Shown piece by piece: positions 1-64,000 of a DNA stretch of 64,000 nt. The notes under the pieces were generated by a model. It was not told where the DNA came from and did not search any database. It saw only the letters and a list, made by a program, of their open reading frames with translations. The stretch comes from Candidatus Gastranaerophilales bacterium. GTDB lineage: Bacteria > Cyanobacteriota > Vampirovibrionia > Gastranaerophilales > Gastranaerophilaceae. Each line of letters begins with the position of its first letter. Positions within the stretch are counted from its first letter, which is position 1. Location of the stretch: contig CALVEC010000007.1 of NCBI GenBank assembly GCA_944326475.1, positions 62,001 to 126,000 on the forward strand. Direction: 5' to 3'. The position numbers and the translations under genes were made by a program.

Positions 1-293
1 ACAGACAACTCTTTGTTCAACGCAAAACCTTTTTTAATTCTGATTTCATTGTTATTCCCGTAAATTGAAATATTAATTTTTGCTTTGTAGAGAATGTTGT
101 TGTCTTCTATAATAATTACGTTATTTTTGCCGGCAATTTTAATTTTTATATTCTTGTAATTGTTTTTAGGAATAGAAATTTTGTTGGATTTATCAACAGA
201 CAACCGGATTTTTAGCATACCCGGTATATTTTTCAGGTTTGCTATAACATTGCGCAGTTTAAGTTCCAGATTGTACAAAAATGCTATTTTCAT
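1..293 (-). CDS. Acyltransferase-like beta-helix protein, C-terminus cut by window edge
   Basis: The first 97 residues are visible; the gene continues beyond base 1. Translation begins MKIAFLYNLELKLRNV and runs into strands rich in Asn, Ile and Lys (IKIAGKNNVIIIEDN, then INISIYGNNNEIRI). This alternating pattern is typical of the N-terminal turns of left-handed beta-helix O-acyltransferases that modify capsule or LPS sugars; the hexapeptide-repeat catalytic part would lie outside the window. An AGGAGT ribosome-binding site sits seven bases before the ATG at 293. It lies 68 bases downstream of valS on the same strand. The family is inferred from pattern only, so the function is tentative. Confidence 0.5.
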   Translation of the reverse strand, partial: MKIAFLYNLELKLRNVIANLKNIPGMLKIRLSVDKSNKISIPKNNYKNIKIKIAGKNNVIIIEDNNILYKAKINISIYGNNNEIRIKKGFALNKELS

Positions 294-361
294 TTTAAAC
301 TCCTATTCGTCAACATTAGTTTGACACTGTTAAAGTATAGCCCAACCGGCATTGTCTATCC

Positions 362-3007
362 TTATTTAAGTGTTTCAATGAGTTCTTTTATTGCATTTAT
401 CTGGGTATTGAGTTCGTCTGCACGCGCTTTTGTTTCTTCAATAAGTTCTTTAGGCGCCTTTTCAACAAAATTCTTGTTTTTCAGTCTGCCCTCAAGGCTC
501 ATTCTTTCTTTGTCCAATTTTTCTATTTTCTTGTTCTGGCGTGCGATTTCCTCGTCAAAATTTATCAAACCTTCAAGCGGAATGATAATTTTTGAGTTTC
601 CGACTACAGCAGAAGCTGATTTTTTCGGCATTTCGGTATCTTCCGATTTAAAATCAACGCTCTCAATCCTTGCAAGCCGCTTCAAATAAGGAACAACAGC
701 CTCGAATACGGGTTTCTCAGCAGCACTGGCAAGAACTGTTATATCCATCTGCGCGCTGAGTGGAATATTCAGCCCCTGACGAACGTTTCTTAAGGATTTG
801 ATTGTCTCAAAAACAAGTTCCATTTCTTTGTTTTCTGTCTCGAAAACAAATTCCTGTTTATATGTCGGAAATTCAGCTTTTATAATACCGATTGTTTCTT
901 TTTCCTGCGGAATAAGCTGCCATATCGCCTCTGTAATATGCGGCATAATCGGATGGAGCATTCTCAAAGACATATCAAGAACATATCTCAAAACTCTTTG
1001 TGTATTAACTTTTTGAAATGAATCCTGCAACTGAATTTTTGCAATCTCTACATACCAATCGCAGTACTCATTCCAGAAAAAGTCATAAAGTGTATGTGCC
1101 GTTTCACCGATACGATAGTTCTTTATGTTCTCGTTAACTTCTTTTGCCGTCTTATTCAATCTGTGTAAAATCCATTTATCGGCAATTGTAAGATTGTTCA
1201 TATCAACGGGTTTGTTGTCCACGCCCTCGAGATTCATCAACACAAATCTTGATGCATTCCAGATTTTGTTAGCAAAATTTCTGCCATATTCAAATTTATC
1301 ATCTGAAACTTTGATATCCTGTCCGCCATAAGTAGACATTGAGGTGAGGGTAAATCTCAAAGCGTCACAACCGTATTTGTCAATTATTGTAACAGGGTCG
1401 ACAGTGTTGCCTTTTGATTTTGACATCTTTTGACCTTTTTCATCACGGATTAATCCGTGAATGTAAACCGTTGAAAATGGGGCTTTTCCGGTAAATTCAT
1501 ATCCCATGGTAATCATTCTTGCAACCCAGAAGAAAATAATATCAAATCCGGTTACAAGAGTCGTGGTCGGGTAGAATTTTTTGAAATCTTCAGCCTCAGT
1601 GTTAGGCCAGCCCATTGTCGAAAACGGCCAAAGACCGGATGAAAACCACGTATCTAATACATCTGTCTCCTGCGTATAATTTTCAGGGTCGGGATTTTCT
1701 TTTGCAACAACCATTTCACCGGTTACATTGTGATAATAAGCAGGTATTTGATGTCCCCACCATAGCTGTCTTGAAATACACCAGTCTCGTATATTTTCCA
1801 TCCATCCAAGGTAGTTCTTTTCCCATTTTTCCGGAATAAATTTTATTTCACCTGTTTTTACTGCTTTTATAGCAGGCTCTGCAAGCGGTTTCATTTTTAC
1901 AAACCACTGTTCTGAAAGTAACGGTTCTATTGTTGTATGGCATCTCTGGCATTTGCCGACGTTATGTTCATGGTCAACGATTCTGATTAAATCATTATGG
2001 TATCTGAGCATGCCGACAATTTTTTCACGAGCCTCATACCTGTCGAGTCCGTGCAATTCTGCAGGAACTTCGGCACATGCCTTCATCTTGCCTTCGCCGT
2101 CAATAACCCAGATGGGTTTTAAACCGTGGCGTTTGCCGATTTCATAGTCATTAGGGTCATGTGCGGGAGTAATTTTCAGCGCACCGGTTCCGAATTTTTT
2201 ATCAACGTATTCATCTGCAATAATCGGAATCTCACGCCCCGTCAAAGGCAGACATACCGTTTTTCCGATTAAATCTTTGTACTTATAGTCGGTCGGATTT
2301 ACTGCTATTGCAACATCACCAAACATTGTTTCAGGTCTTGTTGTTGCAATAACGATAGCACCGGCTTCATCTTTCAAAGGATAGCTGATTTCCCACAAAT
2401 GTCCGGCTTCTGTTTCATACTCAGTTTCGACATCTGAAATTGCAGACTGGCATCGCGGACACCAGTTAACGATATAAGAACCTTTGTATATCAAACCTTT
2501 TTCATAAAGTCTGACAAAAACCTCTTTTACTGCATCTGAGCAGCCTTTATCAAGTGTAAATCTTTCTCTTGAACGATCAAAAGAAGCCCCGAGACGCTTG
2601 CACTGGTCAAGGATTGCGCTTTTATGCTCATTTGCCCAATCCCAGGTTCTGGCGAGAAACTTTTCCCTGCCGAGCTCATGTCTGTTTGTTCCTTCGGCTC
2701 TCAGTTGTTTTTCTACAACATTCTGTGTTGCAATACCGGCATGGTCTGTACCCGGCACCCACAAAGCTTCATAACCTGCCATTCTGTGATATCTGACAAG
2801 AATATCCTGCAGAGTTTCGTCTATGGCATGTCCCATATGCAAAACACCGGTTACATTCGGCGGAGGAATAACTATAGAAAAATGCGGTTTTTTAGACTTT
2901 GCGTCTGCTTTAAAACATTCATTATCTTCCCAGAATTTATAAATTTCCGCTTCTGTTTTATTTGCATCGTATGTTGTCGGCAAATCACTGTAACTCTTAG
3001 TTTGCAT
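362..3007 (-). CDS. valS: Valyl-tRNA synthetase
   Basis: Class I aminoacyl-tRNA synthetase that charges tRNA-Val in the cytoplasm and edits misactivated Thr. The 881-residue length is normal for bacterial ValS. The HIGH motif appears as PPPNVTGVLHMGHA near residue 50. The inserted CP1 editing domain carries ATTRPETMFGDVA, the KMSKS loop is GQKMSKSKGNT near residue 530, and the C-terminal 70 residues form the Lys/Glu-rich coiled coil that contacts tRNA. It starts with ATG at 3007 and follows dnaA on the same strand after a 111-base gap. Complete and unremarkable. Confidence 0.98.
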   Translation of the reverse strand: MQTKSYSDLPTTYDANKTEAEIYKFWEDNECFKADAKSKKPHFSIVIPPPNVTGVLHMGHAIDETLQDILVRYHRMAGYEALWVPGTDHAGIATQNVVEKQLRAEGTNRHELGREKFLARTWDWANEHKSAILDQCKRLGASFDRSRERFTLDKGCSDAVKEVFVRLYEKGLIYKGSYIVNWCPRCQSAISDVETEYETEAGHLWEISYPLKDEAGAIVIATTRPETMFGDVAIAVNPTDYKYKDLIGKTVCLPLTGREIPIIADEYVDKKFGTGALKITPAHDPNDYEIGKRHGLKPIWVIDGEGKMKACAEVPAELHGLDRYEAREKIVGMLRYHNDLIRIVDHEHNVGKCQRCHTTIEPLLSEQWFVKMKPLAEPAIKAVKTGEIKFIPEKWEKNYLGWMENIRDWCISRQLWWGHQIPAYYHNVTGEMVVAKENPDPENYTQETDVLDTWFSSGLWPFSTMGWPNTEAEDFKKFYPTTTLVTGFDIIFFWVARMITMGYEFTGKAPFSTVYIHGLIRDEKGQKMSKSKGNTVDPVTIIDKYGCDALRFTLTSMSTYGGQDIKVSDDKFEYGRNFANKIWNASRFVLMNLEGVDNKPVDMNNLTIADKWILHRLNKTAKEVNENIKNYRIGETAHTLYDFFWNEYCDWYVEIAKIQLQDSFQKVNTQRVLRYVLDMSLRMLHPIMPHITEAIWQLIPQEKETIGIIKAEFPTYKQEFVFETENKEMELVFETIKSLRNVRQGLNIPLSAQMDITVLASAAEKPVFEAVVPYLKRLARIESVDFKSEDTEMPKKSASAVVGNSKIIIPLEGLINFDEEIARQNKKIEKLDKERMSLEGRLKNKNFVEKAPKELIEETKARADELNTQINAIKELIETLK

Positions 3008-3118
3008 TAAAATAGCCTCTCTTATTGTTCAAATATCCAGACTATAAGATACCACAAAGACAAGATTTTTTCTAACCAATTGTTATTTTTTATTTCAGCG
3101 TTTATATAAAAAACCTTA

Positions 3119-4501
3119 TTATCCTTTGTTAAGTTTGTTGGTAATCTCAGACACCACTTGTGAAAGAAGATTGTTCGTAGCAAGTTCGTCTTTTACTTTG
3201 TCATATGAGTACATAATCGTCGTATGTTTTTTGTCAAAATAATCGCCAATCGCAGGAAAACTCTGTTTCGTTAAATCCCTTGAAAGGTATATCGCCATTT
3301 GACGCGCTTCGGCAATTTTTTGCGACCTGCTGGAGCCTTTTATTTCTTTAACGGGAACATTGTAGTAACGTGCTATTTCTTCCACAATTGCGTCAAAAGT
3401 AATCTCTTTTTTGTGTTCGCTGTATCCGATAATCTTTTTTACATTCTCCAATGTAAGCTCGACTTCATTTATGCTTGCATAAGCTGTTACCCTGTTAAAC
3501 GCTCCTTCCAATTCTCTAATGTTATTGGAATAAACAGTAGCAAGAAATTCTATAATATTCTGAGGAACTTTTATTTCTGAAGTTTGGGCAAGATTAACCA
3601 GAATTGCCATTCTTGTTTCAACATCCGGCACCTGTATATCAGCCATAAGACCCCATTCAAAACGACTGATTAACCTATCGGAGATAGAAGGAATTTCTTT
3701 GGGCGTTCTGTCGCTTGTAATAACTATCTGTTTTCCGGCACTATGAAGCGTGTTAAATGTATTAAATACTTCTTCTTCCGTTCTTGTCTTGCCGGCGATA
3801 AACTGAATATCATCAATCAGCAAAACATCAGTCTCTCTGTATGTATTGCGGAATTTTTTCATTTTATTTGCTGTATCTCCGCCGCAAGCAAGTGCATTTA
3901 CGACATCATTAACAAATTCTTCCGCCTGAACAAATTTTACTTTTAACTCCGGTTTATTTTTTATTATATAATGCCCAATAGCCTGCATTATATGCGTTTT
4001 TCCAAGCCCCGGTCCACCGTAGATATAGAGAGGATTATATTTTTTTCCGGGATTTTCGGCAACGGTTTTTGCAGCAACAAAAGCCAGTTTGTTGTTAGAA
4101 CCGACGACAAAATTTTCAAATTTGTATTTCAAGTTCAAATTTGATGACTGCATCTGAGTAAGGCTATCATAGTTCAATCTTTGTATAGGCTGAGAGTCTT
4201 CTTTTTTTGCTCTGTTGTTCGCCTTTTTTTGAAATTTTTTTGCAAGTTCTTCGTCAAATATTATTTTTATCTCAAGGTTTTTCCCCGTAACTTTTTTTAT
4301 TGCATCAACAATTTCTCCATGATGATTTTTTCTGAGCATGCTCGGAGCAAAAGCCTGCCCTGTATGAACAACAAAGCTGTTTTCATCAAAATACTGAGGA
4401 ACTAAAGGTATTATCCATGTTGAAAATGTCGAATCAGGAATTTCGTTTTCCAAAATTCCTAAAATTTCATTCCACACTTCGACGATATTTTCTTGACTCA
4501 T
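3119..4501 (-). CDS. dnaA: Chromosomal replication initiator DnaA
   Basis: AAA+ ATPase that binds DnaA boxes and opens the origin. The 460 residues show the expected four domains: an N-terminal interaction domain (WNEILGILENEI), a short linker, the AAA+ core with Walker A GGPGLGKTH and Walker B LLIDDIQF, and a C-terminal helix-turn-helix with the signature EIKGSSRSQKIAEARQMA and KKHTTIMYSYDKV. It is not next to dnaN, which lies about 38 kb away at 42-43 kb. In many bacteria the two are adjacent, while in cyanobacteria they are separated. The gap on either side of dnaA lacks an obvious cluster of DnaA boxes, so the origin is probably elsewhere. Confidence 0.98.
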   Translation of the reverse strand: MSQENIVEVWNEILGILENEIPDSTFSTWIIPLVPQYFDENSFVVHTGQAFAPSMLRKNHHGEIVDAIKKVTGKNLEIKIIFDEELAKKFQKKANNRAKKEDSQPIQRLNYDSLTQMQSSNLNLKYKFENFVVGSNNKLAFVAAKTVAENPGKKYNPLYIYGGPGLGKTHIMQAIGHYIIKNKPELKVKFVQAEEFVNDVVNALACGGDTANKMKKFRNTYRETDVLLIDDIQFIAGKTRTEEEVFNTFNTLHSAGKQIVITSDRTPKEIPSISDRLISRFEWGLMADIQVPDVETRMAILVNLAQTSEIKVPQNIIEFLATVYSNNIRELEGAFNRVTAYASINEVELTLENVKKIIGYSEHKKEITFDAIVEEIARYYNVPVKEIKGSSRSQKIAEARQMAIYLSRDLTKQSFPAIGDYFDKKHTTIMYSYDKVKDELATNNLLSQVVSEITNKLNKG

Positions 4502-4551
4502 GTTCTTATCTTACAACAAAATTTTTTATCCTGACTTTTATGTTAAGAATA

Positions 4552-4580
4552 TTGAAATTGTATTAAAAGAATGTTATAAT
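4552..4580 (+). promoter_or_regulatory. Sigma-70-type promoter for the small SFG-tag gene
   Basis: TTGAAA at 4552-4557, a 17-base spacer and a perfect TATAAT at 4575-4580. It fires rightward, divergent from dnaA, and would give a short leader before the ATG at 4618, which is preceded by AAAGGAGA. Confidence 0.8.
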
Positions 4581-4617
4581 GTATAAGCTAAAGGTAGGAA
4601 AGAGAAAGGAGATTTCG

Positions 4618-4893
4618 ATGCGTGTAGGGTTTTCCACTAGTAAAGTGATGTCTTGTCAACCATTAAGTTTTGGTAGCGGTGACAATCCCAAAGTGAAACC
4701 TGCAGCTACTGAGAAACCTTCTGAAACCGAAACAGAAAAACAATTAAAAATCTTACAGAATAAATATAATCTTTTAAGCCAAAAATATGATATTGCTTTG
4801 CGTTTGGCTGCTGCTTCGACTAATTTTTCCGCAGCCGAATACAATAACATGATTAAAAATCAAAACGCTTCAAAATCATACGCAGTTAATTAA
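4618..4893 (+). CDS. Small SFG-tag protein, function unknown
   Basis: A 91-residue protein. I chose ATG 4618 because AAAGGAGA lies just upstream and a promoter ends at 4580; an in-frame ATG at 4579 overlaps the -10 box. It begins MRVGFSTSKV and then has PLSFGSG, the short aromatic-Gly tag also seen near the N-termini of the proteins at 8466 and 9460. The middle is charged and rich in Glu, Lys and Thr (KPSETETEKQLK), followed by a predicted helix (LKILQNKYNLLSQKYDIAL). No signal peptide or membrane segment is visible. Its last eight bases overlap the end of yraN, which converges on it. I do not recognise the family. Confidence 0.7.
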   Translation: MRVGFSTSKVMSCQPLSFGSGDNPKVKPAATEKPSETETEKQLKILQNKYNLLSQKYDIALRLAAASTNFSAAEYNNMIKNQNASKSYAVN

Positions 4894-5245
4894 TCCAAAC
4901 ATTTTTTAAATGTTCAATCTTCGGATTTTCCGGTGTAAGAACGGATATTACATCTATTCTGAAATTTTTGTGTTGCTCTTTTGTTTGCTGCAGGTAGTAC
5001 AATGCAGCTGCGTAGATATGCTCAAGTTTTTTGGGATTTATTGACTCAAACGGGTGTCCGTAATTTGTGGTAGAACGGGTCTTTACTTCCACAAAAACTA
5101 TTGTATTTTTTTCTTTTGCAATAATATCCACTTCTGAGTACTTTGAATAATGAAAATTAGTATTCAGAATTTTGTATCCTGATTTTTCCAGATACTCTCT
5201 GGCAATTTTTTCTCCTGCGGCACCCTTTTGCCTATTGTTCATCAT
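4886..5245 (-). CDS. YraN/UPF0102 family endonuclease-like protein
   Basis: A 119-residue protein of the UPF0102 family, which adopts a restriction-endonuclease-like fold. The diagnostic elements are all present: GAAGEKIAREYLEKSGY near the N-terminus, SEVDIIAKEKNTIVFVEVKTR with the catalytic-type D...E-x-K arrangement, and a C-terminal RIDVISV strand. The family is often linked to nucleic-acid processing, but its substrate is not established. The start overlaps the end of the WYL regulator gene upstream by 14 bases, so it is probably the last gene of the leftward operon that starts at 8158. Confidence 0.9.
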   Translation of the reverse strand: MMNNRQKGAAGEKIAREYLEKSGYKILNTNFHYSKYSEVDIIAKEKNTIVFVEVKTRSTTNYGHPFESINPKKLEHIYAAALYYLQQTKEQHKNFRIDVISVLTPENPKIEHLKNVWIN

Positions 5246-6149
5246 ACAAGTCCAGTATTTTGTCTATGTATGCAACAAAATCGTCTCTTACTTTTTTCGG
5301 ATAAAGTATTTCACAATTTTCGCCGTATCTTAAAAGTCTATAAAACAGGCTGTCCATATCTTCATTTGTATTTGAAATAACTAAATAATCAGAATTATCA
5401 ATATTTATAACTGTTTCATTTTCTTTTAATACATACGATTTTGCCAAACGATTTTTTACTCTGTATGTAATAAATTTTGTATAGTTCACAAAAGAAGATT
5501 TTTGCGGCAACTGTCTGCATTGTTTTATATCTTTTATTCTGAATTTTTTAAATTCATCATTCAGGTAGTCGTAACCTATTAAATATACGAACTCTTTTTC
5601 ATATTTTAGTTTTCTTGGCTCTATGCAATATTCAATTTTCAAATTACCATCGTTAACGCAAAATTTTAACTTAAGATTTTTTTCACAATACATTTGAAAT
5701 TTTTTAACAAGTTCTGACGGGATTCTTAATTCAAAATCCTTAAATCTGATACCTCGTCTATGTTTTGCATATCGTTCTACTGTATCTTCATCCAGCGATT
5801 TTTCCACAATATCCAAAAAATCAATTAAATCGGTATTTGTTTTATCTAAATAAACTTTTTCGGCATATCTTCTTAAAAAACGCAAAACTCTGATGTTTTC
5901 GTTAGTAAGATGTATCAGATTAATTGTATTTGTCATTACGTACTTATTATCTACTTTATGAATCTCAAATCCGAGAAGTCTTAAAGTATTAATATATTTG
6001 TTAAAAGTTTCTCTTGTATATACAGTTTCTATTTCTTCATTATCAGCTACAAGCTTTAACATGTCTCCCATACTGAGTGGTGACTTTGATAATGCTTTTA
6101 GTATTTCAAGTATTCTTAACCCGGAATCAGCTATTTTTTTGTTTTTCAT
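5232..6149 (-). CDS. WYL-domain transcriptional regulator, second of a tandem pair
   Basis: A 305-residue regulator. The N-terminal 70 residues form a winged-helix-like segment (GLRILEILKALSKSPLSMGDML). The centre carries a WYL-type domain, with RKLKYEKEFVYLIGYD and KKFRIKDIKQC as the strand and ligand-binding edge. The C-terminal 80 residues match the WCX extension (DSLFYRLLRYGENCEILYP). WYL proteins sense ligands, often nucleic acid or nucleotide-like, and control DNA-damage or defence genes. The start overlaps the preceding WYL gene by 23 bases, so the two are almost certainly translationally coupled and probably act together, as the actinobacterial PafB/PafC pair does. The target genes are unknown. 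Confidence 0.85.
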   Translation of the reverse strand: MKNKKIADSGLRILEILKALSKSPLSMGDMLKLVADNEEIETVYTRETFNKYINTLRLLGFEIHKVDNKYVMTNTINLIHLTNENIRVLRFLRRYAEKVYLDKTNTDLIDFLDIVEKSLDEDTVERYAKHRRGIRFKDFELRIPSELVKKFQMYCEKNLKLKFCVNDGNLKIEYCIEPRKLKYEKEFVYLIGYDYLNDEFKKFRIKDIKQCRQLPQKSSFVNYTKFITYRVKNRLAKSYVLKENETVINIDNSDYLVISNTNEDMDSLFYRLLRYGENCEILYPKKVRDDFVAYIDKILDLYDEQ

Positions 6150-7098
6150 GTCTATATATTTCCCTTATATTCTTAAGTTCCATAATATACTCCTCTACAA
6201 ATTGGCTCGGAGTCAAAACTTTGCATTCAGCTCCGAATGACAACAATCTTTGTATAAGATTAAATTTGTTATATGCTGTTGCCTCAACAACAATAAAGTT
6301 AGGATTTTCTATAACAACATGTTCAAATCTTGTCGGTTCAAAGGCAAGTTTTGAAAATCCTGTAAGCCTGTATGTTACTTTTAATGCATTACTTTTGTTT
6401 AAATCCAAAACAGACATTGCATTTACATAAAATGTTGTTTTTAATCTCTTAATTCTGTCCAGTCGTAAGTATCCGATACTTTTGTACCGTAAATTGTAAC
6501 CCCATAAATACATTATATTATTTTCAAAAGCTACAAAATCAGGTATAAAAGTCAGAGTTTCAGAGCCTAATACAGGCGAAATATACTTAATTCTTAATGT
6601 CTGTTTTGCACCGCAATATGAAACCAATTTTTTTAGTATTTTATAGTCAATATTTCTCAGTGCATGATTTCTTAATAAAACTCTTGCAAATTTTGGGTTT
6701 AGTGCAAATTTTGCAAAGACTTCATAGAGTTTATTAACTTTGTATAAAAGCTGCCAATCACCAAATGACGCAATTCCGTCTCTTAGTTTTTGCAGTCCGT
6801 CAAGCGCTTTTTCATTAAGCTCTGTAGTAAACGGATGTTTTTCCAAAACATATTTATATTGAGTTGAAATATTAGGTCTTTTTATTACACATCCGCATTT
6901 TCTTAATGCTCTGACTATATTGGTAATACTATCGTGAGAAACACCTTTTTGCAAAATTGCATCTTTTGCAAAAGCTTCTTCTATCTCAGCCCGGCTTCTC
7001 GGGCGTTCTTGCAACAATTTAAACAAAAGAAGAACCCGGTACCCGGTTTTTGAAATATTCAAATTGCATTCTGTATTTTGTTCCTGTTTAGAGGTCAT
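6127..7098 (-). CDS. WYL-domain transcriptional regulator, first of a tandem pair
   Basis: A 323-residue paralogue of the next gene. It has an N-terminal helix-turn-helix region (YRVLLLFKLLQERPRSRAEI, with SHDSITNIVRALRKCG as the likely recognition helix). A central WYL core follows (TFIPDFVAFENNIMYLWGYN, GYLRLDRIKRLK), and a C-terminal WCX-like tail (NLIQRLLSFGAECKVLTP). There is no ribosome-binding site before ATG 7098; the gene lies five bases after the stop of the upstream DUF2229 gene, which suggests coupled translation. The tandem arrangement allows a heterodimer. Only divergent similarity exists between the pair, so they are old duplicates. Confidence 0.85.
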   Translation of the reverse strand: MTSKQEQNTECNLNISKTGYRVLLLFKLLQERPRSRAEIEEAFAKDAILQKGVSHDSITNIVRALRKCGCVIKRPNISTQYKYVLEKHPFTTELNEKALDGLQKLRDGIASFGDWQLLYKVNKLYEVFAKFALNPKFARVLLRNHALRNIDYKILKKLVSYCGAKQTLRIKYISPVLGSETLTFIPDFVAFENNIMYLWGYNLRYKSIGYLRLDRIKRLKTTFYVNAMSVLDLNKSNALKVTYRLTGFSKLAFEPTRFEHVVIENPNFIVVEATAYNKFNLIQRLLSFGAECKVLTPSQFVEEYIMELKNIREIYRHEKQKNS

Positions 7099-7102
7099 TG
7101 AC

Positions 7103-8158
7103 TTATGATATTTCTATTTTCTTTATTTGTGTAAGACGACTATTATCAACATTTTCTTTTATTGAAATATTATTGATAATTGTTGCACGTTTTTTACGAA
7201 ACAGCATATCGGTAAAAGCTTCAATCCTTGTAATAAATCCTGCTTCACCTGTATGCTCATCTATCGAAAGACTTAAGTGCGGTTTATTATACTTTCTTGC
7301 CTGTCTTGCAATTTTCTCGACCATAATTGAGTCAGGCCCACAGCCAAAGGCATTTATTGTGATTATACCGTCTATTTTATTATCTTGTAAGTAATGACCG
7401 GCTGCACCTGTCATTTCATACTCATTAGCCCAGTATAAACCGCCACCCATTGCGGAAATGCCTTCATCAAGCTGTTCTTGTGAAAGTTGTTCAGCAGTAA
7501 AAGCTTTTACGTCAAGCTTTTCCAGCTTATCAAAAATTTTCATTGATACTCTATCATCAAAAAGATTGTAATTATGAGCGAGAACAGCAACATTTATCGG
7601 ATATTCCTTTTGGCTGTTCACGATTACAACCTGTCCTTTTTTTGCATATTTCAACGCATCTTCAAATTTTAAACCGGAATTTAACATGATTTTGAAATTG
7701 TTATAAACTCTCCAACCGGCCTTTGATGCTTGTTTTATACGTTTTTCATCTGTTATACCAAAAACTTTTACACTTTCTTTTAAAAAGGTATAAAGTCCAC
7801 CGTTTTTTTCTGATTTATCTAATGTTGCATCAATAATAGTAAAATCACGTTTTATTACATTTCTGATTAAATCAGGCAAACCTCTGATTTTAGAACAATT
7901 ATAGATTTTATATGCAATAGATTGAATAGAAGGTACAAAAATTTTGTCTATACCTTTGTCAAGAAGGTTCAATATATGACCTGCATAAACTTTTATAGGA
8001 AGACAAGTTTCCGAAACAACAAGAGCAGAACCTCTTGACATGGTCTCTTTCGTGGTTTTGTCAGAAATAACAACTTCTATTCCTAAATCCTCAAAGAAGC
8101 CAAACCAAAATGGGAAATAGCTGTAATATGACATTGCTCTGGGTATTCCGATTTGCAT
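7103..8158 (-). CDS. DUF2229 / 2-hydroxyacyl-CoA dehydratase-type protein
   Basis: A 351-residue protein. The N-terminus (IGIPRAMSYYSYFPFW, then a Cys in SETCLPIKVYAGH) and the C-terminal segment SIDEHTGEAGFITRIEAF match the DUF2229/HgdB-like superfamily. These relatives of 2-hydroxyglutaryl-CoA dehydratase subunits bind a [4Fe-4S] cluster and work with an ATP-driven activase. Visible candidate ligands are Cys in SETCLPIK, NCSK and FGCGPDS. Most DUF2229 proteins are fused to, or sit beside, the activase (BcrAD/BadFG) domain; here there is no such domain or neighbour. It leads an operon with two WYL regulators and yraN. The reaction is unknown. Confidence 0.75.
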   Translation of the reverse strand: MQIGIPRAMSYYSYFPFWFGFFEDLGIEVVISDKTTKETMSRGSALVVSETCLPIKVYAGHILNLLDKGIDKIFVPSIQSIAYKIYNCSKIRGLPDLIRNVIKRDFTIIDATLDKSEKNGGLYTFLKESVKVFGITDEKRIKQASKAGWRVYNNFKIMLNSGLKFEDALKYAKKGQVVIVNSQKEYPINVAVLAHNYNLFDDRVSMKIFDKLEKLDVKAFTAEQLSQEQLDEGISAMGGGLYWANEYEMTGAAGHYLQDNKIDGIITINAFGCGPDSIMVEKIARQARKYNKPHLSLSIDEHTGEAGFITRIEAFTDMLFRKKRATIINNISIKENVDNSRLTQIKKIEIS

Positions 8159-8465
8159 TCAAACACCTTTTTATTCACTAATTTTATTATCCCGATTATA
8201 AATCAAAAAAATTTTTTTTGTTAGTTACTGAAGACTTTAAAATTGTAAAAGAATTATTTTTAAAATAAAATCAGCCTGAAACCCTTACATTGCAATCTTT
8301 TACAAAAAAATATCTTCTTAACAATCCTTATACAAACTTAATAATTCTATAGAATAAGTGTTTATTTTACACATAATTTGTAAAAATATGTTAAAATGAA
8401 CTACACAGTTAGCAATTTATTTTTTTCATCAGCATTTAGGAATTGTAGACTTTGGCAGGAAATAA
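8159..8465. other. Divergent intergenic region, 307 bases
   Basis: The AT-rich spacer separates the leftward DUF2229 operon from the rightward membrane-protein pair and must hold promoters for both. A TAAAAT box at 8392-8397 with TTTACA at 8366-8371 is a weak rightward candidate, with a 20-base spacing. Several TTGTAAAA/TTTTACAA fragments recur but form no clear array. I see no RNA gene or open frame. Confidence 0.4.
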
Positions 8466-9473
8466 ATGAAAGTTCAATCATTAAATTATACTAAGCCGTA
8501 CCGAAAAGACAATATAAATATAGAAAACAAAAAAAATAATAAACCTTCTTTTGGAAATATTCTTGTAGGCTATTCAAATTTTCTTGAAAACGGTGGATTT
8601 ATTGCGGAATTTTTATCAGTAGATACCTTTGGCATGATGACCCCCAGAACGCTTCAAGGCTTTTACAGAAATCACGATAAACTCGGACATTTGAACTACA
8701 GAGCCGGTAGAGAAGAAGCTGTCAGAGAGCTTTTATCAGGTCCTGGTTATTACTATGTTCCACTGGCTATTTTAACAGCCGCCGGATTAATATTCGGTCG
8801 AACAGCTCGTGTAAACTCAGAAGTACTCAAAAATTTACACAAAGTTATGAAAAATGTCAGCGGAGACATAAAAAATGCCTCAGAAATAAAACAGAATTTT
8901 GTAAAAAAAGTCATGGATGATGCTTTTGAAGGTTTCACCCGCGGACGCGAAAATATTGATGAAATCAGCAATATTTTCAACAAAGTTGTAGAAAACAGAA
9001 AATCTTCTTCAAGCTTAAAAGAATGGTTTAACGGCTTATTCACAAAAAAAGCCAAAGATGCATTTTCTATAAAAAAAGCAACAAAAGAAGCGGAAGAACT
9101 TCTGACTGCCGTTAACAAAGCAAACGGAAAAAATATAGACAACACGACAGTTATTAAAGTTGCCGGAGAAAACTATAAACTTTCAGACTTTATGAAAGAC
9201 GTATCCAATTATCTTGATGATTTTACCGAAAAAGCTGCAAAAACTACTGATGACAAAGCGACATTTATAGATAAATTCCATAAAAGAGCAATCAAACTTA
9301 AACATACTGCCAATATACTCGCCCTGAGCGGACTTTCGGCATTCTTGCTTATTATCCCCAAGCTTTACAAAACAGGTGAAAGTTTCCCCGGCATGGAAGG
9401 TTTAGAAACAACACCACAGACCGCTTCTGTAAGCGATACGGAAAAAAAGGAGGCTGTAAATGAGAATAAGTAA
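8466..9473 (+). CDS. Two-segment membrane protein with SFG tag, function unknown
   Basis: A 335-residue protein of no family I recognise. After a basic N-terminus comes KPSFGNI at about residues 27-33, the tag shared with the next gene and the one at 4618. Residues 96-112 (YVPLAILTAAGLIFG) are hydrophobic. A long Lys/Glu-rich helical stretch spans about 120-275, and residues 280-298 (TANILALSGLSAFLLII) form a second membrane segment with a short polar tail ending in acidic residues. Two membrane passes would put the helical middle on one side. It overlaps the next gene by 14 bases and probably acts with it. Confidence 0.75.
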   Translation: MKVQSLNYTKPYRKDNINIENKKNNKPSFGNILVGYSNFLENGGFIAEFLSVDTFGMMTPRTLQGFYRNHDKLGHLNYRAGREEAVRELLSGPGYYYVPLAILTAAGLIFGRTARVNSEVLKNLHKVMKNVSGDIKNASEIKQNFVKKVMDDAFEGFTRGRENIDEISNIFNKVVENRKSSSSLKEWFNGLFTKKAKDAFSIKKATKEAEELLTAVNKANGKNIDNTTVIKVAGENYKLSDFMKDVSNYLDDFTEKAAKTTDDKATFIDKFHKRAIKLKHTANILALSGLSAFLLIIPKLYKTGESFPGMEGLETTPQTASVSDTEKKEAVNENK

Positions 9474-10380
9474 TCATTTAAACCCTTCTTTCAACACATA
9501 CAAAACAAATAATCAACAGCCAAACAGTAAAGCAAATCCGGGATTTGGCGACTTAAAGAGCATTGGCAACAGGATTTTAAAAGACTGTAATTGTGACCAT
9601 GGTTCACTGTCACGAGCCGCATTTTTATTTATCAGTTTTGTGTTTCTTGTAGGCAGCAGATTCTTAGAATCCAGAAACGATGACGAAAGACGGGAAGTTT
9701 TAACCAGAGACATCCCGGCAGTAGCTCTATCCGGCGGCGGAGTTCCTATTATGACCGGAGCTGCAGCCTATGCCGTTACTAAAAAATCCGGTATACCGGT
9801 TTCAACATCCAGAAAAAAAGATTCTATACTTCATGCATCCCTGTGTTCACAAAAACAGGTAAAAGACTGGTATTCGGACTTAAAAAATGCAGATAATCCG
9901 CTAATCAACCTTATGAATACTATTGAACGCCACGGCGGCAGTATCCGTAAAGTTATAAAAAAATTCGGATTTGAAAAAGAGCTTAACACTATATCAACAT
10001 CTTTAAAAAATAGCGAGATAATTGCTGCAACACAAACAGCTCAACAAAACGGAGCAGAAAGTTTTGATATTTTAGAAAATTTAATAAGAAATGTACCTGA
10101 TGACAACAATGTTTTGAAATTTGCAAGAAAAGCTCAGGCAAGAATCAAAGTCGGAGGAATTGCTGTAACAGCAGGACTTTTGGGATTTTTGCTTCCTCGT
10201 TTGAATATACTCATTACTAACAAAAAGCACGAAAAGAAAGAAACAGCACCCGAACAAGGAATAAAACCCGCACAAACCCAAAATGATAATAAAATTTCAG
10301 TGTCAGGGATAAAAGGTTCCGGGACACTGAGTCTGCACAATTCTTCGGCTATACAAACTTTCAAAAGCTTTTTGGGATAA
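9460..10380 (+). CDS. Two-segment membrane protein with GFG tag, partner of the upstream gene
   Basis: A 306-residue protein laid out like its neighbour. It has NPGFGDL near residue 26, a hydrophobic segment (AAFLFISFVFLVGSRF) at about 52-68, and a Gly/Ala-rich stretch VALSGGGVPIMTGAAAYAV at about 87-107. A charged helical middle is followed by a second membrane segment (GGIAVTAGLLGFLLPRL) near 227-244, then a Lys/Glu/Gln-rich tail. A strong AAGGAGG site lies inside the end of the upstream gene. The shared architecture and overlap argue that the two are diverged duplicates that function as a pair. No enzymatic motif is seen. Confidence 0.75.
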   Translation: MRISNHLNPSFNTYKTNNQQPNSKANPGFGDLKSIGNRILKDCNCDHGSLSRAAFLFISFVFLVGSRFLESRNDDERREVLTRDIPAVALSGGGVPIMTGAAAYAVTKKSGIPVSTSRKKDSILHASLCSQKQVKDWYSDLKNADNPLINLMNTIERHGGSIRKVIKKFGFEKELNTISTSLKNSEIIAATQTAQQNGAESFDILENLIRNVPDDNNVLKFARKAQARIKVGGIAVTAGLLGFLLPRLNILITNKKHEKKETAPEQGIKPAQTQNDNKISVSGIKGSGTLSLHNSSAIQTFKSFLG

Positions 10381-10480
10381 ACATGCCGGCTGATTTTCTC
10401 AGATTTCATCAAATATCCGAATTTGTTGATATATTTTAAATATGTTGGGTTTGTCAAAAGATTTTTACTTACTGCAATGC

Positions 10481-10529
10481 TTTACGCCCGGCTTTAAAGT
10501 GTTATAATTTTCCTGTCCTTACAGGAAAA
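10481..10529 (+). promoter_or_regulatory. Promoter and palindromic operator of the UvrA2-type gene
   Basis: TTTACG at 10481-10486 and TATAAT at 10503-10508, spacing 16. Overlapping the expected transcription start is a perfect inverted repeat with 9-base arms (TTTTCCTGT at 10508-10516, ACAGGAAAA at 10521-10529) and a CCTT centre. The position, immediately 3' of the -10 box, is that of a repressor operator. The core CTGT-N4-ACAG resembles, but is shorter than, the E. coli LexA box CTGT-N8-ACAG. It could alternatively be a 5' mRNA hairpin. Confidence 0.6.
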
Positions 10530-10543
10530 TCGGAAAACTTGAA

Positions 10544-13054
10544 ATGCAAAACAGTCAATACTCAAATCCGGATAAGATACTGGTTCGCGGCGCAAAAGTA
10601 CATAACCTGAAAAACATTAACGTAGACATCCCGCTCAACAAAATTGTAGGAATAGCCGGAGTTTCCGGTTCAGGTAAATCCTCTCTTGCTCTCGGGGTTT
10701 TATACGCAGAAGGTTCAAGACGTTATCTTGAAGCTCTGTCGACCTATACAAGACGCCGTATGACCCAAGCAGCTAAAGCACAAGTTGACGAAATTTTGTA
10801 CGTACCTGCCGCTCTTGCACTGCATCAACGTCCGGGTGTTCCGGGTATTCGCAGCACATTTGGAACAGGTACAGAGCTTTTAAACAGCTTAAGACTTATG
10901 TATTCAAGGCTTGCAAACCATCGCTGTCCAAACGGTCATTATCTTGAACCTACACTTCTTGTTGCAGCTGATAAAGAACTCATCTGTCCGGAATGCGGAG
11001 CGCATTTCTATGCACCATCAGCAGAACAGCTTGCGTTTAACAGCCAGGGCGCATGTGAACGCTGCGGGGGCGTAGGTACGATTAGAACAGTTGATGAATC
11101 AACTCTCGTACCGGATGAATCTCTTACTATAGATGAAGGTGCCGTTGCACCGTGGAACTCTCTTATGTGGTCGCTTATGACCGATGTCTGCCGTGAAATG
11201 GGTGTACGCACGGATGTTCCGTTCAGAGAGTTAACGCCCAAAGAAAAAGATATTGTTTTTCACGGACCGGCAGAGAAAAAACACATTTTTTATAAGGCAA
11301 AAAATTCCAATCAGGCCGGAGAGATTGATTTTACTTACTTTAATGCCGTTTACACAGTGGAAAATGCGCTTAAAAAAGTAAAAGACGAAAAAGGAATGAA
11401 ACGTGTTGAGAAGTTTTTGAAAGAAGATATCTGTCCTGACTGCAAAGGCACCAGACTCTCTGAAACCGCAAGAGCACCAAAAATTCGAGGTATATCGCTT
11501 GATGAAGCATGTAAAATGACTTTGTCGGAGTTAATTGAATGGGTCAATGGTGTACCGGCATCTTTGCCTAAGAAAATGAGACCGATGGCAGAATCAATTT
11601 GCGAATCCTTTCTGGCAACCGCAAAAAGATTAACCGACCTCGGACTTGGATATCTTTCACTTGATCGAGCAGCGTCAACACTATCCACCGGAGAAAGGCA
11701 AAGAATGCAGCTCGCCCGTTCAGTCAGAAACCGCACAACCGGCGTACTTTACGTACTTGATGAACCGTCTATCGGACTACATCCGGCAAACATTCAAGGG
11801 TTGAATGCTGTAATGCACGACCTTGTTTCAGACGGAAACTCTGTGCTGCTTGTTGACCATGACACGCAAATTCTTTCTGAATCCGACTGGATTATAGAAA
11901 TGGGACCCGAATCCGGTGCTGACGGCGGAAAAGTAATTGCGGAAGGAAAAATACCAGAAATAACAAAAAATCCCGTCTCAAAAATAGGACCGTTTCTGGC
12001 AGGGCAAAAAGATACACATATACGCCCCAAAATACAACCGGCAGAAATATTTGACAACGGACAAATTTCTCTTTCGACTTCGGCAATTCATACTGTAAAA
12101 CCGCTTAAAGTAAGCATTCCCAAAGGACGACTTACGGTAATAACAGGTGTTTCCGGATCCGGCAAAACTACTTTAATTTTGGAAAGCCTGATACCGGCTT
12201 TAGAAAACCATATTGCAGGCAAAAAATTGCCGGAACACGTAAAAAGTGTAGAGGCTAAAGGTGTTCATAACGTAAAACTTATAGACGCAACACCTATCGG
12301 CATAAATGTTCGCTCCACAGTGGCAACTTATGCAAATGTACATGATGAGCTAAGAAAAGTATTTGCCAAAACCCAAGATGCAAAAGATGCCGGATGCAAA
12401 GCGGGTGATTTCTCATACAACACCGGAGATTTGCGCTGCCCTACCTGTGACGGTACAGGCTGCATAAGCTTGGATGTGCAATTTTTGCCTGATGTCGAGG
12501 TAGCCTGTCCTGATTGCAGAGGCTCACGATATTCTAAAAAAGCTGAAAATATCAAATATATCTCAAAAACAAAAGAGAGCTATTCATTGCCTGAACTTAT
12601 GGCAATGGATATAAACCACGCTCTTATTGCCTGCAAAGATTTGAATATAGTACGCCAGCGGCTGCAAGTCTTGAAAGACCTGGGTCTCGGATATTTAACG
12701 CTCGGTGAAGCAACTCCAAGTCTCTCCGGCGGGGAAGCTCAAAGGTTAAAACTTGCCTCTGAAATGGGAAGAAGACAGGAAGATTCAGTTTTTATTTTCG
12801 ATGAACCGACTATCGGACTGCATCCGCTGGATGTTCAATCGCTCTTAAGCGTTTTCCAAAAGCTCATTGAAAATAAAGCGACGGTTATCGTAATAGAACA
12901 CGATATGGATGTTATTAAAAATGCCGATTACATCATAGACATGGGACCGGGCGGAGGAGAAGACGGCGGAACAATTGTTACCGCCGGAACACCGGAAGAA
13001 GTTGCTTCTTCTCCAGAAAGCATAACCGGAAAGTATTTGAAAAAGTATTTATAG
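10544..13054 (+). CDS. UvrA2-type (class II) ABC ATPase lacking the UvrB-binding domain
   Basis: An 836-residue protein, about 100 shorter than canonical UvrA. Both ABC modules are complete: Walker A GVSGSGKSS and GVSGSGKTT, signatures LSTGERQRMQLA and LSGGEAQRLKLA, Walker B with DEPSIGLH and DEPTIGLH. Zinc-binding pairs are present (CPNGH, CPEC, CERC; later CPTC and CPDC). Between CPNGH and CPEC there are only about 25 residues, where canonical UvrA has about 140 holding the UvrB-binding domain. This deletion defines class II UvrA, a group linked to tolerance of DNA-binding drugs and to accessory repair. It is not the housekeeping uvrA. It has its own promoter with an operator-like palindrome. 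Confidence 0.9.
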   Translation: MQNSQYSNPDKILVRGAKVHNLKNINVDIPLNKIVGIAGVSGSGKSSLALGVLYAEGSRRYLEALSTYTRRRMTQAAKAQVDEILYVPAALALHQRPGVPGIRSTFGTGTELLNSLRLMYSRLANHRCPNGHYLEPTLLVAADKELICPECGAHFYAPSAEQLAFNSQGACERCGGVGTIRTVDESTLVPDESLTIDEGAVAPWNSLMWSLMTDVCREMGVRTDVPFRELTPKEKDIVFHGPAEKKHIFYKAKNSNQAGEIDFTYFNAVYTVENALKKVKDEKGMKRVEKFLKEDICPDCKGTRLSETARAPKIRGISLDEACKMTLSELIEWVNGVPASLPKKMRPMAESICESFLATAKRLTDLGLGYLSLDRAASTLSTGERQRMQLARSVRNRTTGVLYVLDEPSIGLHPANIQGLNAVMHDLVSDGNSVLLVDHDTQILSESDWIIEMGPESGADGGKVIAEGKIPEITKNPVSKIGPFLAGQKDTHIRPKIQPAEIFDNGQISLSTSAIHTVKPLKVSIPKGRLTVITGVSGSGKTTLILESLIPALENHIAGKKLPEHVKSVEAKGVHNVKLIDATPIGINVRSTVATYANVHDELRKVFAKTQDAKDAGCKAGDFSYNTGDLRCPTCDGTGCISLDVQFLPDVEVACPDCRGSRYSKKAENIKYISKTKESYSLPELMAMDINHALIACKDLNIVRQRLQVLKDLGLGYLTLGEATPSLSGGEAQRLKLASEMGRRQEDSVFIFDEPTIGLHPLDVQSLLSVFQKLIENKATVIVIEHDMDVIKNADYIIDMGPGGGEDGGTIVTAGTPEEVASSPESITGKYLKKYL

Positions 13055-13080
13055 AACGTTTTTAAAAATTTGCAATCATT

Positions 13081-14037
13081 TTAAAACAATTTAGCATTTT
13101 GTTTCAACACGCTAACAATCTCCAAAACCTTATTAAAAACGTAATTCCTGTCTTGTATCTCCTTTTGTGCAACATCGTAGTATTTTTTATCCAAACGTTC
13201 TTTGCACAACCTTACATACTCATCACGAGATTTAATTCTGTTGTAATAATAAGGAATTGAATTTTTCACAAAAACATCATATTCCGCAGAAAGTTCTTTC
13301 TCAAATCCGCTTTTTTTAACAACGTCTTTTATATCCTCCAACACATCAAACACGCACATATTTTTGTCTGTCACTTTATGAACGGCAGAATCTTTTCTCT
13401 GAAGATAATTGTAAAAAATTTTGTCAATATACCCCATTTTCTTTGCATTAAGGGTCGCGCCATAAGTAAAGGCACAATCTTCGGCAAGATTACAAGGAGT
13501 AAAATGAATGCCGTGCTTTGCAATAAAATCGTTCTTGTATATTTTATTCCAAACCATATGAACAAGACTGCCAAAAACATAGGGTAAAGCTTTCCAGTCA
13601 AACGTTTCCGGCAGATTCAGGCGGTCTCTAATTCTTATGTTATCAAGAATTTTGCCGTCCTCATTCACAGTCCTGTAATCAAAAGCAAGAATGTCCAAAT
13701 CTTCACTTTTTGCTTTATTGTAAAGTGTTTCAAACGCCTTTTTGTTCAACGTATCATCAGGATCCAAAAAAGCTATATACTCACCCTTTGCAGCTTTTAA
13801 CCCGTTATTTCTTGCAGCACCGGGACCTTGATTGTGTTGATGAATAATTTTGAACCTGCTGTCAGATTTTGCAAACCTCTCCAAAATCTCGGCAGATTTG
13901 TCTTTTGACCCGTCGTTTACACAAATCGCTTCAAAATTTTTCAATGTCTGTTTTCTAAGCGAGTTCAACGCTTTACCCAAATAGTTTTGGACGTTATAAA
14001 CAGGTATAATAATTGAAATTGCTGGACGAGACGGCAT
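13081..14037 (-). CDS. Family 2 glycosyltransferase
   Basis: A 318-residue GT-A fold transferase. The start at ATG 14037 is preferred because AAAGGAAA precedes it; an upstream in-frame ATG at 14115 has no ribosome-binding site and lies before a palindrome. Motifs in order: SIIIPVYNVQNYLGKAL, VNDGSKDKSAEIL, HNQGPGAARNNGLKAAKG, and the metal-binding FLDPDDTL (DxD-like). The C-terminal 130 residues are variable acceptor-binding sequence. No membrane helix is visible, so it probably acts at the inner face of the membrane in cell-surface glycan assembly. It stands alone after tpiA rather than in a polysaccharide cluster. Confidence 0.9.
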   Translation of the reverse strand: MPSRPAISIIIPVYNVQNYLGKALNSLRKQTLKNFEAICVNDGSKDKSAEILERFAKSDSRFKIIHQHNQGPGAARNNGLKAAKGEYIAFLDPDDTLNKKAFETLYNKAKSEDLDILAFDYRTVNEDGKILDNIRIRDRLNLPETFDWKALPYVFGSLVHMVWNKIYKNDFIAKHGIHFTPCNLAEDCAFTYGATLNAKKMGYIDKIFYNYLQRKDSAVHKVTDKNMCVFDVLEDIKDVVKKSGFEKELSAEYDVFVKNSIPYYYNRIKSRDEYVRLCKERLDKKYYDVAQKEIQDRNYVFNKVLEIVSVLKQNAKLF

Positions 14038-14093
14038 AAATTTTCCTTTAAAACTTTCCTTTACACAATAAAAACACAGAAAAAAATTTTTTG

Positions 14094-14105
14094 CCGGCAT
14101 GCCGG
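14094..14105. repeat. GC-rich 12-base perfect palindrome upstream of the glycosyltransferase
   Basis: CCGGCATGCCGG, a perfect palindrome, stands out in a very AT-rich leader about 57 bases before the glycosyltransferase start. It could be a regulator site or a restriction-modification target. A related fragment, ATGCCGGC, occurs just after the stop at 10380. Confidence 0.5.
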
Positions 14106-14174
14106 ATAATGCCATTTTGTCTTGTTATACTGTACTGCCATAACTCATTTTTTTAACATAAAATCTGCATAACA

Positions 14175-14206
14175 ATAAAAAACCGCTTCTTTTTACGAAG
14201 CGGTTT
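14175..14206 (-). terminator. Intrinsic terminator of tpiA
   Basis: Nine-base stem AACCGCTTC (14181-14189) and GAAGCGGTT (14197-14205) with a seven-base loop. On the minus strand it is followed by a run of T (complement of 14175-14180). It lies 22 bases after the tpiA stop. Confidence 0.85.
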
Positions 14207-14227
14207 TTATTTAAAAACTGATTCAAC

Positions 14228-15016
14228 TTATACAGTTTGTTTCATAGCGCCTTTGACAATCTGACCGAAGCTTTCAGCCGTAAGGCTTGCTCCGCCGACC
14301 AATGCACCGTCAATGTCAGATTTTGACATTTGTTCTTCAATTGTGTTCGGTTTAACGCTGCCGCCGTAAAGGATTCTGATAGAATCAGCCGCATTTGTGC
14401 CGGCTATTCCCTTAACAACGTTTCTAATCATGCCAATAACTCTGTTAGCTTCATCAGAATCACATGTTTTGCCGGTTCCGATAGCCCAGATAGGTTCGTA
14501 AGCAATGATTGACTTAGCAATTTCTTCTGCAGACAGCCCGTTAAGCGCTGCTTTGATTTGAGACTCAATATGAGAATCCGTAACGCCGGCTTCTCTTTGC
14601 TCCAAAGATTCACCGCAGCAGATAATAGGAATCAAGCCCAAATCAAGAATTTTTTTAGCTTTTTTGTTAATCATTTCATCTGTTTCACCAAAATACTGTC
14701 TTCTTTCGGAGTGTCCTATGATTACATATTCAGCACCGGCGTCTTTAACCATTTCAACTGAAACTTCACCGGTAAAAGCACCTTGTGTTTCAAAGTAAGC
14801 ATTTTGTGCAGCCATCTTGACTTTTCCGCAGCCGCAGTCTGTTAAAGCCTTGTTAACTGCATACAAAGACGTGAATACCGGAGCAATAACAACTTCCGGC
14901 AATAAAGCTTTGTCTATTTCTTTCAATTCTTTCATAACTGCATTGGCAAGTTCTGCAGATTCTGACTGCAATTTGTGCATTTTCCAGTTTCCTGCAATAA
15001 CGGGTCTTCTTGACAT
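14228..15016 (-). CDS. tpiA: Triosephosphate isomerase
   Basis: Interconverts dihydroxyacetone phosphate and glyceraldehyde 3-phosphate in glycolysis. ATG 15016 is chosen (AAGGAGA eight bases upstream), giving 262 residues that begin MSRRPVIAGNWKMHK with the active-site Lys. The catalytic His is in VIIGHSERRQYFGE, the catalytic Glu in IAYEPIWAIGTGK (phosphate loop 6 follows), and the C-terminal phosphate grip is ILYGGSVKPNT and DGALVGGASL. Monocistronic, with its own terminator. Standard family length. Confidence 0.98.
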   Translation of the reverse strand: MSRRPVIAGNWKMHKLQSESAELANAVMKELKEIDKALLPEVVIAPVFTSLYAVNKALTDCGCGKVKMAAQNAYFETQGAFTGEVSVEMVKDAGAEYVIIGHSERRQYFGETDEMINKKAKKILDLGLIPIICCGESLEQREAGVTDSHIESQIKAALNGLSAEEIAKSIIAYEPIWAIGTGKTCDSDEANRVIGMIRNVVKGIAGTNAADSIRILYGGSVKPNTIEEQMSKSDIDGALVGGASLTAESFGQIVKGAMKQTV

Positions 15017-15079
15017 ATTTTTGTCTCCTTTTATTTGTACCACTGTATACTGGAATAGTAGTAGAAACAAAGCAAATTA

Positions 15080-15442
15080 TCAAGTCAAATGAAGCCCTAA
15101 AAGTCTCAAAGGCTCCGGTTGTCTGTCCACCCATGACTGGCATCTGTTGTGTGATTTTTCTTCGTTTATTTCTTTCACCAGCACTGCAAAATTTATATCA
15201 ATAAAATTTATTGTAGCGACAAGTTCAACTCTAAACTCCTCTGCGCCGCAATTTGGACAATAATGGCTCTGTGGTTGTATTTCACCATGTTTAATAATTG
15301 TTTTTCTTTTTACATTACAACATGCACACCTTGTCAGATACCATTTATTCTCTATATACCTGCCGCAATCAGGACAATACTGTGCATCTGTATCAGGATG
15401 AACTCTGTCATGCGAACATTCTATTTTTTTTCGGAAAAACAT
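15080..15442 (-). CDS. Zinc-ribbon protein, function unknown
   Basis: A 120-residue protein with three CxxC knuckles: QYCPDCGRYI, TRCACCNVKR and HYCPNCGAEE, plus an N-terminal Cys-His pair (ECSHDRVH). These would bind two zinc ions. The C-terminal half (FRVELVATINFIDINFAVL) is a beta-rich non-Cys segment. No DNA-binding or catalytic motif is evident. AGAGG lies before the ATG at 15442. It lies just upstream of tpiA on the same strand and divergent from the flagellar operon; neither neighbour explains it. Confidence 0.7.
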   Translation of the reverse strand: MFFRKKIECSHDRVHPDTDAQYCPDCGRYIENKWYLTRCACCNVKRKTIIKHGEIQPQSHYCPNCGAEEFRVELVATINFIDINFAVLVKEINEEKSHNRCQSWVDRQPEPLRLLGLHLT

Positions 15443-15668
15443 ACAAACCTCTTATTTTTCTATATAAATAGATATAATACCGTTTATTCAAAAAGCAACT
15501 TAAATTTATAAAAAAATTTATAGACCATGTGGTCAATAAAAATCCGAAAAATTTCAACCATCGGGTCGATGAGAAAATACTGCATATAAAGTAATTTATA
15601 CATGAGGCATAATATAAGTAATTTTATATGCCAAATGGTAAGAAAAAACTTGGGCAGGAATTAGAATA
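15443..15668 (+). promoter_or_regulatory. Divergent control region upstream of the flagellar operon
   Basis: A 226-base spacer that must carry the promoter of the long flagellar operon. Two short inverted repeats stand out: GACCATGTGGTC at 15523-15534 and CATCG-GGT-CGATG at 15559-15571, 24 bases apart. I could not identify a clear sigma-70, sigma-54 (GG-N10-GC) or sigma-28 promoter by eye. The repeats are candidate operator sites for a flagellar regulator. Confidence 0.4.
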
Positions 15669-16280
15669 GTGCAAATCACAGGATTAGACATAACTCTAAG
15701 ACGTATGCAGGCTATAGAAAACAGATTCAGTGAGCTGTCAGCTTTTGGTGCACAGCTTCAGGGTGCTGATTCTGATTTTCAAAAAATGCTTGATGCCAGC
15801 ATGTCCAAGACATCAACCGATAATAATACCCCGTTTAAAGATAAAGTTTTCTCAAGTCTAAACAGATATGATTCCGCAACGCCCGAGGAAATAGACGAGC
15901 TTATAGCTACGTATTCAGCCAAAAACAATTTAGACAAAGATTTTGTTAAAGCACTTATTAAACAGGAATCAGGATTTCAAACCGACGCAACTTCTCATTG
16001 CGGAGCAATGGGACTTATGCAGCTTATGCCCTCTACGGCAAACTCTATGGGCGTAAAAAACGCCTATGATGCAGAGCAAAATATTGCAGGAGGAACAAAG
16101 TACCTTAAAGGTTTGATGGACAGATACGACGGCAACATGGAACTTGCTCTTGCAGCATACAACGCCGGTCCCGGTGCGGTAAACAAATACGGAGGCATTC
16201 CGCCATACAAAGAAACACAAAATTATGTAAAAAATGTACTGAGTAACTATCAAAAATACAGTACGGGAGGTCAGAATTGA
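15669..16280 (+). CDS. Lytic transglycosylase heading the flagellar operon
   Basis: A 203-residue protein with a GTG start. Residues 1-65 are a helical flagellar-type leader; residues 75-200 are an SLT domain with the catalytic Glu in LIKQESGFQTDATS, then GAMGLMQLMP, and AAYNAGPGAV. It cleaves peptidoglycan glycan strands. No signal peptide is visible, so export by the flagellar type III apparatus is possible. The operon's FlgJ lacks its own muramidase domain, so this enzyme probably opens the wall for the rod. It overlaps the next gene by four bases (TTGA). Confidence 0.9.
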   Translation: MQITGLDITLRRMQAIENRFSELSAFGAQLQGADSDFQKMLDASMSKTSTDNNTPFKDKVFSSLNRYDSATPEEIDELIATYSAKNNLDKDFVKALIKQESGFQTDATSHCGAMGLMQLMPSTANSMGVKNAYDAEQNIAGGTKYLKGLMDRYDGNMELALAAYNAGPGAVNKYGGIPPYKETQNYVKNVLSNYQKYSTGGQN

Positions 16281-17092
16281 TTTCAAGAGGAATTGATATA
16301 GCGGCAAAAGGCATGATGAGTCTTCTTGATTTTCAGGACTCTATTGCGAACAACCTTGCTAACGTAAATACATCAGGCTACAAACGTGAAGGTTTATCTT
16401 TCAGAAATGTTTATAACGCCGTTATGGAAGAACCATCACATCATAACAACCCAAAAATGCAAGACAGAACGCTTGTTGGTGAAATAAGCATGGGGTCTGT
16501 TACCCACAAACTCGTTCACGAGTTTTCACAAGGTACACTATCAAGAACAGGAGCACCTCTTGATTTGGCAATTGAGGGTGACGGTTTTTTTAAAGTAAGA
16601 AGCCGTCAGGGCGATATTGCATACACAAGAAACGGCGCTTTTATGATAAATTCAGAAAACCTTCTGGTTGACGAACAAGGAAACTACGTTCTTGACAGAT
16701 TGAACAACCCAATAAGAATCAATCTTACAGAACTCGGCATTAACTCGCAGAGAGACTTAAGCATAAACGAAGAAGGTACTGTTATTGCAACAAAAAACGA
16801 AACATCTACGGCTTTGCAAACCATAGGTATCTGGGACTTTGGCAACAAAGAAGACATGATGGCACTCGGAACATCGAGATACGCACCGAAAGATCCCGCC
16901 ACAAATCCGGAGCTGGTTGCAGAAAGATACTCTGTACAACAAGGCGCTCTTGAACTTTCAAACTCAAATGTAATTTCAGAGATGATAAATTCCATAAATG
17001 TATCCAGAAACTACGAAACTTTAAGCAAACTGGTACATGAAGAATCAACACAGCTTTCTACTGCAATAAACATCGGTAGACTTAACCAATAA
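16277..17092 (+). CDS. flgF: Flagellar proximal rod protein, FlgF/FlgG family
   Basis: A 271-residue rod protein with a TTG start overlapping the previous stop and GGGAGG upstream. N-terminal helix IANNLANVNTSGYKREG is the flagellar rod signature. The central FlgE/F/G-like region holds LDLAIEGDGFFKVRS and AYTRNGAFMINSENLLV, and the C-terminal helix GALELSNSNVISEMINSI completes the D0 domain. The order before flgG suggests FlgF, although FlgF and FlgG are hard to separate by sequence alone. Exported by the flagellar secretion system and assembled in the periplasm. Confidence 0.88.
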   Translation: MISRGIDIAAKGMMSLLDFQDSIANNLANVNTSGYKREGLSFRNVYNAVMEEPSHHNNPKMQDRTLVGEISMGSVTHKLVHEFSQGTLSRTGAPLDLAIEGDGFFKVRSRQGDIAYTRNGAFMINSENLLVDEQGNYVLDRLNNPIRINLTELGINSQRDLSINEEGTVIATKNETSTALQTIGIWDFGNKEDMMALGTSRYAPKDPATNPELVAERYSVQQGALELSNSNVISEMINSINVSRNYETLSKLVHEESTQLSTAINIGRLNQ

Positions 17093-17123
17093 AAAACAAA
17101 CTACTTGGAGGAGATAAAATAAA

Positions 17124-17909
17124 ATGTTAAAGGCACTAACAACAGCCGCAACCGGTATGATAGCACAGCAAACAAACCTTGATATTGTTGCTAACAATAT
17201 TGCAAACGTAAACACTACCGGTTTTAAAAAATCCAGAGCGGAATTTCAGGATTTGATATCTACTGCTCAAAGAACACCGGGAGCTATGATTACTCAAGGT
17301 ACATATCAGCCGGTCGGTATAGAAATCGGTCTCGGCGTCAGAACATCAGCAACGACCAAAGTCTTTACCGAAGGCGTACAGCAGGCAACAGGAAGACCGT
17401 TAGATGTTGCAATTGAAGGTGACGGTTTCTTTCAAATTATAAGACCGGACGGAACAATTGCCTATACAAGAGACGGATCTTTCCAGATTGACGCAGTGGG
17501 ACAGCTTTGTACATCTGACGGTTTGCTCCTCCAACCGCAGATTACAATTCCTCAAAACGCTACGGAAATAAACATTACACCCGACGGCAACGTATCGGTT
17601 AAAGTCGGCAATGACCCGACACAACAAATTGTCGGACAAATACAGCTCGTTAAGTTTCAAAACCCGACAGGTCTTCTGTCTATAGGGCACAACCTCTACG
17701 TAGAAACACCGGCATCAGGTACTCCCGTACCGGGCACTCCAGAACAGGACGGATACGGCTCTATCCTTCAAAACTTTCTCGAAGGTTCAAACGTTCAAAT
17801 TGTAGACGAATTAATCAACCTGATTAAAGCCCAAAGATCTTTTGAATCCAACTCAAAAATCATCACAGCTTCATCAGATATTCTCAGACAGACAAATCAG
17901 ATGGTATAG
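17124..17909 (+). CDS. flgG: Flagellar distal rod protein FlgG
   Basis: A 261-residue protein beginning MLKALTTAATGMIAQQ with the classic IVANNIANVNTTGFKKS rod signature. The region following has GIEIGLGVRTSATTKVF and LDVAIEGDGFFQI, and the C-terminus ends in LEGSNVQIVDELINLI with the D0 helix QRSFESNSKIITASSDIL. All are diagnostic for FlgG, which forms the distal rod crossing the outer membrane through the L/P rings. GGAGGAG lies upstream. It is the second rod gene in the operon and precedes flgA by six bases. Confidence 0.96.
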   Translation: MLKALTTAATGMIAQQTNLDIVANNIANVNTTGFKKSRAEFQDLISTAQRTPGAMITQGTYQPVGIEIGLGVRTSATTKVFTEGVQQATGRPLDVAIEGDGFFQIIRPDGTIAYTRDGSFQIDAVGQLCTSDGLLLQPQITIPQNATEINITPDGNVSVKVGNDPTQQIVGQIQLVKFQNPTGLLSIGHNLYVETPASGTPVPGTPEQDGYGSILQNFLEGSNVQIVDELINLIKAQRSFESNSKIITASSDILRQTNQMV

Positions 17910-17915
17910 GAAATA

Positions 17916-18629
17916 ATGAAAAAACTACTTAGAACAATTTTAATAAGTTTATTAATATTCTCAACAGGAGCGGGATGCTTTGCTCAGGAGCTTACTCTTG
18001 CCCAGTTTCAGAAAATTGTCTCTAAACAAATTCAGGAAGATTTAAAAAACTACGAGCTCGATGAAATTGAAGTTGTTGTGAACAGACTTCCCGTAGCAAA
18101 ACTTGTTTTGCCGGACGGAAAAGTTACGGTAAAAGTTACTTCCAACTCAAAAAATCTTGTTCCACGTGAATATAAAAAAATCGATGTGTTTGTAAACAAC
18201 AAATATCAGCAGACTTTTTATGTTCAGGCGGAAATAAAAGCTTACAAATACGCAGTTGTCGCAAAAGAACTTATTCCGAGAGACAAAATAATCCCCATGC
18301 AGTCAGTCGAATTGAAAAAAGAAAACGTTATAACCTGCATGGACACAACGTTAAATATGTATGACATATCAAAAGGGCTGATTGCCGGCAAAGTTTTCTA
18401 TCCCGGAGAAGTGCTTTCTAAAAGGTTTGCAAAATCAAAACCCGAGGTTGTAAAAAATTCAACCGTGACAGTTAACTTCAAAACAGGCAGCGACTTAACT
18501 GTTTCCGTGGAAGGAATTGCAATGACAACCGGCTACACCGGAGACCTCGTACAGGTCAAAAACAAAAGATATAACAAAATATACTCCGGTAAAGTGGTAG
18601 GAGAAAATCAAGTTCTCATTCAAATATAA
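17916..18629 (+). CDS. flgA: P-ring assembly chaperone FlgA
   Basis: A 237-residue periplasmic protein. Residues 1-23 form a signal peptide (KKLLRTILISLLIFSTGAGC, then FAQ as the likely cleavage site). The C-terminal SAF/ChapFlgA domain is recognisable from AKELIPRDKIIPMQSVELK, GLIAGKVFYPGEVLSKRF and GDLVQVKNKRYNKIYSGKV. FlgA helps FlgI assemble into the P-ring. Its place directly before flgH and flgI supports the call. Confidence 0.93.
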   Translation: MKKLLRTILISLLIFSTGAGCFAQELTLAQFQKIVSKQIQEDLKNYELDEIEVVVNRLPVAKLVLPDGKVTVKVTSNSKNLVPREYKKIDVFVNNKYQQTFYVQAEIKAYKYAVVAKELIPRDKIIPMQSVELKKENVITCMDTTLNMYDISKGLIAGKVFYPGEVLSKRFAKSKPEVVKNSTVTVNFKTGSDLTVSVEGIAMTTGYTGDLVQVKNKRYNKIYSGKVVGENQVLIQI

Positions 18630-18647
18630 ACAAAGGAAAAAATTATA

Positions 18648-19286
18648 ATGAAAAACAGGGTGAAATTTTTATCAAAAGGATTAATAGTTTTAACTGCCGC
18701 AATGATGATAGGTCAGTGCGCCACGCAGGCGGAATCTTTGTACGTACTTGGTACTTCACAATCTTATTATGCAGAACCAAAATCGCTCTATGGCAGTGTT
18801 AGAGCACGCTCAGTCGGAGATTTGGTAACAATAATTTTGAATGAAACAATAAATTTCAACGATTCATTGACTTATTCTTCAGACAGAAGCAGTGTTACCG
18901 AAGACAGTTTTACAGGTTTTCTGAACAAAATTTTACCGGGAAAACCGCTGAATGACCAGTTTAACCAGTTTGGCGGGAGTAATACCGTTTCCAGTTCAAC
19001 AGCAAACCAAAGAGGTATGACCGTTACTGATGCCGTAACTGTACAAGTTGTCCAGCTTTTACCTAACGGCAACCTTATGGTTCAAGGCAAAAAAACCCTC
19101 GTTAACGGCAATGAACGCGTAGATTTACTGATTTCAGGCGTAGTTGACCCGAGATGGATTAATGATGTCGGTGAAGTAAATTCTCAAAATGTTGCCAACC
19201 TTCAATTTGCACTTGCCGGTAAAGGTTCAGTCTCCAGAGGCGGCAATGAAGGTATCATCAACAGATTTATTAAATACCTGTTCTAG
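18648..19286 (+). CDS. flgH: Flagellar L-ring protein FlgH
   Basis: A 212-residue outer-membrane ring protein. The N-terminus has a hydrophobic signal followed by MMIGQCATQ; the Cys is where a lipobox would be, though the -1 residue is Gln, so lipidation is uncertain. Conserved elements are SLYGSVRARSVGDLVTIIL, MTVTDAVTVQVVQLLPNGN, LMVQGKKTLVNGNE and GVVDPRWIND. The protein forms the bushing in the outer membrane, so its presence indicates a diderm envelope. A coding frame starting inside its 3' end is an extension of flgI that I do not use. Confidence 0.94.
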   Translation: MKNRVKFLSKGLIVLTAAMMIGQCATQAESLYVLGTSQSYYAEPKSLYGSVRARSVGDLVTIILNETINFNDSLTYSSDRSSVTEDSFTGFLNKILPGKPLNDQFNQFGGSNTVSSSTANQRGMTVTDAVTVQVVQLLPNGNLMVQGKKTLVNGNERVDLLISGVVDPRWINDVGEVNSQNVANLQFALAGKGSVSRGGNEGIINRFIKYLF

Positions 19287-19308
19287 GGATGAAGGAATAA
19301 AATCAAAA

Positions 19309-20421
19309 ATGAAAAAGCGTATTTTTAATTTAGCAGTAATAACCATAATGATAGCAGGCATGCTGTTTTCACAACTTGCAGCATGTGCAACGGCAGTGAG
19401 AATAAAAGATATTGCCCATGTCAAAGGGGTTAGAAACAACCAGCTTGTCGGTTACGGTATCGTTGTCGGTCTGCAGGGAACAGGAGACAACTCGCGTTCT
19501 ACCCAGATTACAAACCAGATGCTGCTGCAAAATTTAGGTACGGTTATCCAACAGTCCAACTACATTCAAAAAGGCTCCTCAGCAGCAGTTATGGTTACAG
19601 CAACAGTTCCTCCGTTTGCAAAAAACGGTGACCAGATAGACCTTACAGTCAGCACCCTCGCAGACGCAAAAAGCCTCGAGGGCGGTGTTCTTGTTCAAAC
19701 ACAATTGAGAGCACCCAACGGCGAAATAGTTGCAATCGGTCAGGGACCTGTAACCGTCGGAGGAGTTTCAAAAGAATCTAACGGCACCAGCGCAAGAACA
19801 GCTATCACAACAACCGGTCGTATTCCCAACGGTGGTATTGTTGAACGTGATATAAACACTCAAATCGGTGAAGAAACAACATTGACATTGACTCTTGACA
19901 AATCCGATTACACAATGGCTTCCCGCGTTGCAAAAGAAATCAGCCAATCCATAAGTCCCGCAAAAGCTATTGACGGTTCTTGCATAAGAGTAAACATCCC
20001 TTCAAAATTTCTTGATGACAGAATAACCTTCCTTTCAATTATTGAAAATATGCAGGTAGATGCAACAAGAGATAAAGCCAGAGTTGTTATAAACGAGAGA
20101 ACAGGAACTGTTGTAATAGGAAGCGAGGTTAAGCTCCTGCCGGCAGCCGTTGCGCATGGAAATATTACAGTAACAGTCCAGACAACAAATCAGGTTTCAC
20201 AGCCTGAAATGTTCTCAGGAGGTTCTACCGTAAACTTTTCAAACAGCACTATCGGTATTCATAAACAAGCCGGAAGTCTTGTTACCATGCCAGCTAACAG
20301 CACCCTAAACGACCTTGTCAGAGCACTGAATGCTATAGGAGTTGCTCCGATAGACCTTATCTCGATTATGCAAGCATTAAGAGAAGCGGGCAGTCTGCAG
20401 GCAGAAATTGAAGTAATCTAG
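19309..20421 (+). CDS. flgI: Flagellar P-ring protein FlgI
   Basis: A 370-residue periplasmic ring protein. ATG 19309 gives a proper signal peptide (KKRIFNLAVITIMIAGMLFS, then a small-residue cleavage region). The mature start VRIKDIAHVKGVRNNQLVG, then YGIVVGLQGTGD, is the family hallmark. Later features are FAKNGDQIDLTVSTLADA, SLEGGVLVQTQL, RVVINERTGTVVIGSEV and the C-terminal LVRALNAIGVAPIDLISI. It assembles round the rod in the peptidoglycan layer with FlgA's help. Complete and close to standard length. Confidence 0.97.
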   Translation: MKKRIFNLAVITIMIAGMLFSQLAACATAVRIKDIAHVKGVRNNQLVGYGIVVGLQGTGDNSRSTQITNQMLLQNLGTVIQQSNYIQKGSSAAVMVTATVPPFAKNGDQIDLTVSTLADAKSLEGGVLVQTQLRAPNGEIVAIGQGPVTVGGVSKESNGTSARTAITTTGRIPNGGIVERDINTQIGEETTLTLTLDKSDYTMASRVAKEISQSISPAKAIDGSCIRVNIPSKFLDDRITFLSIIENMQVDATRDKARVVINERTGTVVIGSEVKLLPAAVAHGNITVTVQTTNQVSQPEMFSGGSTVNFSNSTIGIHKQAGSLVTMPANSTLNDLVRALNAIGVAPIDLISIMQALREAGSLQAEIEVI

Positions 20422-20432
20422 GAAAAAAGAAA

Positions 20433-20846
20433 ATGGATATAAAACATCAGACAATTTTATCACCGGATTTAATAAACGACCAGGCGCAGATATTTAACAA
20501 CATCAAGGCTGAAAAGTCGTCAAAAGAACAGTTGAAAAAAGTTTCTCAAGAGTTTGAATCTATTTTTGTAACTCAAATGCTTACCTTGATGGACAAAACA
20601 ATTGACAAAGAAGGCGGAATATTCGGAGAAGAATCAAAATACTTAGACACTTTTAAGTCTTATATGTTTGATGAAATGGGCAGGCAGATTGCAAAAAACC
20701 CCGTGACAAGCTTCGGATTTGCAAAACAAATATACGAACAGATGGAAAAATTCGTTCCGGATGAAACAGGAATCGTGAGAGCAAACAAACCTCCTGTGGA
20801 AAAAAACACAAAAATTACAGTAAACGTCGATAAGGAGATATGGTAA
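20433..20846 (+). CDS. flgJ: FlgJ rod-binding domain protein without muramidase domain
   Basis: A 137-residue protein that corresponds to the N-terminal half of enterobacterial FlgJ. Key features are LKKVSQEFESIFVTQMLTLM, then KEGGIFGEESKYLDTFKSYM and DEMGRQIAKNPVTSFGFA. It caps or chaperones the growing rod. The C-terminal glucosaminidase domain is absent, as in many lineages, and the SLT enzyme at the head of the operon probably supplies that activity. A final AAGGAG overlaps its end and serves the next gene, which begins immediately. Confidence 0.92.
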   Translation: MDIKHQTILSPDLINDQAQIFNNIKAEKSSKEQLKKVSQEFESIFVTQMLTLMDKTIDKEGGIFGEESKYLDTFKSYMFDEMGRQIAKNPVTSFGFAKQIYEQMEKFVPDETGIVRANKPPVEKNTKITVNVDKEIW

Positions 20847-21119
20847 ATGATAAGCGGTATAAATTCTAACGTAAACGCAGTACAACTGCTCAATGCGGTA
20901 AATGCCTTTAAAAACACGGCAGCACCGGTGCAAAAGCAAACGACAGAGCCGGAAACAGCATCGGGTGTGAATCTTAACGACAATAACCTTCTGAAATCAC
21001 AAAACATTGATGAAATTAAAAAATATGCACAAATGATGGGTGAATCAAACCTTTCGGAAGAAGACATAAAATACGGTTTATCATACGGAAGAAGTGTAAT
21101 AGTCGAATATTCGGCATAA
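20847..21119 (+). CDS. Small flagellar-operon protein in the flgM position, function unknown
   Basis: A 90-residue protein directly abutting flgJ. The N-terminus (MISGINSNVNAVQLLNAVN) is followed by a Pro/Thr/Glu-rich disordered stretch, then a charged helical C-terminus (KSQNIDEIKKYAQMMG, SEEDIKYGLSYGRS). In many flagellar operons the gene between flgJ and flgN encodes FlgM, the anti-sigma-28 factor, which is also small with a disordered N-terminus. The usual FlgM C-terminal pattern (Ile-Ala/Asp-Lys-Val-Glu...Leu-Lys-x-Ala-Ile) is not evident. I regard it as positional evidence only. Confidence 0.6.
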   Translation: MISGINSNVNAVQLLNAVNAFKNTAAPVQKQTTEPETASGVNLNDNNLLKSQNIDEIKKYAQMMGESNLSEEDIKYGLSYGRSVIVEYSA

Positions 21120-21136
21120 AAATATGAGGAAAAACA

Positions 21137-21631
21137 ATGACAGACGTACAGGATTTAGAAAAATATATAGATGAAGAAATAACGTGCTATAGAGAAATTA
21201 AAAATCTTTACACAGACAAACGAGAAATTCTTATTCACGGAAAAAGCGATGAACTATTTAACGTGGACGCCCGTATTCTGAATACACTCAAAAGCGCAAA
21301 CAACACAGTCGCTAAAAGAATCGGGCTTTTGTCAAAACTCAATATTAAAAAACCTAACATGTCTGAAATTATAAATTTTCTGAGACAAAAAGAACCATCC
21401 GCAGTAGAACGGTTTGAAGAAAAAAAGAGAGAAATAAACGAACTGTCAAAAAGTATTGCAAAATTGGAAAAATTGAATCTCGAGCTGACAAAACACGGCA
21501 TAAACATGACAAATAAGACGCTTGAAGCAATTCTAAAAAGCGTTACTATATCTACAAACGAATATGACAAACGGGGTAAAAACATTGCCGGAGAAAATCT
21601 GGAAATGTCCTCAATAGTGGAAGAAGCATAA
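21137..21631 (+). CDS. flgN: FlgN-like chaperone for hook-filament junction proteins
   Basis: A 164-residue all-helical protein with long amphipathic stretches (LEKYIDEEITCYREIKNLY, EKKREINELSKSIAKLEKLN) and a C-terminal helix SVTISTNEYDKRGK. FlgN proteins are poorly conserved, but length, helicity and location immediately before flgK and flgL fit. It would bind the C-termini of FlgK and FlgL in the cytoplasm and hold them for export. AGGA precedes ATG 21137. Confidence 0.75.
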   Translation: MTDVQDLEKYIDEEITCYREIKNLYTDKREILIHGKSDELFNVDARILNTLKSANNTVAKRIGLLSKLNIKKPNMSEIINFLRQKEPSAVERFEEKKREINELSKSIAKLEKLNLELTKHGINMTNKTLEAILKSVTISTNEYDKRGKNIAGENLEMSSIVEEA

Positions 21632-21647
21632 AAATAAAGGAAAATAT

Positions 21648-23231
21648 ATGACAATCGGTTCTTCTTTTAGTATTGCACAACAAGCATTACAAAACAGCCA
21701 ATATGCACTGAATATCGTAAGTAACAACATTGCCAACATGAATACGGAAGGGTATTCAAAACAAAGTGCTGTTTTTACAGCCCTTCACGGCTATTCTTGC
21801 TACAACTGGTGTTCAAGCGGAAATAATCTAAAACTCGGACATGGTGCTGAATTATCCTCTATTTCAAGAAACCGGGACCAGGCGCTCGACAACTATTTCA
21901 GAGACCAGAACGGCGATGCCGGTTTTTATAATCAAATCGGTTCTATGGCGAGTAATATTGGCAATATAATGAATGAAATGCAAGCCTCTGGCGGGTTACA
22001 GAGTGCGTTTTCAGATTTTTTCTCTGTTGTTGCAAAACTAAACGGTGACCCGACTAACAACGCATACAGAATAAGCTTTGTACAAGAAGCAATTGATATT
22101 GCAAACCAGTTTAATCAGATGGCTAATCAGTTAATCAATGCAAGAAACGAAAGCCTCGGTGAACTCGGTGACTTGAATAGCTTCCAAAATTCAAAAGCCT
22201 ATTTAACAATGGAAGAATTAAATACAAAATTTGAACAGCTCGCAGAAATAAACGGTCAAATTGCAAAGTCCTCCTCTGAAACCGGTGAAAATGCATCATT
22301 GCTGGACAAAAAAGATTTGCTTCTTGACGAAATCTCCGGCATGATTCCTGTCACAATTACCCAGAACGACAACGGCACATCAAATATCTACCTCGGAAAT
22401 ATAAACATAATTCAAGGCGGAGATATGAAAATGCGCTTTACTGCAACTCAGGGAACCTCCTACGATGAGCCGGTTATTTTTGGTATAGAAAACGCAGACG
22501 GAACTGTTTTTGACTCGAATATAAATGATTTGCTGACTTCCGGGACACTTGCTGCAGTGGGAGAAACAAGTTCAAATGTAACTCTTTCATACACAAGTGT
22601 TTTAAACGATTTAAACACTTTGGCAAGAGCCTTTGCAGAGGCAGTTAACGAAATACAAACCCAGACCTTTACGGGCGAAGACGGTCTTGAATACACACCT
22701 ATGGCGCTTCAAAACGGACAACTTACCCCGGCAACAGAGCCTATATTTGAAATTCCGACACCTGCAGGTACTGATTTTACGGCAGCCAATATCAAAGTAA
22801 ATCAGGCAGTAATTGATGACCCCTCTCACATTGCAGCAGCAGCCGTAAATATAGACCCGAATGCAAACCCGCCGGGATACGATGCAGATGGTATCGGCAA
22901 TAACCTGAACTCTCAGAGGCTGTTAGACTTACAGTCACAAAAACTGGATTTGTTAGATAAAGCCGGCACGGGTATCGGTGCAACACTTGAAGATTTTCTT
23001 GGCAGCATGATTACCGATATCGGCACAAAAATCAGTGATATAAATGACAAAATAGAAACGCAGGGTGACGTTGTTGACCAGATTTCATCACAGCGTTCTT
23101 CTTTGTTCGGTGTGAATCTGGATGAAGAACTTGCCGATTTAATTAAATACCAGAGAGCTTATGAAGCGGCAGCGAGAGTTTTCAACGTTGCATCACAGAT
23201 TATGCAAATGATGACAACTTTAGGTCAATAA
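21648..23231 (+). CDS. flgK: Flagellar hook-associated protein 1, FlgK
   Basis: A 527-residue hook-filament junction protein. Residues 1-40 carry SFSIAQQALQNSQYALN and VVSNNIANMNTEGYSKQ-type sequence, the rod/hook/HAP D0 signature. The region near 100 has NIMNEMQASGGLQSAFSDFF, and the C-terminus has GVNLDEELADLIKYQRAYEA and ARVFNVASQIMQMM, both diagnostic of FlgK. The middle 250 residues form the variable outer domains. Exported by the flagellar system with FlgN. Confidence 0.95.
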   Translation: MTIGSSFSIAQQALQNSQYALNIVSNNIANMNTEGYSKQSAVFTALHGYSCYNWCSSGNNLKLGHGAELSSISRNRDQALDNYFRDQNGDAGFYNQIGSMASNIGNIMNEMQASGGLQSAFSDFFSVVAKLNGDPTNNAYRISFVQEAIDIANQFNQMANQLINARNESLGELGDLNSFQNSKAYLTMEELNTKFEQLAEINGQIAKSSSETGENASLLDKKDLLLDEISGMIPVTITQNDNGTSNIYLGNINIIQGGDMKMRFTATQGTSYDEPVIFGIENADGTVFDSNINDLLTSGTLAAVGETSSNVTLSYTSVLNDLNTLARAFAEAVNEIQTQTFTGEDGLEYTPMALQNGQLTPATEPIFEIPTPAGTDFTAANIKVNQAVIDDPSHIAAAAVNIDPNANPPGYDADGIGNNLNSQRLLDLQSQKLDLLDKAGTGIGATLEDFLGSMITDIGTKISDINDKIETQGDVVDQISSQRSSLFGVNLDEELADLIKYQRAYEAAARVFNVASQIMQMMTTLGQ

Positions 23232-23252
23232 AAATAAAGAATTGAGGTTGAT

Positions 23253-24197
23253 ATGATAGTAAGAACAGGTACTTTTAACAACAGCCAGACAATGATAAAT
23301 CAAATAATGCAAAACCAAAACAGGCTGCAGGAGCTTCAGCAGCAAATCAGTACCGGTAACAAAATTAACAATATCTATGACAGTCCTATAGATAACAGCG
23401 CGGTAATTAGTTTAAACAGCCAGCTTGCAAAGATAGAATCATATTTTTCAACGATAGACACGACAAAAAACCAGTTGAATGTTCAAGACTCTACTTTTTC
23501 AACCGTTATAGACAAACTGCAGAGAATAAACGAACTGACTGTTCTCGCGGCTAACGGTGCAAGCGGAACAACCGGTCGCGATGCGGCAAAGGATGAAATA
23601 AACCAGCTTATTAACAGCGTCATTGACCTCGCAAATACCCAGTATGACAATCAGTACATTTTTTCCGGCGCAAAAATCGAAACACCAGCCTATTCAATGG
23701 ATGAAAACGGCAACATTACGTACAACGGCACACCATCTACCGACCCCACATATCAGAGAAAAGTGGAAATTTCAGACGGAATAAAAATCACGGTAAATGC
23801 AGCAGGAGATACGGTTTTTGGCTCTTACAGCTACGATGAAGCCACAGACACAAGCACTGGAGAAGGTCTTTTTAAAACACTCGGAGATTTAAGCAGACTG
23901 CTTGAACAAGACCCGCCGGACTATGACGCAATCAGAGGACAGTTGGAAGGTATACAAAACGGTATCGACCACGTTGCAGAAGTTCAATCTGTTTACAGCA
24001 CCTATGTTGCAAGGCTTGATATGACAAAATCAACTCTTGAAGAAATAGAAATTTCTGCAACGGAACAAAAAGCCAATATTGTTGAACTCGATATTCCATC
24101 GGCAATTTCTGAGTTAATAAACCAAAATTATGCCTATCAGGCTTCTATGCAGACTTTTTCAATGCTGAGTAACAACTCGCTGTTGAATTATATGTAA
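23253..24197 (+). CDS. flgL: Flagellar hook-associated protein 3, FlgL
   Basis: A 314-residue flagellin-like junction protein. The N-terminus has NNSQTMINQIMQNQNRLQEL and QQISTGNKINNIYDSP, and residue 75 onward has TVIDKLQRINELTVLAANG. DLANTQYDNQYIFSGAKI is the FlgL-specific block. The C-terminus (SAISELINQNYAYQASMQTF) completes the D0 coiled coil. It is the last gene of the operon; a strong terminator follows 35 bases on. Confidence 0.95.
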   Translation: MIVRTGTFNNSQTMINQIMQNQNRLQELQQQISTGNKINNIYDSPIDNSAVISLNSQLAKIESYFSTIDTTKNQLNVQDSTFSTVIDKLQRINELTVLAANGASGTTGRDAAKDEINQLINSVIDLANTQYDNQYIFSGAKIETPAYSMDENGNITYNGTPSTDPTYQRKVEISDGIKITVNAAGDTVFGSYSYDEATDTSTGEGLFKTLGDLSRLLEQDPPDYDAIRGQLEGIQNGIDHVAEVQSVYSTYVARLDMTKSTLEEIEISATEQKANIVELDIPSAISELINQNYAYQASMQTFSMLSNNSLLNYM

Positions 24198-24231
24198 TTT
24201 TATATTATAAAATCTTACCATTTTAATTATG

Positions 24232-24258
24232 GACGCAATCTTTTTGCGTCTTTTTTTT
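24232..24258 (+). terminator. Intrinsic terminator of the flagellar operon
   Basis: Seven-base stem GACGCAA (24232-24238) and TTGCGTC (24244-24250), five-base loop, then eight T residues. Confidence 0.9.
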
Positions 24259-24364
24259 GTGTTTAAGACATTAAACTAACAATATTCGACCTTGTTATTG
24301 TTAGCGGAATGTAAAATATACTCACAAAAACTTAATAAATTGAAAAATTTATATACTCAATTTG

Positions 24365-24691
24365 TTATGTCAAAAACAGCAATTCTGTCTTTGAAATTTT
24401 TAAACGTCCTTTATGACATTCAGGACACACTACATCAGTATCATAATCTAAATCAATCATTGTATTTTTACATTTTTCGCAAATTTTATGCGGTGCTTTA
24501 ATTTTTTCTATAGTTTTTTTATCTACAAAAGGACTAATTTTCAAAACAATTGATTTTGAGTTATTACATTGAGGGCAAAAGAAAACAACTTTTTGTTTGA
24601 ATGTTTCCTCATCATATCCAACACATCCTGTTATTTTATTTCTGCACCAAAAATTATTACATTTCCATTCATATTTAAAAAATTCACCCAT
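24365..24691 (-). CDS. Multi-zinc-ribbon protein, function unknown
   Basis: A 108-residue Cys-rich protein. Cys pairs occur as WKCNNFWCRNKITGC near the N-terminus, FFCPQCNNS near residue 38, KICEKCKNT near 70 and VVCPECHKG near 88, enough for two zinc ribbons. No other domain is evident. It follows the next gene upstream by 13 bases on the same strand, so the two are probably co-transcribed downstream of smpB. Zinc-ribbon proteins of this sort are often regulators or RNA-binding factors, but I cannot assign a role. Confidence 0.65.
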   Translation of the reverse strand: MGEFFKYEWKCNNFWCRNKITGCVGYDEETFKQKVVFFCPQCNNSKSIVLKISPFVDKKTIEKIKAPHKICEKCKNTMIDLDYDTDVVCPECHKGRLKISKTELLFLT

Positions 24692-24704
24692 AAAACCAAC
24701 TCTT

Positions 24705-25076
24705 TTAATCTAAAATCCAGAAAGATCTTTTATTATTCTTGGGCATAATTCCTAAAGAATTGCAATATTTAATATATTCAGATTCAAGTTTATCCATAAA
24801 CAGGTTTTTATCTAAAATTTTTCTGATTTCTTTATTTGTATTTAGCCCGTTTTTCTTAGAATTCTGTTTATGTAACGTCCGGGTGTTATTTTTATAACCC
24901 ATAAAACGGCTGGGGTAAAAACTATACCTTTCTTTTTTTGATATTGAAACAAAGACCTTTCCGTTTCTAATCAAATCTAATGCAAAATTGAAATCATCAC
25001 CGGATTTTTTTGCCAGATAACTATCTATTGTATGGATATTTGTGAATAAATCAGCTTTGGTGCTAACAAATTCCAT
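24705..25076 (-). CDS. Small protein with PSRF-GYKNN motif, function unknown
   Basis: A 123-residue basic protein. The central FYPSRFMGYKNNTRTLHK followed by GLNTNKEIRKIL looks like a conserved module; I have an impression of a similar segment in some nuclease-associated proteins but cannot name the family with confidence. The N-terminus (FVSTKADLFTNIHTIDSYL) and C-terminus are otherwise unremarkable, with no signal or membrane segment. It reads in the same direction as smpB, separated by a spacer with an eight-base C run. TTCAGGAGAAAA precedes ATG 25076, a good ribosome-binding site. Confidence 0.55.
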   Translation of the reverse strand: MEFVSTKADLFTNIHTIDSYLAKKSGDDFNFALDLIRNGKVFVSISKKERYSFYPSRFMGYKNNTRTLHKQNSKKNGLNTNKEIRKILDKNLFMDKLESEYIKYCNSLGIMPKNNKRSFWILD

Positions 25077-25178
25077 ATATTTTCTCCTGAATCAATACTT
25101 AATGTATTTTTATTTTAGCAGGTTTGATTTAACTTTTCAACCGATTGATTACGTTTTAAGGGATACAAATTTTTCTTG

Positions 25179-25186
25179 CCCCCCCC
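25179..25186. repeat. Eight-base poly-C tract after smpB
   Basis: CCCCCCCC immediately 3' of the smpB stop codon, poly-G on the coding strand. It is non-coding as annotated, and unusual in so AT-rich a sequence. Confidence 0.8.
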
Positions 25187-25187
25187 A

Positions 25188-25637
25188 TTATCTTATTTTA
25201 ATATTTCTTTGAATATCTCTATTCATTGACTTTTTGGCTATATCTTCACGTTTGTCGTGAAGTTTTTTGCCTTTAGCAAGTGCAATTTCAATTTTTGCCC
25301 AGCCGTTTTCGAGATACATAGAAAGGGGAATAATTGCATAGCTTTCTTTTTTAACTTTCCCGAGCATTTTTAAGATTTCTTTTTTGTTTAAAAGAAGCTT
25401 TCTTGTTCTATCAGGGTCGTGGTTGAATCTGTTACCCTGCTCATAAGGATTTATATGGCAGTTGTAGAGCCATGCTTCGCCATCTTCTATTTTTACAAAA
25501 CTGTCTTTCAGATTCACCGCATTTTTTCTGATTGATTTAATTTCCGTACCGGTCAAGACTATACCGGCATTGTATTTTTCAAAAATGGTATAGTCATGAA
25601 AGGCTTTTTTATTATTTGCTATAACTTTTCTGTTCAT
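25188..25637 (-). CDS. smpB: tmRNA-binding protein SmpB
   Basis: Binds tmRNA (SsrA) and the ribosome in trans-translation, rescuing stalled ribosomes. The 149-residue form from ATG 25637 begins [16 protein letters not shown], the usual N-terminus. The OB-fold core has [33 protein letters not shown] and INPYEQGN, and the basic tail [19 protein letters not shown] enters the mRNA channel. A TATAAT box on the minus strand (25644-25649) lies six bases before the ATG with no Shine-Dalgarno site, suggesting a leaderless mRNA. The ssrA gene itself is not in this window. Confidence 0.96.
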
Positions 25638-25658
25638 AAAGTCATTATACACTGAAAA

Positions 25659-28292
25659 TTAAAATTGTTTCAGGTATTCATCCGGTGCAACCACGGTAAT
25701 AACAGCTTTATTTGTGTTGAAATACTTATTTGCAACTCTTATAATGTCACCGGCTGTGACTGATTCGATTATTGACGGATATTTATCAATAAAGTCAAAC
25801 CCTCTGCCGGAAGCTTCAAACCAGCCTATAGTTGCAGCTTTTTCAGCATTAGTTTCCTGTGAAAGTATAAAATTGCCGAGAATTTTGTCTTTTGCTTCTC
25901 TCAATTCTTTATCAGCAACAAACTCTTTTTTCAGTATATCTATTTGTTTAAACATTTCATTTTTTGAATGGAGAGCTGTTTTCGGATTTGTGCCGATAAA
26001 TACGGCAAACAGCCCGCTGTTAACATTCGGAACAAAAACAGAACCCACCTGATATGCAAGTCCCTGTTCATCTCTAAGCCTGTTAAAAAGACGAGAACTC
26101 ATGCCGGAACCCATTATTGCATCAACAACTTGTAGCGTTGCAGCATCTTTTATATTTGTAAGCCCGTCCGTCTGCCATCCAAGTACAACCCATGCCGCTT
26201 CGGAATCTTTAGCTTTTTTTACAAAAACCCGGTTTTGCAGAGGTTTAAACAAGTCTTTGTAATCGGAATACTTCACGCTTTTTGTATTGTTTGCACAAAA
26301 CATTGAATCAAAATAGTTTATCATTTCTTTATCACTTATATTGCCGTTGATGGAAATAATAAGGTTTTGCGGGTTGGATATGCTTTTATAATAATTAACA
26401 ACCTCCTGTTTTGTTATTGCAGGAATTATTTTTTCAAGAATCTTACCTGTTCTTCCGTAAGGAGTTCCTTTCCAAAGTTCTGTTCTAAATTCCTCAAAAG
26501 CTACATTTGATGGCACATCCCTCTGTTTTTCAATTGCGGCAAGTTTTTCTGTTTTAACTTTTTCAATATCCTGTTCATCCAGGGTTGCATTGTTCATTAC
26601 CTCAGAAAGCAGCTCCATTGCAAGAGCCAAATCAGGTAATGTTGTTTTTACAGAGACAGAAAAACTGTCAGGAGTGTTTGACGGAATAATTTTTATGCCG
26701 TTTTGTTCCATAATCTGCGACAAATCAATACCAGAGAATTTTTGTGTCCCCTTAAGCATTACAGATGATGTTACTGAAGCAACACCGGGTTTTTGTTCAG
26801 TAAAAGAACCGCCTTTTGAAAAAATTTGAATTGCAATTATGTCATTTAATTTGTTATTGTTAATAAGAAGTGTTGCACCGTTTGAAAGCTTGTATTCTTT
26901 GGTAGATTGATTCTGATTAATAAGTTTTGCCTGAGATTTTTTGACATCAGCAATCGGTTTTGTCTCTTGTTTTTTAATTATCGGAGTTTCCGGCATAATA
27001 ACAGAAATCACTGCATGCTGAGGATTCAGATATTTTTTTGCAGCATTAACTATTTCATTTTTTGTAACCTTTTGAATATTAGGAATGTATTCATCGTAAA
27101 AATCAGGATTATTATAAAGGAGTGTTATATATCCGAGCTCACTTGCAACATTAGAAGTAGACTCGCGAGCATAATAAGTATCTCTTTCTATGATACTTTT
27201 TGCAGTTTTAATGTCTTGTTCATCAAAGCTTCCCTGTCTCATTTTTTCAATTTCACAAAAAATACTGCTTTTTAATTTGTCTAAATTTTCAGGTTTAAAG
27301 TTTGCCTGTATGTAAAAAATACTGTCATCTTTCATTGAGGAGTGACCGGAAGAAATGCTGTAAGCGAGCTGTTTTTGGTCTTTTATAACATGGTACAGTT
27401 TTGAAGATCGTCCGTCCCCCAAAATTGTTGCAAGCATATCAAGCGCATACTGTTCCTTTTTGTCAGCAGCTTTAACACCTCTAAAACCTATCAAAAGATA
27501 TCCGGTTTTTACATTGTCGTTTGTAATAATTTCCTGTTGCTTTTCAAGGTTTTTATCCATTTTATATTCAGGGAGTTTTACCTTTTCTTTCTCCTCCATT
27601 GCAAACTCTTTTTTTACCATATTCAAGGCGTCTTCTGTGTTTACATCTCCGACGATTACAGTAATCATATTTGACGGACGATACCATTGATTATAAAACT
27701 CAAGAATTGCTTCTCGAGGAATGGTTTCTATAACCTGTCTTGTTCCGATAACATTTCTTTTATAAGGATGATTTGAATAAAATTTTTCATTCATCTGTTC
27801 ATAAAGTCTGTTCTCTGTAGAATCCTTTGTTTTGGATATTTCTTCCAACACCACTTTTCTTTCTTTTTCAAGCTCTTTTCTCGGAATCAACGGATGAAGC
27901 AGCATGTCGGCATGAAGCTCTATTGCTGTTTTAAAATCTCTTGAAGGAATAGTTATATAGTAGTGCGTAAAATCCTTGCTTGTTGCTGCATTAGTAACTG
28001 CGCCTTTCGATTCAAGGATTCTGTCAAACTGTCCTGTCGGATATTTTTTTGTTCCCTTAAAAAACAAATGTTCAAGAAAATGTGCAACACCGTTATTCTT
28101 GTCTGTTTCATTAACAGAACCGGTTTTTATCCATGTATCAATAGTAACTATAGGATTGTCATGTACCTCTTTTATAATAACCGTTTGACCGTTGTCCAGC
28201 TTAAAGACTGAATAATCCTGTGCAAACACACTTACACAAGCATAAAATATAAAAACAAAAACAGAAAAAAATATTTTATTACACTGTTTCAT
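25659..28292 (-). CDS. M16 family zinc protease, two-domain, exported
   Basis: An 877-residue protein with a signal peptide (KIFFSVFVFIFYACVSVFA) and two M16 peptidase halves. The first half has the inverted zinc motif HFLEH in GVAHFLEHLFFKGT, with the third ligand Glu expected about 75 residues on (near KERKVVLEEISK). The second half (from about residue 460) lacks HxxEH and has the R/Y-type substrate-gripping strand (AYQVGSVFVPNVNSGLFAV), as in mitochondrial processing peptidase pairs. It probably degrades peptides in the periplasm. AAAGGGG precedes the ATG. It lies directly upstream of smpB. Confidence 0.92.
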   Translation of the reverse strand: MKQCNKIFFSVFVFIFYACVSVFAQDYSVFKLDNGQTVIIKEVHDNPIVTIDTWIKTGSVNETDKNNGVAHFLEHLFFKGTKKYPTGQFDRILESKGAVTNAATSKDFTHYYITIPSRDFKTAIELHADMLLHPLIPRKELEKERKVVLEEISKTKDSTENRLYEQMNEKFYSNHPYKRNVIGTRQVIETIPREAILEFYNQWYRPSNMITVIVGDVNTEDALNMVKKEFAMEEKEKVKLPEYKMDKNLEKQQEIITNDNVKTGYLLIGFRGVKAADKKEQYALDMLATILGDGRSSKLYHVIKDQKQLAYSISSGHSSMKDDSIFYIQANFKPENLDKLKSSIFCEIEKMRQGSFDEQDIKTAKSIIERDTYYARESTSNVASELGYITLLYNNPDFYDEYIPNIQKVTKNEIVNAAKKYLNPQHAVISVIMPETPIIKKQETKPIADVKKSQAKLINQNQSTKEYKLSNGATLLINNNKLNDIIAIQIFSKGGSFTEQKPGVASVTSSVMLKGTQKFSGIDLSQIMEQNGIKIIPSNTPDSFSVSVKTTLPDLALAMELLSEVMNNATLDEQDIEKVKTEKLAAIEKQRDVPSNVAFEEFRTELWKGTPYGRTGKILEKIIPAITKQEVVNYYKSISNPQNLIISINGNISDKEMINYFDSMFCANNTKSVKYSDYKDLFKPLQNRVFVKKAKDSEAAWVVLGWQTDGLTNIKDAATLQVVDAIMGSGMSSRLFNRLRDEQGLAYQVGSVFVPNVNSGLFAVFIGTNPKTALHSKNEMFKQIDILKKEFVADKELREAKDKILGNFILSQETNAEKAATIGWFEASGRGFDFIDKYPSIIESVTAGDIIRVANKYFNTNKAVITVVAPDEYLKQF

Positions 28293-28437
28293 ATAAACCC
28301 CTTTATCTTGTAAATTTCTGATTACATAAAAAATTATACTATATAAAAAACCGGATTAGTAACACTCATATACGGCTATTTTTATATTAGCCTGTTATCT
28401 AATGGATTCAATATATTAAAGGTTTTAGAATACATTT

Positions 28438-30039
28438 ATGTTTAATTATTTTACCGGGGACAAAATGAGATACAATGACTGTGCCGTACAGGGAAGCTGC
28501 AGCGTAGATCCTCTCGTCTATTCACTTAGTGAAGTTTTGCTGTATGAATTAAAACAAATTACATATTACATAGTAAAAATGCAAGAACTCGGATATGAAA
28601 ATCAAACGCTTAAAGATAAGATTATAAAATATTTATCTTTAATTGTTATCGGCTACGAGTTTAACCGCAAAGAGTTTGAAAATATAATAAGGGACATTCA
28701 TATTGAAAAAGAAAACGCACAGAAAGTTTTTATAAAAATCTGTGAGGAGAAAAATCTTGACTGCCAAATACTAAAATCTCCAATAAAACTGGACTCTTTC
28801 GACTTTTCGTCAATTGTAAACGAGGGAGAAAAACAGGCAATTTTAAGAAACAAAACTCTTTCAACAGCAAACAAAAATCTGACTGAAATAATTTTGCAGC
28901 TGTTAAAAAGTGCAAGTATGCGGCTCATGGAGCTAAAAGCTTATACCAACGACACAAAAGAAGACGAAAACGCTGTTTTAAAACTGTTTAACAGTCTGAA
29001 TTTTACATCAATCAGCTCAGCAAAACTGTTAAAAAAGATAAACGATTTTGCCAAGATAAACTTTGAAATTCATCAAAAATTACACAGAGCGCGTGAAGAA
29101 TACTACGGAAAAATAAGACTAAAAGAAGTCTCTTGCTGTGTAAAAAAAGGTCCGGCAATTCTGGCATCAGGGCAAAATCTGAAAGACTTTGAGCTTTTGC
29201 TTGAAGCTTTAAAAGGTGAAGATATAAATGTTTACACACATGACAGTCTGATTGTTGCACACTCTTTTCCAAAATTTGATGAATACAAAAATCTTGCCGG
29301 ACACTTTCAAAAAACTCTGGACAATTTTCAAATGGATTTTGAATTATTCAAAGGCGCAATTTTAATAACAAAAAATTCTCAGCACAAACTCGACAGACTT
29401 ATGAGAGGCAGAATTTTTACCACAAATGAACTTTCCGGCAAAGGAATGACAAAAATAGAAAATAATGATTTTAAGCCTATAATAGAAGCTGCTAAAGAGG
29501 CTAAAGGTTTTAGTGAAGAAATTGATTTTCATTCCTTGAAAGTAGGTTACAACGAAGACATGGTAATGAAAAAAGTTGAAAGTATTGTTGAAAAAATCAA
29601 AAACGGAAAAATAAAACACCTCTTTATTATTGGTTTAATAAATCATACGCTGTTTTCTTCCGAATATTTTAAAGAAATTCTTGACGAACTGCCGGAGGAT
29701 TGTTTTGCAATATCTACCGTAATTGAATCTGACAGAGATAACATCTTTCACTTAAATTCCTTTTTTAATACATCTTTAATTTACAAAATACTTGACAAAT
29801 TAAAACAGGAAATAGATTTTGACACTTTTCCGATAACCGTTTTTCTCACACGCTGTAATCTGCATACCATCTCTCATCTGTTCAGCCTCAGGCATCTTGG
29901 TGTAAAAAATATATTTTTACCGGTCTGTTCTGCAGATATTATTACACCGAATATGGTTAATTTTCTTTCAGATAAATTTAACTTTTTAAAAACAACATCA
30001 AACGCTTTAGAAGATTTAAAAAAAGTTATGACGAAATAA
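28438..30039 (+). CDS. Hybrid-cluster-protein (Hcp) homologue lacking the cluster ligands
   Basis: A 533-residue protein that aligns along its length with hybrid cluster protein (hydroxylamine/NO reductase). Fold landmarks are kept: GPAILASGQNLKDFELLL, INVYTHDSLIVAHSFPKF, GAILITKNS, RIFTTNE and LRHLGVKNIFL. Against remembered Desulfovibrio Hcp numbering, every hybrid-cluster ligand is replaced: His244 by Gln246, Glu268 by Ser270, Cys312 by Ser314, Cys405 by Ile401, Cys433 by Ile429, Cys458 by Phe443, Glu492 by Asn474. Of four N-terminal cubane Cys, only Cys15 and Cys21 remain (3 and 6 are Asn and Thr). It is therefore unlikely to be a reductase; structural or regulatory use is possible. TAGAAT lies six bases before the ATG. 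Confidence 0.8.
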   Translation: MFNYFTGDKMRYNDCAVQGSCSVDPLVYSLSEVLLYELKQITYYIVKMQELGYENQTLKDKIIKYLSLIVIGYEFNRKEFENIIRDIHIEKENAQKVFIKICEEKNLDCQILKSPIKLDSFDFSSIVNEGEKQAILRNKTLSTANKNLTEIILQLLKSASMRLMELKAYTNDTKEDENAVLKLFNSLNFTSISSAKLLKKINDFAKINFEIHQKLHRAREEYYGKIRLKEVSCCVKKGPAILASGQNLKDFELLLEALKGEDINVYTHDSLIVAHSFPKFDEYKNLAGHFQKTLDNFQMDFELFKGAILITKNSQHKLDRLMRGRIFTTNELSGKGMTKIENNDFKPIIEAAKEAKGFSEEIDFHSLKVGYNEDMVMKKVESIVEKIKNGKIKHLFIIGLINHTLFSSEYFKEILDELPEDCFAISTVIESDRDNIFHLNSFFNTSLIYKILDKLKQEIDFDTFPITVFLTRCNLHTISHLFSLRHLGVKNIFLPVCSADIITPNMVNFLSDKFNFLKTTSNALEDLKKVMTK

Positions 30040-30157
30040 CATTATTGAAATAAAAATAATGAAAAAAACTGTAAATTTTTGTAAAAAAGGCATAGTTTAC
30101 TGACAATATTAGCCTTTTATGCTCTTTATAAAAACACACTCAGAAAAAGGAGAAATT

Positions 30158-30964
30158 ATGCCCATTCCATTTTTACAAACAGTGAAAAAATTGACATACA
30201 GATTTAATCATGGCGGTTTTGAACAAATGGGATTTGTACAACACCCCAAAGACACAAGAACAGCCGAACAAATAAACAACAACCTTGAAATATATGCAAA
30301 ACAAATACCGGAAGTGCAAAAATTTATAGAAGATTTAAAAAAATTATCCCCGGAGAACAAAGCTCTTGTCTCTGATGTGGTTGAAAGAGCAAATGAAAAT
30401 TTATTATTAATGACAGATATAGACCTGAAACACAAAATCAATGGTCAAAGTATTCTCGAAAAACTTTTGGGAGACATTATTGCGGCAGAAAAAACAACTC
30501 CCGAATCACTGAATTTTTTAAAAACAATAATAAACAACACGGATTCACATACCGCTAAATACGCTCTTGCGGAAATGAGCGGCGGAATCCTAAAAAATAA
30601 AGAGGTTGCAAAACAATTTGAAGCGTCACAAGAAGCAGTGCCTTTAATAGCAAAGCAAACTCTTAATGGCGGATATCTCGGTACTTTTGAAAAACAAAAA
30701 AACTTTATGGATTTTATAAAAGTACTTATTAACCCAAAATCAAAACCCGAAAATATCAAACTTATTCAAGATGTTCAAAAAACTGTTGACAATCTGGAAA
30801 ACGCAGAACAAGTCTATCTTGACACCTTTGTTCGTGCTGATGTTCCGGTGGAAAAATTAAAAGAAAACATCAAAACCCTTCCAATTGCTGCTGATTTGTT
30901 TAAAAAAGCAGGAAAAAATCTCGATACAACAGGCTATTTGACGAATAATACAAACCTTTATTAA
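30158..30964 (+). CDS. Helical protein of unknown function
   Basis: A 268-residue protein. ATG 30158 is preferred because AAAGGAGA lies just before it; the longer frame starting at 30119 has no such site. It begins MPIPFLQTVKKLTYRF, has HGGFEQMGFVQHPKDTRTAEQ, and continues as predicted amphipathic helices (EVQKFIEDLKKLSPENKALV, KYALAEMSGGILKNKEVAKQ). No signal, membrane segment or motif is recognisable. Its end overlaps gmk (convergent) by four bases. I do not recognise the family. Confidence 0.65.
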   Translation: MPIPFLQTVKKLTYRFNHGGFEQMGFVQHPKDTRTAEQINNNLEIYAKQIPEVQKFIEDLKKLSPENKALVSDVVERANENLLLMTDIDLKHKINGQSILEKLLGDIIAAEKTTPESLNFLKTIINNTDSHTAKYALAEMSGGILKNKEVAKQFEASQEAVPLIAKQTLNGGYLGTFEKQKNFMDFIKVLINPKSKPENIKLIQDVQKTVDNLENAEQVYLDTFVRADVPVEKLKENIKTLPIAADLFKKAGKNLDTTGYLTNNTNLY

Positions 30965-31524
30965 GAACAAATAACTTCCTCAAGTTCTTTTACAGCTTGA
31001 TTAAGGTCATCATTAACAATACAATAGTCGTATTTTTTTGAGCACTCCAATTCTCTGTATGCCTCATGGAGTCTGTTTTGTATTGCCGCTTCATCCTCCG
31101 TATTTCTTCCCCTCAGGCGGTGTTCAAGCTCATCTAATGACGGAGGTAATATAAAAATTAAAACAACATCAGGTTTTTTTTCCTTAATTTGAAAAGCGCC
31201 GCGAGTTTCTATCTCAAGGATTACATTTTTTCCTTCATTAAGTTTTTTTTCTACATAAGCTTCTTTTGTACCGTAAAAATTTCCGTTAAACTCTGCCCAT
31301 TCCAAAAATTCATTGTTTTTTACCGCTGTTTCAAATTCTTCTTTTGTAAGGAAGAAATAATTAACCCCGTCAACTTCACCCGGACGCGGTTTTCTCGTTG
31401 TTGCAGAGATTGAAAGTTCAATTTGAGGATTTTTCTCCAAAAAAACTTTTAACAATGTTCCTTTACCAACGCCTGAACACCCTGATATTACAAACAATTT
31501 GCCTTTTCTTTTTTCGTTTTTCAT
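30961..31524 (-). CDS. gmk: Guanylate kinase
   Basis: Phosphorylates GMP to GDP with ATP. The 187-residue form from ATG 31524 begins MKNEKRKGKLFVISGCSG; the P-loop is SGCSGVGKGTLL, and the GMP-binding region has SISATTRKPRPGEVDGVNYF and FLEWAEFNGNFYGT. The lid and C-terminus (LRGRNTEDEAAIQNRL) are present. No Shine-Dalgarno site is seen; a TATAAT box on the minus strand (31534-31539) lies nine bases upstream of the chosen ATG, so the message is probably near-leaderless. An ATG six codons earlier overlaps that box and is less likely. Confidence 0.95.
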   Translation of the reverse strand: MKNEKRKGKLFVISGCSGVGKGTLLKVFLEKNPQIELSISATTRKPRPGEVDGVNYFFLTKEEFETAVKNNEFLEWAEFNGNFYGTKEAYVEKKLNEGKNVILEIETRGAFQIKEKKPDVVLIFILPPSLDELEHRLRGRNTEDEAAIQNRLHEAYRELECSKKYDYCIVNDDLNQAVKELEEVICS

Positions 31525-31742
31525 AATGTAAAAATTATACATTAGATATCAAAAAAATCCAAAACGGAAAAAATAAAATCGTCGAAACAGAATCTATAAA
31601 AGAGTTTTCAGGTTTTTATCATTTTTTTACAAAAAAATTCTTTTATAAAAAATTTCTAAACGGAACATTCATTAATATATTTTTAAATAAATTTTGCTAT
31701 AGTACAAAAGAATTCATCTATAACACAGAAACGAGGAGAAAA

Positions 31743-32168
31743 ATGAAAAATTCCGTTTTAACAAAATGTATTAACACAAACTTTGTTCTTGAAGATATCA
31801 TTAATAAAAACAAAAAACTAATTTACAGAAAAATGCTGCTGCTAAACACATGTTTTTCACACGAAGAACCAAACCTGACTACAACAAACAAAATTTTATT
31901 AGAAGACATTTTTACAAAAATTTTATCATACGTTATACTTGCTTCTAATCTTAAAAGCAAATTAAAAATAAAAACTTACTTTAAAAATAACCGATACTGT
32001 ATTGCTTTTTACAACTCCGGAATAACAACACCAACAACCGCCTTTAATGAACAAATTAAAGTATTAGAGTTTTTATCAAAAGAAAATAATTTAACGTTAA
32101 TAACAAAAATAAACAAAGAGGTTTTTCTTGAACTTTCTTTGCCGGAAAACACAGAAAACACAATTTAA
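31743..32168 (+). CDS. Small protein of unknown function, possibly a degenerate GHKL fold
   Basis: A 141-residue protein with a good GAGGAG site before ATG 31743. It is helical at first (KLIYRKMLLLNTCF), then has KILLEDIFTKILSYVILASN followed by strands (SKLKIKTYFKNNRYCIAFYN, SG) and a final strand EVFLELSLPENT. The order helix-helix-strand-strand-xxG...LP loosely resembles a histidine-kinase ATPase domain, but the N, G1 and G2 boxes are not recognisable, so this is only a shape comparison. No membrane segment is visible. It sits between gmk and rpmI. Confidence 0.5.
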   Translation: MKNSVLTKCINTNFVLEDIINKNKKLIYRKMLLLNTCFSHEEPNLTTTNKILLEDIFTKILSYVILASNLKSKLKIKTYFKNNRYCIAFYNSGITTPTTAFNEQIKVLEFLSKENNLTLITKINKEVFLELSLPENTENTI

Positions 32169-32290
32169 TAAAAATTAACATGCCTTGCATGTATTTCTTC
32201 AGGGATGTACAATACATGCATAATGGACATACTATGGACGGCATGTCATAGGTGTTCTTACATTCTAACTAACAAAAAGGAGAATAAACT
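32169..32290 (+). promoter_or_regulatory. Leader of rpmI-rplT with inverted repeats
   Basis: A 122-base leader before rpmI. It contains ACATGC-CTT-GCATGT at 32178-32192, and further ATGTA/TACAT and GCATGT elements up to about 32249, so several short alternative hairpins are possible. In other bacteria rpmI-rplT is controlled by L20 binding to a leader that mimics its rRNA site; this spacer is the natural place for such control but I cannot show the fold. Confidence 0.4.
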
Positions 32291-32500
32291 ATGCCAAAAA
32301 TGAAAACACACCGCGCAGCGGCTAAACGCTACAAAGTTACTGCCAGCGGAAAAATCATGCGCCAGAGCGCAGGCAAAAAACACTTGCTTCAACACAAGTC
32401 TATCAGTAGAAAAAGAAGACTTACCGGTGTGACCGAAGTGTCTTCATGCAATTTAGATTTAATATCTAAAGAGTTACCTTACAAGAAGTATTCAAGATAG
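32291..32500 (+). CDS. rpmI: Ribosomal protein bL35
   Basis: A 69-residue basic 50S subunit protein. [20 protein letters not shown] is the unmistakable L35 start, followed by [29 protein letters not shown] lies before the ATG. It precedes rplT by 14 bases; infC, which often precedes the pair, is not here. Confidence 0.97.
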
Positions 32501-32514
32501 GAAAGGGTTGAACA

Positions 32515-32871
32515 ATGAGAGTAAAACGCGGTAATGTCTTAAGAAAAAGACACAAAAAAATATTAAAATTAGCTAAAGGCTTTAAAGGAGCAAGAAGCAG
32601 AATATTCAAGGTTGCTAACACAGCCGTTATGAAAAAACTGAAATATCAGTACAGAGACAGACGTCATCTGAAAAGAAATATGCGCCGTCTCTGGATTGTC
32701 AGAATAAATGCAGCTGTAAGACAACACGGTTTGAGCTATTCAAAATTCATGAATGCATTGAAAAAATCTGAAATCGCTGTTAACAGAAAAATGCTAGCAG
32801 AAATGGCAGTTAATGAGCCTGATGCTTTTTCTGTTATTGTAGAAACAGCTAAAACAAAAATTTCTGCATAA
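32515..32871 (+). CDS. rplT: Ribosomal protein bL20
   Basis: A 118-residue 50S assembly protein. [17 protein letters not shown] then [16 protein letters not shown] is the conserved long basic N-terminal helix; the C-terminal globular part has [20 protein letters not shown] and [16 protein letters not shown]. Standard length. A terminator follows 20 bases after the stop. Confidence 0.98.
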
Positions 32872-32890
32872 CAATAAAAAATAAACAAAA

Positions 32891-32918
32891 AGCCTCTGTT
32901 AAAAACAGGGGCTTTTTT
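32891..32918 (+). terminator. Intrinsic terminator of rpmI-rplT
   Basis: Nine-base stem AGCCTCTGT (32891-32899) and ACAGGGGCT (32905-32913) with one G-T wobble, then a T run. The TATAAT box for the next gene starts two bases further on, so terminator and promoter are packed together. Confidence 0.85.
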
Positions 32919-32919
32919 G

Positions 32920-32925
32920 TATAAT
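32920..32925 (+). promoter_or_regulatory. -10 box placed for a leaderless start
   Basis: Perfect TATAAT six bases before ATG 32932. The expected transcription start coincides with the ATG, and there is no Shine-Dalgarno site. The -35 region (TGTTAA, 32897-32902) lies inside the preceding terminator stem and is weak. Confidence 0.65.
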
Positions 32926-32931
32926 ATATGT

Positions 32932-33468
32932 ATGAAAAAATTATTGTTATTTTTTATTTTAAATATGCTGTTTATTCTGCCTGTTTCTTCAATCACCCTC
33001 ACGGGCAGTGCGGAATACAATATTGACAGCGCAAAAACAGAAGCCTTTCACGGTGTAAGATACTCACTTGACAGAAATTCTCTGTCAAATTATCTGAAAG
33101 ATCCCAATTACATCCAAAATTACACCTATGTGCTCAGAGGCAAAACAAAAATTCAGGACAGAACGCTTGCAGCCTTCTCTGACGGAACATACGGGGTCAG
33201 ATTTGACAACGATCCTTACCACAACTACTATTATGACAACAAAGGAAATCTTTTTAAGGTTGATGTTCTGGACAAACCGCAAAACGAATATCCGCACAGA
33301 TCAGTTGCTTACAACGAAAAGGGTAACATAATTAATTCAACGTTTGTTGTGTCCAAAGATGAGCAGTATATTTTTAATGCCCAGAGAAAACTTGTTGGTC
33401 ATTGGGTTGGCAAATATTGTTACGACGCAAACAATCGTATTCAAATGACAAGAAAATACTCAAAATAA
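32932..33468 (+). CDS. Secreted protein with YD/MORN-like repeats, function unknown
   Basis: A 178-residue protein. Residues 1-20 form a signal peptide (KKLLLFFILNMLFILPVSS). The mature part carries repeated Tyr-Asp-Asn-Lys-Gly-Asn modules: YYYDNKGNLFKVDVLD, AYNEKGNIINSTFV and CYDANNRIQMTRKY, each a short beta-hairpin like those of YD or MORN repeats. Such repeats bind surfaces or sugars, but none of the usual families is certain here. It probably acts in the periplasm or outside. The stop overlaps the ATG of the biotin ligase (TAATG), so they are co-transcribed. Confidence 0.7.
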   Translation: MKKLLLFFILNMLFILPVSSITLTGSAEYNIDSAKTEAFHGVRYSLDRNSLSNYLKDPNYIQNYTYVLRGKTKIQDRTLAAFSDGTYGVRFDNDPYHNYYYDNKGNLFKVDVLDKPQNEYPHRSVAYNEKGNIINSTFVVSKDEQYIFNAQRKLVGHWVGKYCYDANNRIQMTRKYSK

Positions 33469-34178
33469 TGTACAATATTATAAAATTTGACACTCTGGAC
33501 TCAACAAATAATTATGCAAAAAAAAATATAGAAAAATTTTTAGACAAAACCGTCATTTCAGCAGAAATACAGACAATGGGACATGGACGGTTTCAAAGAA
33601 AATGGATTTCAGATGTTCCGGAGAACATATACTGTTCAATAATTCTTAAACCTGAAAACAAAAAACACGCTGCAAACTTAACCCAGTATATGTGTGTTGT
33701 TTTGTGCAAAACACTGGAGAAGTACAAAATAAATCCGGAAATAAAGTGGGCAAATGATATACTTATTAACTCAAAAAAAATCTCCGGTATACTTTGTGAA
33801 AATGTAAACAAAAAAGGAATAATACTCGGTGTCGGTATAAATCTAAATTTTGAAAAAGAAACACTTGAAAAAATTACCCAGCCCGCAACTGCACTGAACA
33901 TTGAAACCGGTCAAAAAATTAATAAAGAAGAATTTCAAAAAAAACTTTTAGACCATTTTTTTGAAAATTATGAGTTATTTATGCAGCAAGGCTTTACTTT
34001 TATAAAAATTGATTACCTTCAAAGAACAAAGTTCATAGGGAAAAAGATTTATATAAGCAGTGAAAATAATAAAAAAACTGAATACATTGCAAAATCGATA
34101 AACGACGACGGATCTTTGCTTGTTACAGACAACCAAAAAAAAGAAATAATACTTTATTCCGGCGACCTGTCTTTTTAA
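33468..34178 (+). CDS. birA: Biotin-protein ligase (BirA, no DNA-binding domain)
   Basis: A 236-residue monofunctional ligase that activates biotin to biotinyl-AMP and attaches it to carboxylase carriers. It starts at the TAATG overlap. DTLDSTNNYAKKN is the start of the catalytic domain, GHGRFQRKW the biotinyl-AMP loop (a variant of GRGRxGRxW), KWANDIL and KISGILCEN the substrate block, and ILGVGINLNF the core strand. The C-terminal 50 residues form the SH3-like cap (FIGKKIYISSENNKKTEY). The N-terminal helix-turn-helix of E. coli BirA is absent, so it cannot repress transcription. Confidence 0.93.
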   Translation: MYNIIKFDTLDSTNNYAKKNIEKFLDKTVISAEIQTMGHGRFQRKWISDVPENIYCSIILKPENKKHAANLTQYMCVVLCKTLEKYKINPEIKWANDILINSKKISGILCENVNKKGIILGVGINLNFEKETLEKITQPATALNIETGQKINKEEFQKKLLDHFFENYELFMQQGFTFIKIDYLQRTKFIGKKIYISSENNKKTEYIAKSINDDGSLLVTDNQKKEIILYSGDLSF

Positions 34179-35128
34179 TAAAGCCAGCAGTCTACAGTTG
34201 TACAATCCGCAAGCCTTTTTGTCTCGGGATAGGCTTTTTCACAAACATTCATTGATTTTTTACAGCGCGGGAAAAAAGGACAACCAGAAGTTTTTTCTGT
34301 TATGGATGGCGGCTGTCCGTCTATTGTTTCAATATGATTTGAGTTTATATCGAGAATCACTCTGAGCAAAGCTTTTGTATACGGATGCTTCGGTTTTTTA
34401 AAGAGCTGTTCCTTATGAGCAAACTCAACTATATGACCGGCATACATTACTGCAATTTTATCTGCATATTGAGATACAATGCCTAAATCATGGGTAATCA
34501 AAATCAAAGACAGGTTGTTTTTCTTTTTTATCTCATCTAACAAATCCATAATCTGCGCCTGTACAGTAACATCAAGAGCAGTTGTCGGTTCATCCGCTAT
34601 TATAATCTCAGCCCTGCATGCAAGCGCCATAGCAATAATAACACGTTGTTTCATACCTCCGGAAAATTCATGCGGATAGGCATGGAGTTTTTCTTTTGCG
34701 TCAGGAATTTTTACTTTTTCTAATGCCTCTATTGCCAATTTTTCGGCTTCTTTTCCTTTAACACCCTGATGCAGCTCAATTATTTCCAAAAGCTGGTTTC
34801 CTATTGTATAAAGCGGATTTAGCGATGTCATTGGATCTTGAGGAATCAGTGCAATTTTTTTTCCTCTGATTTTTTGCATGTCTTTTTCTGAGAGTTTAAG
34901 AAGATTTTGACCGTTATAAATTATTTCACCGCTAGTAATTTTGCTGTTTTCAGGAAGAAGACGCAAAACTGACATAGTTGATATAGTTTTCCCGCAGCCG
35001 GATTCACCAACAATAGCAAGCGTTTCTCCTTTTTTCAAGTCAAAAGAAACACTATGTATTGCTTCAACAAAACCGTCAAGAAGATTAAATCCGATATTTA
35101 AATTTTTTACCGTTAAAATAGAACTCAC
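34175..35128 (-). CDS. Oligopeptide/dipeptide ABC transporter ATPase (orphan)
   Basis: A 317-residue DppD/OppD-type ATPase. Walker A is GESGCGKTIS, the Q-loop LIPQDPMTSLNP, the signature FSGGMKQRV, Walker B IIIADEPTTALD. The C-terminal oligopeptide-type extension carries CPFFPRCKKSMNVCEKAY, which binds an iron-sulfur cluster in some members. It would energise uptake of peptides or nickel. No permease or solute-binding gene is adjacent. It overlaps birA (convergent, four bases) and dapF (four bases) at its two ends. Confidence 0.93.
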   Translation of the reverse strand: MSSILTVKNLNIGFNLLDGFVEAIHSVSFDLKKGETLAIVGESGCGKTISTMSVLRLLPENSKITSGEIIYNGQNLLKLSEKDMQKIRGKKIALIPQDPMTSLNPLYTIGNQLLEIIELHQGVKGKEAEKLAIEALEKVKIPDAKEKLHAYPHEFSGGMKQRVIIAMALACRAEIIIADEPTTALDVTVQAQIMDLLDEIKKKNNLSLILITHDLGIVSQYADKIAVMYAGHIVEFAHKEQLFKKPKHPYTKALLRVILDINSNHIETIDGQPPSITEKTSGCPFFPRCKKSMNVCEKAYPETKRLADCTTVDCWLY

Positions 35129-35973
35129 AGGACTGTAACCGCACCCTCAAATGAATAATCAGCACTACCTGTCATGAATACATCAAAATTTGTATTTTGT
35201 GAATTACCCTCCCATTCAATAACAAGAGCACCCCCAGGCAATTTCACTTTTACTTTTTTATCGCAATATCCGTTCAAAATTGCAGCGACAGCACTGGCAC
35301 ATGCACCTGTACCACACGCAAGAGTAATTCCGCATCCTCTTTCCCAAACATCAACAGTTATTTCTTCCCGTGACAATACTTTTACAAACTCAACGTTTGT
35401 TTTTTCGGGAAAAAGCTCGTGATGTTCAAGAGCGTCACCATATTTGAGAGCTTCTGCCTTTGCATCTTTATCAGTAAAAATAACACAGTGCGGATTGCCC
35501 ATACTTACTGTATGTACATCAAAATCTCTATCCATTGCTGAAAGTTTATAATGTAAGCTTGTATCACCTAAAAACGGGATTTTTTTCGGTTCCAAAACAG
35601 GTTTTGACATGTTTACTTTAACTGTACCATCCGCTAAAAGCTCAGGAACAATAACTCCTGCTCCGGTTCTTACGGAAAATTTCTTTTTATCGACAAGCTT
35701 GTTGTCATATACAAATCTGGCAAAACATCTCATCCCATTACCGCACATCTGCGCTGTAGATCCGTCCGACTGGTAAAAAAGCCAACCTAAATCTGTATCT
35801 TTTTCGTTTAAAGTCGGAACAAATATACCATCCGCTCCTATGCCGAAACGTCTGTCGCAAAGCTTTATTGCAGCATGAGGAAATTTTTCTTTAACCTTTT
35901 CAAACTCCTCTGGCATAATTAGAATAAAATCATTGCCAAGTCCTTGCATTTTTGTAAATTTTATTTTTTGCAT
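35125..35973 (-). CDS. dapF: Diaminopimelate epimerase
   Basis: Converts LL- to meso-diaminopimelate for lysine and peptidoglycan. 282 residues. The two catalytic Cys are in AQMCGNGMRCFARF and ITLACGTGACASAVA. N-terminal KFTKMQGLGNDFILI and the central GNPHCVIF are family signatures. AGAGG precedes the ATG. meso-DAP peptidoglycan is consistent with a diderm organism. Its end overlaps the ABC ATPase by four bases. Confidence 0.97.
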   Translation of the reverse strand: MQKIKFTKMQGLGNDFILIMPEEFEKVKEKFPHAAIKLCDRRFGIGADGIFVPTLNEKDTDLGWLFYQSDGSTAQMCGNGMRCFARFVYDNKLVDKKKFSVRTGAGVIVPELLADGTVKVNMSKPVLEPKKIPFLGDTSLHYKLSAMDRDFDVHTVSMGNPHCVIFTDKDAKAEALKYGDALEHHELFPEKTNVEFVKVLSREEITVDVWERGCGITLACGTGACASAVAAILNGYCDKKVKVKLPGGALVIEWEGNSQNTNFDVFMTGSADYSFEGAVTVL

Positions 35974-36004
35974 AAAAAACCTCTGATTTTTTCTGATTAT
36001 AACA

Positions 36005-36031
36005 CAGAATCAGGCATAACGCCTGACTCTG
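36005..36031 (-). terminator. Inverted repeat between glnA and dapF
   Basis: Eleven-base arms CAGAATCAGGC (36005-36015) and GCCTGACTCTG (36021-36031) with one mismatch and a five-base loop. It could end glnA transcription, but in the leftward direction there is no T tract right after the stem, so read-through or attenuation of dapF is possible. A minus-strand TATAAT lies just after it at 35996-36001. Confidence 0.55.
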
Positions 36032-36053
36032 TTGATATTACAAAAAAGGAAAA

Positions 36054-37421
36054 TTAGTATCTTTCAAGATATCTGTCAAGTTCCCACTGAGAAACAAATA
36101 TTCTGAAATCATCCCATTCTTTATACTTGGAAGTTAAAAATTCGTGGAAAATATGTTCGCCCAAAGCAGCCTTAACAACATCATTTTTTTCCATAAACTG
36201 TAATGCTTCAAGTAAACTTCCGGGAAGTGTGTCTATTTTATTTCTTTTTCTTTCCTTATCTGTCATATCATAAATGTTATGTTCAACCGGAAGTACAGGT
36301 TCTTTTCTGTTTTTTACACCGTCAATTGCAGCTTGAAGAATTACAGCAAGAGCAAGATACGGATTGCAGCTCGGGTCAGGTGAACGAAGTTCAACTCTTG
36401 TCGCGTTACCTCTTTTTGCAGGAACACGAATCAAAGCGCTTCTGTTTGCATTAGACCACGCAAGATAAACAGGTGCTTCATATCCCGGAACAAGTCTTTT
36501 ATAACTGTTGACAAGAGGATTTGTAACAGCTGTAAAAGCTTTAACATTATCAAGTAATCCGCCGATAACCCAAAGAGCCTCTTGAGACAACTGATAAGTC
36601 CTTGATTCATCAAAAAATACATTCTTACCGTCTTTAAACAAAGAAATATTGCAGTGCATACCCGAACCGTTTATACCAAAAACGGGTTTGGGCATAAACG
36701 TTGCATGCAAACCGTATTTTGCAGCAACAGCTTTGACTGCATATCTGAAAGAAACAACATTATCTGCTGTTGTGAGAGTATCTGCATATTTAAAATCTAT
36801 TTCATGTTGCCCCTGTGCAACTTCATGGTGGCTCGCTTCAATTTCAAACCCCATATTCTGCAAAGTGTGAACAATATCACTCCTTATATCCTCACCCAAA
36901 TCATCCGGACCTACATCGTAATAGCCGGCTTTGTCATGAGTCAGGGTTGTTGCTTTGCTGTCTTCATCTCTTTTAAACAAGAAAAATTCAGCCTCAGGTC
37001 CGACGTTCATAACAAAACCCAAATCCTGAGCTTCTTTTATAACTCTTTTAAGATTACATCTCGGGCAGCCTTCAAAAGGTGTACCGTCCGCGTTGTGAAT
37101 ATCGCAAATTATTCTTGCAACATTGCTGCCATCTTCCTTACTGCGCCAAGGCAATATTGAAAAAGTTTTTCTGTCGGGAAAAAAGTACATATCCGACGTT
37201 TCTATATTTCTAAAACCTTTGATAGAAGAACCGTCAAGCATTAATTCATTGTTTAATACTTTATCTATCTGAATTGACGGCACAGCCATATTTTTTACCT
37301 GACCATTTATGTCAACAAATTGCAATCTTATAAACTGAACATTATTTTCTTTAACAAGTCTTTTAATTTCTTCTTTTGAAAGTTCTTTTGCATGTTCCGG
37401 TATGTAATTTACAGGGCTCAT
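36054..37421 (-). CDS. glnA: Glutamine synthetase, type I
   Basis: Assimilates ammonia into glutamine with ATP. 455 residues, a length like the GSI-alpha group (no long insertion). Motifs in order: RLQFVDINGQVKNMAVP, the Asp latch LMLDGSSIKGFRNIETSDM, ATP/metal site GPEAEFFLF, HHEVAQGQHEIDFKYA, MPKPVFGINGSGMHC with NISLF, and the loop VTNPLVNSYKRLVPGYEAP. I do not see the conserved Tyr adenylylation segment of the GSI-beta enzymes, so regulation is probably by feedback or protein binding. Own transcription unit. Confidence 0.97.
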   Translation of the reverse strand: MSPVNYIPEHAKELSKEEIKRLVKENNVQFIRLQFVDINGQVKNMAVPSIQIDKVLNNELMLDGSSIKGFRNIETSDMYFFPDRKTFSILPWRSKEDGSNVARIICDIHNADGTPFEGCPRCNLKRVIKEAQDLGFVMNVGPEAEFFLFKRDEDSKATTLTHDKAGYYDVGPDDLGEDIRSDIVHTLQNMGFEIEASHHEVAQGQHEIDFKYADTLTTADNVVSFRYAVKAVAAKYGLHATFMPKPVFGINGSGMHCNISLFKDGKNVFFDESRTYQLSQEALWVIGGLLDNVKAFTAVTNPLVNSYKRLVPGYEAPVYLAWSNANRSALIRVPAKRGNATRVELRSPDPSCNPYLALAVILQAAIDGVKNRKEPVLPVEHNIYDMTDKERKRNKIDTLPGSLLEALQFMEKNDVVKAALGEHIFHEFLTSKYKEWDDFRIFVSQWELDRYLERY

Positions 37422-37697
37422 TGTATCCTCACTATTCTACAAAAATATTAACAATATAACTATTATCGAATTTTTAAAAAACAAAGTCAAACTTATCAGA
37501 TTTTCTATACAAATAATCCATTAAAAAATCTTGCAAAAACAGAAGTCTTTTTATTTTTTTCAAAAAATTCTTTTTTATATGAAAAAATTTTTCTAAAATA
37601 TTGAAAAATTTTTTATAAAAAAATACAAAACTTTTTACCAAATTTTTTTTCTTTACAAACTTAACATTATTCGATTTATTAAAACATACAGCACAAA

Positions 37698-37979
37698 CTA
37701 ATTCTTTTCTTTTCTCATATAACAAAAACATCTCAAATATTCCAGTTGAATAGCAATAGCGGGAATCAAAAAGAAAAAAACAGCAATCATTTTTATTGTT
37801 ACATAGCTTTGAAAAATAACCAGTCTCGCCTGCTCTGGTGTAACCTTAAAAATAACCTGACATAAATCTGTGATTGCGTCAGTATTAAAATAATAAATTA
37901 CATGACCAAAAATCATAAACAAAAGTGTAAATAAAAAACACTTAAATAATATGTTGCGTATTCGCTTTGACGGTTCCAT
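37698..37979 (-). CDS. Small membrane protein downstream of atpC
   Basis: A 93-residue protein with AAAGGAGT before ATG 37979. Two hydrophobic segments are visible: FKCFLFTLLFMIFGHVIYYF at about 13-32 and YVTIKMIAVFFFLIPAIAI near 59-77, joined by a polar loop, with a Lys/Arg-rich C-terminus. It follows atpC by 60 bases. In position it recalls accessory ATP synthase proteins such as AtpI, but I see no matching motif, and AtpI usually precedes the F0 genes. Function unknown. Confidence 0.6.
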   Translation of the reverse strand: MEPSKRIRNILFKCFLFTLLFMIFGHVIYYFNTDAITDLCQVIFKVTPEQARLVIFQSYVTIKMIAVFFFLIPAIAIQLEYLRCFCYMRKEKN

Positions 37980-38039
37980 AACAAAACTCCTTTGGTTTTA
38001 TTATGGCAAAACTTACACAAAAATAAATCAGTCGAAATA

Positions 38040-38444
38040 CTAATGTTTCATAGCAGCTTTTAATCTTGCCAGAGCCTTGGCAAGAGCAATTTGAGCACGC
38101 GCAGTATCTATCTCTACATCATGTGAACCAAGACGAGCTTCTGCACGTTCTTTTGCTGCTTTGGCTCTTGTTACATCAATATCAGAACCTCTTTCTGCCA
38201 TATCTGTTAAAATAATCGCCTGATTATCTTTAAACTGAAAAATACCGCCCATTGTTGCAAAAAGTTCCGACTGACCATCTTTTTCTATTTTTGTAACTCC
38301 TATATCAAGAGCACTCATAAACGGCTGGTGGTCAGGCAAAATACCGAACTCACCGTCGACACCCCTTGAAAAAATAGCGTCAACGTCCTCATTAAAAACT
38401 TCTTTTTCGTGTGTGATAATTTTCAGGTTTATTTTTTTTGACAT
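38040..38444 (-). CDS. atpC: ATP synthase F1 epsilon subunit
   Basis: A 134-residue subunit of the rotor stalk. The N-terminal beta sandwich has FSRGVDGEFGILPDHQPFMS and GIFQFKDNQAIILTDMAE; the C-terminal helices carry TRAKAAKERAEARLGS. It couples rotation to catalysis and inhibits ATP hydrolysis. Directly follows atpD with a 23-base gap. The rest of the F1Fo genes are not in this window. Confidence 0.95.
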   Translation of the reverse strand: MSKKINLKIITHEKEVFNEDVDAIFSRGVDGEFGILPDHQPFMSALDIGVTKIEKDGQSELFATMGGIFQFKDNQAIILTDMAERGSDIDVTRAKAAKERAEARLGSHDVEIDTARAQIALAKALARLKAAMKH

Positions 38445-38467
38445 TAGATTTTATTACTCCCGAAACA

Positions 38468-39892
<1,425 letters not shown>

Positions 39893-39971
39893 CTATCTGA
39901 ATAATAATTATTATACATTTGTAATAATTTTTATACAAATATAAAAATTTTCAATGATACAAAAAGAGGAT

Positions 39972-40005
39972 AAAAAGTCCGCTTAAATAAATAAGCGGAC
40001 TTTTT
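39972..40005 (-). terminator. Intrinsic terminator of the repeat-containing gene
   Basis: Fourteen-base perfect stem AAAAAGTCCGCTTA (39972-39985) and TAAGCGGACTTTTT (39992-40005), six-base loop. The stem's own A/T ends give a T run in both directions. It separates the gene at 40022 from atpD. Confidence 0.9.
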
Positions 40006-40021
40006 ATATTGAAACAAATTA

Positions 40022-40957
40022 TTATGAATTTTCTTCTTCAAATTTTTTAATTAATTCATCAGCTTTTGATGTGTCGAGATTGCTTGTATCATAAACCATA
40101 CTTCTCGGGTTCAATTCATTTACAGCTCTGACAGCCATGCTGTAAAGTTGTTCTTCTGCCGGAGAAAGATTTCTCAAATCATAATATGAACCGTTTTTGT
40201 CTGTAACTTTGTGTCTTTGCTGAATGTAATCCATTATTTTGTACGCATCAGCCAGATTCAGTCCGTTTTTTGCTCTTTTTTCCGGTGCTTTTTGATAAGT
40301 TCTTTTATTTCCTTTAACGGCTTCTGTCCTGGGAAACTCACCAATCTCTGACGGTTTTATTTTAAATCCGGGGTCTATATTTTCTGAATCTTTGGGCAAT
40401 TCAATATTATATCCGGGATCATTATGTTCTGAACCAACTTTCGGCGGTTTTATCGTAACCCCGGGGTCTATATCATTTGGTTCCTCAGCACCCGGAAGTT
40501 CTATATCATTGCCGGGGTTAGTTCCTTCATTGTTTTCTCCGTTTTCTATATTGTTTCCGCCATGTCTTTTTATCCATTCCTTAATAACAGCGAGTACATC
40601 ATTTTTATCATTATAATTTTCTTCAAGTTTTTTCAACAATGCACTGGCATTATTATAAGTTTCAGAATAATCCAAAGGTAAATTTTTCTTTAAGAAGTTA
40701 AAATTATAATCAAATTCCGCATTATTTCCGCCAAGTGGCACTGTTACAGCACTGTCAGCTTGTTGATTATAACCGTCGTTTTTTGCGGCAATTTGCGGCT
40801 TTTCAAAATTTTCCGTTCTTATTCTTCCGTTTTTATCTACCATATCAGGTGTTACCTCTCCCGGAAGTGTTTTTGCTTCTTCATTTTTTTTGTTTTTATC
40901 AAATCTGTTAATAGTGATAGTTAATGTGTCTGATTTGACTAATGATAAATGTCCCAT
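40022..40957 (-). CDS. Pro/Asn/Asp-rich repeat protein, function unknown
   Basis: A 311-residue hydrophilic protein. Residues 1-75 are polar, and residues 80-135 look helical (NFLKKNLPLDYSETYNN). About 147-208 hold four degenerate repeats, each starting (N/D)PG and then an Ile-Lys/Glu-Leu/Pro-Pro core: NPGNDIELP, DPGVTIKPP, DPGYNIELP and DPGFKIKP, with spacing of about 15-17 residues. The C-terminal 100 residues (ADAYKIMDYIQQRHKV, AEEQLYSMAVRAVNEL) are helical. No signal or membrane segment is seen. I do not recognise it. The repeat unit could be an extended linker. Confidence 0.7.
   Translation of the reverse strand: MGHLSLVKSDTLTITINRFDKNKKNEEAKTLPGEVTPDMVDKNGRIRTENFEKPQIAAKNDGYNQQADSAVTVPLGGNNAEFDYNFNFLKKNLPLDYSETYNNASALLKKLEENYNDKNDVLAVIKEWIKRHGGNNIENGENNEGTNPGNDIELPGAEEPNDIDPGVTIKPPKVGSEHNDPGYNIELPKDSENIDPGFKIKPSEIGEFPRTEAVKGNKRTYQKAPEKRAKNGLNLADAYKIMDYIQQRHKVTDKNGSYYDLRNLSPAEEQLYSMAVRAVNELNPRSMVYDTSNLDTSKADELIKKFEEENS
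40334..40519 (-). repeat. Four degenerate ~15-residue coding repeats
   Basis: In-frame repeats encoding (N/D)PG-x-x-I-(E/K)-x-P units at residues 147-208 of the protein above. They differ at many positions, so they are old duplications and not a recent slippage tract. Confidence 0.7.
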
Positions 40958-41107
40958 GTTTCTCTCCTCTGTTTTTATAAAAATAACTTATATCCTTATA
41001 AAAACAATGACCACAAAAAACATGACATATAATCAAAAAATATAAAATATATAAAAACTAAAAAGCAGTAATACAAACGAAAAGCAGGAGTTTACAAATC
41101 GTAATAA

Positions 41108-42037
41108 TTAATCAAGTACAACAGCACCGTTTTCCTCAATATCAAGTGTGTAAACCTGAGATTTAACACCCATATCAAGCCAGGTTTTTGATATAATTTC
41201 TTTTATTTTATTTAAATTATTTCCATAAGAAACAACAAGCAAAGCCGGACCTGCACCGCTTAAAACACACCCCATGACGTTATCTTCATGTTTTAAAACT
41301 TCTTTTATTTCTTTCATACCGGGTACCAGTTTTTCTCTGTATGGCTGATGAAGACGGTCGCTCAATGCAAATTTCATAAGATCCTTATCTGCGGAATTTA
41401 CAGCCTCGACAAGCATAGCCGAGCGTTTAAGATTGAAAACGGCATCTTTCAGAGGAATTTCTTCAGGTATAACCGAACGTGCAATGTCTGTTGCAAGTTC
41501 ATAATCAGGTATACATACAGTAATCTTCCAATCTTTTGGCCAGGGTAACTTTCTGTAAACAACACTTCCATCTTCTTCTAAAGAAGCAAGAACAAATCCT
41601 CCGACAATAGCAGGAGTAACATTGTCAGGATGACCTTCTATTTCAGAAGCAATAGACAAAAGAGCTGCCTCATCAGCGGGACTACCCAACAATTTGTTTG
41701 CGGCAAGCAATCCTCCAACAGCTACTGCTGCCGAACTTCCCAATCCTCTTGCTATCGGAATATGAGTATTTATAGTAATTTTTAGTTCGTCAGGAGTTTG
41801 ACCTATAGAATTATACAAAAGTTCTATTGCTTTATATACTATATTGTTTTCATCAGTCGGAATAGAAATAATATCCTGCTCATTTGTTTCATCTATTATG
41901 TTTATTTCTACACCTGTTCCCGGCATAATAGTTTCTTCAACGGTAATCGTATTATAAATAGGAAGCGCCAAACCCAAACAATCAAACCCGGGTCCTAAAT
42001 TCGCAGTAGTTGCGGGAACTTTCACACTGACTTTCAT
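41108..42037 (-). CDS. thrB: Homoserine kinase
   Basis: GHMP-family kinase that phosphorylates homoserine for threonine synthesis. 309 residues from ATG 42037 (AAGGAT upstream). Signatures are VPATTANLGPGFDCLGLAL at the start, the ATP loop PIARGLGSSAAVAVGGL near residue 90, and the C-terminal CVLSGAGPALLVVSYG. The gene lies 21 bases after dnaN on the same strand. The neighbouring threonine genes (hom, thrC) are not here. Confidence 0.96.
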   Translation of the reverse strand: MKVSVKVPATTANLGPGFDCLGLALPIYNTITVEETIMPGTGVEINIIDETNEQDIISIPTDENNIVYKAIELLYNSIGQTPDELKITINTHIPIARGLGSSAAVAVGGLLAANKLLGSPADEAALLSIASEIEGHPDNVTPAIVGGFVLASLEEDGSVVYRKLPWPKDWKITVCIPDYELATDIARSVIPEEIPLKDAVFNLKRSAMLVEAVNSADKDLMKFALSDRLHQPYREKLVPGMKEIKEVLKHEDNVMGCVLSGAGPALLVVSYGNNLNKIKEIISKTWLDMGVKSQVYTLDIEENGAVVLD

Positions 42038-42058
42038 ACTCAAATCCTTACAAAAATG

Positions 42059-43180
42059 TTATCTAATCTGTATCGGCATAATCAGACACAAATAATCTTC
42101 TTCACTATCAGGTCTGAACAACGTAGCGGAAAGACTTCCGCCCAAACCAATTTTTATCTTATCTGATTCCATTATTTTTAAAGAATCTAATACATATCTG
42201 TAATTAAAAGCTATTGTCAATTCTTCATCTGTGTATTCTACAGAAATAGAATCTTCACCGAGACCTGCGTCCGGTGTATCTGCTTTTAAAAACAGAGTGT
42301 TTTCTCCAAAAATAAATTTAACAATATTTGTTCTTTCATTAACCATGACAGCAACACGTTCCAAGGCGTTTATCATTTCTTCTCTCGATACGACCGCATT
42401 TTTTTCACATGTCTGAGGTATTAACTGTTTATAAGGAGGATATTCACCTTCCAGAAGTCTTGAAGACATGATTAAGTTGGAAGTTTTAAAAGTAATTTTG
42501 GTTTTTTCAATAAATAAAGAAACTTTTTCCTCACCCAGATAAGGTGCAATTCTCAAAAATTCCTGAAGTGTTTTTGACGGAATGACACAGCTTATATCTG
42601 TTTCTTTTCCATTTTCTATTTTTTCAATAATCCTGGTTAACCTGTTTCCGTCAGTAGCAGCCATCTCCAGTGCATCTTTTGAAATTGAACAAAAAACACC
42701 ACTTATAATATTTCTGTTTTCATAATTTGCGGCAGAAAAAGCTGTGTATTTTATGGATTTTATAAACGGATTAAGTTCAATATCAACAAATTCAATATCT
42801 TTTAAATCATCTTCTGTTATAACTTTAGGAAATTCATCTGCACTAATTCCTATCAATTCAAATTTTGAATTTCCACATGTAATATTCACAACATTTGTTG
42901 CTTCATTCAACGAAAAAAGAACAGGTTTGTTGCTCAATCTTGAAGCAATCTCTGATAATTTTTTAGCGGGAAGTGTAATTTTTCCCGGAGTTTGAACAGA
43001 AGCAACCGTATTTGATGAAATATTTATATCTAAATCGGTTGCACTGAATTTTATGTGATTGTTTTCATCTGCTTCTATTAAAATATTGGAAAGTACCGGT
43101 TGTATGCCTCTTGCAACAGTCGTTTTTTCTACAATTTTTAAATTTGTTGCCAATAATTCTTTTTCAATTGTGAATTCCAT
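42059..43180 (-). CDS. dnaN: DNA polymerase III beta clamp
   Basis: Sliding clamp of replication, 373 residues, three-domain. N-terminal MEFTIEKELLATNLKIVEK, KITLPAKKLSEIASRLS, and the C-terminal LIMPIQIR (a variant of the usual LxxPxR end) fit. GGAG lies six bases before ATG 43180. The 374 bases upstream form the candidate origin of replication. dnaA is about 38 kb away. Confidence 0.97.
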   Translation of the reverse strand: MEFTIEKELLATNLKIVEKTTVARGIQPVLSNILIEADENNHIKFSATDLDINISSNTVASVQTPGKITLPAKKLSEIASRLSNKPVLFSLNEATNVVNITCGNSKFELIGISADEFPKVITEDDLKDIEFVDIELNPFIKSIKYTAFSAANYENRNIISGVFCSISKDALEMAATDGNRLTRIIEKIENGKETDISCVIPSKTLQEFLRIAPYLGEEKVSLFIEKTKITFKTSNLIMSSRLLEGEYPPYKQLIPQTCEKNAVVSREEMINALERVAVMVNERTNIVKFIFGENTLFLKADTPDAGLGEDSISVEYTDEELTIAFNYRYVLDSLKIMESDKIKIGLGGSLSATLFRPDSEEDYLCLIMPIQIR

Positions 43181-43554
43181 TTTTTCTCCAAAAATTTTTT
43201 TGTTTTTGTAATTTATTTTTTTTCTGTTTGTTTTTATTTTTCTTTTTTATTTATTTAATATAAATATAATAATATATAAATTTAATAATATCTAATAAGA
43301 AAAGAAAAAACTGTATAAAACTATTATAAAGCAAATATATAATTGAAACAAAGTTGTTCAAAAAATTGTAAAAAATTCTGTCGAAAATTTGTTATTTTTT
43401 TTGTACAAAAATTTTTTTATTTTAATTTTTATTTTAAACAAAATTTTTGATAGTTTTTTTACAGACAAAAACAGCGTTTTCTACAGGTTTTGAACATAAA
43501 AATTTTGCATGTTATAACAAAAAAAAGTCATGGAAACATGCTCTGCACAAAAGT
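43181..43554. other. oriC: Candidate replication origin (oriC) upstream of dnaN
   Basis: A 374-base gap. The dnaN-proximal 140 bases are almost pure A/T and could be the unwinding element. Sites of form TTTTNNACA, close to the cyanobacterial DnaA box TTTTCCACA, lie on the + strand at 43399, 43432, 43455, 43477 and 43488 (spacings 33, 23, 22, 11) and on the - strand at 43355-43363 and 43367-43375. Best is TTTTCTACA at 43477-43485. Strand composition switches here: see findings. dnaN-adjacent origins are known from cyanobacteria. No experimental proof is visible in sequence. Confidence 0.6.
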
Positions 43555-43854
43555 TTAACAATTTTTAAAATCATTTGGTTTTTTGTTGTGAATCCATCTG
43601 GCAACTTCTTGTTGTTCAAAACTCAAAGCAAAATTGTACAAAGCTTGAATAAGATTTCTTCCCGATGGAGATTTTCCAATCAGCAAAAAATCACCGGCTT
43701 TGTTTTTTGCGATATAAATTTCTTTCTGTATTATTCTGTCGACATTATTTTTTGCCGGAGATTCTATTTTTGTTTTTAACCAAAAAAACAAAAGAGATAC
43801 CGGTTGTTTGTTTTTATTTTCTTTTAAAAAATCTGAAAATTCTTTTATAATCAT
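43555..43854 (-). CDS. Hypothetical protein near the origin
   Basis: A 99-residue protein whose start overlaps the end of the isochorismatase gene by one base, so it is probably the last gene of the leftward operon from 46464. It begins MIIKEFSDFLKENKNKQP, has VSLLFFWLKTKIESP (mildly hydrophobic, not a clear membrane helix), EIYIAKNKAGDFLLIGKSP, and QALYNFALSFEQQEVARW. Its stop lies at the edge of the candidate origin. I do not recognise the family. Confidence 0.6.
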   Translation of the reverse strand: MIIKEFSDFLKENKNKQPVSLLFFWLKTKIESPAKNNVDRIIQKEIYIAKNKAGDFLLIGKSPSGRNLIQALYNFALSFEQQEVARWIHNKKPNDFKNC

Positions 43855-44381
43855 TATTTTATTAATGCCTGAACAAGTTTGAATTGTGGGTGCTTTGATG
43901 TTTTTAGAAATTCAAAAAGAATTATTTCTGTTGTTGTTATTGTGGCGCCCAGTTTTTCCATTAGATTTATTCCTGCTTTAAATTCTTCTGTTTCTCTTGA
44001 CGCGCAGGCATCTTTTATTACATAAACATTAAATCCTTTTTCCAGAAGGGCTTTTACTGTCTGGTAAACACAAATATGGGTTTCTATTCCGCAAACAAGT
44101 ATGTTTTCTTTATTTTTTACAGCGTCAAGTAAGCCTTCTGTTTCTAAAGCATTAAATGATGTTTTTTCAAAAACTTTATCTGTTTCTTTTTTTGAGATTG
44201 ATTCTATTGTTGTTCCCAGTCCTTTTGGGTATTGTTCCGTAAAAATTTTTTCAATCCCTAAAATGTTTGCCATTTCTGACAAAATGTAAGATTTTTTTGT
44301 TATTTTATCTTTTTTTAACATTCCGACAAGTTTTTCCTGAATGTCAATAAAAAGAATTGCTGAATTTTTTTCATTAATCAT
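43854..44381 (-). CDS. Isochorismatase-like hydrolase
   Basis: A 175-residue cysteine hydrolase. The catalytic Asp is in ILFIDIQEKLVGML, the Lys probably in EQYPKGLGTT, and the nucleophile Cys in VCGIETHICVYQTVKALLEKG. EKTSFNAL and VIKDACASRETEEFKAG complete the fold. Members hydrolyse nicotinamide, N-carbamoyl compounds or isochorismate; the substrate cannot be told here. AAGGAA precedes the ATG. Confidence 0.9.
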   Translation of the reverse strand: MINEKNSAILFIDIQEKLVGMLKKDKITKKSYILSEMANILGIEKIFTEQYPKGLGTTIESISKKETDKVFEKTSFNALETEGLLDAVKNKENILVCGIETHICVYQTVKALLEKGFNVYVIKDACASRETEEFKAGINLMEKLGATITTTEIILFEFLKTSKHPQFKLVQALIK

Positions 44382-44386
44382 TATTT

Positions 44387-45184
44387 TTATTTCCTTATTT
44401 TATCCTGCATAAAATAATCATCAAAAAACTGAAGGCTTTCTTTTAGTTCGTTTTTATCGAAAATTTCAAAAACCATTTTCGGGTTTAGATTCAAGTTTTT
44501 TATTGTTTGAAAAACTTCTTGAACATTTATTGTTCCTTTAAGAATGGTATTATGTGAATCGTCTTTTCCGTAATTGTTGTGCAAATGCATGTGATAGAGG
44601 TATTTGTTGTATGATTGAATCCAATCAACAACCGGAACTTTTGAATGAATATTAACATGCCCTATATCCAGTGATACTTTCAGGTTTGGTGAATTTACTT
44701 CTTTAACTACGTCTAAGATAAATTCCGGTGTTTTTTCCTGAACATTTTCAAGAACAGCAGTTATTCCCGTGTATTCAAATTGTTTTACAAATGTTTTCCA
44801 AAATGCTGTGAATTTTTCTTTAAACATCAATCTGTACATGCTGTGATTAAGATACGCATTAAATCCGGTATGATAAACAACGGTTTTTGCTCCTAAGTAT
44901 TTAGCAGCATCTAATGACTGTTGGAATCTTTTTATTGATACCTCTTTTATAAGAGGATCCAGGCTTACAACCGATAAGTCAAATAAAAAACCGTGAAGAC
45001 TTGTTTCTCCTTTAAAATAAAAAAGAGCTTTTTTCATTGCTTCTATTCTTTTTGTAAAAGTAGAATCTATGTCATCTAAATTTGGAGCAAACCGGCTTAT
45101 TTCAAGATTGCAGTTCAAATCTGCCGCCAGTTTAACGGCATCTTCAAAGTTTTTTGTAACAGATGATGATATAAATTTTTGCAT
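44387..45184 (-). CDS. TIM-barrel metalloenzyme (xylose isomerase/AP endonuclease 2 superfamily)
   Basis: 265 residues from ATG 45184; a TTG at 45223 could extend it. The barrel is shown by SLHGFLFDLSVVSLDP, AKYLGAKTVVYHTGF (metal His), ITAVLENVQEKTPE (Glu), KVSLDIGHVNIHS (Asp-His), YLYHMHLHNNYGKDDSHN (His-His) and PKMVFEIFD (final Glu). These match the divalent-metal set of sugar isomerases and endonuclease IV relatives. The specific reaction is unknown. In an operon with the degenerate signalling protein and isochorismatase genes. Confidence 0.82.
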   Translation of the reverse strand: MQKFISSSVTKNFEDAVKLAADLNCNLEISRFAPNLDDIDSTFTKRIEAMKKALFYFKGETSLHGFLFDLSVVSLDPLIKEVSIKRFQQSLDAAKYLGAKTVVYHTGFNAYLNHSMYRLMFKEKFTAFWKTFVKQFEYTGITAVLENVQEKTPEFILDVVKEVNSPNLKVSLDIGHVNIHSKVPVVDWIQSYNKYLYHMHLHNNYGKDDSHNTILKGTINVQEVFQTIKNLNLNPKMVFEIFDKNELKESLQFFDDYFMQDKIRK

Positions 45185-45219
45185 AATGTATTTTTCTTTT
45201 TCTACAAAAACATAATACA

Positions 45220-46464
45220 TCAAATGCTTAAATTTTGAAATTCATTGATAAATTCATCTAACAGGTTGCCGAGCTTTGTTGTTGTCATCTCTGAAATATC
45301 AAGCGAAAGTCTTTTGTTGTTGATATTTTCATATTCTTTCCCATGGGTTATGTCTATATTTATTTTTGTATAACCGGGATAGGTAAGCTCAAAGATGCTT
45401 TTTAGCTTTTCATTTTCAAGAAGAAAATAACAGTCGTTTTCCTCTGTTTTGTATTGAATTGTTGTTTTAAACAATTTTTCTTCAATTCTTTTTTGTGTCT
45501 GATAAAACAAAGGTGCTACTATATATTCTATTTTTTTGTGGAATGCCTGTTTAAAAAGTTTAAAGTTTTTAATTATTGGTTTTTGGTGTTTTTTGGGTGC
45601 CAATTTTGAAACGGGTGTACTTCTTGCAACAAGATATGAGTTTCCTTTCAACAATGCTTTTGCTAAAAATTTGTTTGCCTGTTGTTCTGCTTCTTCAAAA
45701 GAAGAATTGTTCAATTCAACAATGCCAGCACTTATTGTGCAGTTCTTCGGAAGCTCATTTTTTATTTTTGAGAATATAGTTGTTGTGTCTTTTGCTTTTG
45801 TTTTTTCAAACCATAAATACAACTTAAAATCGTTTGCAAACCCGATAACATCTGTCGCTCTTATATTCTTTTTTATGATGGATGCAAGATGAGCGGGAGA
45901 GAGAATACTTCTTGTATTTACATCCGGAGCAACAACGGCTAATGCACCTTTTCCGTTTTCGCTTTTTGTTTTTATTATTTTGTTTATATAGTCTTTGGTG
46001 TACAAATCATTTTCTTTGTCTACGATGTTAAGCTGAGCAAGTATATTCTTTTTTGTTTCAAGATTCCTTTCAAGCTCTTTTTTCTGTAAAGCCCACAAAA
46101 CTCTTAGCGTAAACTCCGTATCAGAAGATTTTATGTTCAAAAAATCTGATATTCCATGTTCGAAAGCACTGCAGAGCAGTTCATCATTAGTTTTTGAAAA
46201 AATCGGAATAATCTGGCACTGACTAAAATCAGGGTTTTGGGATACTTTGTTTATAAAATTCAAAAACTCTGATTCCCGCTTTTTGCCTTTGTCTATGTAG
46301 TAAAAAACAATACAGGGTTTTTCTTTTTTTATTACAGAAAAAGCGTTTTCGTATTTTGCAGCAGAAAAATTGTCAATATTTCTAAGCAAAAGAAGCTTGT
46401 TTTTTATTAAATCAGAGACAATGCTGTTGTCGGTTATTAATAAAATATTATTTTCTGTATTCAT
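45220..46464 (-). CDS. Receiver-like plus degenerate GGDEF-like protein
   Basis: 414 residues from ATG 46464. Residues 5-125 look like a response-regulator receiver (NILLITDNSIVSDLIKN, IVFYYIDKG, IIPIFSKTNDELL, GISDFLNIKSS), but the phosphoacceptor Asp appears replaced near FYYID. Residues about 150-285 resemble a GGDEF domain (LYTKDYINKIIKTKS, IIKKNIRATDVIGFANDFKL, NCTISAGIVELNNSSFEEAE). The GG(D/E)EF loop itself reads GFANDF, so cyclase activity is unlikely. The C-terminal 130 residues have no match that I can name. It may be a non-catalytic c-di-GMP or protein-binding module. Confidence 0.7.
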   Translation of the reverse strand: MNTENNILLITDNSIVSDLIKNKLLLLRNIDNFSAAKYENAFSVIKKEKPCIVFYYIDKGKKRESEFLNFINKVSQNPDFSQCQIIPIFSKTNDELLCSAFEHGISDFLNIKSSDTEFTLRVLWALQKKELERNLETKKNILAQLNIVDKENDLYTKDYINKIIKTKSENGKGALAVVAPDVNTRSILSPAHLASIIKKNIRATDVIGFANDFKLYLWFEKTKAKDTTTIFSKIKNELPKNCTISAGIVELNNSSFEEAEQQANKFLAKALLKGNSYLVARSTPVSKLAPKKHQKPIIKNFKLFKQAFHKKIEYIVAPLFYQTQKRIEEKLFKTTIQYKTEENDCYFLLENEKLKSIFELTYPGYTKINIDITHGKEYENINNKRLSLDISEMTTTKLGNLLDEFINEFQNLSI

Positions 46465-46482
46465 TTTTACTCTCAACAATCG

Positions 46483-46510
46483 TTAATTATATTTTATATC
46501 AAAGTATAAA
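46483..46510 (+). promoter_or_regulatory. Candidate promoter of the structured RNA
   Basis: TATAAA at 46505-46510 with TTAATT at 46483-46488, spacing 16. The expected start near 46517 falls just before the closing helix of the RNA at 46521. Confidence 0.45.
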
Positions 46511-46520
46511 TCCGGTAAAT

Positions 46521-46701
46521 ATATTGTCTGAGAGTAACCTCGCTTGTAGAATTGGTACACTGAGTGCGAGTGGCACCGCGCCTGACATTTTGCACTCTGC
46601 CGAAGAAACAATTAAGTATTGTTTTTTTAGAGGGAGGCTGAGTGAGAAACGAAGTTTCTCCGTGCCGTATAGTTATTTCATCGGGGTCTGTTGACTATAT
46701 G
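46521..46701 (+). ncRNA. Structured non-coding RNA of unassigned family
   Basis: About 180 bases without a gene but with strong secondary-structure potential. A closing helix pairs ATATTGTC (46521-46528) with GACTATAT (46693-46700, one T-T mismatch) and continues CCTCG (46538-46542) with CGGGG (46682-46686). Inside are hairpins GAGTGC/GCACTC (46562-46567, 46592-46597), AAACAAT/ATTGTTT (46606-46612, 46618-46624) and GAGAAAC-GAA-GTTTCTC (46644-46660). TGGCACCGCG at 46571-46580 equals the T-box core UGGNACCGCG, but there is no room upstream for a T-box specifier stem. It has a candidate promoter and a terminator at 46756-46789. Size is like 6S RNA, without clear match. Confidence 0.6.
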
Positions 46702-46755
46702 AAAAATTAAACATGCCAAAATTTTTTTCAAAATTATCCAAAAATCATGTCATGA

Positions 46756-46789
46756 GCATGCCAAAAATATATTTTTGGCATGCTTTTTT
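46756..46789 (+). terminator. Strong terminator after the structured RNA
   Basis: A 28-base perfect palindrome from 46756 to 46783 (14-base arms beginning GCATGCCAAAAA) followed by six T residues. It lies upstream of flagellin, so it ends a transcript from the RNA locus and insulates fliC. Confidence 0.9.
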
Positions 46790-47014
46790 GTGTTTTTTTG
46801 CAAAAGTTCATACTTTAGTTTGGAAATTTTCCAACTAAATAAGCATAAAGAAGCCATGAAAAAGTCCGTTATATAGGAATGTAAGAAAGAAAAGTCATCA
46901 TAAACTCAATAAATGTAAGGCTAAGCGAGTAGTAGGGTTTTGTATACCCTTACCCGTGCTGCATTTGAGAGTACAAGGAAGTACAGTAAAACATCTCATG
47001 AAAGGAGAACAACT
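46790..47014 (+). promoter_or_regulatory. Flagellin promoter and leader
   Basis: A 225-base region between the terminator and fliC. At 46814-46839 lies an inverted repeat with arms TTTAGTT(T)GGAAA and TTTCCAACTAAA (one bulged T), a candidate operator or RNA hairpin. GTAGGGT and TACCCTTAC about 46930-46955 can pair in the leader. I did not find a clear sigma-28 promoter (TAAA-N15-GCCGATAA). The AAAGGAGAA site precedes ATG 47015. Confidence 0.5.
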
Positions 47015-47890
47015 ATGCCTATTATTGTAAACACAAACATGTCAGCTATTAAGACACAAAGAAATTTAACCAATGCTACAAATGACTTGAACAAAGCTTT
47101 AAACAGAATGTCAACCGGTTTGAGGGTAAACTCCTCTGCTGATGATGCAGCAGGTATGTTTGTTGCATCTACTTTAGATACTCAAATTAGAGGTTCAAAA
47201 GTTGCACAAGATAACGTTGCAACCGGTATAAATGTACTACAAACTGTTGAAGGTGATATATCAGTAATTGAAGACAACCTTCTTCGTATAAGAGACTTGG
47301 CAACACAGGCAGCAAACGGAATCTATAGCGAAGAATCAATGCAGGCAATGCAAAACGAAGTTGATGCCCGTATTGAAGAAATTAACAGAATTGCAAACGC
47401 TTCAAACTTTAACGGATTAAATCTCTTGAACGGTAACGAAGCATTTAAAAACGGTTTGAGATTGCAAGTCGGAGCTAACTCAGAAAAAGAAACAAACTGT
47501 GTTGTTGTTCCCGCTGAAATATTTGCAAACGCAGAGGCTTCGTCTCTCGGGCTTATTGCCAAGAACGGTGCCCAATTCCAAACAACTGAAGAAGTCTTTA
47601 AAAGTGCTTCAAACGCAGCTTTATTTATTGCCGATGTTGACAAAGCCCTTACCAGTATGAATACACACAAAGCAACAATCGGTGCTATTCAAAACAGACT
47701 TGAATCAGCAAACGATTCGCTGACTACAATGATTGAGAATGCAACTGCTGCAAAATCAACAATTATGGATGCAGATATCGCAGAAGAAAGTGCTAACTAT
47801 ACAAGAGCAACTATTCTTCAACAAACAGCATCAACGCTTCTTGTTCAGGCAAATTCACTGCCTCAAATAGCTTTAACTTTATTACAATAA
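47015..47890 (+). CDS. fliC: Flagellin
   Basis: 291 residues, the filament subunit. It begins MPIIVNTNMSAIKTQRNL. The N-terminal D0/D1 signature is NKALNRMSTGLRVNSSADDA, then AAGMFVASTLDTQIRG, VLQTVEGDISVIEDNLLRIR and ANASNFNGLNLLNG. The C-terminal block is AIQNRLESANDSLTTMIENA with MDADIAEESANYTR and QTASTLLVQANSLPQIALTLL. The central variable domain is very short, so the filament surface is minimal. Strong ribosome-binding site. A single monocistronic flagellin, far from the hook operon. Confidence 0.97.
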   Translation: MPIIVNTNMSAIKTQRNLTNATNDLNKALNRMSTGLRVNSSADDAAGMFVASTLDTQIRGSKVAQDNVATGINVLQTVEGDISVIEDNLLRIRDLATQAANGIYSEESMQAMQNEVDARIEEINRIANASNFNGLNLLNGNEAFKNGLRLQVGANSEKETNCVVVPAEIFANAEASSLGLIAKNGAQFQTTEEVFKSASNAALFIADVDKALTSMNTHKATIGAIQNRLESANDSLTTMIENATAAKSTIMDADIAEESANYTRATILQQTASTLLVQANSLPQIALTLLQ

Positions 47891-47908
47891 TAGATAGTTG
47901 ATGACAGT

Positions 47909-47936
47909 GCCCGGAAGTATTTTCCGGGCTTTTTTT
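47909..47936 (+). terminator. Intrinsic terminator of flagellin
   Basis: Eight-base GC-rich stem GCCCGGAA (47909-47916) and TTCCGGGC (47922-47929), five-base loop, then T7. Confidence 0.93.
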
Positions 47937-47950
47937 CATGAAAAAATTTT

Positions 47951-49159
47951 TTATTTTAAAGATGCAGCGCAAACATAACCTGTTGACCAGCAGTTTTGGA
48001 GATTGAAACCGCCGGTCAATCCGTCTACATCAATAACTTCTCCGCAAAAATACAGATTTTTAATTATTTTTGATTCCATTGTTTTTGGATTAATTTCTTT
48101 TAAGTCAACTCCGCCTGCTGTTACTATTTCTTCTCCGTTTTTTACTGCTGTTATGTTTAGGCTAAATTCTGTGATGTTTTTGACTATTGCCATCCTGTCT
48201 TCTTTTTTTAACTGACCGCTTTTTGTTTTTGGGTTTATTTTGTTTATTAATAATATTTTTTCGGCAAGTCCGCGCGGAATGTACATATCCAGAACATTCA
48301 AAATATCTTTTTGAGGGTTTGTTTTTATTGATTCAATTAATACGTCTTCAAAATTTTCAAAGTTTGTGAGATTTATCTTTATGTTTAAAGGATTTTTTTT
48401 GCAAAAATCCTGATAAGCGCAGTAAGAAGATATTTTGTAGCTTAAAGGACCCGAGATACCAAAATGTGTAAAAAGCAAATCACCTTCTTGTTGTGTAACT
48501 TTTTTGTTTTCAAAATATACTTTTGCACAAAGATTTTTTATCGTTATGCCTGACAGGTCGTAAAACTCTTGTTCTTCTGTTTTTAAGGCGCAAAGAGCCG
48601 GTTTTTGGGAAATAATGTTGTGTCCGAGTTTTTTTGCGAGTGTTTGTCCGAGTCCTCTGCCGCCTGTTGCAATAACAAGATTGTCCGCAAAAATATCAAA
48701 GTTTTTTGTTTTTATAATAAACTTTTCGTTTTTTATGTCCGTATCAACAACTTCTTCTTTTATTACTTTTATATTTTGTTTTTTTATTTTTTCCAAGAGT
48801 TTGTTTCTGACATCAGAAGAAGAATTTGACACCGGAAAAATACGAAAATCTTCCTGCATATATGTTTTTATACCTATTTCCTCAAAAAATGCCAGTGTAT
48901 CTGATGTAGAGAATTTTGAAAAAATTGAAAGCAAAAATTTTTCACCCCGCGGGTAGTATTTTACAAGTTCCCGAAAATCAAATTCGCCAAAAGCCAGGTT
49001 ACATCTGCCACCTCCTGTCGGGAGGAGAGTTTTTAGGAGGTCTTGTTTATCTATAATTAAAATGTCGTTGTCCGGATTTTGTGATGCAAAAACAGCAGTA
49101 AATATTCCTGCCGGACCGCCGCCTATTATTGCTGTTTTTATTTTTTGTTTAGAGTTCAT
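47951..49159 (-). CDS. HI0933/BaiN-type FAD-dependent oxidoreductase
   Basis: A 402-residue flavoprotein. The dinucleotide-binding motif is AIIGGGPAGIFTAVFA, followed by LLPTGGGRCNLAFGEF, the mark of the HI0933/YhiN family. Later LVIATGGRGLGQTLAKKLG, and the C-terminal EIVTAGGVDLKEINPKTMES and FCGEVIDVDGLTGGFNLQ complete it. Related proteins include BaiN of bile-acid metabolism, but substrates for most members are unknown. It overlaps folK by 11 bases, so the two are co-transcribed. Confidence 0.9.
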   Translation of the reverse strand: MNSKQKIKTAIIGGGPAGIFTAVFASQNPDNDILIIDKQDLLKTLLPTGGGRCNLAFGEFDFRELVKYYPRGEKFLLSIFSKFSTSDTLAFFEEIGIKTYMQEDFRIFPVSNSSSDVRNKLLEKIKKQNIKVIKEEVVDTDIKNEKFIIKTKNFDIFADNLVIATGGRGLGQTLAKKLGHNIISQKPALCALKTEEQEFYDLSGITIKNLCAKVYFENKKVTQQEGDLLFTHFGISGPLSYKISSYCAYQDFCKKNPLNIKINLTNFENFEDVLIESIKTNPQKDILNVLDMYIPRGLAEKILLINKINPKTKSGQLKKEDRMAIVKNITEFSLNITAVKNGEEIVTAGGVDLKEINPKTMESKIIKNLYFCGEVIDVDGLTGGFNLQNCWSTGYVCAASLK

Positions 49160-49658
49160 TTATTTTTGTTCCGAAAAGATAGACATCCTCAACTTCTTCA
49201 AGTTCATCATAAAGCTCTGTTATTGTTTTTTCAAGTTTCGGATGTTTAAAATCCGGAATGAGTTCAAGCAGCGGTACTAGAACAAAAGCTCTTTTATGTA
49301 AATAAGGATGGGGAACAATTAAAAAATCTTTTTCAATAATTTCATTGTCGTAAAAAAGAATATCTATGTCTATGGGGCGTTCTCCCCAGTGTTTTTTTTT
49401 AGTTCTGTCTAATCCCAGAAGTTCTTCTATTTTCTGGCATCTTAAAAGCAAATCAACAGGTGAAAGTTTTGTTTTAAGTTCAACAGCAATATTTAAAAAC
49501 CAGTTTTGATTTTTTTCACCCCAGGGTTCTGTTTCATAAATTGCTGAGGTTCTGATTATTTTTGTATCATCAGACAGGTTAAAAAGGTTTACAGCTTGAT
49601 TTATCAACTGAAAACGGTCACCTGTATTTGAACCTAAACACAAATAAACAATTGCCAT
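49149..49658 (-). CDS. folK: HPPK, 6-hydroxymethyl-7,8-dihydropterin pyrophosphokinase
   Basis: A 169-residue enzyme of folate synthesis. Signatures: VYLCLGSNTGDRFQLI at the start, SAIYETEPWGEKNQNWFLN, and the catalytic GERPIDIDILFYDN, then VPHPYLHKRAFVLVPLLEL. No Shine-Dalgarno site; TACAAT on the minus strand lies six bases before ATG 49658, fitting the leaderless pattern. The next folate genes are not in the window. Confidence 0.95.
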   Translation of the reverse strand: MAIVYLCLGSNTGDRFQLINQAVNLFNLSDDTKIIRTSAIYETEPWGEKNQNWFLNIAVELKTKLSPVDLLLRCQKIEELLGLDRTKKKHWGERPIDIDILFYDNEIIEKDFLIVPHPYLHKRAFVLVPLLELIPDFKHPKLEKTITELYDELEEVEDVYLFGTKINEL

Positions 49659-49774
49659 AAAAATATTGTATATTTTTTTGTTAATTTTTACAAATATAAG
49701 TTCTAATATATCTTTATTTTGTTGTTTTTATATAAATTTTGTTTTTATATAGAATCATAGATAAGAGTTTGAGT

Positions 49775-51433
49775 ATGATAAAAAAAATACTAATTATATT
49801 TTTATTTTTGATATTTTTTATGCCGCCGGAGGCGCAGGCTGTAAAAGCTGATAACGGAAAGCTTATTAAGGTTGGTATAAGTGATAATTCTTTCGCAAAC
49901 TATTATGTATCATCCGCAAAAATCTCAGCAACGGATGAATTTAGAGTTGTTGATAAAACATCAGGCACAGAAATAGGTGTTTTTCAGGCAGATAAAATAA
50001 TAGCGGTTGATATTAAAGCCAATCTCTTTTTCATTAAAGATGGAGAAAATGTGATTGCAGAAAATATTAAAGGTCCGGTTGTTTTTTCTTCCGACAAAGG
50101 TTTTTTGTATGTGGACGGACTTAAAAGAGCCGGCAAACAGGCATTGTATCGCGGAACTTTTGAGCTTACAAAAGTTGAGACAAAAAAAAATTTGTTCAGC
50201 ATAATAAATATACTTGACCTTACCTCTTATTTAAGAGGAGTTGTTCCTAATGAAATGCCATCATATTTCGGGTTGGAAGCATTGAAGGCACAGACTGTTA
50301 CTGCCAGGAATTACGTGTTAAGACCGAGAGATAAAAATTTTTATAACTTTGATGTCTGTGATTCTGTGGCATGTCAGGTTTATTTTGGCGCAAACACAGA
50401 GGACGAACTCGCTGATGAAGCAATTCTTGAGACAAATAACATAGTTGCCCTCTATAACGGTGAACTTATTCTCGCTTTATACAGTTCAACAGCGGGCGGA
50501 TATACGGAAAGTTATGAAAATGCTTTTTCTGATCCGGGCACAAAAAATTTTCCGGCAGTGTCGTTGCCGTATTTAAAAGGAGTGCCGGACAATAAGAGTT
50601 TTCTTCCGTTAACAAAAGAAGAAGATGCGGCAAAGTTTTACAAATCAGAACCGTCCACTTTTGACAACAAATCTTCTTATTTTAGATGGACAAAGGAATG
50701 GACACAGCAGGAACTCTCTGATTCTTTAAAACAAAACCTGAAAAAGCAGTCAGCGACAGGTTTTGTTTTTCCTGCACTTAAAAACGAAGAAGATTTCGGA
50801 CTTGTTCAGGATATACAAGTTACCAAAAGAGGTGTTTCGGGAAAAATTGTATCCATGAACATAGTTACTGACAAAGGTGTTTATACTGTTCAAAAAGAAC
50901 TTGTAATACGCCGCAGTTTTTGTAAAGACGGAAAAGCGTTGCCGTCTGCGAATGTAGTTTTTGAATTTCAAAAAGATGATGAAGGCAATATAGAAAAAAT
51001 AACAGCTTACGGCGGAGGATACGGTCACGGTGTTGGAATGAGCCAGTGGGGCGCCGGTATGATGAACTCTCTTGGGTATTCTTATGATGAAATCCTGCAG
51101 CACTATTATTCCGGTGTTTCTATAGGGACTTATCCCGTGACATTAACAAATAATCCAAATCAGGACACAGCTTCGCAGTCTTTTTATACAAAAAATAAAA
51201 AAGCATCTTTAATTATTGAAAACAAATTCCAGTTTACTGACTTGATAGTTGTTATTAATGCCCAGGAGCTGAAACTTGAGATATCTCCGCATTTGTTTAA
51301 CAAAGTAAAAGTTGACTTAAGCCCCTATCTTGTTTCCGGTATAAACAATATTACATACATAATGCCCTATCGTGATACAAATAACAAATCAATAAAAATG
51401 CATGTTGAACTGAAAGAGGCTGTGAATGAGTAA
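49775..51433 (+). CDS. SpoIID/LytB-domain peptidoglycan hydrolase
   Basis: 552 residues from ATG 49775. Residues 1-25 form a signal peptide (KKILIIFLFLIFFMPPEAQA). The SpoIID domain has YLRGVVPNEMPSYFGLEALK with catalytic-type Glu, AQTVTARNYVLRPRD, DSVACQVYFGA, and LALYSSTAGGYTESYENAF, and the C-terminal GYGHGVGMSQWGAGMM. Related enzymes cleave glycan strands denuded of stem peptides. The C-terminal 100 residues form a beta-rich domain (IENKFQFTDLIVVINAQE). Its stop overlaps murJ, tying it to wall synthesis. Not evidence of sporulation: cyanobacteria carry the domain. Confidence 0.9.
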   Translation: MIKKILIIFLFLIFFMPPEAQAVKADNGKLIKVGISDNSFANYYVSSAKISATDEFRVVDKTSGTEIGVFQADKIIAVDIKANLFFIKDGENVIAENIKGPVVFSSDKGFLYVDGLKRAGKQALYRGTFELTKVETKKNLFSIINILDLTSYLRGVVPNEMPSYFGLEALKAQTVTARNYVLRPRDKNFYNFDVCDSVACQVYFGANTEDELADEAILETNNIVALYNGELILALYSSTAGGYTESYENAFSDPGTKNFPAVSLPYLKGVPDNKSFLPLTKEEDAAKFYKSEPSTFDNKSSYFRWTKEWTQQELSDSLKQNLKKQSATGFVFPALKNEEDFGLVQDIQVTKRGVSGKIVSMNIVTDKGVYTVQKELVIRRSFCKDGKALPSANVVFEFQKDDEGNIEKITAYGGGYGHGVGMSQWGAGMMNSLGYSYDEILQHYYSGVSIGTYPVTLTNNPNQDTASQSFYTKNKKASLIIENKFQFTDLIVVINAQELKLEISPHLFNKVKVDLSPYLVSGINNITYIMPYRDTNNKSIKMHVELKEAVNE

Positions 51434-52994
51434 AACACAGAGTCTTTTAAAAGCAGCTTGGATTATTGCTTTTGTTACTGTTATCAGCAAGCTTATAGGT
51501 TTTTTAAGAGATGTTGTGATTGCAAATTATTATGGGGCAGGAATGGTTTCTGATGCGTATTTTTATGCATACCAGATTCCGGCACTTGCTATTGTTCTGC
51601 TTGGCGGAATCGGCGGACCTTTCCACAGTGCGGTTGTTTCTGTTTTTTCAAAAATAATTCCCGACCTTGATGAAAAAGCATCGCCGTTAGTAAACAAGCT
51701 TTTTAATACCTTTTTAACCTCGACATTTCTTGTTTTTTTAGTACTTGCCGTTTTATGTTTTGTTTTTTCTGATGTGATAATGGGGTTAATTATCTCAAAC
51801 GGCAGTCCTGAACTTATTCACCTGGCAGGGCTTCATTTGAAAATAATGTCGCCTGCGCTAGTTGTCGGCGGTGTCGTTGGTATTTATTACGGTATTTTAA
51901 TTACTTATAAAGAATTTTTGATACCAAATATTTCACCTATGCTTATGAGTATTGCAATAATTGCCATAATCTCTCTTGTAAAAAATGACAGTACAGGTGT
52001 TGTTCTTGCCGGAGCGACAACGATCGGAGCTTTATGCCAGTTTGTCTATCAGCTTCCAAAGCTAAAATCTCTCGGTTTTTCGTTTAAACCAAATTTTGAT
52101 ATAAAACACAATGAAAACTTTAAAAACCTTCTGGAGCTTTTGTTTCCTGCTATTTTGAGTTCTACGGTCGGACAGATTTATATTTATGTAGACATGTTTT
52201 TTGCGTCGCAGCTGCAGGAGGGTGCATGGTCTGCTGTCGGGTATGCAAACAGACTATTTCAGTTTCCTGTGGGTATTCTTGTTACTGCTTTTCTTGTGCC
52301 GTTGTTTCCTATTTTTTCAAAGCTTGTCGGTGAAAAAAATTATGATGATATAAGGTATTATTTTAATAAAGGGGTCGGATTGCTTAATTTTGTAGCTTTT
52401 CCGATTCTTGTTTTGATTATACTTCTTGCATCAAACGCCGTACAGCTTGTGTTTCAAAGGGGAGCTTTTGATGCAACAGCGACGATGATGGTATCAGAAG
52501 CTTTGTGTTACTTGTCGATTGCTATTATTCCCTATGTGTTTAGAGATTCTATAACCCGTGTTTTTTATGCGTTTAATGATTCAAGAACTCCGTTTTTTGT
52601 GGCTTTGTCTTCGGTTGTTATTAAGTTTATTTTGAACTTTTTCTTTGTAAGCAGACTGGGAATCGGCGGTATTACACTGTCAACTTCTCTTGTTACACTG
52701 ATTAACGGTTTTTGGCTCGGACTTTTAATAAAGAAAAAAATGTCTATGAATTATGGTTTATATTTTAAAAACATAATGAAAATGACAGTGATATCTGTAT
52801 TTACATATTTTGTCTGCTTACAGGTTTACAGACTTTGGGACAAATTCTTCCTGCCATCTATGGCAGCTTTGATATTCAAAATTATTTTGATAACATTTGT
52901 TTGTGCTGTTGTATACAGCCTTCTTGCTGCATTATTCAGGATTCCTTACGTATACGAACTCTACGGAAGGGTGAAAGGAAAGATAATAAAATAA
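51426..52994 (+). CDS. murJ: Lipid II flippase MurJ (MviN)
   Basis: A 522-residue polytopic membrane protein with about 14 hydrophobic segments. The N-terminus AAWIIAFVTVISKLIGFLRD and VVIANYYGAGMVSDAYFYA is family-typical, as are LFPAILSSTVGQIYIYVDMF and FQFPVGILVTAFLVPLFPIF, then LVFQRGAFDATATMMVSEAL. It transports lipid II across the inner membrane for peptidoglycan. It overlaps the SpoIID gene and the following tsaC gene (TAATG). Confidence 0.95.
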   Translation: MSKTQSLLKAAWIIAFVTVISKLIGFLRDVVIANYYGAGMVSDAYFYAYQIPALAIVLLGGIGGPFHSAVVSVFSKIIPDLDEKASPLVNKLFNTFLTSTFLVFLVLAVLCFVFSDVIMGLIISNGSPELIHLAGLHLKIMSPALVVGGVVGIYYGILITYKEFLIPNISPMLMSIAIIAIISLVKNDSTGVVLAGATTIGALCQFVYQLPKLKSLGFSFKPNFDIKHNENFKNLLELLFPAILSSTVGQIYIYVDMFFASQLQEGAWSAVGYANRLFQFPVGILVTAFLVPLFPIFSKLVGEKNYDDIRYYFNKGVGLLNFVAFPILVLIILLASNAVQLVFQRGAFDATATMMVSEALCYLSIAIIPYVFRDSITRVFYAFNDSRTPFFVALSSVVIKFILNFFFVSRLGIGGITLSTSLVTLINGFWLGLLIKKKMSMNYGLYFKNIMKMTVISVFTYFVCLQVYRLWDKFFLPSMAALIFKIILITFVCAVVYSLLAALFRIPYVYELYGRVKGKIIK

Positions 52995-53590
52995 TGGAAA
53001 TTTTTAATGACAATGATTTTATAAAAGAATTGAATAAAAAACTTAAAAACGGCGGTGTTGTTTCTTTTGTTACCGATACGGTATGGGGAGTCGGATGTTT
53101 GCCGGATTCAGAAAAAGGTGTTGACAATATCTATGAATTAAAGGGCAGAGATAGGACAAAACCGCTTATTCTTATGTCAGACAGTGTGGAACATCTTCTG
53201 CCTTACGTAAAAAATATACCGGATAAAGCTAAAGAGCTTATGGACAAATATTTTCCTGGAGCATTGACGTTAATTTTTGAAAGAACGAATAAGACCCCGC
53301 TTTTTGTTACTTCACAAAAAGAGACTGTAGGTATAAGAGTTCCGGATAATGCTGTTTTTAAAAGATTATGTGAGGTTATTGACGGGCATGTACTTGCTAC
53401 AACCAGTGCAAATATCTCGAATCAGCCATCTGCAAAAAGTTTTATTGAAGCTGAAAAAAATATCGGAAAATATGTTGATTTTGTTTTTCAGGATTACGGA
53501 TACACTGCAAAGGGTCTTGAATCTACGGTTGCTCTGGCAGTTAATAATGAAATAAAAGTTTTGAGACAGGGCGAGATAAAAATTTTATAA
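52994..53590 (+). CDS. Threonylcarbamoyl-AMP synthase (YwlC/Sua5/YrdC family)
   Basis: A 198-residue YrdC-domain protein starting at the TAATG overlap with murJ. It makes threonylcarbamoyl-AMP from Thr, bicarbonate and ATP, for the t6A37 base of ANN-decoding tRNAs. Signatures: GGVVSFVTDTVWGVGC, ELKGRDRTKPLILMS (the KxR-type motif), YFPGALTLIFERTN, TVGIRVPDN and LATTSANISNQPSAKSF. The C-terminal Sua5 extension is absent, so it is the short TsaC-like form. In series with wall and tRNA genes. Confidence 0.93.
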   Translation: MEIFNDNDFIKELNKKLKNGGVVSFVTDTVWGVGCLPDSEKGVDNIYELKGRDRTKPLILMSDSVEHLLPYVKNIPDKAKELMDKYFPGALTLIFERTNKTPLFVTSQKETVGIRVPDNAVFKRLCEVIDGHVLATTSANISNQPSAKSFIEAEKNIGKYVDFVFQDYGYTAKGLESTVALAVNNEIKVLRQGEIKIL

Positions 53591-53648
53591 ATTATGATTT
53601 TTAAAATATAATAATAATCAAATACTCAAATAGATAAGCGAGGGAAGT

Positions 53649-54929
53649 ATGAAAATTTACATCGAAGACATTGCAAAATATGAAGGACAGACTATTACAC
53701 TTCAGGCATGGCTTTACAACAAGCGCTCAAGCGGAAAGCTGCATTTTTTACAGTTAAGAGACGGAACCGGAGAAATTCAGGCAGTTGTATTTAAAGGCAA
53801 TGTTTCTGATGAAGTTTTTGAACTTTCCGACAAAATTACACAGGAATCCTCCGTTGAAGTTACAGGGACTGTAAAAAAACACGACCGTTCAAAAATCGGT
53901 TATGAAATAGATGCAACCGATGTTAAAGTAATAGGAGAATCTGTAGATTACCCGATTACTCCCAAAGAACATGGAACTCATTTTCTTATGGAACACAGAC
54001 ATTTGTGGCTTCGTTCTTTGAGACAAAAAGCGATTTTAAGAGTTCGTCACAGAATTATTAAATCGGTCCGTGATTTCTTTGACAATAAAGGATTTACTCT
54101 TGTTGATGCACCTATTTTTACGCCTAACGCTTGCGAAGGAACAACAAATCTTTTCAAGGTTGATTATTTTGATGAAAATGCTTATTTGACCCAGAGCGGT
54201 CAGCTTTATATGGAAGCTGCCGCGATGGCAGTGGGTAAGGCTTATTGCTTCGGTCCTACTTTCCGTGCTGAAAAATCAAAAACAAGACGCCATTTAACAG
54301 AGTTTTGGATGGTTGAACCCGAAGTTGCCTTCTTTGATATTTACGACGACATGGATTTAGCGGAAGAATTTGTTGAATACATTGTTCAGGAAGTTGTTAA
54401 ACACAACAGAGCAGATTTGGAGGTTCTTGAAAGAGATATTTCAAAACTCGAAAAAATAAAACGTCCGTTCCCGAGAATTTCCTATGATGAAGCAATTGAA
54501 ATACTTAAGAAAAAAGGAAATGATACCGAGTGGGGTGCAGACTTTGGCGGCGATGAAGAAACACTTATTTCCGAGGAGTTTGACAAACCTGTTATGATTC
54601 ACCATTATCCGATGGCAATAAAAGCATTTTATATGAAACAGGAAGGTGACAAAGCTGCATGCGTTGATATGATTGCGCCTGAGGGATACGGTGAAATAAT
54701 CGGCGGCGGTCAAAGAGAAGAAGATATAGAAAAACTTAAAGCAAAAATAAAAGAACAAGGTCTGCCGGAGGAAGTTTTCAATTGGTATCTTGATGTAAGA
54801 AGATACGGAAGCTGCAAACATGCCGGATTCGGACTGGGCATAGAAAGAACCGTTGCGTGGATTTGCGGATTGCACCATGTTCGTGAAACTATTCCGTTCC
54901 CTAGACTTATGGACAGATTAAAACCGTAA
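53649..54929 (+). CDS. asnS: Asparaginyl-tRNA synthetase
   Basis: 426 residues, class II. The OB-fold anticodon domain ([33 protein letters not shown]) precedes the catalytic core with motif 2 [20 protein letters not shown] and WMVEPEVAF, and motif 3 [31 protein letters not shown] and ending [11 protein letters not shown] distinguish AsnRS from AspRS. It allows direct charging of tRNA-Asn. GAGGGA precedes the ATG; overlaps mnmE by one base (TAATG). Confidence 0.95.
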
Positions 54930-56266
54930 TGAATATAAATTATGAATTTGAAACAATAGCTGCAATTGCCACTCCGCTCGGTATGGGCGGAGTTGGTATA
55001 GTGCGTGTTTCAGGTGAAAAGGCTTTTGATATTGTGCAAAATATCTTTCAGGGTAAAAATTTTGTTCCAGGGAAAATTTGTCATGGCTGGATTACAGAGA
55101 ACGGAAAAAAAATTGATGAAGTTGTTGTATTGCCCTTTAAAAGTCCGTACAGCTATACAGGAGAAGATGTCGTTGAAATTCAGGGACACGGCGGGTTAAA
55201 GGTTGTTAATAAAATCCTTGAGCTTGTTTTGAAACACGGTGCAAGAATGGCGCAAAAGGGTGAATTTACAAAGCGGGCTTTTTTGAATCATAAGATGGAT
55301 TTGTCTCAGGCAGAGGCTGTTTTGGATTTAATACATGCAAAAACGGACAATTTTGCTCAAAAAAGCGCAAATAATTTGTCGGGTGCTTTAACTGTTGAAA
55401 CAAATAAAATAAAACAAAATATTTTTGATTTAATGTCAAGAATCATTGTCGCAGTTGATTTTCCCGAGGATGTTGAGGAGCCTTCATACGGGTATTTGAA
55501 GGAGCAAATTGCTTGTAACCTAAAGAGAATCGAAAAAATACTGGAGGGTGCAAAAAATTCCAATATAATGCGTCAGGGTATAAAAATTGCTATAGCCGGC
55601 TGTCCGAATGCGGGAAAGTCATCGCTGTTTAATACTCTGTTGAATCTTGAGCGGGCTATTGTTACTGAAATCCCCGGTACAACCCGTGATATTATACAAG
55701 AGACTTTGGACATTGGCGGTATTCCGGTTACGCTGATAGACACGGCAGGAATTAGAGATGACGCGGAGATTGATAAAGTTGAAGCAATCGGAATTGATTA
55801 TACAAAAAAGTGTGTAATCGAAGCAGATTTAATACTTTTTCTTTTTGATTCTTCTGCCGGCATGACTGAAAATGACAAAAAAATATTTGAAATAATAAAA
55901 GAAAAACCTTACATTAAAATTGCCTCAAAAGCTGACATAGCTGCACAAAAATCAGAAGACGCTCTTTATATTTCTTCAAAAAGCGGTGAAAATATAAATG
56001 AATTGAAAAAAAGAATCAGAGAAATTGTCCTGGACAAAAATTCAGTTGAGTCGGATTTTACAACAAACAAACGCCAGGAGGAGTGTTTATTAAATGCAAG
56101 ACAGTCACTTGAAAAAGCATTGCAGGCTGCTGAAAACGGAGAAATTCAGGATTTGATTTCAATTGATATAAAGTCAGCACTTATTGCACTGGGAGAAGTT
56201 ACCGGAGAAGTTATAACTGACGATATTTTGAATAATATATTCGATAATTTCTGTATAGGTAAATAA
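54929..56266 (+). CDS. mnmE: tRNA modification GTPase MnmE
   Basis: 445 residues. The N-terminal tetrahydrofolate-binding domain has TIAAIATPLGMGGVGIVRVS and YTGEDVVEIQGHGG. The helical domain (FLNHKMDLSQAEAVLDLIHA) surrounds the G domain with G1 GCPNAGKSSLFN, G2 EIPGTTRDI, G3 LIDTAGIRD and an altered G4 (SKAD in place of NKxD). The C-terminal CIGK supplies the catalytic Cys. It pairs with MnmG to make 5-substituted U34 in tRNA; mnmG is not in this window. Confidence 0.97.
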   Translation: MNINYEFETIAAIATPLGMGGVGIVRVSGEKAFDIVQNIFQGKNFVPGKICHGWITENGKKIDEVVVLPFKSPYSYTGEDVVEIQGHGGLKVVNKILELVLKHGARMAQKGEFTKRAFLNHKMDLSQAEAVLDLIHAKTDNFAQKSANNLSGALTVETNKIKQNIFDLMSRIIVAVDFPEDVEEPSYGYLKEQIACNLKRIEKILEGAKNSNIMRQGIKIAIAGCPNAGKSSLFNTLLNLERAIVTEIPGTTRDIIQETLDIGGIPVTLIDTAGIRDDAEIDKVEAIGIDYTKKCVIEADLILFLFDSSAGMTENDKKIFEIIKEKPYIKIASKADIAAQKSEDALYISSKSGENINELKKRIREIVLDKNSVESDFTTNKRQEECLLNARQSLEKALQAAENGEIQDLISIDIKSALIALGEVTGEVITDDILNNIFDNFCIGK

Positions 56267-56295
56267 TTGCAATAGATGAAATAAAAAGTTATAAT
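56267..56295 (+). promoter_or_regulatory. Sigma-70-type promoter of the NfeD-SPFH operon
   Basis: TTGCAA (56267-56272), 17-base spacer, TATAAT (56290-56295). It begins immediately after the mnmE stop and drives the next two genes. Confidence 0.85.
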
Positions 56296-56328
56296 CAATA
56301 TGATTACAAAATAAAAGTGGAGTTTACT

Positions 56329-56751
56329 ATGGAATATTGGCAACTTTGGTGTCTTGTAAGTATTATTTTCTTTATAGTTGAAATGTTTACGCCAGTTAAT
56401 TTTTTTCTCAATCTCGGACTGGCATGTTTAATATCTGCGATTGCTGCATATTTTAATGCAACTTTTACAATTCAGATGATTCTTTTTACTGTGTTTAGTG
56501 CCTTGTTTCTTATCTTTTTGCGTCCCTTTCTTGTTTATAAGAAAAAAGGAGAAAATGACGGTGAGTTTGATGAAAAGTATAAAGGTAGGACGGCTGTTGT
56601 GACAGAAAAAGTAACAACTGATTCAGGCAGAATTGCAATTTATGGCGAAACCTGGCAGGCAAAATCTCAAAACGGCGAAGAAATAGAAACAGGTTCACAG
56701 GTAAAAATTGTGAATATAGACAGTATTGTAATGTATGTAGAAAAGGTATAG
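56329..56751 (+). CDS. NfeD-like membrane protein
   Basis: 140 residues from ATG 56329 (GTGGAG upstream). Two to three hydrophobic segments fill residues 4-68 (LWCLVSIIFFIVEMF, LNLGLACLISAIAAYF, IQMILFTVFSALFLIF). The C-terminal OB-fold (EKYKGRTAVVTEKVTTDSG, IYGETWQAKS, QVKIVNIDSIVMYV) is the NfeD C-domain. This is the short form without the ClpP-like protease domain. It sits ten bases upstream of the SPFH gene, the usual partner. Confidence 0.92.
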   Translation: MEYWQLWCLVSIIFFIVEMFTPVNFFLNLGLACLISAIAAYFNATFTIQMILFTVFSALFLIFLRPFLVYKKKGENDGEFDEKYKGRTAVVTEKVTTDSGRIAIYGETWQAKSQNGEEIETGSQVKIVNIDSIVMYVEKV

Positions 56752-56760
56752 GAGAACAAA

Positions 56761-57732
56761 ATGATTATTTTAATTGCTTTAGCGGTACTGGTAATTATCT
56801 TTTTTTTCAAAGGTATCCAGATTGTACAACAACAGGAAGTTATGATTATAGAACGTCTTGGAAAATTCGACAGAGTTCTTGATTCCGGATTTCATTATAT
56901 ATTTCCTTTTCTTGAAGTGCCAAGAACAATTTCTTGGAAAGAAACAACAAAAGGTCCGGACGGTCACTCATATTCTTATTATTTACAAAAAACAAGAATT
57001 GATATGAGAGAATGCGTGTATGATTTTCCGCGTCAGAATGTAATTACAAAAGATAATGTCTCAATTGCTATTAATGCCCTTATTTACTTCCAGATTATGG
57101 ATGCAAAAAGTGCTGTATATCAAATTCAAAATCTGCCGGAAGCAATTGAAAAACTTACACAAACCACTTTGAGAAATATTATCGGTGAACTTGATCTTGA
57201 TGAAACACTCGTTTCAAGGGACACAATAAATGCAAAATTGAGAACTATTCTTGATGAAGCATCTAATAAATGGGGTGTAAAAGTTAACAGAGTAGAGCTG
57301 CAAGATATTATTCCGCCTACGGATATCCAAAACTCCATGGAAAAACAGATGAAAGCTGAGCGTGACAGACGTGCTGCAATTCTTGAAGCTGAAGGTCTTA
57401 AAAAATCCGCTATTTTGAAAGCAGAGGGCGAAAAAGAAGCTCAGATAAACAAAGCTGAAGGTGAAAAACAAGCAGCTATTCTTGTTGCCGAGGGTCTTGC
57501 AGCGGCAAGAATAAAACAGGCAGAAGCAGAAGCAACAGCTATTCAAAAAACTATCGAAGCTATTCAAAATCATGGCGAACCGGATAAATACCTTATCGCC
57601 GTAAGATATCTCGATACTTTAAAACAAATGGTTGAAGGCAAAGATAACAAGGTTGTTTACATGCCTTATGAAGCTACCGGCATTTTAAGTTCCGTAGATG
57701 GCATAAAACAGATGCTGGACGCCAACAAATAA
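56761..57732 (+). CDS. SPFH/band 7 (stomatin-type) protein
   Basis: 323 residues. One N-terminal membrane segment (IILIALAVLVIIFFF) precedes the SPFH core (QQEVMIIERLGKFDRVLDSG, HYIFPFLEVP, TKDNVSIAINALIYFQ, LPEAIEKLTQTTLRNIIGEL, VNRVELQDIIPP). Residues about 195-265 form an Ala/Glu-rich coiled coil (ILKAEGEKEAQINKAEGEKQ). Such proteins form ring-shaped membrane microdomains and modulate partner proteases. GGAG precedes the ATG. With NfeD it makes the standard two-gene operon. A terminator follows. Confidence 0.96.
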   Translation: MIILIALAVLVIIFFFKGIQIVQQQEVMIIERLGKFDRVLDSGFHYIFPFLEVPRTISWKETTKGPDGHSYSYYLQKTRIDMRECVYDFPRQNVITKDNVSIAINALIYFQIMDAKSAVYQIQNLPEAIEKLTQTTLRNIIGELDLDETLVSRDTINAKLRTILDEASNKWGVKVNRVELQDIIPPTDIQNSMEKQMKAERDRRAAILEAEGLKKSAILKAEGEKEAQINKAEGEKQAAILVAEGLAAARIKQAEAEATAIQKTIEAIQNHGEPDKYLIAVRYLDTLKQMVEGKDNKVVYMPYEATGILSSVDGIKQMLDANK

Positions 57733-57750
57733 CTTTTTTTGTTATATTGA

Positions 57751-57777
57751 AGCCCGATATTCCTATCGGGCTTTTTT
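57751..57777 (+). terminator. Intrinsic terminator of the NfeD-SPFH operon
   Basis: Nine-base stem AGCCCGATA (57751-57759) and TATCGGGCT (57764-57772), four-base loop, then T run. Confidence 0.93.
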
Positions 57778-57781
57778 GCAT

Positions 57782-57813
57782 AAAAAAAAGCTATAAACTC
57801 AGGGGTTCATAGC
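57782..57813 (-). terminator. Minus-strand intrinsic terminator
   Basis: Arms GCTATAAAC (57790-57798) and GTTCATAGC (57805-57813) with one mismatch and a six-base loop. Read on the minus strand, the stem is followed by eight T residues (complement of 57782-57789). No annotated gene ends here on that strand, so it implies an unannotated leftward transcript in the gap. Confidence 0.65.
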
Positions 57814-58099
57814 TAGTTAGATTAGGGATATGCGTATCGTCGTCTTCTAAGGAGTATAGTGTTATTGTACATATACTTTGGTTGTAGAAAATCATACATA
57901 ATTATGAATAATTCTTTTTTTGTTCATACATTTATTTGATAATGACATGACTTTTTCCTTATTATCATTAAAAAGCATGGTATACCGGGGGTTTCAAAGT
58001 TGGGTCAAACGGATGATTTTTACCTTTTTTACTAAACTTTGAAACTCTGCTGCCGATAAATTCGATAGGGCTTATTATAAAGTTTTAAAGGGTGACAAG
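57814..58099. other. Intergenic region with structured leader and possible minus-strand transcript
   Basis: A 286-base region before the TPR gene. It holds AGTATA...TATACT (57853-57858, 57872-57877) and a perfect 11-base inverted repeat GTTTCAAAGTT (57991-58001) and AACTTTGAAAC (58035-58045) with a 33-base loop, plus the palindrome GGTATACC near 57980. On the minus strand an AAGGA site precedes an 18-codon frame (57892-57948), and a leftward terminator lies at 57782-57813. It may carry a small RNA or peptide gene, or a riboregulator of the TPR gene. Confidence 0.45.
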
Positions 58100-59587
58100 T
58101 TGTACAACAGTATTTATCCTATAAATATAAAACCGTATGTTCCGCCGCAAAACAAAAATGCGGTGACGAATAATGCCGAGGAGGAATCGGCGGGTTCTCA
58201 TCTTCAAAGAGAGAACAGAGCCTTACAGCAGTCTGAACGCAAAGCCCAAAACAGAGACACTTTTCAGAGACAACAGTATCCCAACGGTCAGCAGACCACA
58301 ATCGACTATTCAAAGTCACAGGTCAATATTGCTCAAATAATTACTGATTTTAAAAACACTTCTCTTGCTATCGGTACACCGGATGATGTGGCAGAGAGAG
58401 TAAATCAGTATTTGTCTTTTGCTGAGATGCAGTCCAAGGAAGAAGCACCCGATAAGGAGTTTATAAAAAACAGTCTTCGCTCTGCTTCAAAAATTTTAGA
58501 CAACTACATAACCCAGACCCTAAATAAAGAATCCAAAGTTGTGGAAAATTGGGTGGAGGCATTATTTTTACAGCATGTCGTTTATAAGTCTGATCCGACA
58601 AGTATAAATCCTGATTTTTTGGTTAAACTTCCCGAAAAAACACAAGCCCGGCAACAGCAAGAGTCTCAGATTGTTCAGGAACAGTCTGTTGAGGTTAGTG
58701 AATTGTCTCAACAGCCGGTTCAAAGCGCGTCGGCGCCGAATCCTGTAAATCCTGTTGACGAATCTGCAACTGTTTCCCAACAAGAGCCTGTTGAATATCA
58801 AAAAGACTCTACTGTAAAAGTTTATGTACCACAAGACAGAGAGCTTAAAGAATATTTTATTCAAGGTAAAAAATATTTAGAAAAAAATGATACAAAAAGC
58901 GCCTTGAACGCTTTTATGTCGTCGCTTGAAAGAGCAAAAATAACCGGAGACCAAGAAGCAATAGGCATGGTCTGTTATGAAATCGGACAAATCCATGACA
59001 AAGAAGACAACCTTACAGACGCCCTGAACTATTACCATGACACGATAGAATTTTCAACAAATAATAACCTGAAAGCAAAAGCTTATTTTGCAATGGGTCA
59101 GATTTACGATGATGTTGTGTATTTTGACCCTGCGGTTGAACATTATTATGCGTCGGTTTCTTATGCCGGTGAAGCGGAAAACCTAAAAGCGCAGACAAAA
59201 GCCCTCGGGAATATTGCAAACATGTTTGCCGAACGCTATGACAAAGAAAACACTTATACATATCTTGATGTTGCAAAACAAATAGCCGAAGAAACTAAAG
59301 ATAATAAAACAATAGGCGCTGTCTATTCAAAATCCGGCGACACACTCAGTATAATAAATGAAGATGTTAATGCTCTCAAAGATTATAAGCAGTCTGCAAT
59401 GTTTTATCACGAGGCTGAATCTCCGGCAAAAATGGCAAGAAATTTTGAAAAAGCATCCGCAATAATGCTCAAACTCGGTAACAAAACAAAAGCAAAATCT
59501 CTGCTTGAAAAAGCATATTCACTTTCTATTGATGCAGATGACAGAGAATATACAAAAACACTCTCAAAAAAACTTTTGAGTGTATAA
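58100..59587 (+). CDS. TPR-repeat protein with disordered Gln-rich N-terminus
   Basis: 495 residues from a TTG start with AAGGGTGA upstream. Residues 1-75 are disordered and basic/Gln-rich (NAEEESAGSHLQRENRALQQ). Residues 80-165 form a helical unit (DVAERVNQYLSFAEMQSKEE), 180-245 are a second Gln/Pro/Val linker, and 258-490 hold about six TPR units (AYFAMGQIYDDVVYFDPAVE, AQTKALGNIANMFAERYDKE, AVYSKSGDTLSIINEDVNAL). TPR proteins scaffold complexes; no signal peptide is seen. The partner is unknown. It is followed by the membrane glycosyltransferase. Confidence 0.82.
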   Translation: MYNSIYPINIKPYVPPQNKNAVTNNAEEESAGSHLQRENRALQQSERKAQNRDTFQRQQYPNGQQTTIDYSKSQVNIAQIITDFKNTSLAIGTPDDVAERVNQYLSFAEMQSKEEAPDKEFIKNSLRSASKILDNYITQTLNKESKVVENWVEALFLQHVVYKSDPTSINPDFLVKLPEKTQARQQQESQIVQEQSVEVSELSQQPVQSASAPNPVNPVDESATVSQQEPVEYQKDSTVKVYVPQDRELKEYFIQGKKYLEKNDTKSALNAFMSSLERAKITGDQEAIGMVCYEIGQIHDKEDNLTDALNYYHDTIEFSTNNNLKAKAYFAMGQIYDDVVYFDPAVEHYYASVSYAGEAENLKAQTKALGNIANMFAERYDKENTYTYLDVAKQIAEETKDNKTIGAVYSKSGDTLSIINEDVNALKDYKQSAMFYHEAESPAKMARNFEKASAIMLKLGNKTKAKSLLEKAYSLSIDADDREYTKTLSKKLLSV

Positions 59588-59594
59588 TTAACTT

Positions 59595-61049
59595 ATGTCG
59601 GATAGAATAAAGAATGTTATTTATTATATTATAATTTTAGGTTTTATTGTTGTGGGTGTGTATTTGCGTGTTCTTTTTTTCTCATACGACAGACCTTTTT
59701 GGAATGATGAATCTGCACTCGCCCTGAATATCATACGTCGTTCTTTTGTACAACTATTTGATGTGCTTGATTATGAACAGGTTTCTCCGCCTTTATATGT
59801 TGTTTTTGCAAAGTTTTTCGGGTTGTTTATAAAAAAATATGAGTTTGCATACAGACTGCCGGCTTTGATATGTTCAATTCTTTCACTGCCAGTGTTTTTT
59901 GTTTTTTGCAAAAAATTTTTGGAGAAAAAAATCAGCATAGTTTTTGCATTGATGCTTTTTGTATTAAACTATCAGCTTATATACTACGGACAGGAGTTAA
60001 AACAGTACAGTGCCGATGTTCTTGTTTATCTTTTGATATTGCTTTCGTATTTTTATATTAATGTTAAAGAAACAAAAAAATGGCTTTTGGGTTTAATCGG
60101 GTGTGTTTTTGCTCTTTCAATATGGTTTAGTTATACGGCATTATTTGGAATTTTAACTATTGGTGTTGTAATGGTTGTTAAAAATTACAGACAATGGAAA
60201 AAGTTGCTATTTTTGTTTTTGCCGTTTTGTTGTTCGGCAGCTTTATTTTGGATATTCCGGCATGAGTTAAGTGCGAGTACATATTTACATTTGTTCTGGC
60301 AGGATGGTTTTATTGCAAAGAATTTTTCTAATTTTTTTCAGGTAATAAGTAATAACCTTCATTTTTATTTTCTGAACCTTAATCATAAGTTATTTATTTA
60401 TATATTACTTTTGGGCGGTTTTGTTTCTGTTTTAAAAAATATCAAAGAACAGAAATATTTCATACTTATTGTGCCTTTTGTCCTGGCATTGTTGCTGTCG
60501 TATTTTAATATTTATCCGTTGTCGGACAGAGTTTCAATTTATTTGTCGTCTTTATGGTTTGTGGTTATGGCAAAGGCGTTTGATTTGTTTAACTTTAAAA
60601 CCGGCTGGAAATGGTTTTCCGGACTTTGTGTTGTTTTTTTGTTTTTGCATGCTGGTTTGAGCAGTTTTTGGCTTTCAAAATCAATAATAATAAACAAAGG
60701 CTACTATGTGGAGCGGACTCCGGAATTTTTAAAACTTGCGGAATCAAAAATGCAAAAAAATGACGTGCTTTATGTTTCGGCAATGACCTATATTAATTAT
60801 GAGATGTACAAGGATACTGTCGATATAAAAAATGTGATTATTGAAAAACAAAAAGCCTATGATATAAAAGAGTTTCGGACATCGTTTGACAGACTTGAAA
60901 AAGATGTTACGTATTATCTTTTACTTACCCATTCCGGTGATAAAATACAAGAATACGAAAATCTGAAACAGATAATGCAGACAGAAAAAGATGTAGTGTT
61001 TATGAATGACGATAAGTACAACCTGCTTATTAAATTTACAAAATTATAA
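59595..61049 (+). CDS. Polytopic GT-C family (GT39/ArnT-like) glycosyltransferase
   Basis: 484 residues with about ten hydrophobic segments. The first loop after TM1 has RVLFFSYDRPFWNDESALAL, in which the DE pair is the metal/substrate site of GT-C enzymes, and VSPPLYVVFAKFF, a PMT/ArnT-type block. LNYQLIYYGQELKQYSADVL follows. The C-terminal 130 residues are a soluble domain (KMQKNDVLYVSAMTYINYEM). It probably transfers a sugar from a polyprenyl-phosphate donor to a lipid or protein on the periplasmic side. TATAAT (59583-59588) lies six bases before the ATG with no Shine-Dalgarno site. Confidence 0.82.
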   Translation: MSDRIKNVIYYIIILGFIVVGVYLRVLFFSYDRPFWNDESALALNIIRRSFVQLFDVLDYEQVSPPLYVVFAKFFGLFIKKYEFAYRLPALICSILSLPVFFVFCKKFLEKKISIVFALMLFVLNYQLIYYGQELKQYSADVLVYLLILLSYFYINVKETKKWLLGLIGCVFALSIWFSYTALFGILTIGVVMVVKNYRQWKKLLFLFLPFCCSAALFWIFRHELSASTYLHLFWQDGFIAKNFSNFFQVISNNLHFYFLNLNHKLFIYILLLGGFVSVLKNIKEQKYFILIVPFVLALLLSYFNIYPLSDRVSIYLSSLWFVVMAKAFDLFNFKTGWKWFSGLCVVFLFLHAGLSSFWLSKSIIINKGYYVERTPEFLKLAESKMQKNDVLYVSAMTYINYEMYKDTVDIKNVIIEKQKAYDIKEFRTSFDRLEKDVTYYLLLTHSGDKIQEYENLKQIMQTEKDVVFMNDDKYNLLIKFTKL

Positions 61050-61116
61050 CATTGCTAATTACTCAATCTTTTTCCTATATAATAGTAACAATATAACTCC
61101 AAAGAAAGGACAAGAC

Positions 61117-61890
61117 ATGGATGACAAAGTCAAAGAGGCTCTGACTCTTTTTAAAAACGAAAAATACGAAGATGCTTTGAAAATATTTTTTGAAATGCAG
61201 GAAGAAGATAAGCTCAATCCTCACGTATACAGCAATATCGGACTTTGTTATGCAAAACTGGGGCAAGACGAACTTGCAGAAGAAAATTATCTAAAAGCTC
61301 TGTCTATAGATGCCGGTCTTGCTCAGACTTATATAAATCTTGCGGATTTGTATTACAAAGAAAAAAGAATAGCTGACGCGCTTGAACTATTACAGCAAGG
61401 TGCGTATGAACTACCTGAAAATGTGGGTGTTTTGCATTATCTTGCGCGTTTTTTTATAGAAGACAAGCGCTATCAGGATGCAATCGATGTTTTAGATAAA
61501 ATTCTTGACCTTTCTCCGGAAAATCCTGATGCACATTGGGATTTGGGGATGGTGTATTTTGAACTCGGCGACTGGAACAGCGCTATAGCAAATTTTGAAG
61601 AAGTGTTAGAAAAACTTGACAATAACGAATTGGCTTATTTTCAAACAGCTCTTGCCTATGAAGCCAATGATGAAATAGACAAGGCAATTTCTAACTATCT
61701 TAAGGCTATAGCAGTCAATGATAAGTTCATTCCTGCCTATAAAAAAGCCGCGACTCTTTTTATGGCACGAGGAGATATAGAAGATGCAACAGAATATTTT
61801 GAGGATTTCCTGAAATTTGACTTGCCCGAAGAAGAAAAAACTTCCGTTGAAAAGGTTTTAGCTTCTTTAAAAAAGAAAAAGCAGAATTAA
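61117..61890 (+). CDS. TPR-repeat protein
   Basis: 257 residues from ATG 61117 (AAAGGA upstream); a longer frame reading through the end of the upstream gene is not used. It is made almost entirely of about seven TPR units: ALTLFKNEKYEDALKIFFEM, VYSNIGLCYAKLGQDELAEE, TYINLADLYYKEKRIADALE, LHYLARFFIEDKRYQDAIDV, AHWDLGMVYFELGDWNSAIA, AYFQTALAYEANDEIDKAIS and PAYKKAATLFMARGDIEDAT. No signal peptide. A TATAAT at 61078-61083 is a likely -10 box. It converges directly on mutS, whose stop abuts its own. Confidence 0.9.
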   Translation: MDDKVKEALTLFKNEKYEDALKIFFEMQEEDKLNPHVYSNIGLCYAKLGQDELAEENYLKALSIDAGLAQTYINLADLYYKEKRIADALELLQQGAYELPENVGVLHYLARFFIEDKRYQDAIDVLDKILDLSPENPDAHWDLGMVYFELGDWNSAIANFEEVLEKLDNNELAYFQTALAYEANDEIDKAISNYLKAIAVNDKFIPAYKKAATLFMARGDIEDATEYFEDFLKFDLPEEEKTSVEKVLASLKKKKQN

Positions 61891-64000
61891 TTATTCTTCT
61901 TTACTGAAAATTAAAGATAGCTGCGGAACCTCCGGCTGTATTGTTTTTTGTTTTCGTTTGTTTGCAGAGAGGTCTTTTGAGTAATCAACCTGCATTTTTG
62001 TCATTAATTCTTCCGCTTTTTTTACAACAGACTGCGGCAAACCTGCCATTTTTGCTACCTGTATACCATAGCTTTTGCTTGCGGAGCCTTCAACTACCTT
62101 TCTCAAGAAAATAATTTCTCCGTCGTTTTCAGAAATCGTAACACGGTAGTTTTTAATTTGAGGAAACATTGAACTCATTACGTTAAGTTCATGGTAGTGG
62201 GTTGCAAATATTGTTCTGGCCTTGATTTTTTCGGCAATATATTCCGCAACGCTCCACGCAATGGCAACACCATCATAAGTGCTTGTGCCTCTGCCTATTT
62301 CATCCAGCAAAATCAAGCTTTTTTCGGTTGCAGAGTTTAGGATATAAGATGTTTCATTCATTTCTACCATAAATGTAGATTGTCCCAATGACAAATCGTC
62401 TACAGCACCGACTCTTGTGAAAATCTTGTCGACAACACCGATTTGTGCATAGTCGCAGGGTACGTAGCTTCCCATCTGCGCCATAATAACAATAAGTGCA
62501 TTTTGGCGCATATATGTGGATTTTCCTGCCATATTCGGTCCGGTTAAAATCATAAACTGAGGATATTTCGGATTATTATTGCTGCCGATTAAAATTAAAT
62601 CATTTGAGACATATTGCCCCATAGGCAGGATTTTTTCAAGTACCGGGTGTCTGCCTTCTTTTATATTTAGTTCGCAAGAATCTTTTATTTCCGGTTTTAC
62701 GTATTTATTTTCTATTGCACAAACTGCAAAAGATACGAATACATCTAGAGTTGCCAGAGCTTCCGCAATTTTTCTGATTGCTTCAACAAATTCTTTTGAG
62801 TATTCTCTCAAGTCAGTGAATATTTTGTATTCAAGCTCTGTGGATTTTGATTGTGCGGAGAGAACTTCTGATTCGTGTCTTTTTAATGATTCTGTGACAA
62901 ATCTTTCACCGGTAGTCAGTGTCTGGCGTCTTATGTAATTATCCGGAACCATTGAAAGATTAGAGTTTGCAACCTCTATATAATATCCGAATGTTTTACT
63001 GAAACCGACTTTTAGAAATTTTATACCGGTTTTAGCTTTTTGTTTTGCTTCAAAATCAGCAAGCCAGCTTTTTCCGCCGTTTAACAAATCTCTGTAGTGG
63101 TCAAGATCTTCTGAGACACCGGGCTTTATTATGTTGCCTTCTTTTATTGTTATCGGAGCATCTTCACTTATTGTTCTGTTTATTATGTCGGCAAAATCCA
63201 GTAAGGATTTGTTGTTTTCGCGAATTGGCTGGAGACTTTGTGTTTTGAAAGATTTAAGTACTTTACTGAACTCCGGCAAAAGATTTATCGTGTCTCTCAG
63301 GGCAAGAAAGTCTCTCGGGGTTGCACTGTTGTTGCTCAATTTAGTTGAAAGTCTTTGTATGTCATAGACCTGTTCTAAAAGACGTATCAAAGTCAATCTC
63401 GAAGTAGTATTGTCTATAAGTTCTGCAACTGTATTTTGGCGTTCTATTATACAGTCTATACTTTTTAACGGCTGATGAATCCATTTTTTGAGTAATCTGG
63501 CTCCCATATTTGTTTTTGTTCTGTCTATTGCCCAGAGTAAGCTGCCGTATTTTTGTTTGTCACGGGAGGTTTCTGTCAATTCAAGATTTCGTCTTGTGTT
63601 GCTGTCCATAGACACAAATTCTGAGATTTCGTATGTTTCTATAGATTCAAATTTAGGCAAATTGTCTTTCTGGGTTTTGAATAAATAGTCAATTATTGCT
63701 CCTGCTGCGGAAAAACCGATTTTGCAGTTTTCAAAACCAAATGCGTCCAGTGATTTTACTTTAAAAACTTGTTTTAAATTATCTTCTGCTCTGTTTATGT
63801 CAAAAGAATTGTAAGACATTTTAGAACAGTTATAATTCTTTGTTATTTCATCAGGTAAATCAACTTTTTCATCCGGTACAATTTGAAAAGGCAAAACTTT
63901 TTGAGAGAGTTTGGGTACAACTATTTCTGCAGGTTTTATTCTTGCAAGTTCGCTTAATAATTGGCTGAATGTTGTTTGAGTTGTTTTAAATTCTCCGGTT
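61891..64000 (-). CDS. mutS: DNA mismatch repair protein MutS, N-terminus cut by window edge
   Basis: The coding frame is open from the right edge (base 64000) to 61891, about 702 residues; roughly the first 150 residues, including the mismatch-reading domain I, are outside. At the edge is TGEFKTTQTTFSQLLSEL then ARIKPAEIVVP, domain II. The core has MDSNTRRNLELTET, the clamp, then Walker A TGPNMAGKSTYMRQ, SLILLDEIGRGTSTYDGVA and TIFATHYHELN. The C-terminal tail ends in VPQLSLIFSKEE. It recognises mismatches and recruits MutL. An internal TTG is not the start. Confidence 0.97.
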   Translation of the reverse strand, partial: TGEFKTTQTTFSQLLSELARIKPAEIVVPKLSQKVLPFQIVPDEKVDLPDEITKNYNCSKMSYNSFDINRAEDNLKQVFKVKSLDAFGFENCKIGFSAAGAIIDYLFKTQKDNLPKFESIETYEISEFVSMDSNTRRNLELTETSRDKQKYGSLLWAIDRTKTNMGARLLKKWIHQPLKSIDCIIERQNTVAELIDNTTSRLTLIRLLEQVYDIQRLSTKLSNNSATPRDFLALRDTINLLPEFSKVLKSFKTQSLQPIRENNKSLLDFADIINRTISEDAPITIKEGNIIKPGVSEDLDHYRDLLNGGKSWLADFEAKQKAKTGIKFLKVGFSKTFGYYIEVANSNLSMVPDNYIRRQTLTTGERFVTESLKRHESEVLSAQSKSTELEYKIFTDLREYSKEFVEAIRKIAEALATLDVFVSFAVCAIENKYVKPEIKDSCELNIKEGRHPVLEKILPMGQYVSNDLILIGSNNNPKYPQFMILTGPNMAGKSTYMRQNALIVIMAQMGSYVPCDYAQIGVVDKIFTRVGAVDDLSLGQSTFMVEMNETSYILNSATEKSLILLDEIGRGTSTYDGVAIAWSVAEYIAEKIKARTIFATHYHELNVMSSMFPQIKNYRVTISENDGEIIFLRKVVEGSASKSYGIQVAKMAGLPQSVVKKAEELMTKMQVDYSKDLSANKRKQKTIQPEVPQLSLIFSKEE

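Follow-up and report, generated by a model that had tools for sequence, protein, structure and literature searches.

An unusual metal centre is what Hcp, the hybrid cluster protein, is known for; its role in the cell is under debate. Hcp occurs in classes I–III and is covered by the Pfam family Prismane (PF03063) and the NCBI equivalog model TIGR01703; to our knowledge, class I Hcp has no known electron donor. Both in Hcp and in Ni,Fe CO dehydrogenase (CODH; CooS), the cluster is held by loops of two Rossmann-like domains (PMC6957218), and hcp of classes I and III is frequently an isolated gene (PMC10210160). The window, that is, the whole stretch of 64,000 nt analysed here, comes from a genome whose close relatives are catalogued as Candidatus Gastranaerophilales, and it contains the following gene:

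28438..30039, + strand: degenerate Hcp-fold protein, 533 aa (ATG at 28438, stop at 30039; Pfam, PDB and structure matches)

The encoded protein matched Prismane with an E-value of 1.8e-36 (126.3 bits, gathering cut-off 27), and 22 out of 22 diverse members of its subfamily matched the same Pfam family. By phmmer, the class I Hcp structure 8cnr aligned to residues 1–531 (E 3e-39), with no gap in the cubane N-terminal region. E. coli Hcp (7de4) scored 308 bits against a profile of 22 family members over the span 12–531, and the alignment columns used below are therefore secure. With 232.9 bits, the window protein nevertheless stayed under the curated cut-off of TIGR01703 (360.8), which sets it apart from the Hcp equivalogs. 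We also predicted a structure from the window protein and five close relatives only; with such a shallow input of six sequences (mean pLDDT 65), the N-terminus and residues 229–369 were poorly modelled. Foldseek ranked Hcp first among PDB entries, and VIA-align gave Z scores of 20–21 for full-length Hcp chains. The likeness to CODH was much weaker (Z about 14 versus 21), in line with a distant common fold. The original prediction had claimed Hcp fold landmarks over all 533 residues with an ungapped N-terminus, and had proposed alignment with known Hcp and structure prediction as checks; phmmer, Foldseek and VIA-align agree on this point, confirming both homology and fold. What the subfamily shares with Hcp is thus full-length homology, the three-domain fold, the order of elements and the motifs around the site.

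Using E. coli Hcp (locus L031) as reference for the ligand columns, we aligned the proteins by MAFFT and phmmer, which gave the same columns at the C-terminal ligand sites. The former ligand positions are encoded as follows:

29173..29175, + strand: Q246 codon, at ligand His249 (alignment to E. coli Hcp)
29245..29247, + strand: S270 codon, at ligand Glu273 (alignment to E. coli Hcp)
29377..29379, + strand: S314 codon, at ligand Cys317 (alignment to E. coli Hcp)
29638..29640, + strand: I401 codon, at ligand Cys405, the persulphide Cys (alignment to E. coli Hcp)
29722..29724, + strand: I429 codon, at ligand Cys433 (alignment to E. coli Hcp)
29761..29763, + strand: F442 codon, at ligand Cys458 (alignment to E. 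coli Hcp and column position)
29857..29859, + strand: N474 codon, at ligand Glu492 (alignment; Asp/Asn in most of the family)
28480..28482, + strand: C15 codon, third cubane Cys, kept (C in 112/139 members)
28498..28500, + strand: C21 codon, fourth cubane Cys, kept (C in 112/139 members)

The window protein has lost the Hcp ligand set. The substitutions Gln, Ser, Ser, Ile, Ile, Phe and Asn are exactly those listed in the original prediction, which was also right about the loss of two of the four cubane cysteines, since Cys 3, 6, 18 and 25 of E. coli Hcp correspond to N3, T6, C15 and C21. Its residue numbers were only partly those of Desulfovibrio: 244, 268 and 312 are D. vulgaris positions, but 405, 433, 458 and 492 are E. 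coli positions (406, 434, 459 and 494 in D. vulgaris). None of the nine cysteines of the window protein (15, 21, 102, 109, 233, 234, 422, 473 and 497) can slide onto any lost Cys ligand position, and no alignment restored Cys, His or Glu at the replaced sites. The loss extends beyond this one protein: among 78 aligned degenerate members, 57 kept none of the seven hybrid ligands, 12 kept one, 8 kept two and a single one kept three. The THG and SG motifs near the old site are still present.

The window genome also encodes a canonical Hcp with all ligands on contig C13. As this intact protein is the product of a separate gene on another contig and not an orthologue, we rejected a frameshifted orthologue as the source of the degenerate protein. 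Within the order, common neighbours of canonical hcp are genes for Rrf2-type regulators, ferredoxin-like proteins or cupins. In other families (L037, L038, L039, L041 and L042), a gene for a ferredoxin-like protein carrying two Cys-rich cluster motifs precedes or closely neighbours canonical hcp, often with an Rrf2-type regulator nearby; this ferredoxin-like protein could donate electrons to class I Hcp. Partial forms were found as degenerate members in families f6 and f7. The f7 protein encoded at L040:803-2446 keeps four cubane cysteines and three hybrid ligands, with H249, C433, C458 and E492 replaced, and others have lost more ligands. L040, L108 and L205 (all f7) are intermediate forms, with an rpoC-like gene nearby in L040 and L108, and the f7 genomes G046 and G049, which have intermediate forms, carry canonical Hcp as well.

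A match to the window protein was detected in 270 of the 288 genomes of its family (228 of 235 good genomes and 39 of 41 genera), although a genome match alone does not tell canonical from degenerate Hcp. Most best matches in the family scored far above the canonical Hcp of the order against this query. Of 36 family genomes sampled first, 34 had a match, and for 20 of these it was the only one, meaning that no separate canonical Hcp was detected there. The degenerate proteins formed one clade apart from canonical Hcp (SH-aLRT 100), as did their family f1 portion of 98 rows (SH-aLRT 100), and the stable subfamily that had been anticipated is borne out by this single clade and the number of matched genomes. 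For a set made up of the genus's four species plus one near relative, we obtained 0.07–0.29 non-synonymous changes per site with synonymous changes near saturation, and a dN/dS of 0.035–0.1 where computable. Such low values indicate that 28438–30039 is a working gene; its frame is open in nearly all relatives, and the earlier view that it is not a pseudogene stands. In a class-level sample outside Gastranaerophilales, all members checked were canonical and none was degenerate. We found no paper in the open literature joining Hcp with Gastranaerophilales, Melainabacteria or the term pseudoenzyme. Tandem arrays of degenerate genes were observed twice, with three copies in L102 (G014:C145, about L102:8610-13480) and two in L101 (L101:416-3680, G018:C41); the tandem copies belong to different subclades.

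To rank conservation we used a non-redundant family set of 98 rows and 533 columns. Three cysteines of the subfamily are new with respect to Hcp and highly conserved:

28741..28743, + strand: C102 codon, new (C in 130/139 members; 94% of the non-redundant set; rank 28/533)
29854..29856, + strand: C473 codon, new, Tyr/Phe491 in Hcp (97% of the non-redundant set; rank 15/533)
29926..29928, + strand: C497 codon, new, Thr/Ser515 in Hcp (97% of the non-redundant set; rank 16/533)

The old hybrid-ligand columns ranked only 163–454 of 533, whereas C473 and C497 came 15th and 16th. Because these columns drift, the expectation that the substituted positions would be conserved holds near the genus only: Q246, N474 and others are kept in the near-genus clade but not across the family. 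The same family-wide drift led us to reject the idea that the replacement residues form a new metal site where the old ligands were. Only eight columns were derived and, at the same time, conserved to 85% or more, namely S22, E32, C102, L166, D300, R323, C473 and C497. None of the 13 canonical proteins in the main set has a Cys in the C102 column, which is variable among them; a Cys does occur there in four canonical Hcp from family f8. R323-G324 and D300 are nearly invariant in the subfamily, and canonical Hcp has other residues at R323 and D300; the new function therefore probably needs more than cysteines.

C473 and C497 tend to occur together. Both were present in 130 of 137 rows and both absent in 6, with a single row having just one of them. 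On the tree, they differ in three independent pairs, nearly always jointly and never oppositely, which is not significant on its own (p 0.25). C473 lies one residue before the Glu492 ligand column. In the predicted model, strands 466–469 and 491–494, which are consecutive in the C-terminal Rossmann-like domain, end just before C473 and C497, respectively, suggesting that the two residues may face each other and be spatially close.

A second line of evidence comes from gene order. A glutaredoxin gene lies directly upstream of 66 out of 139 degenerate members (one type in 43 cases, another in 23), compared to none of 12 canonical hcp genes, and in 61 of these 66 cases the gap to the putative start of the Hcp-like gene is 1–13 bp. 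In one large clade, the gene mostly sits close to rpsL and rpsG, within a conserved block and with a small CPYC glutaredoxin just upstream, and a second clade has a different, GrxC-like glutaredoxin at this position. This again differs from hcp, which is found as an isolated gene or with hcr, Rrf2 or ferredoxin neighbours. We counted one or two glutaredoxins per genome in a sample of twelve; G009, G021, G035 and G071 yielded none besides the neighbour of the Hcp-like gene. About half of the members, including the clade of the window, have no glutaredoxin neighbour; for these clades we found no shared neighbours. The window gene itself has none, and the sole glutaredoxin detected in its genome is encoded elsewhere (C4:31742-31933). 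Homologues of GshA and GshB, the two enzymes of glutathione synthesis, are present in the window genome. The G011/G071 lineage has lost C473, C497 and C102 and yet retains a glutaredoxin neighbour, which speaks against the pair as the target of glutaredoxin. This glutaredoxin reads CPYS and so is without its second Cys, which would fit a coupled pair but is only suggestive, because five more CPYS neighbours occur in a clade that keeps the cysteines.

The gene upstream of the window gene gave no further clue:

25659..28292, − strand: divergent gene for an M16-type peptidase (found next to the Hcp-like gene in this genus and in genus g6)

We found no evidence of a functional link between this peptidase gene and the Hcp-like gene. 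Downstream, a 281-aa open reading frame (30119–30964, + strand) has no Pfam match and was not seen next to the Hcp-like gene in any relative compared. Deriving a function from the window neighbours (M16 peptidase, SmpB and the 281-aa frame) was rejected, as no link was conserved.

Taken together, the conserved new cysteines beside an emptied site and the glutaredoxin operons point to a protein that was probably repurposed for thiol redox work, rather than to a dead gene or an inert one. Our main reading, to which we assign a probability of about 0.5, is that of a dithiol/disulphide redox protein with the Hcp fold and with glutaredoxin as its partner. Here, the three-domain fold would have been kept while the hybrid cluster and the four-Cys cubane were abandoned, the hybrid cluster being lost step by step, and the pair C473/C497, perhaps with C102, would have arisen in the emptied cavity. 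Electrons may then pass from GSH via glutaredoxin to C473–C497 and on to a substrate or client. The disulphide chemistry of this pair, with glutaredoxin as reductant, would also apply to the window copy. The protein could thus be a glutaredoxin client in a glutathione-using cell, working either as a reductase that depends on thiols or as a redox switch. Ribonucleotide reductase, ArsC and PAPS reductase are glutaredoxin-dependent thiol reductases; the likeness to them lies in the proposed mechanism only, where a Cys pair or thiol is reduced, and no homology is claimed. More tentatively, we envisage that the fold of an ancient iron-sulphur-oxygen enzyme was converted once to a metal-free thiol-redox enzyme with a Cys pair in the same cavity, glutaredoxin as donor, a near-core distribution in the family and an undescribed reaction. 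The original prediction of a pseudoenzyme with a new role was correct in that the ligand set is lost in a selected subfamily, but the sense of a protein without chemistry appears doubtful given the new cysteines and the glutaredoxin operons.

Alternatively, C15, C21, C102, C473 and C497 might bind Fe-S or zinc in a new metal site, perhaps between two subunits, with glutaredoxin delivering or protecting the cluster. Some glutaredoxins do carry [2Fe-2S] clusters, and the former cubane ligands C15 and C21 are retained in 112 of 139 members. However, C15 and C21 behave as a second pair that is lost in another clade than C473/C497: an entire clade with linked glutaredoxin genes lacks them but has kept C102, C473 and C497, whereas another lineage without C473/C497 retains them. 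This separate loss means that the residues do not form one obligatory site, making a single five-Cys site unlikely. The neighbouring glutaredoxins are, moreover, mostly of the dithiol CPYC type, and we consider a metal site of this kind unlikely overall.

A non-catalytic scaffold or ligand-binding protein, in which the new cysteines are structural, would account for the wide drift at the ligand positions, the retained fold landmarks and the part of the family that has no redox neighbour. Cytoplasmic proteins rarely have structural disulphides, however, and two distinct glutaredoxin pairings at operon spacing would be unexpected for a redox-inert protein, so that we regard a scaffold as improbable. 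It is harder still to argue that the old site supports Hcp-like chemistry to this day by means of a cofactor not yet recognised. Asp or Asn is common at the former Glu492, the THG and SG motifs are kept and partial relatives exist in f7, including the one with four cubane cysteines and three hybrid ligands; but all four Cys ligands are lost in most members, and the Phe, Leu and Ile that replace ligands cannot bind iron, which leaves this explanation very little room. Lastly, only the loss of ligands as such speaks for decay or misalignment: a decaying pseudogene is hardly credible under purifying selection, with open frames in nearly all relatives and matches in 270 of 288 genomes, and neither is an alignment artefact, given the same columns from two aligners, the 308-bit profile match of E. 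coli Hcp over 12–531 and too few cysteines to refill the sites.

A large, selected subfamily that has the fold without the centre constitutes a natural experiment on what the Hcp fold can do. The label 'hydroxylamine reductase' on Prismane matches in these gut bacteria is likely wrong, and the partial forms in neighbouring families may reveal the order in which ligands were lost. If our main reading is true, these proteins would offer a clear example of simple thiol chemistry taking the place of a complex metal active site.

Follow-up and report, generated by a model that had tools for sequence, protein, structure and literature searches.

Is the intergenic segment upstream of dnaN in a Gastranaerophilales bacterium the site at which chromosome replication starts, and if so, which sequence does its DnaA initiator recognize there? 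The window, i.e., the whole stretch of 64,000 nucleotides that was analyzed, corresponds to positions 62001-126000 of a contig of 129,461 bp and belongs to a genome of 2.14 Mb in 35 contigs that is 98.65% complete. Compared by DnaN, its nearest named records are MAGs of Candidatus Gastranaerophilales (94% identity). The Gastranaerophilales are an order within Candidatus Melainabacteria, and the class is here called Vampirovibrionia. Families of the same class are numbered here from f1, the window's own, to f9.

Features of the region

The genes and sites to which the text refers are the following, with the basis of each assignment in parentheses.

3119..4501, minus strand: dnaA (the genome's only DnaA ATPase family hit), Lys at the position of Asp433, turn one residue shorter
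42059..43180, minus strand: dnaN, DNA polymerase III beta clamp (Pfam PF00712/PF02767/PF02768)
43181..43554, no strand: predicted oriC, intergenic, box arrays and putative AT-rich unwinding region (unique cluster, skew switch, conservation)
43283..43290, minus strand: TATTATTA, putative DnaA-trio-like element in the AT-rich stretch beyond the last box (invariant; trio consensus from PMC8235120)
43312..43320, minus strand: box TTTTATACA, last one toward dnaN, a little downstream of the conserved TATAAT (TTTT and ACA invariant, 20 relatives)
43323..43328, minus strand: TATAAT, conserved and resembling a -10 element, in the probable promoter of dnaN (alignment of relatives)
43355..43363, minus strand: box TTTTGAACA (GA and ACA invariant, 20 relatives)
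43367..43375, minus strand: box-like TTTTTTACA, 5' half poorly conserved (alignment of relatives)
43379..43387, minus strand: box TTTTCGACA, mostly TTTTCTACA in relatives (alignment of relatives)
43399..43407, plus strand: box-like TTTTGTACA, unconserved, overlapped by its opposite-strand neighbor (alignment of relatives)
43402..43410, minus strand: box-like TTTTGTACA, unconserved (alignment of relatives)
43432..43440, plus strand: box-like TTTTAAACA, weakly conserved (alignment of relatives)
43455..43463, plus strand: box-like TTTTTTACA, weakly conserved (alignment of relatives)
43477..43485, plus strand: box TTTTCTACA (TTTT..ACA invariant, 20 relatives)
43488..43496, plus strand: box TTTTGAACA (TTTT..ACA invariant or nearly so, 20 relatives)
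43555..43854, minus strand: 99-aa ORF on the far side of the origin from dnaN (contains TTTTGAACA at 43613-43621)

The 99-aa ORF gave no match in a Pfam search. The additional TTTTGAACA copy inside it (43613-43621, minus strand) is found at about the same distance in almost every close relative and could be either a box or merely a set of conserved codons (FEQQ). Scanning the window for Rfam families and tRNAs gave no matches. Elsewhere in the window, a FlgK-like gene (21648-23231, plus strand) and a flagellin gene (46940-47890, plus strand) are present, so that the lineage appears to retain flagellar parts. A MutS-family gene at 61891-63894 (minus strand) matched MutS domains II to V, with domain I unmatched at the default cut-off; this ORF may have been called with a truncated start.

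A unique cluster of phased boxes upstream of dnaN

Ten TTTTNNACA sites were found at 43312-43496 upstream of dnaN, spanning 185 bp of a region with a GC content of about 17%. An earlier note on this DNA had counted seven sites; the cluster is there, the number is larger. The spacings given there for the starts of the plus-strand boxes, 33, 23, 22, and 11 bp, are exact, and the statement that most boxes lie on one helix face agrees with the common 11-bp phase of the centers of all ten boxes (R=0.88); for the plus-strand boxes alone, R reaches up to 0.99 (P=0.002). At positions 5 and 6 the boxes of the window read CT, GA, TT, AT, AA, GT, or CG.

When 1.82 Mb, representing 85% of the genome, was scanned for a stronger cluster, the runner-up had 4 TTTTNNACA sites per 300 bp, compared to 10 here. 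No boxes were found upstream of dnaA itself. Canonical TTWTNCACA sites are absent from 43181-43554 and never exceed two per 300 bp in the same 85% of the genome, and a reading of the boxes as such sites was hence rejected. The origin region also contains no copy of TTTTCCACA.

The strand-composition switch

Along the 129-kb contig, cumulative GC skew reaches its minimum at 43-48 kb of the window and rises afterwards. The split with the best fit is placed some 6 kb rightward of the boxes; given the flat course over 43-48 kb, the method does not resolve the two positions. Among the contigs long enough to test within the 85% of the genome that was scanned, this one has the largest minimum-type GC-skew switch with flanks of both 20 kb and 40 kb.

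Replication and coding effects were separated using the third codon positions of long ORFs. For leftward genes, the third-position GC skew of the plus strand changes from -0.03 on the left to +0.18 on the right (permutation P=0.005, with only six genes on the right side), and for rightward genes it changes from -0.14 to +0.07. The switch in plus-strand composition noted previously within leftward genes is thus present, and its attribution to replication is upheld by the flip in both gene directions. Of the skew minimum expected at about 43.3 kb, the GC part was observed; TA skew also flips at third positions, whereas plain TA skew mostly tracks gene direction. In 26 of the 27 relatives with flanking sequence, the dnaN side has the higher GC skew.

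With the box cluster and the skew switch both located at dnaN, whose start is 38.7 kb from dnaA, the earlier placement of the origin 38 kb from dnaA is supported. In several large-genome members of f2 (L157, L159, L166-L169), unlike in the window's genome, dnaA directly adjoins dnaN. Judged from its sequence, the segment 43181-43554 is very likely the site at which this Gastranaerophilales bacterium begins to replicate its chromosome.

Conservation among relatives

Between 5 and 12 such sites are present upstream of dnaN in 44 of the 45 relatives identified through DnaN, the exception being L076. A wider sample of 39 family regions includes 33 with four or more boxes no further than 600 bp from dnaN. 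Among the six exceptional regions, L035 carries its cluster at -850 to -1002 and L016 has three boxes, and the remaining four showed no cluster over the stretch examined. Same-strand spacings in relatives deviate by at most 1 bp from a multiple of 11 in 55 of 74 cases, compared to 20 expected, and most relatives also preserve the orientation of the boxes.

An alignment of 20 close relatives shows good conservation for about half of the ten sites of the window and not for the others. In the boxes that are kept best, TTTT and ACA vary little or not at all, and positions 5 and 6 vary. At orthologous sites these two positions switch between CT and GA, nearly always together, mixed CA and GT being rare; in both forms, G and A are adjacent on one strand. 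The two f5 regions inspected had no boxes near dnaN.

A probable DnaA box of altered sequence

Unbiased counts of 9-mers upstream of dnaN in 40 family regions ranked two sequences at the top, TTTTCTACA with 140 occurrences against 1.2 expected and TTTTGAACA with 46 against 1.3 expected; the first T of these boxes is often preceded by G. The predicted lineage-wide box consensus is TTTT(C/G)(T/A)ACA. The motif had previously been described as the cyanobacterial box TTTTCCACA with one or two bases changed, a description that these counts replace.

The difference is most evident at position 6, which is C in TTATCCACA and TTTTCCACA. In the window's family, C occupies this position in 7 of 272 sites, compared to 91 of 100 TTWTNNACA sites upstream of dnaN in 18 phylum outgroup genomes, where the sites with C6 are nearly all TTTTCCACA or TTATCCACA. 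Corresponding values are 1/19 sites for f2, 2/22 for f3, and 1/16 for f4. This comparison covers families f1-f4; alignment yielded no settled boxes for f5, f6, and f8. The lineage box enables the origin to be found in related genomes, in which searches with TTWTNCACA or TTTTCCACA would fail.

In the AT-rich stretch beyond the last box on the dnaN side, TATTATTA is common to all 20 aligned relatives and fits the relaxed DnaA-trio consensus (PMC8235120). Genomes of f2 have a TTWTCTACA box that is followed, after a short spacer, by CTACTACTTCTA in most members. As CTACTACTTCTA is a predicted DnaA-trio run, its position after this box assigns the CT-type box to the origin by a criterion independent of the motif.

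The recognition helix of DnaA

Asp433 is a DNA-contacting residue of DnaA (PMC7561715), reported to be conserved across bacterial classes and to contact bases; its role has been placed at box position 7, not 6 (PMC8235120). Residues were numbered by alignment on E. coli DnaA, which is unambiguous around the HTT motif. All examined phylum outgroup DnaAs possess Asp at this position (GGKDHTT or RDHTT types); of the 18 outgroup genomes of the box count, all but G140 were included in this examination, and Asp was confirmed in all 17.

In the window's DnaA, Lys replaces Asp433 and the turn before the recognition helix has one residue fewer, whereas Arg399, His434, and Thr435 are kept. Within the family, 40 of 49 proteins have Lys as residue 433; nine have Asn, Arg, Gln, or Thr instead, and the turn is nearly always one residue shorter (F-x-KKHTT). 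Elsewhere in the class, Lys is found in f2, f4, f7, and most of f3, two members of which have Gln or Thr; Arg is found in f9, Lys or Gln in f8, and Thr in f6. No Asp was observed at position 433 among the DnaAs sampled from the class (f1-f9). Domain IV of the f5 proteins (L370-L373) is strongly divergent and has RGNS, into which position 433 falls, instead of the HTT motif.

Interpretation and alternative explanations

We consider it highly probable that the locus is an oriC of the cyanobacterial type, linked to dnaN, in which the box and the recognition helix of DnaA have changed jointly. The initiator, whose gene lies 38.7 kb away, would bind two divergent arrays of TTTT(C/G)(T/A)ACA 9-mers in 11-bp steps and would open the AT-rich, trio-like stretch adjoining the last box on the dnaN side, with melting toward dnaN. 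Two forks would then depart, one leftward over dnaN and the other rightward over 44-64 kb, as at an ordinary DnaA-driven bidirectional origin. The box has lost its usual C6, and DnaA of the same class has lost Asp433, mostly in favor of Lys; a joint change would be the simplest account of both.

The most serious alternative, though an unlikely one, accepts the site as oriC and holds that DnaA specificity is unchanged, AT-biased mutation having turned CC into CT, GA, AT, and others, and DnaA being tolerant of the result. The genome is indeed AT-rich, and variation at positions 5 and 6 is seen among the boxes of the window itself. However, AT pressure cannot explain GA in place of CT with G kept, nor does it account for TTTTCTACA at more than 100 times expectation across 40 regions. 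CT boxes are also present in f2-f3 genomes with a GC content near 45-50%, and the AT-rich cyanobacteria G129 and G140 (upstream GC 0.33-0.35) retain mostly TTTTCCACA. The parallel loss of Asp433 also argues against unchanged specificity.

It is considerably less probable, indeed very improbable, that the repeats bind another regulator of dnaN and not DnaA, the origin being near by chance or located elsewhere. A conserved -10-like TATAAT adjoins the last box, which indicates that the array overlaps the dnaN promoter, but ten sites in 185 bp, arranged in divergent arrays with 11-bp steps, reproduce the layout of a cyanobacterial oriC; moreover, the skew minimum is located here, and the same motif precedes the DnaA-trio run in f2 genomes. 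The idea that the cluster arose by chance in a strongly AT-rich sequence, to which a GC content of about 17% might lend itself, has next to no probability and is refuted by the conservation of orthologous sites in relatives and by 5000 dinucleotide shuffles of the same 374-bp sequence (43181-43554), which gave a mean of 1.2 sites and a maximum of 7 and never reached the ten observed.

As for the joint change of box and recognition helix, we favor, with some reservation, a scenario in which the initiator switched specificity near the base of the class (Melainabacteria/Vampirovibrionia), the loss of Asp433 and the change of positions 5-6 from CC to CT/GA occurring together. That the change at residue 433 caused the changed box preference is a hypothesis, and the published assignment of Asp433 to box position 7 counts against the proposal. 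The match between residue and box represents one event and its descendants, not many independent events, and descent cannot prove that either drove the other because both changed apparently once, near the class base. If this scenario is true, this would be a class of bacteria with origins outside the near-universal DnaA-box rule.

The literature searched, which covered a minority of subscription papers, contained no account of a replication origin or a DnaA box in the Gastranaerophilales group. Locating an origin, here for an uncultured gut lineage, is in itself routine; as far as the literature searched shows, a class-wide paired change of initiator and box would not be.

Comparison with known systems

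As in the oriC of Bacillus subtilis and Helicobacter pylori, the last box is followed by a short spacer and trio-like repeats, an arrangement that is clear in f2 and weaker in the window (TATTATTA). Unlike these origins, that of the window lacks both a GC cluster and a run of perfect GAT trios.

Thermotoga maritima DnaA likewise lacks Asp433, with Ser in its place, and aligns without gaps to the shortened turn (2z4r). The T. maritima box is ACCTACCAC (PMC10316083), which contains the CTAC core of TTTTCTACA; when the two are aligned on CTAC, an assumed register, T is found at position 6 here as well. The remainder of the box differs, and the lineages are unrelated. If the proposed switch is true, the loss of Asp433 and the CTAC core in T. 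maritima would be a second, independent case.

Close parallels are found in cyanobacteria, for which a link of oriC to dnaN and the box TTTTCCACA have been reported (PMC4674748). In Synechococcus elongatus PCC 7942, Anabaena PCC 7120, and Cyanothece ATCC 51142, oriC likewise lies directly upstream of dnaN, with divergent arrays of TTTT-type boxes about 150-340 bp upstream of the gene in steps of about 11 bp. Upstream of dnaN in G149, minus-strand boxes occupy about 337-251 bp and those of the plus strand about 232-159 bp, compared to 316-227 and 230-140 bp in the window. Box positions 5-6 are CT or GA in the window's lineage and CC in cyanobacteria, and the DnaA of the lineage differs from theirs by the absence of Asp433 and of one residue before the recognition helix. 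Because place and layout are the same but the box is different, the origin of the window represents a variant of the cyanobacterial type and not a member of it by the TTTTCCACA criterion.
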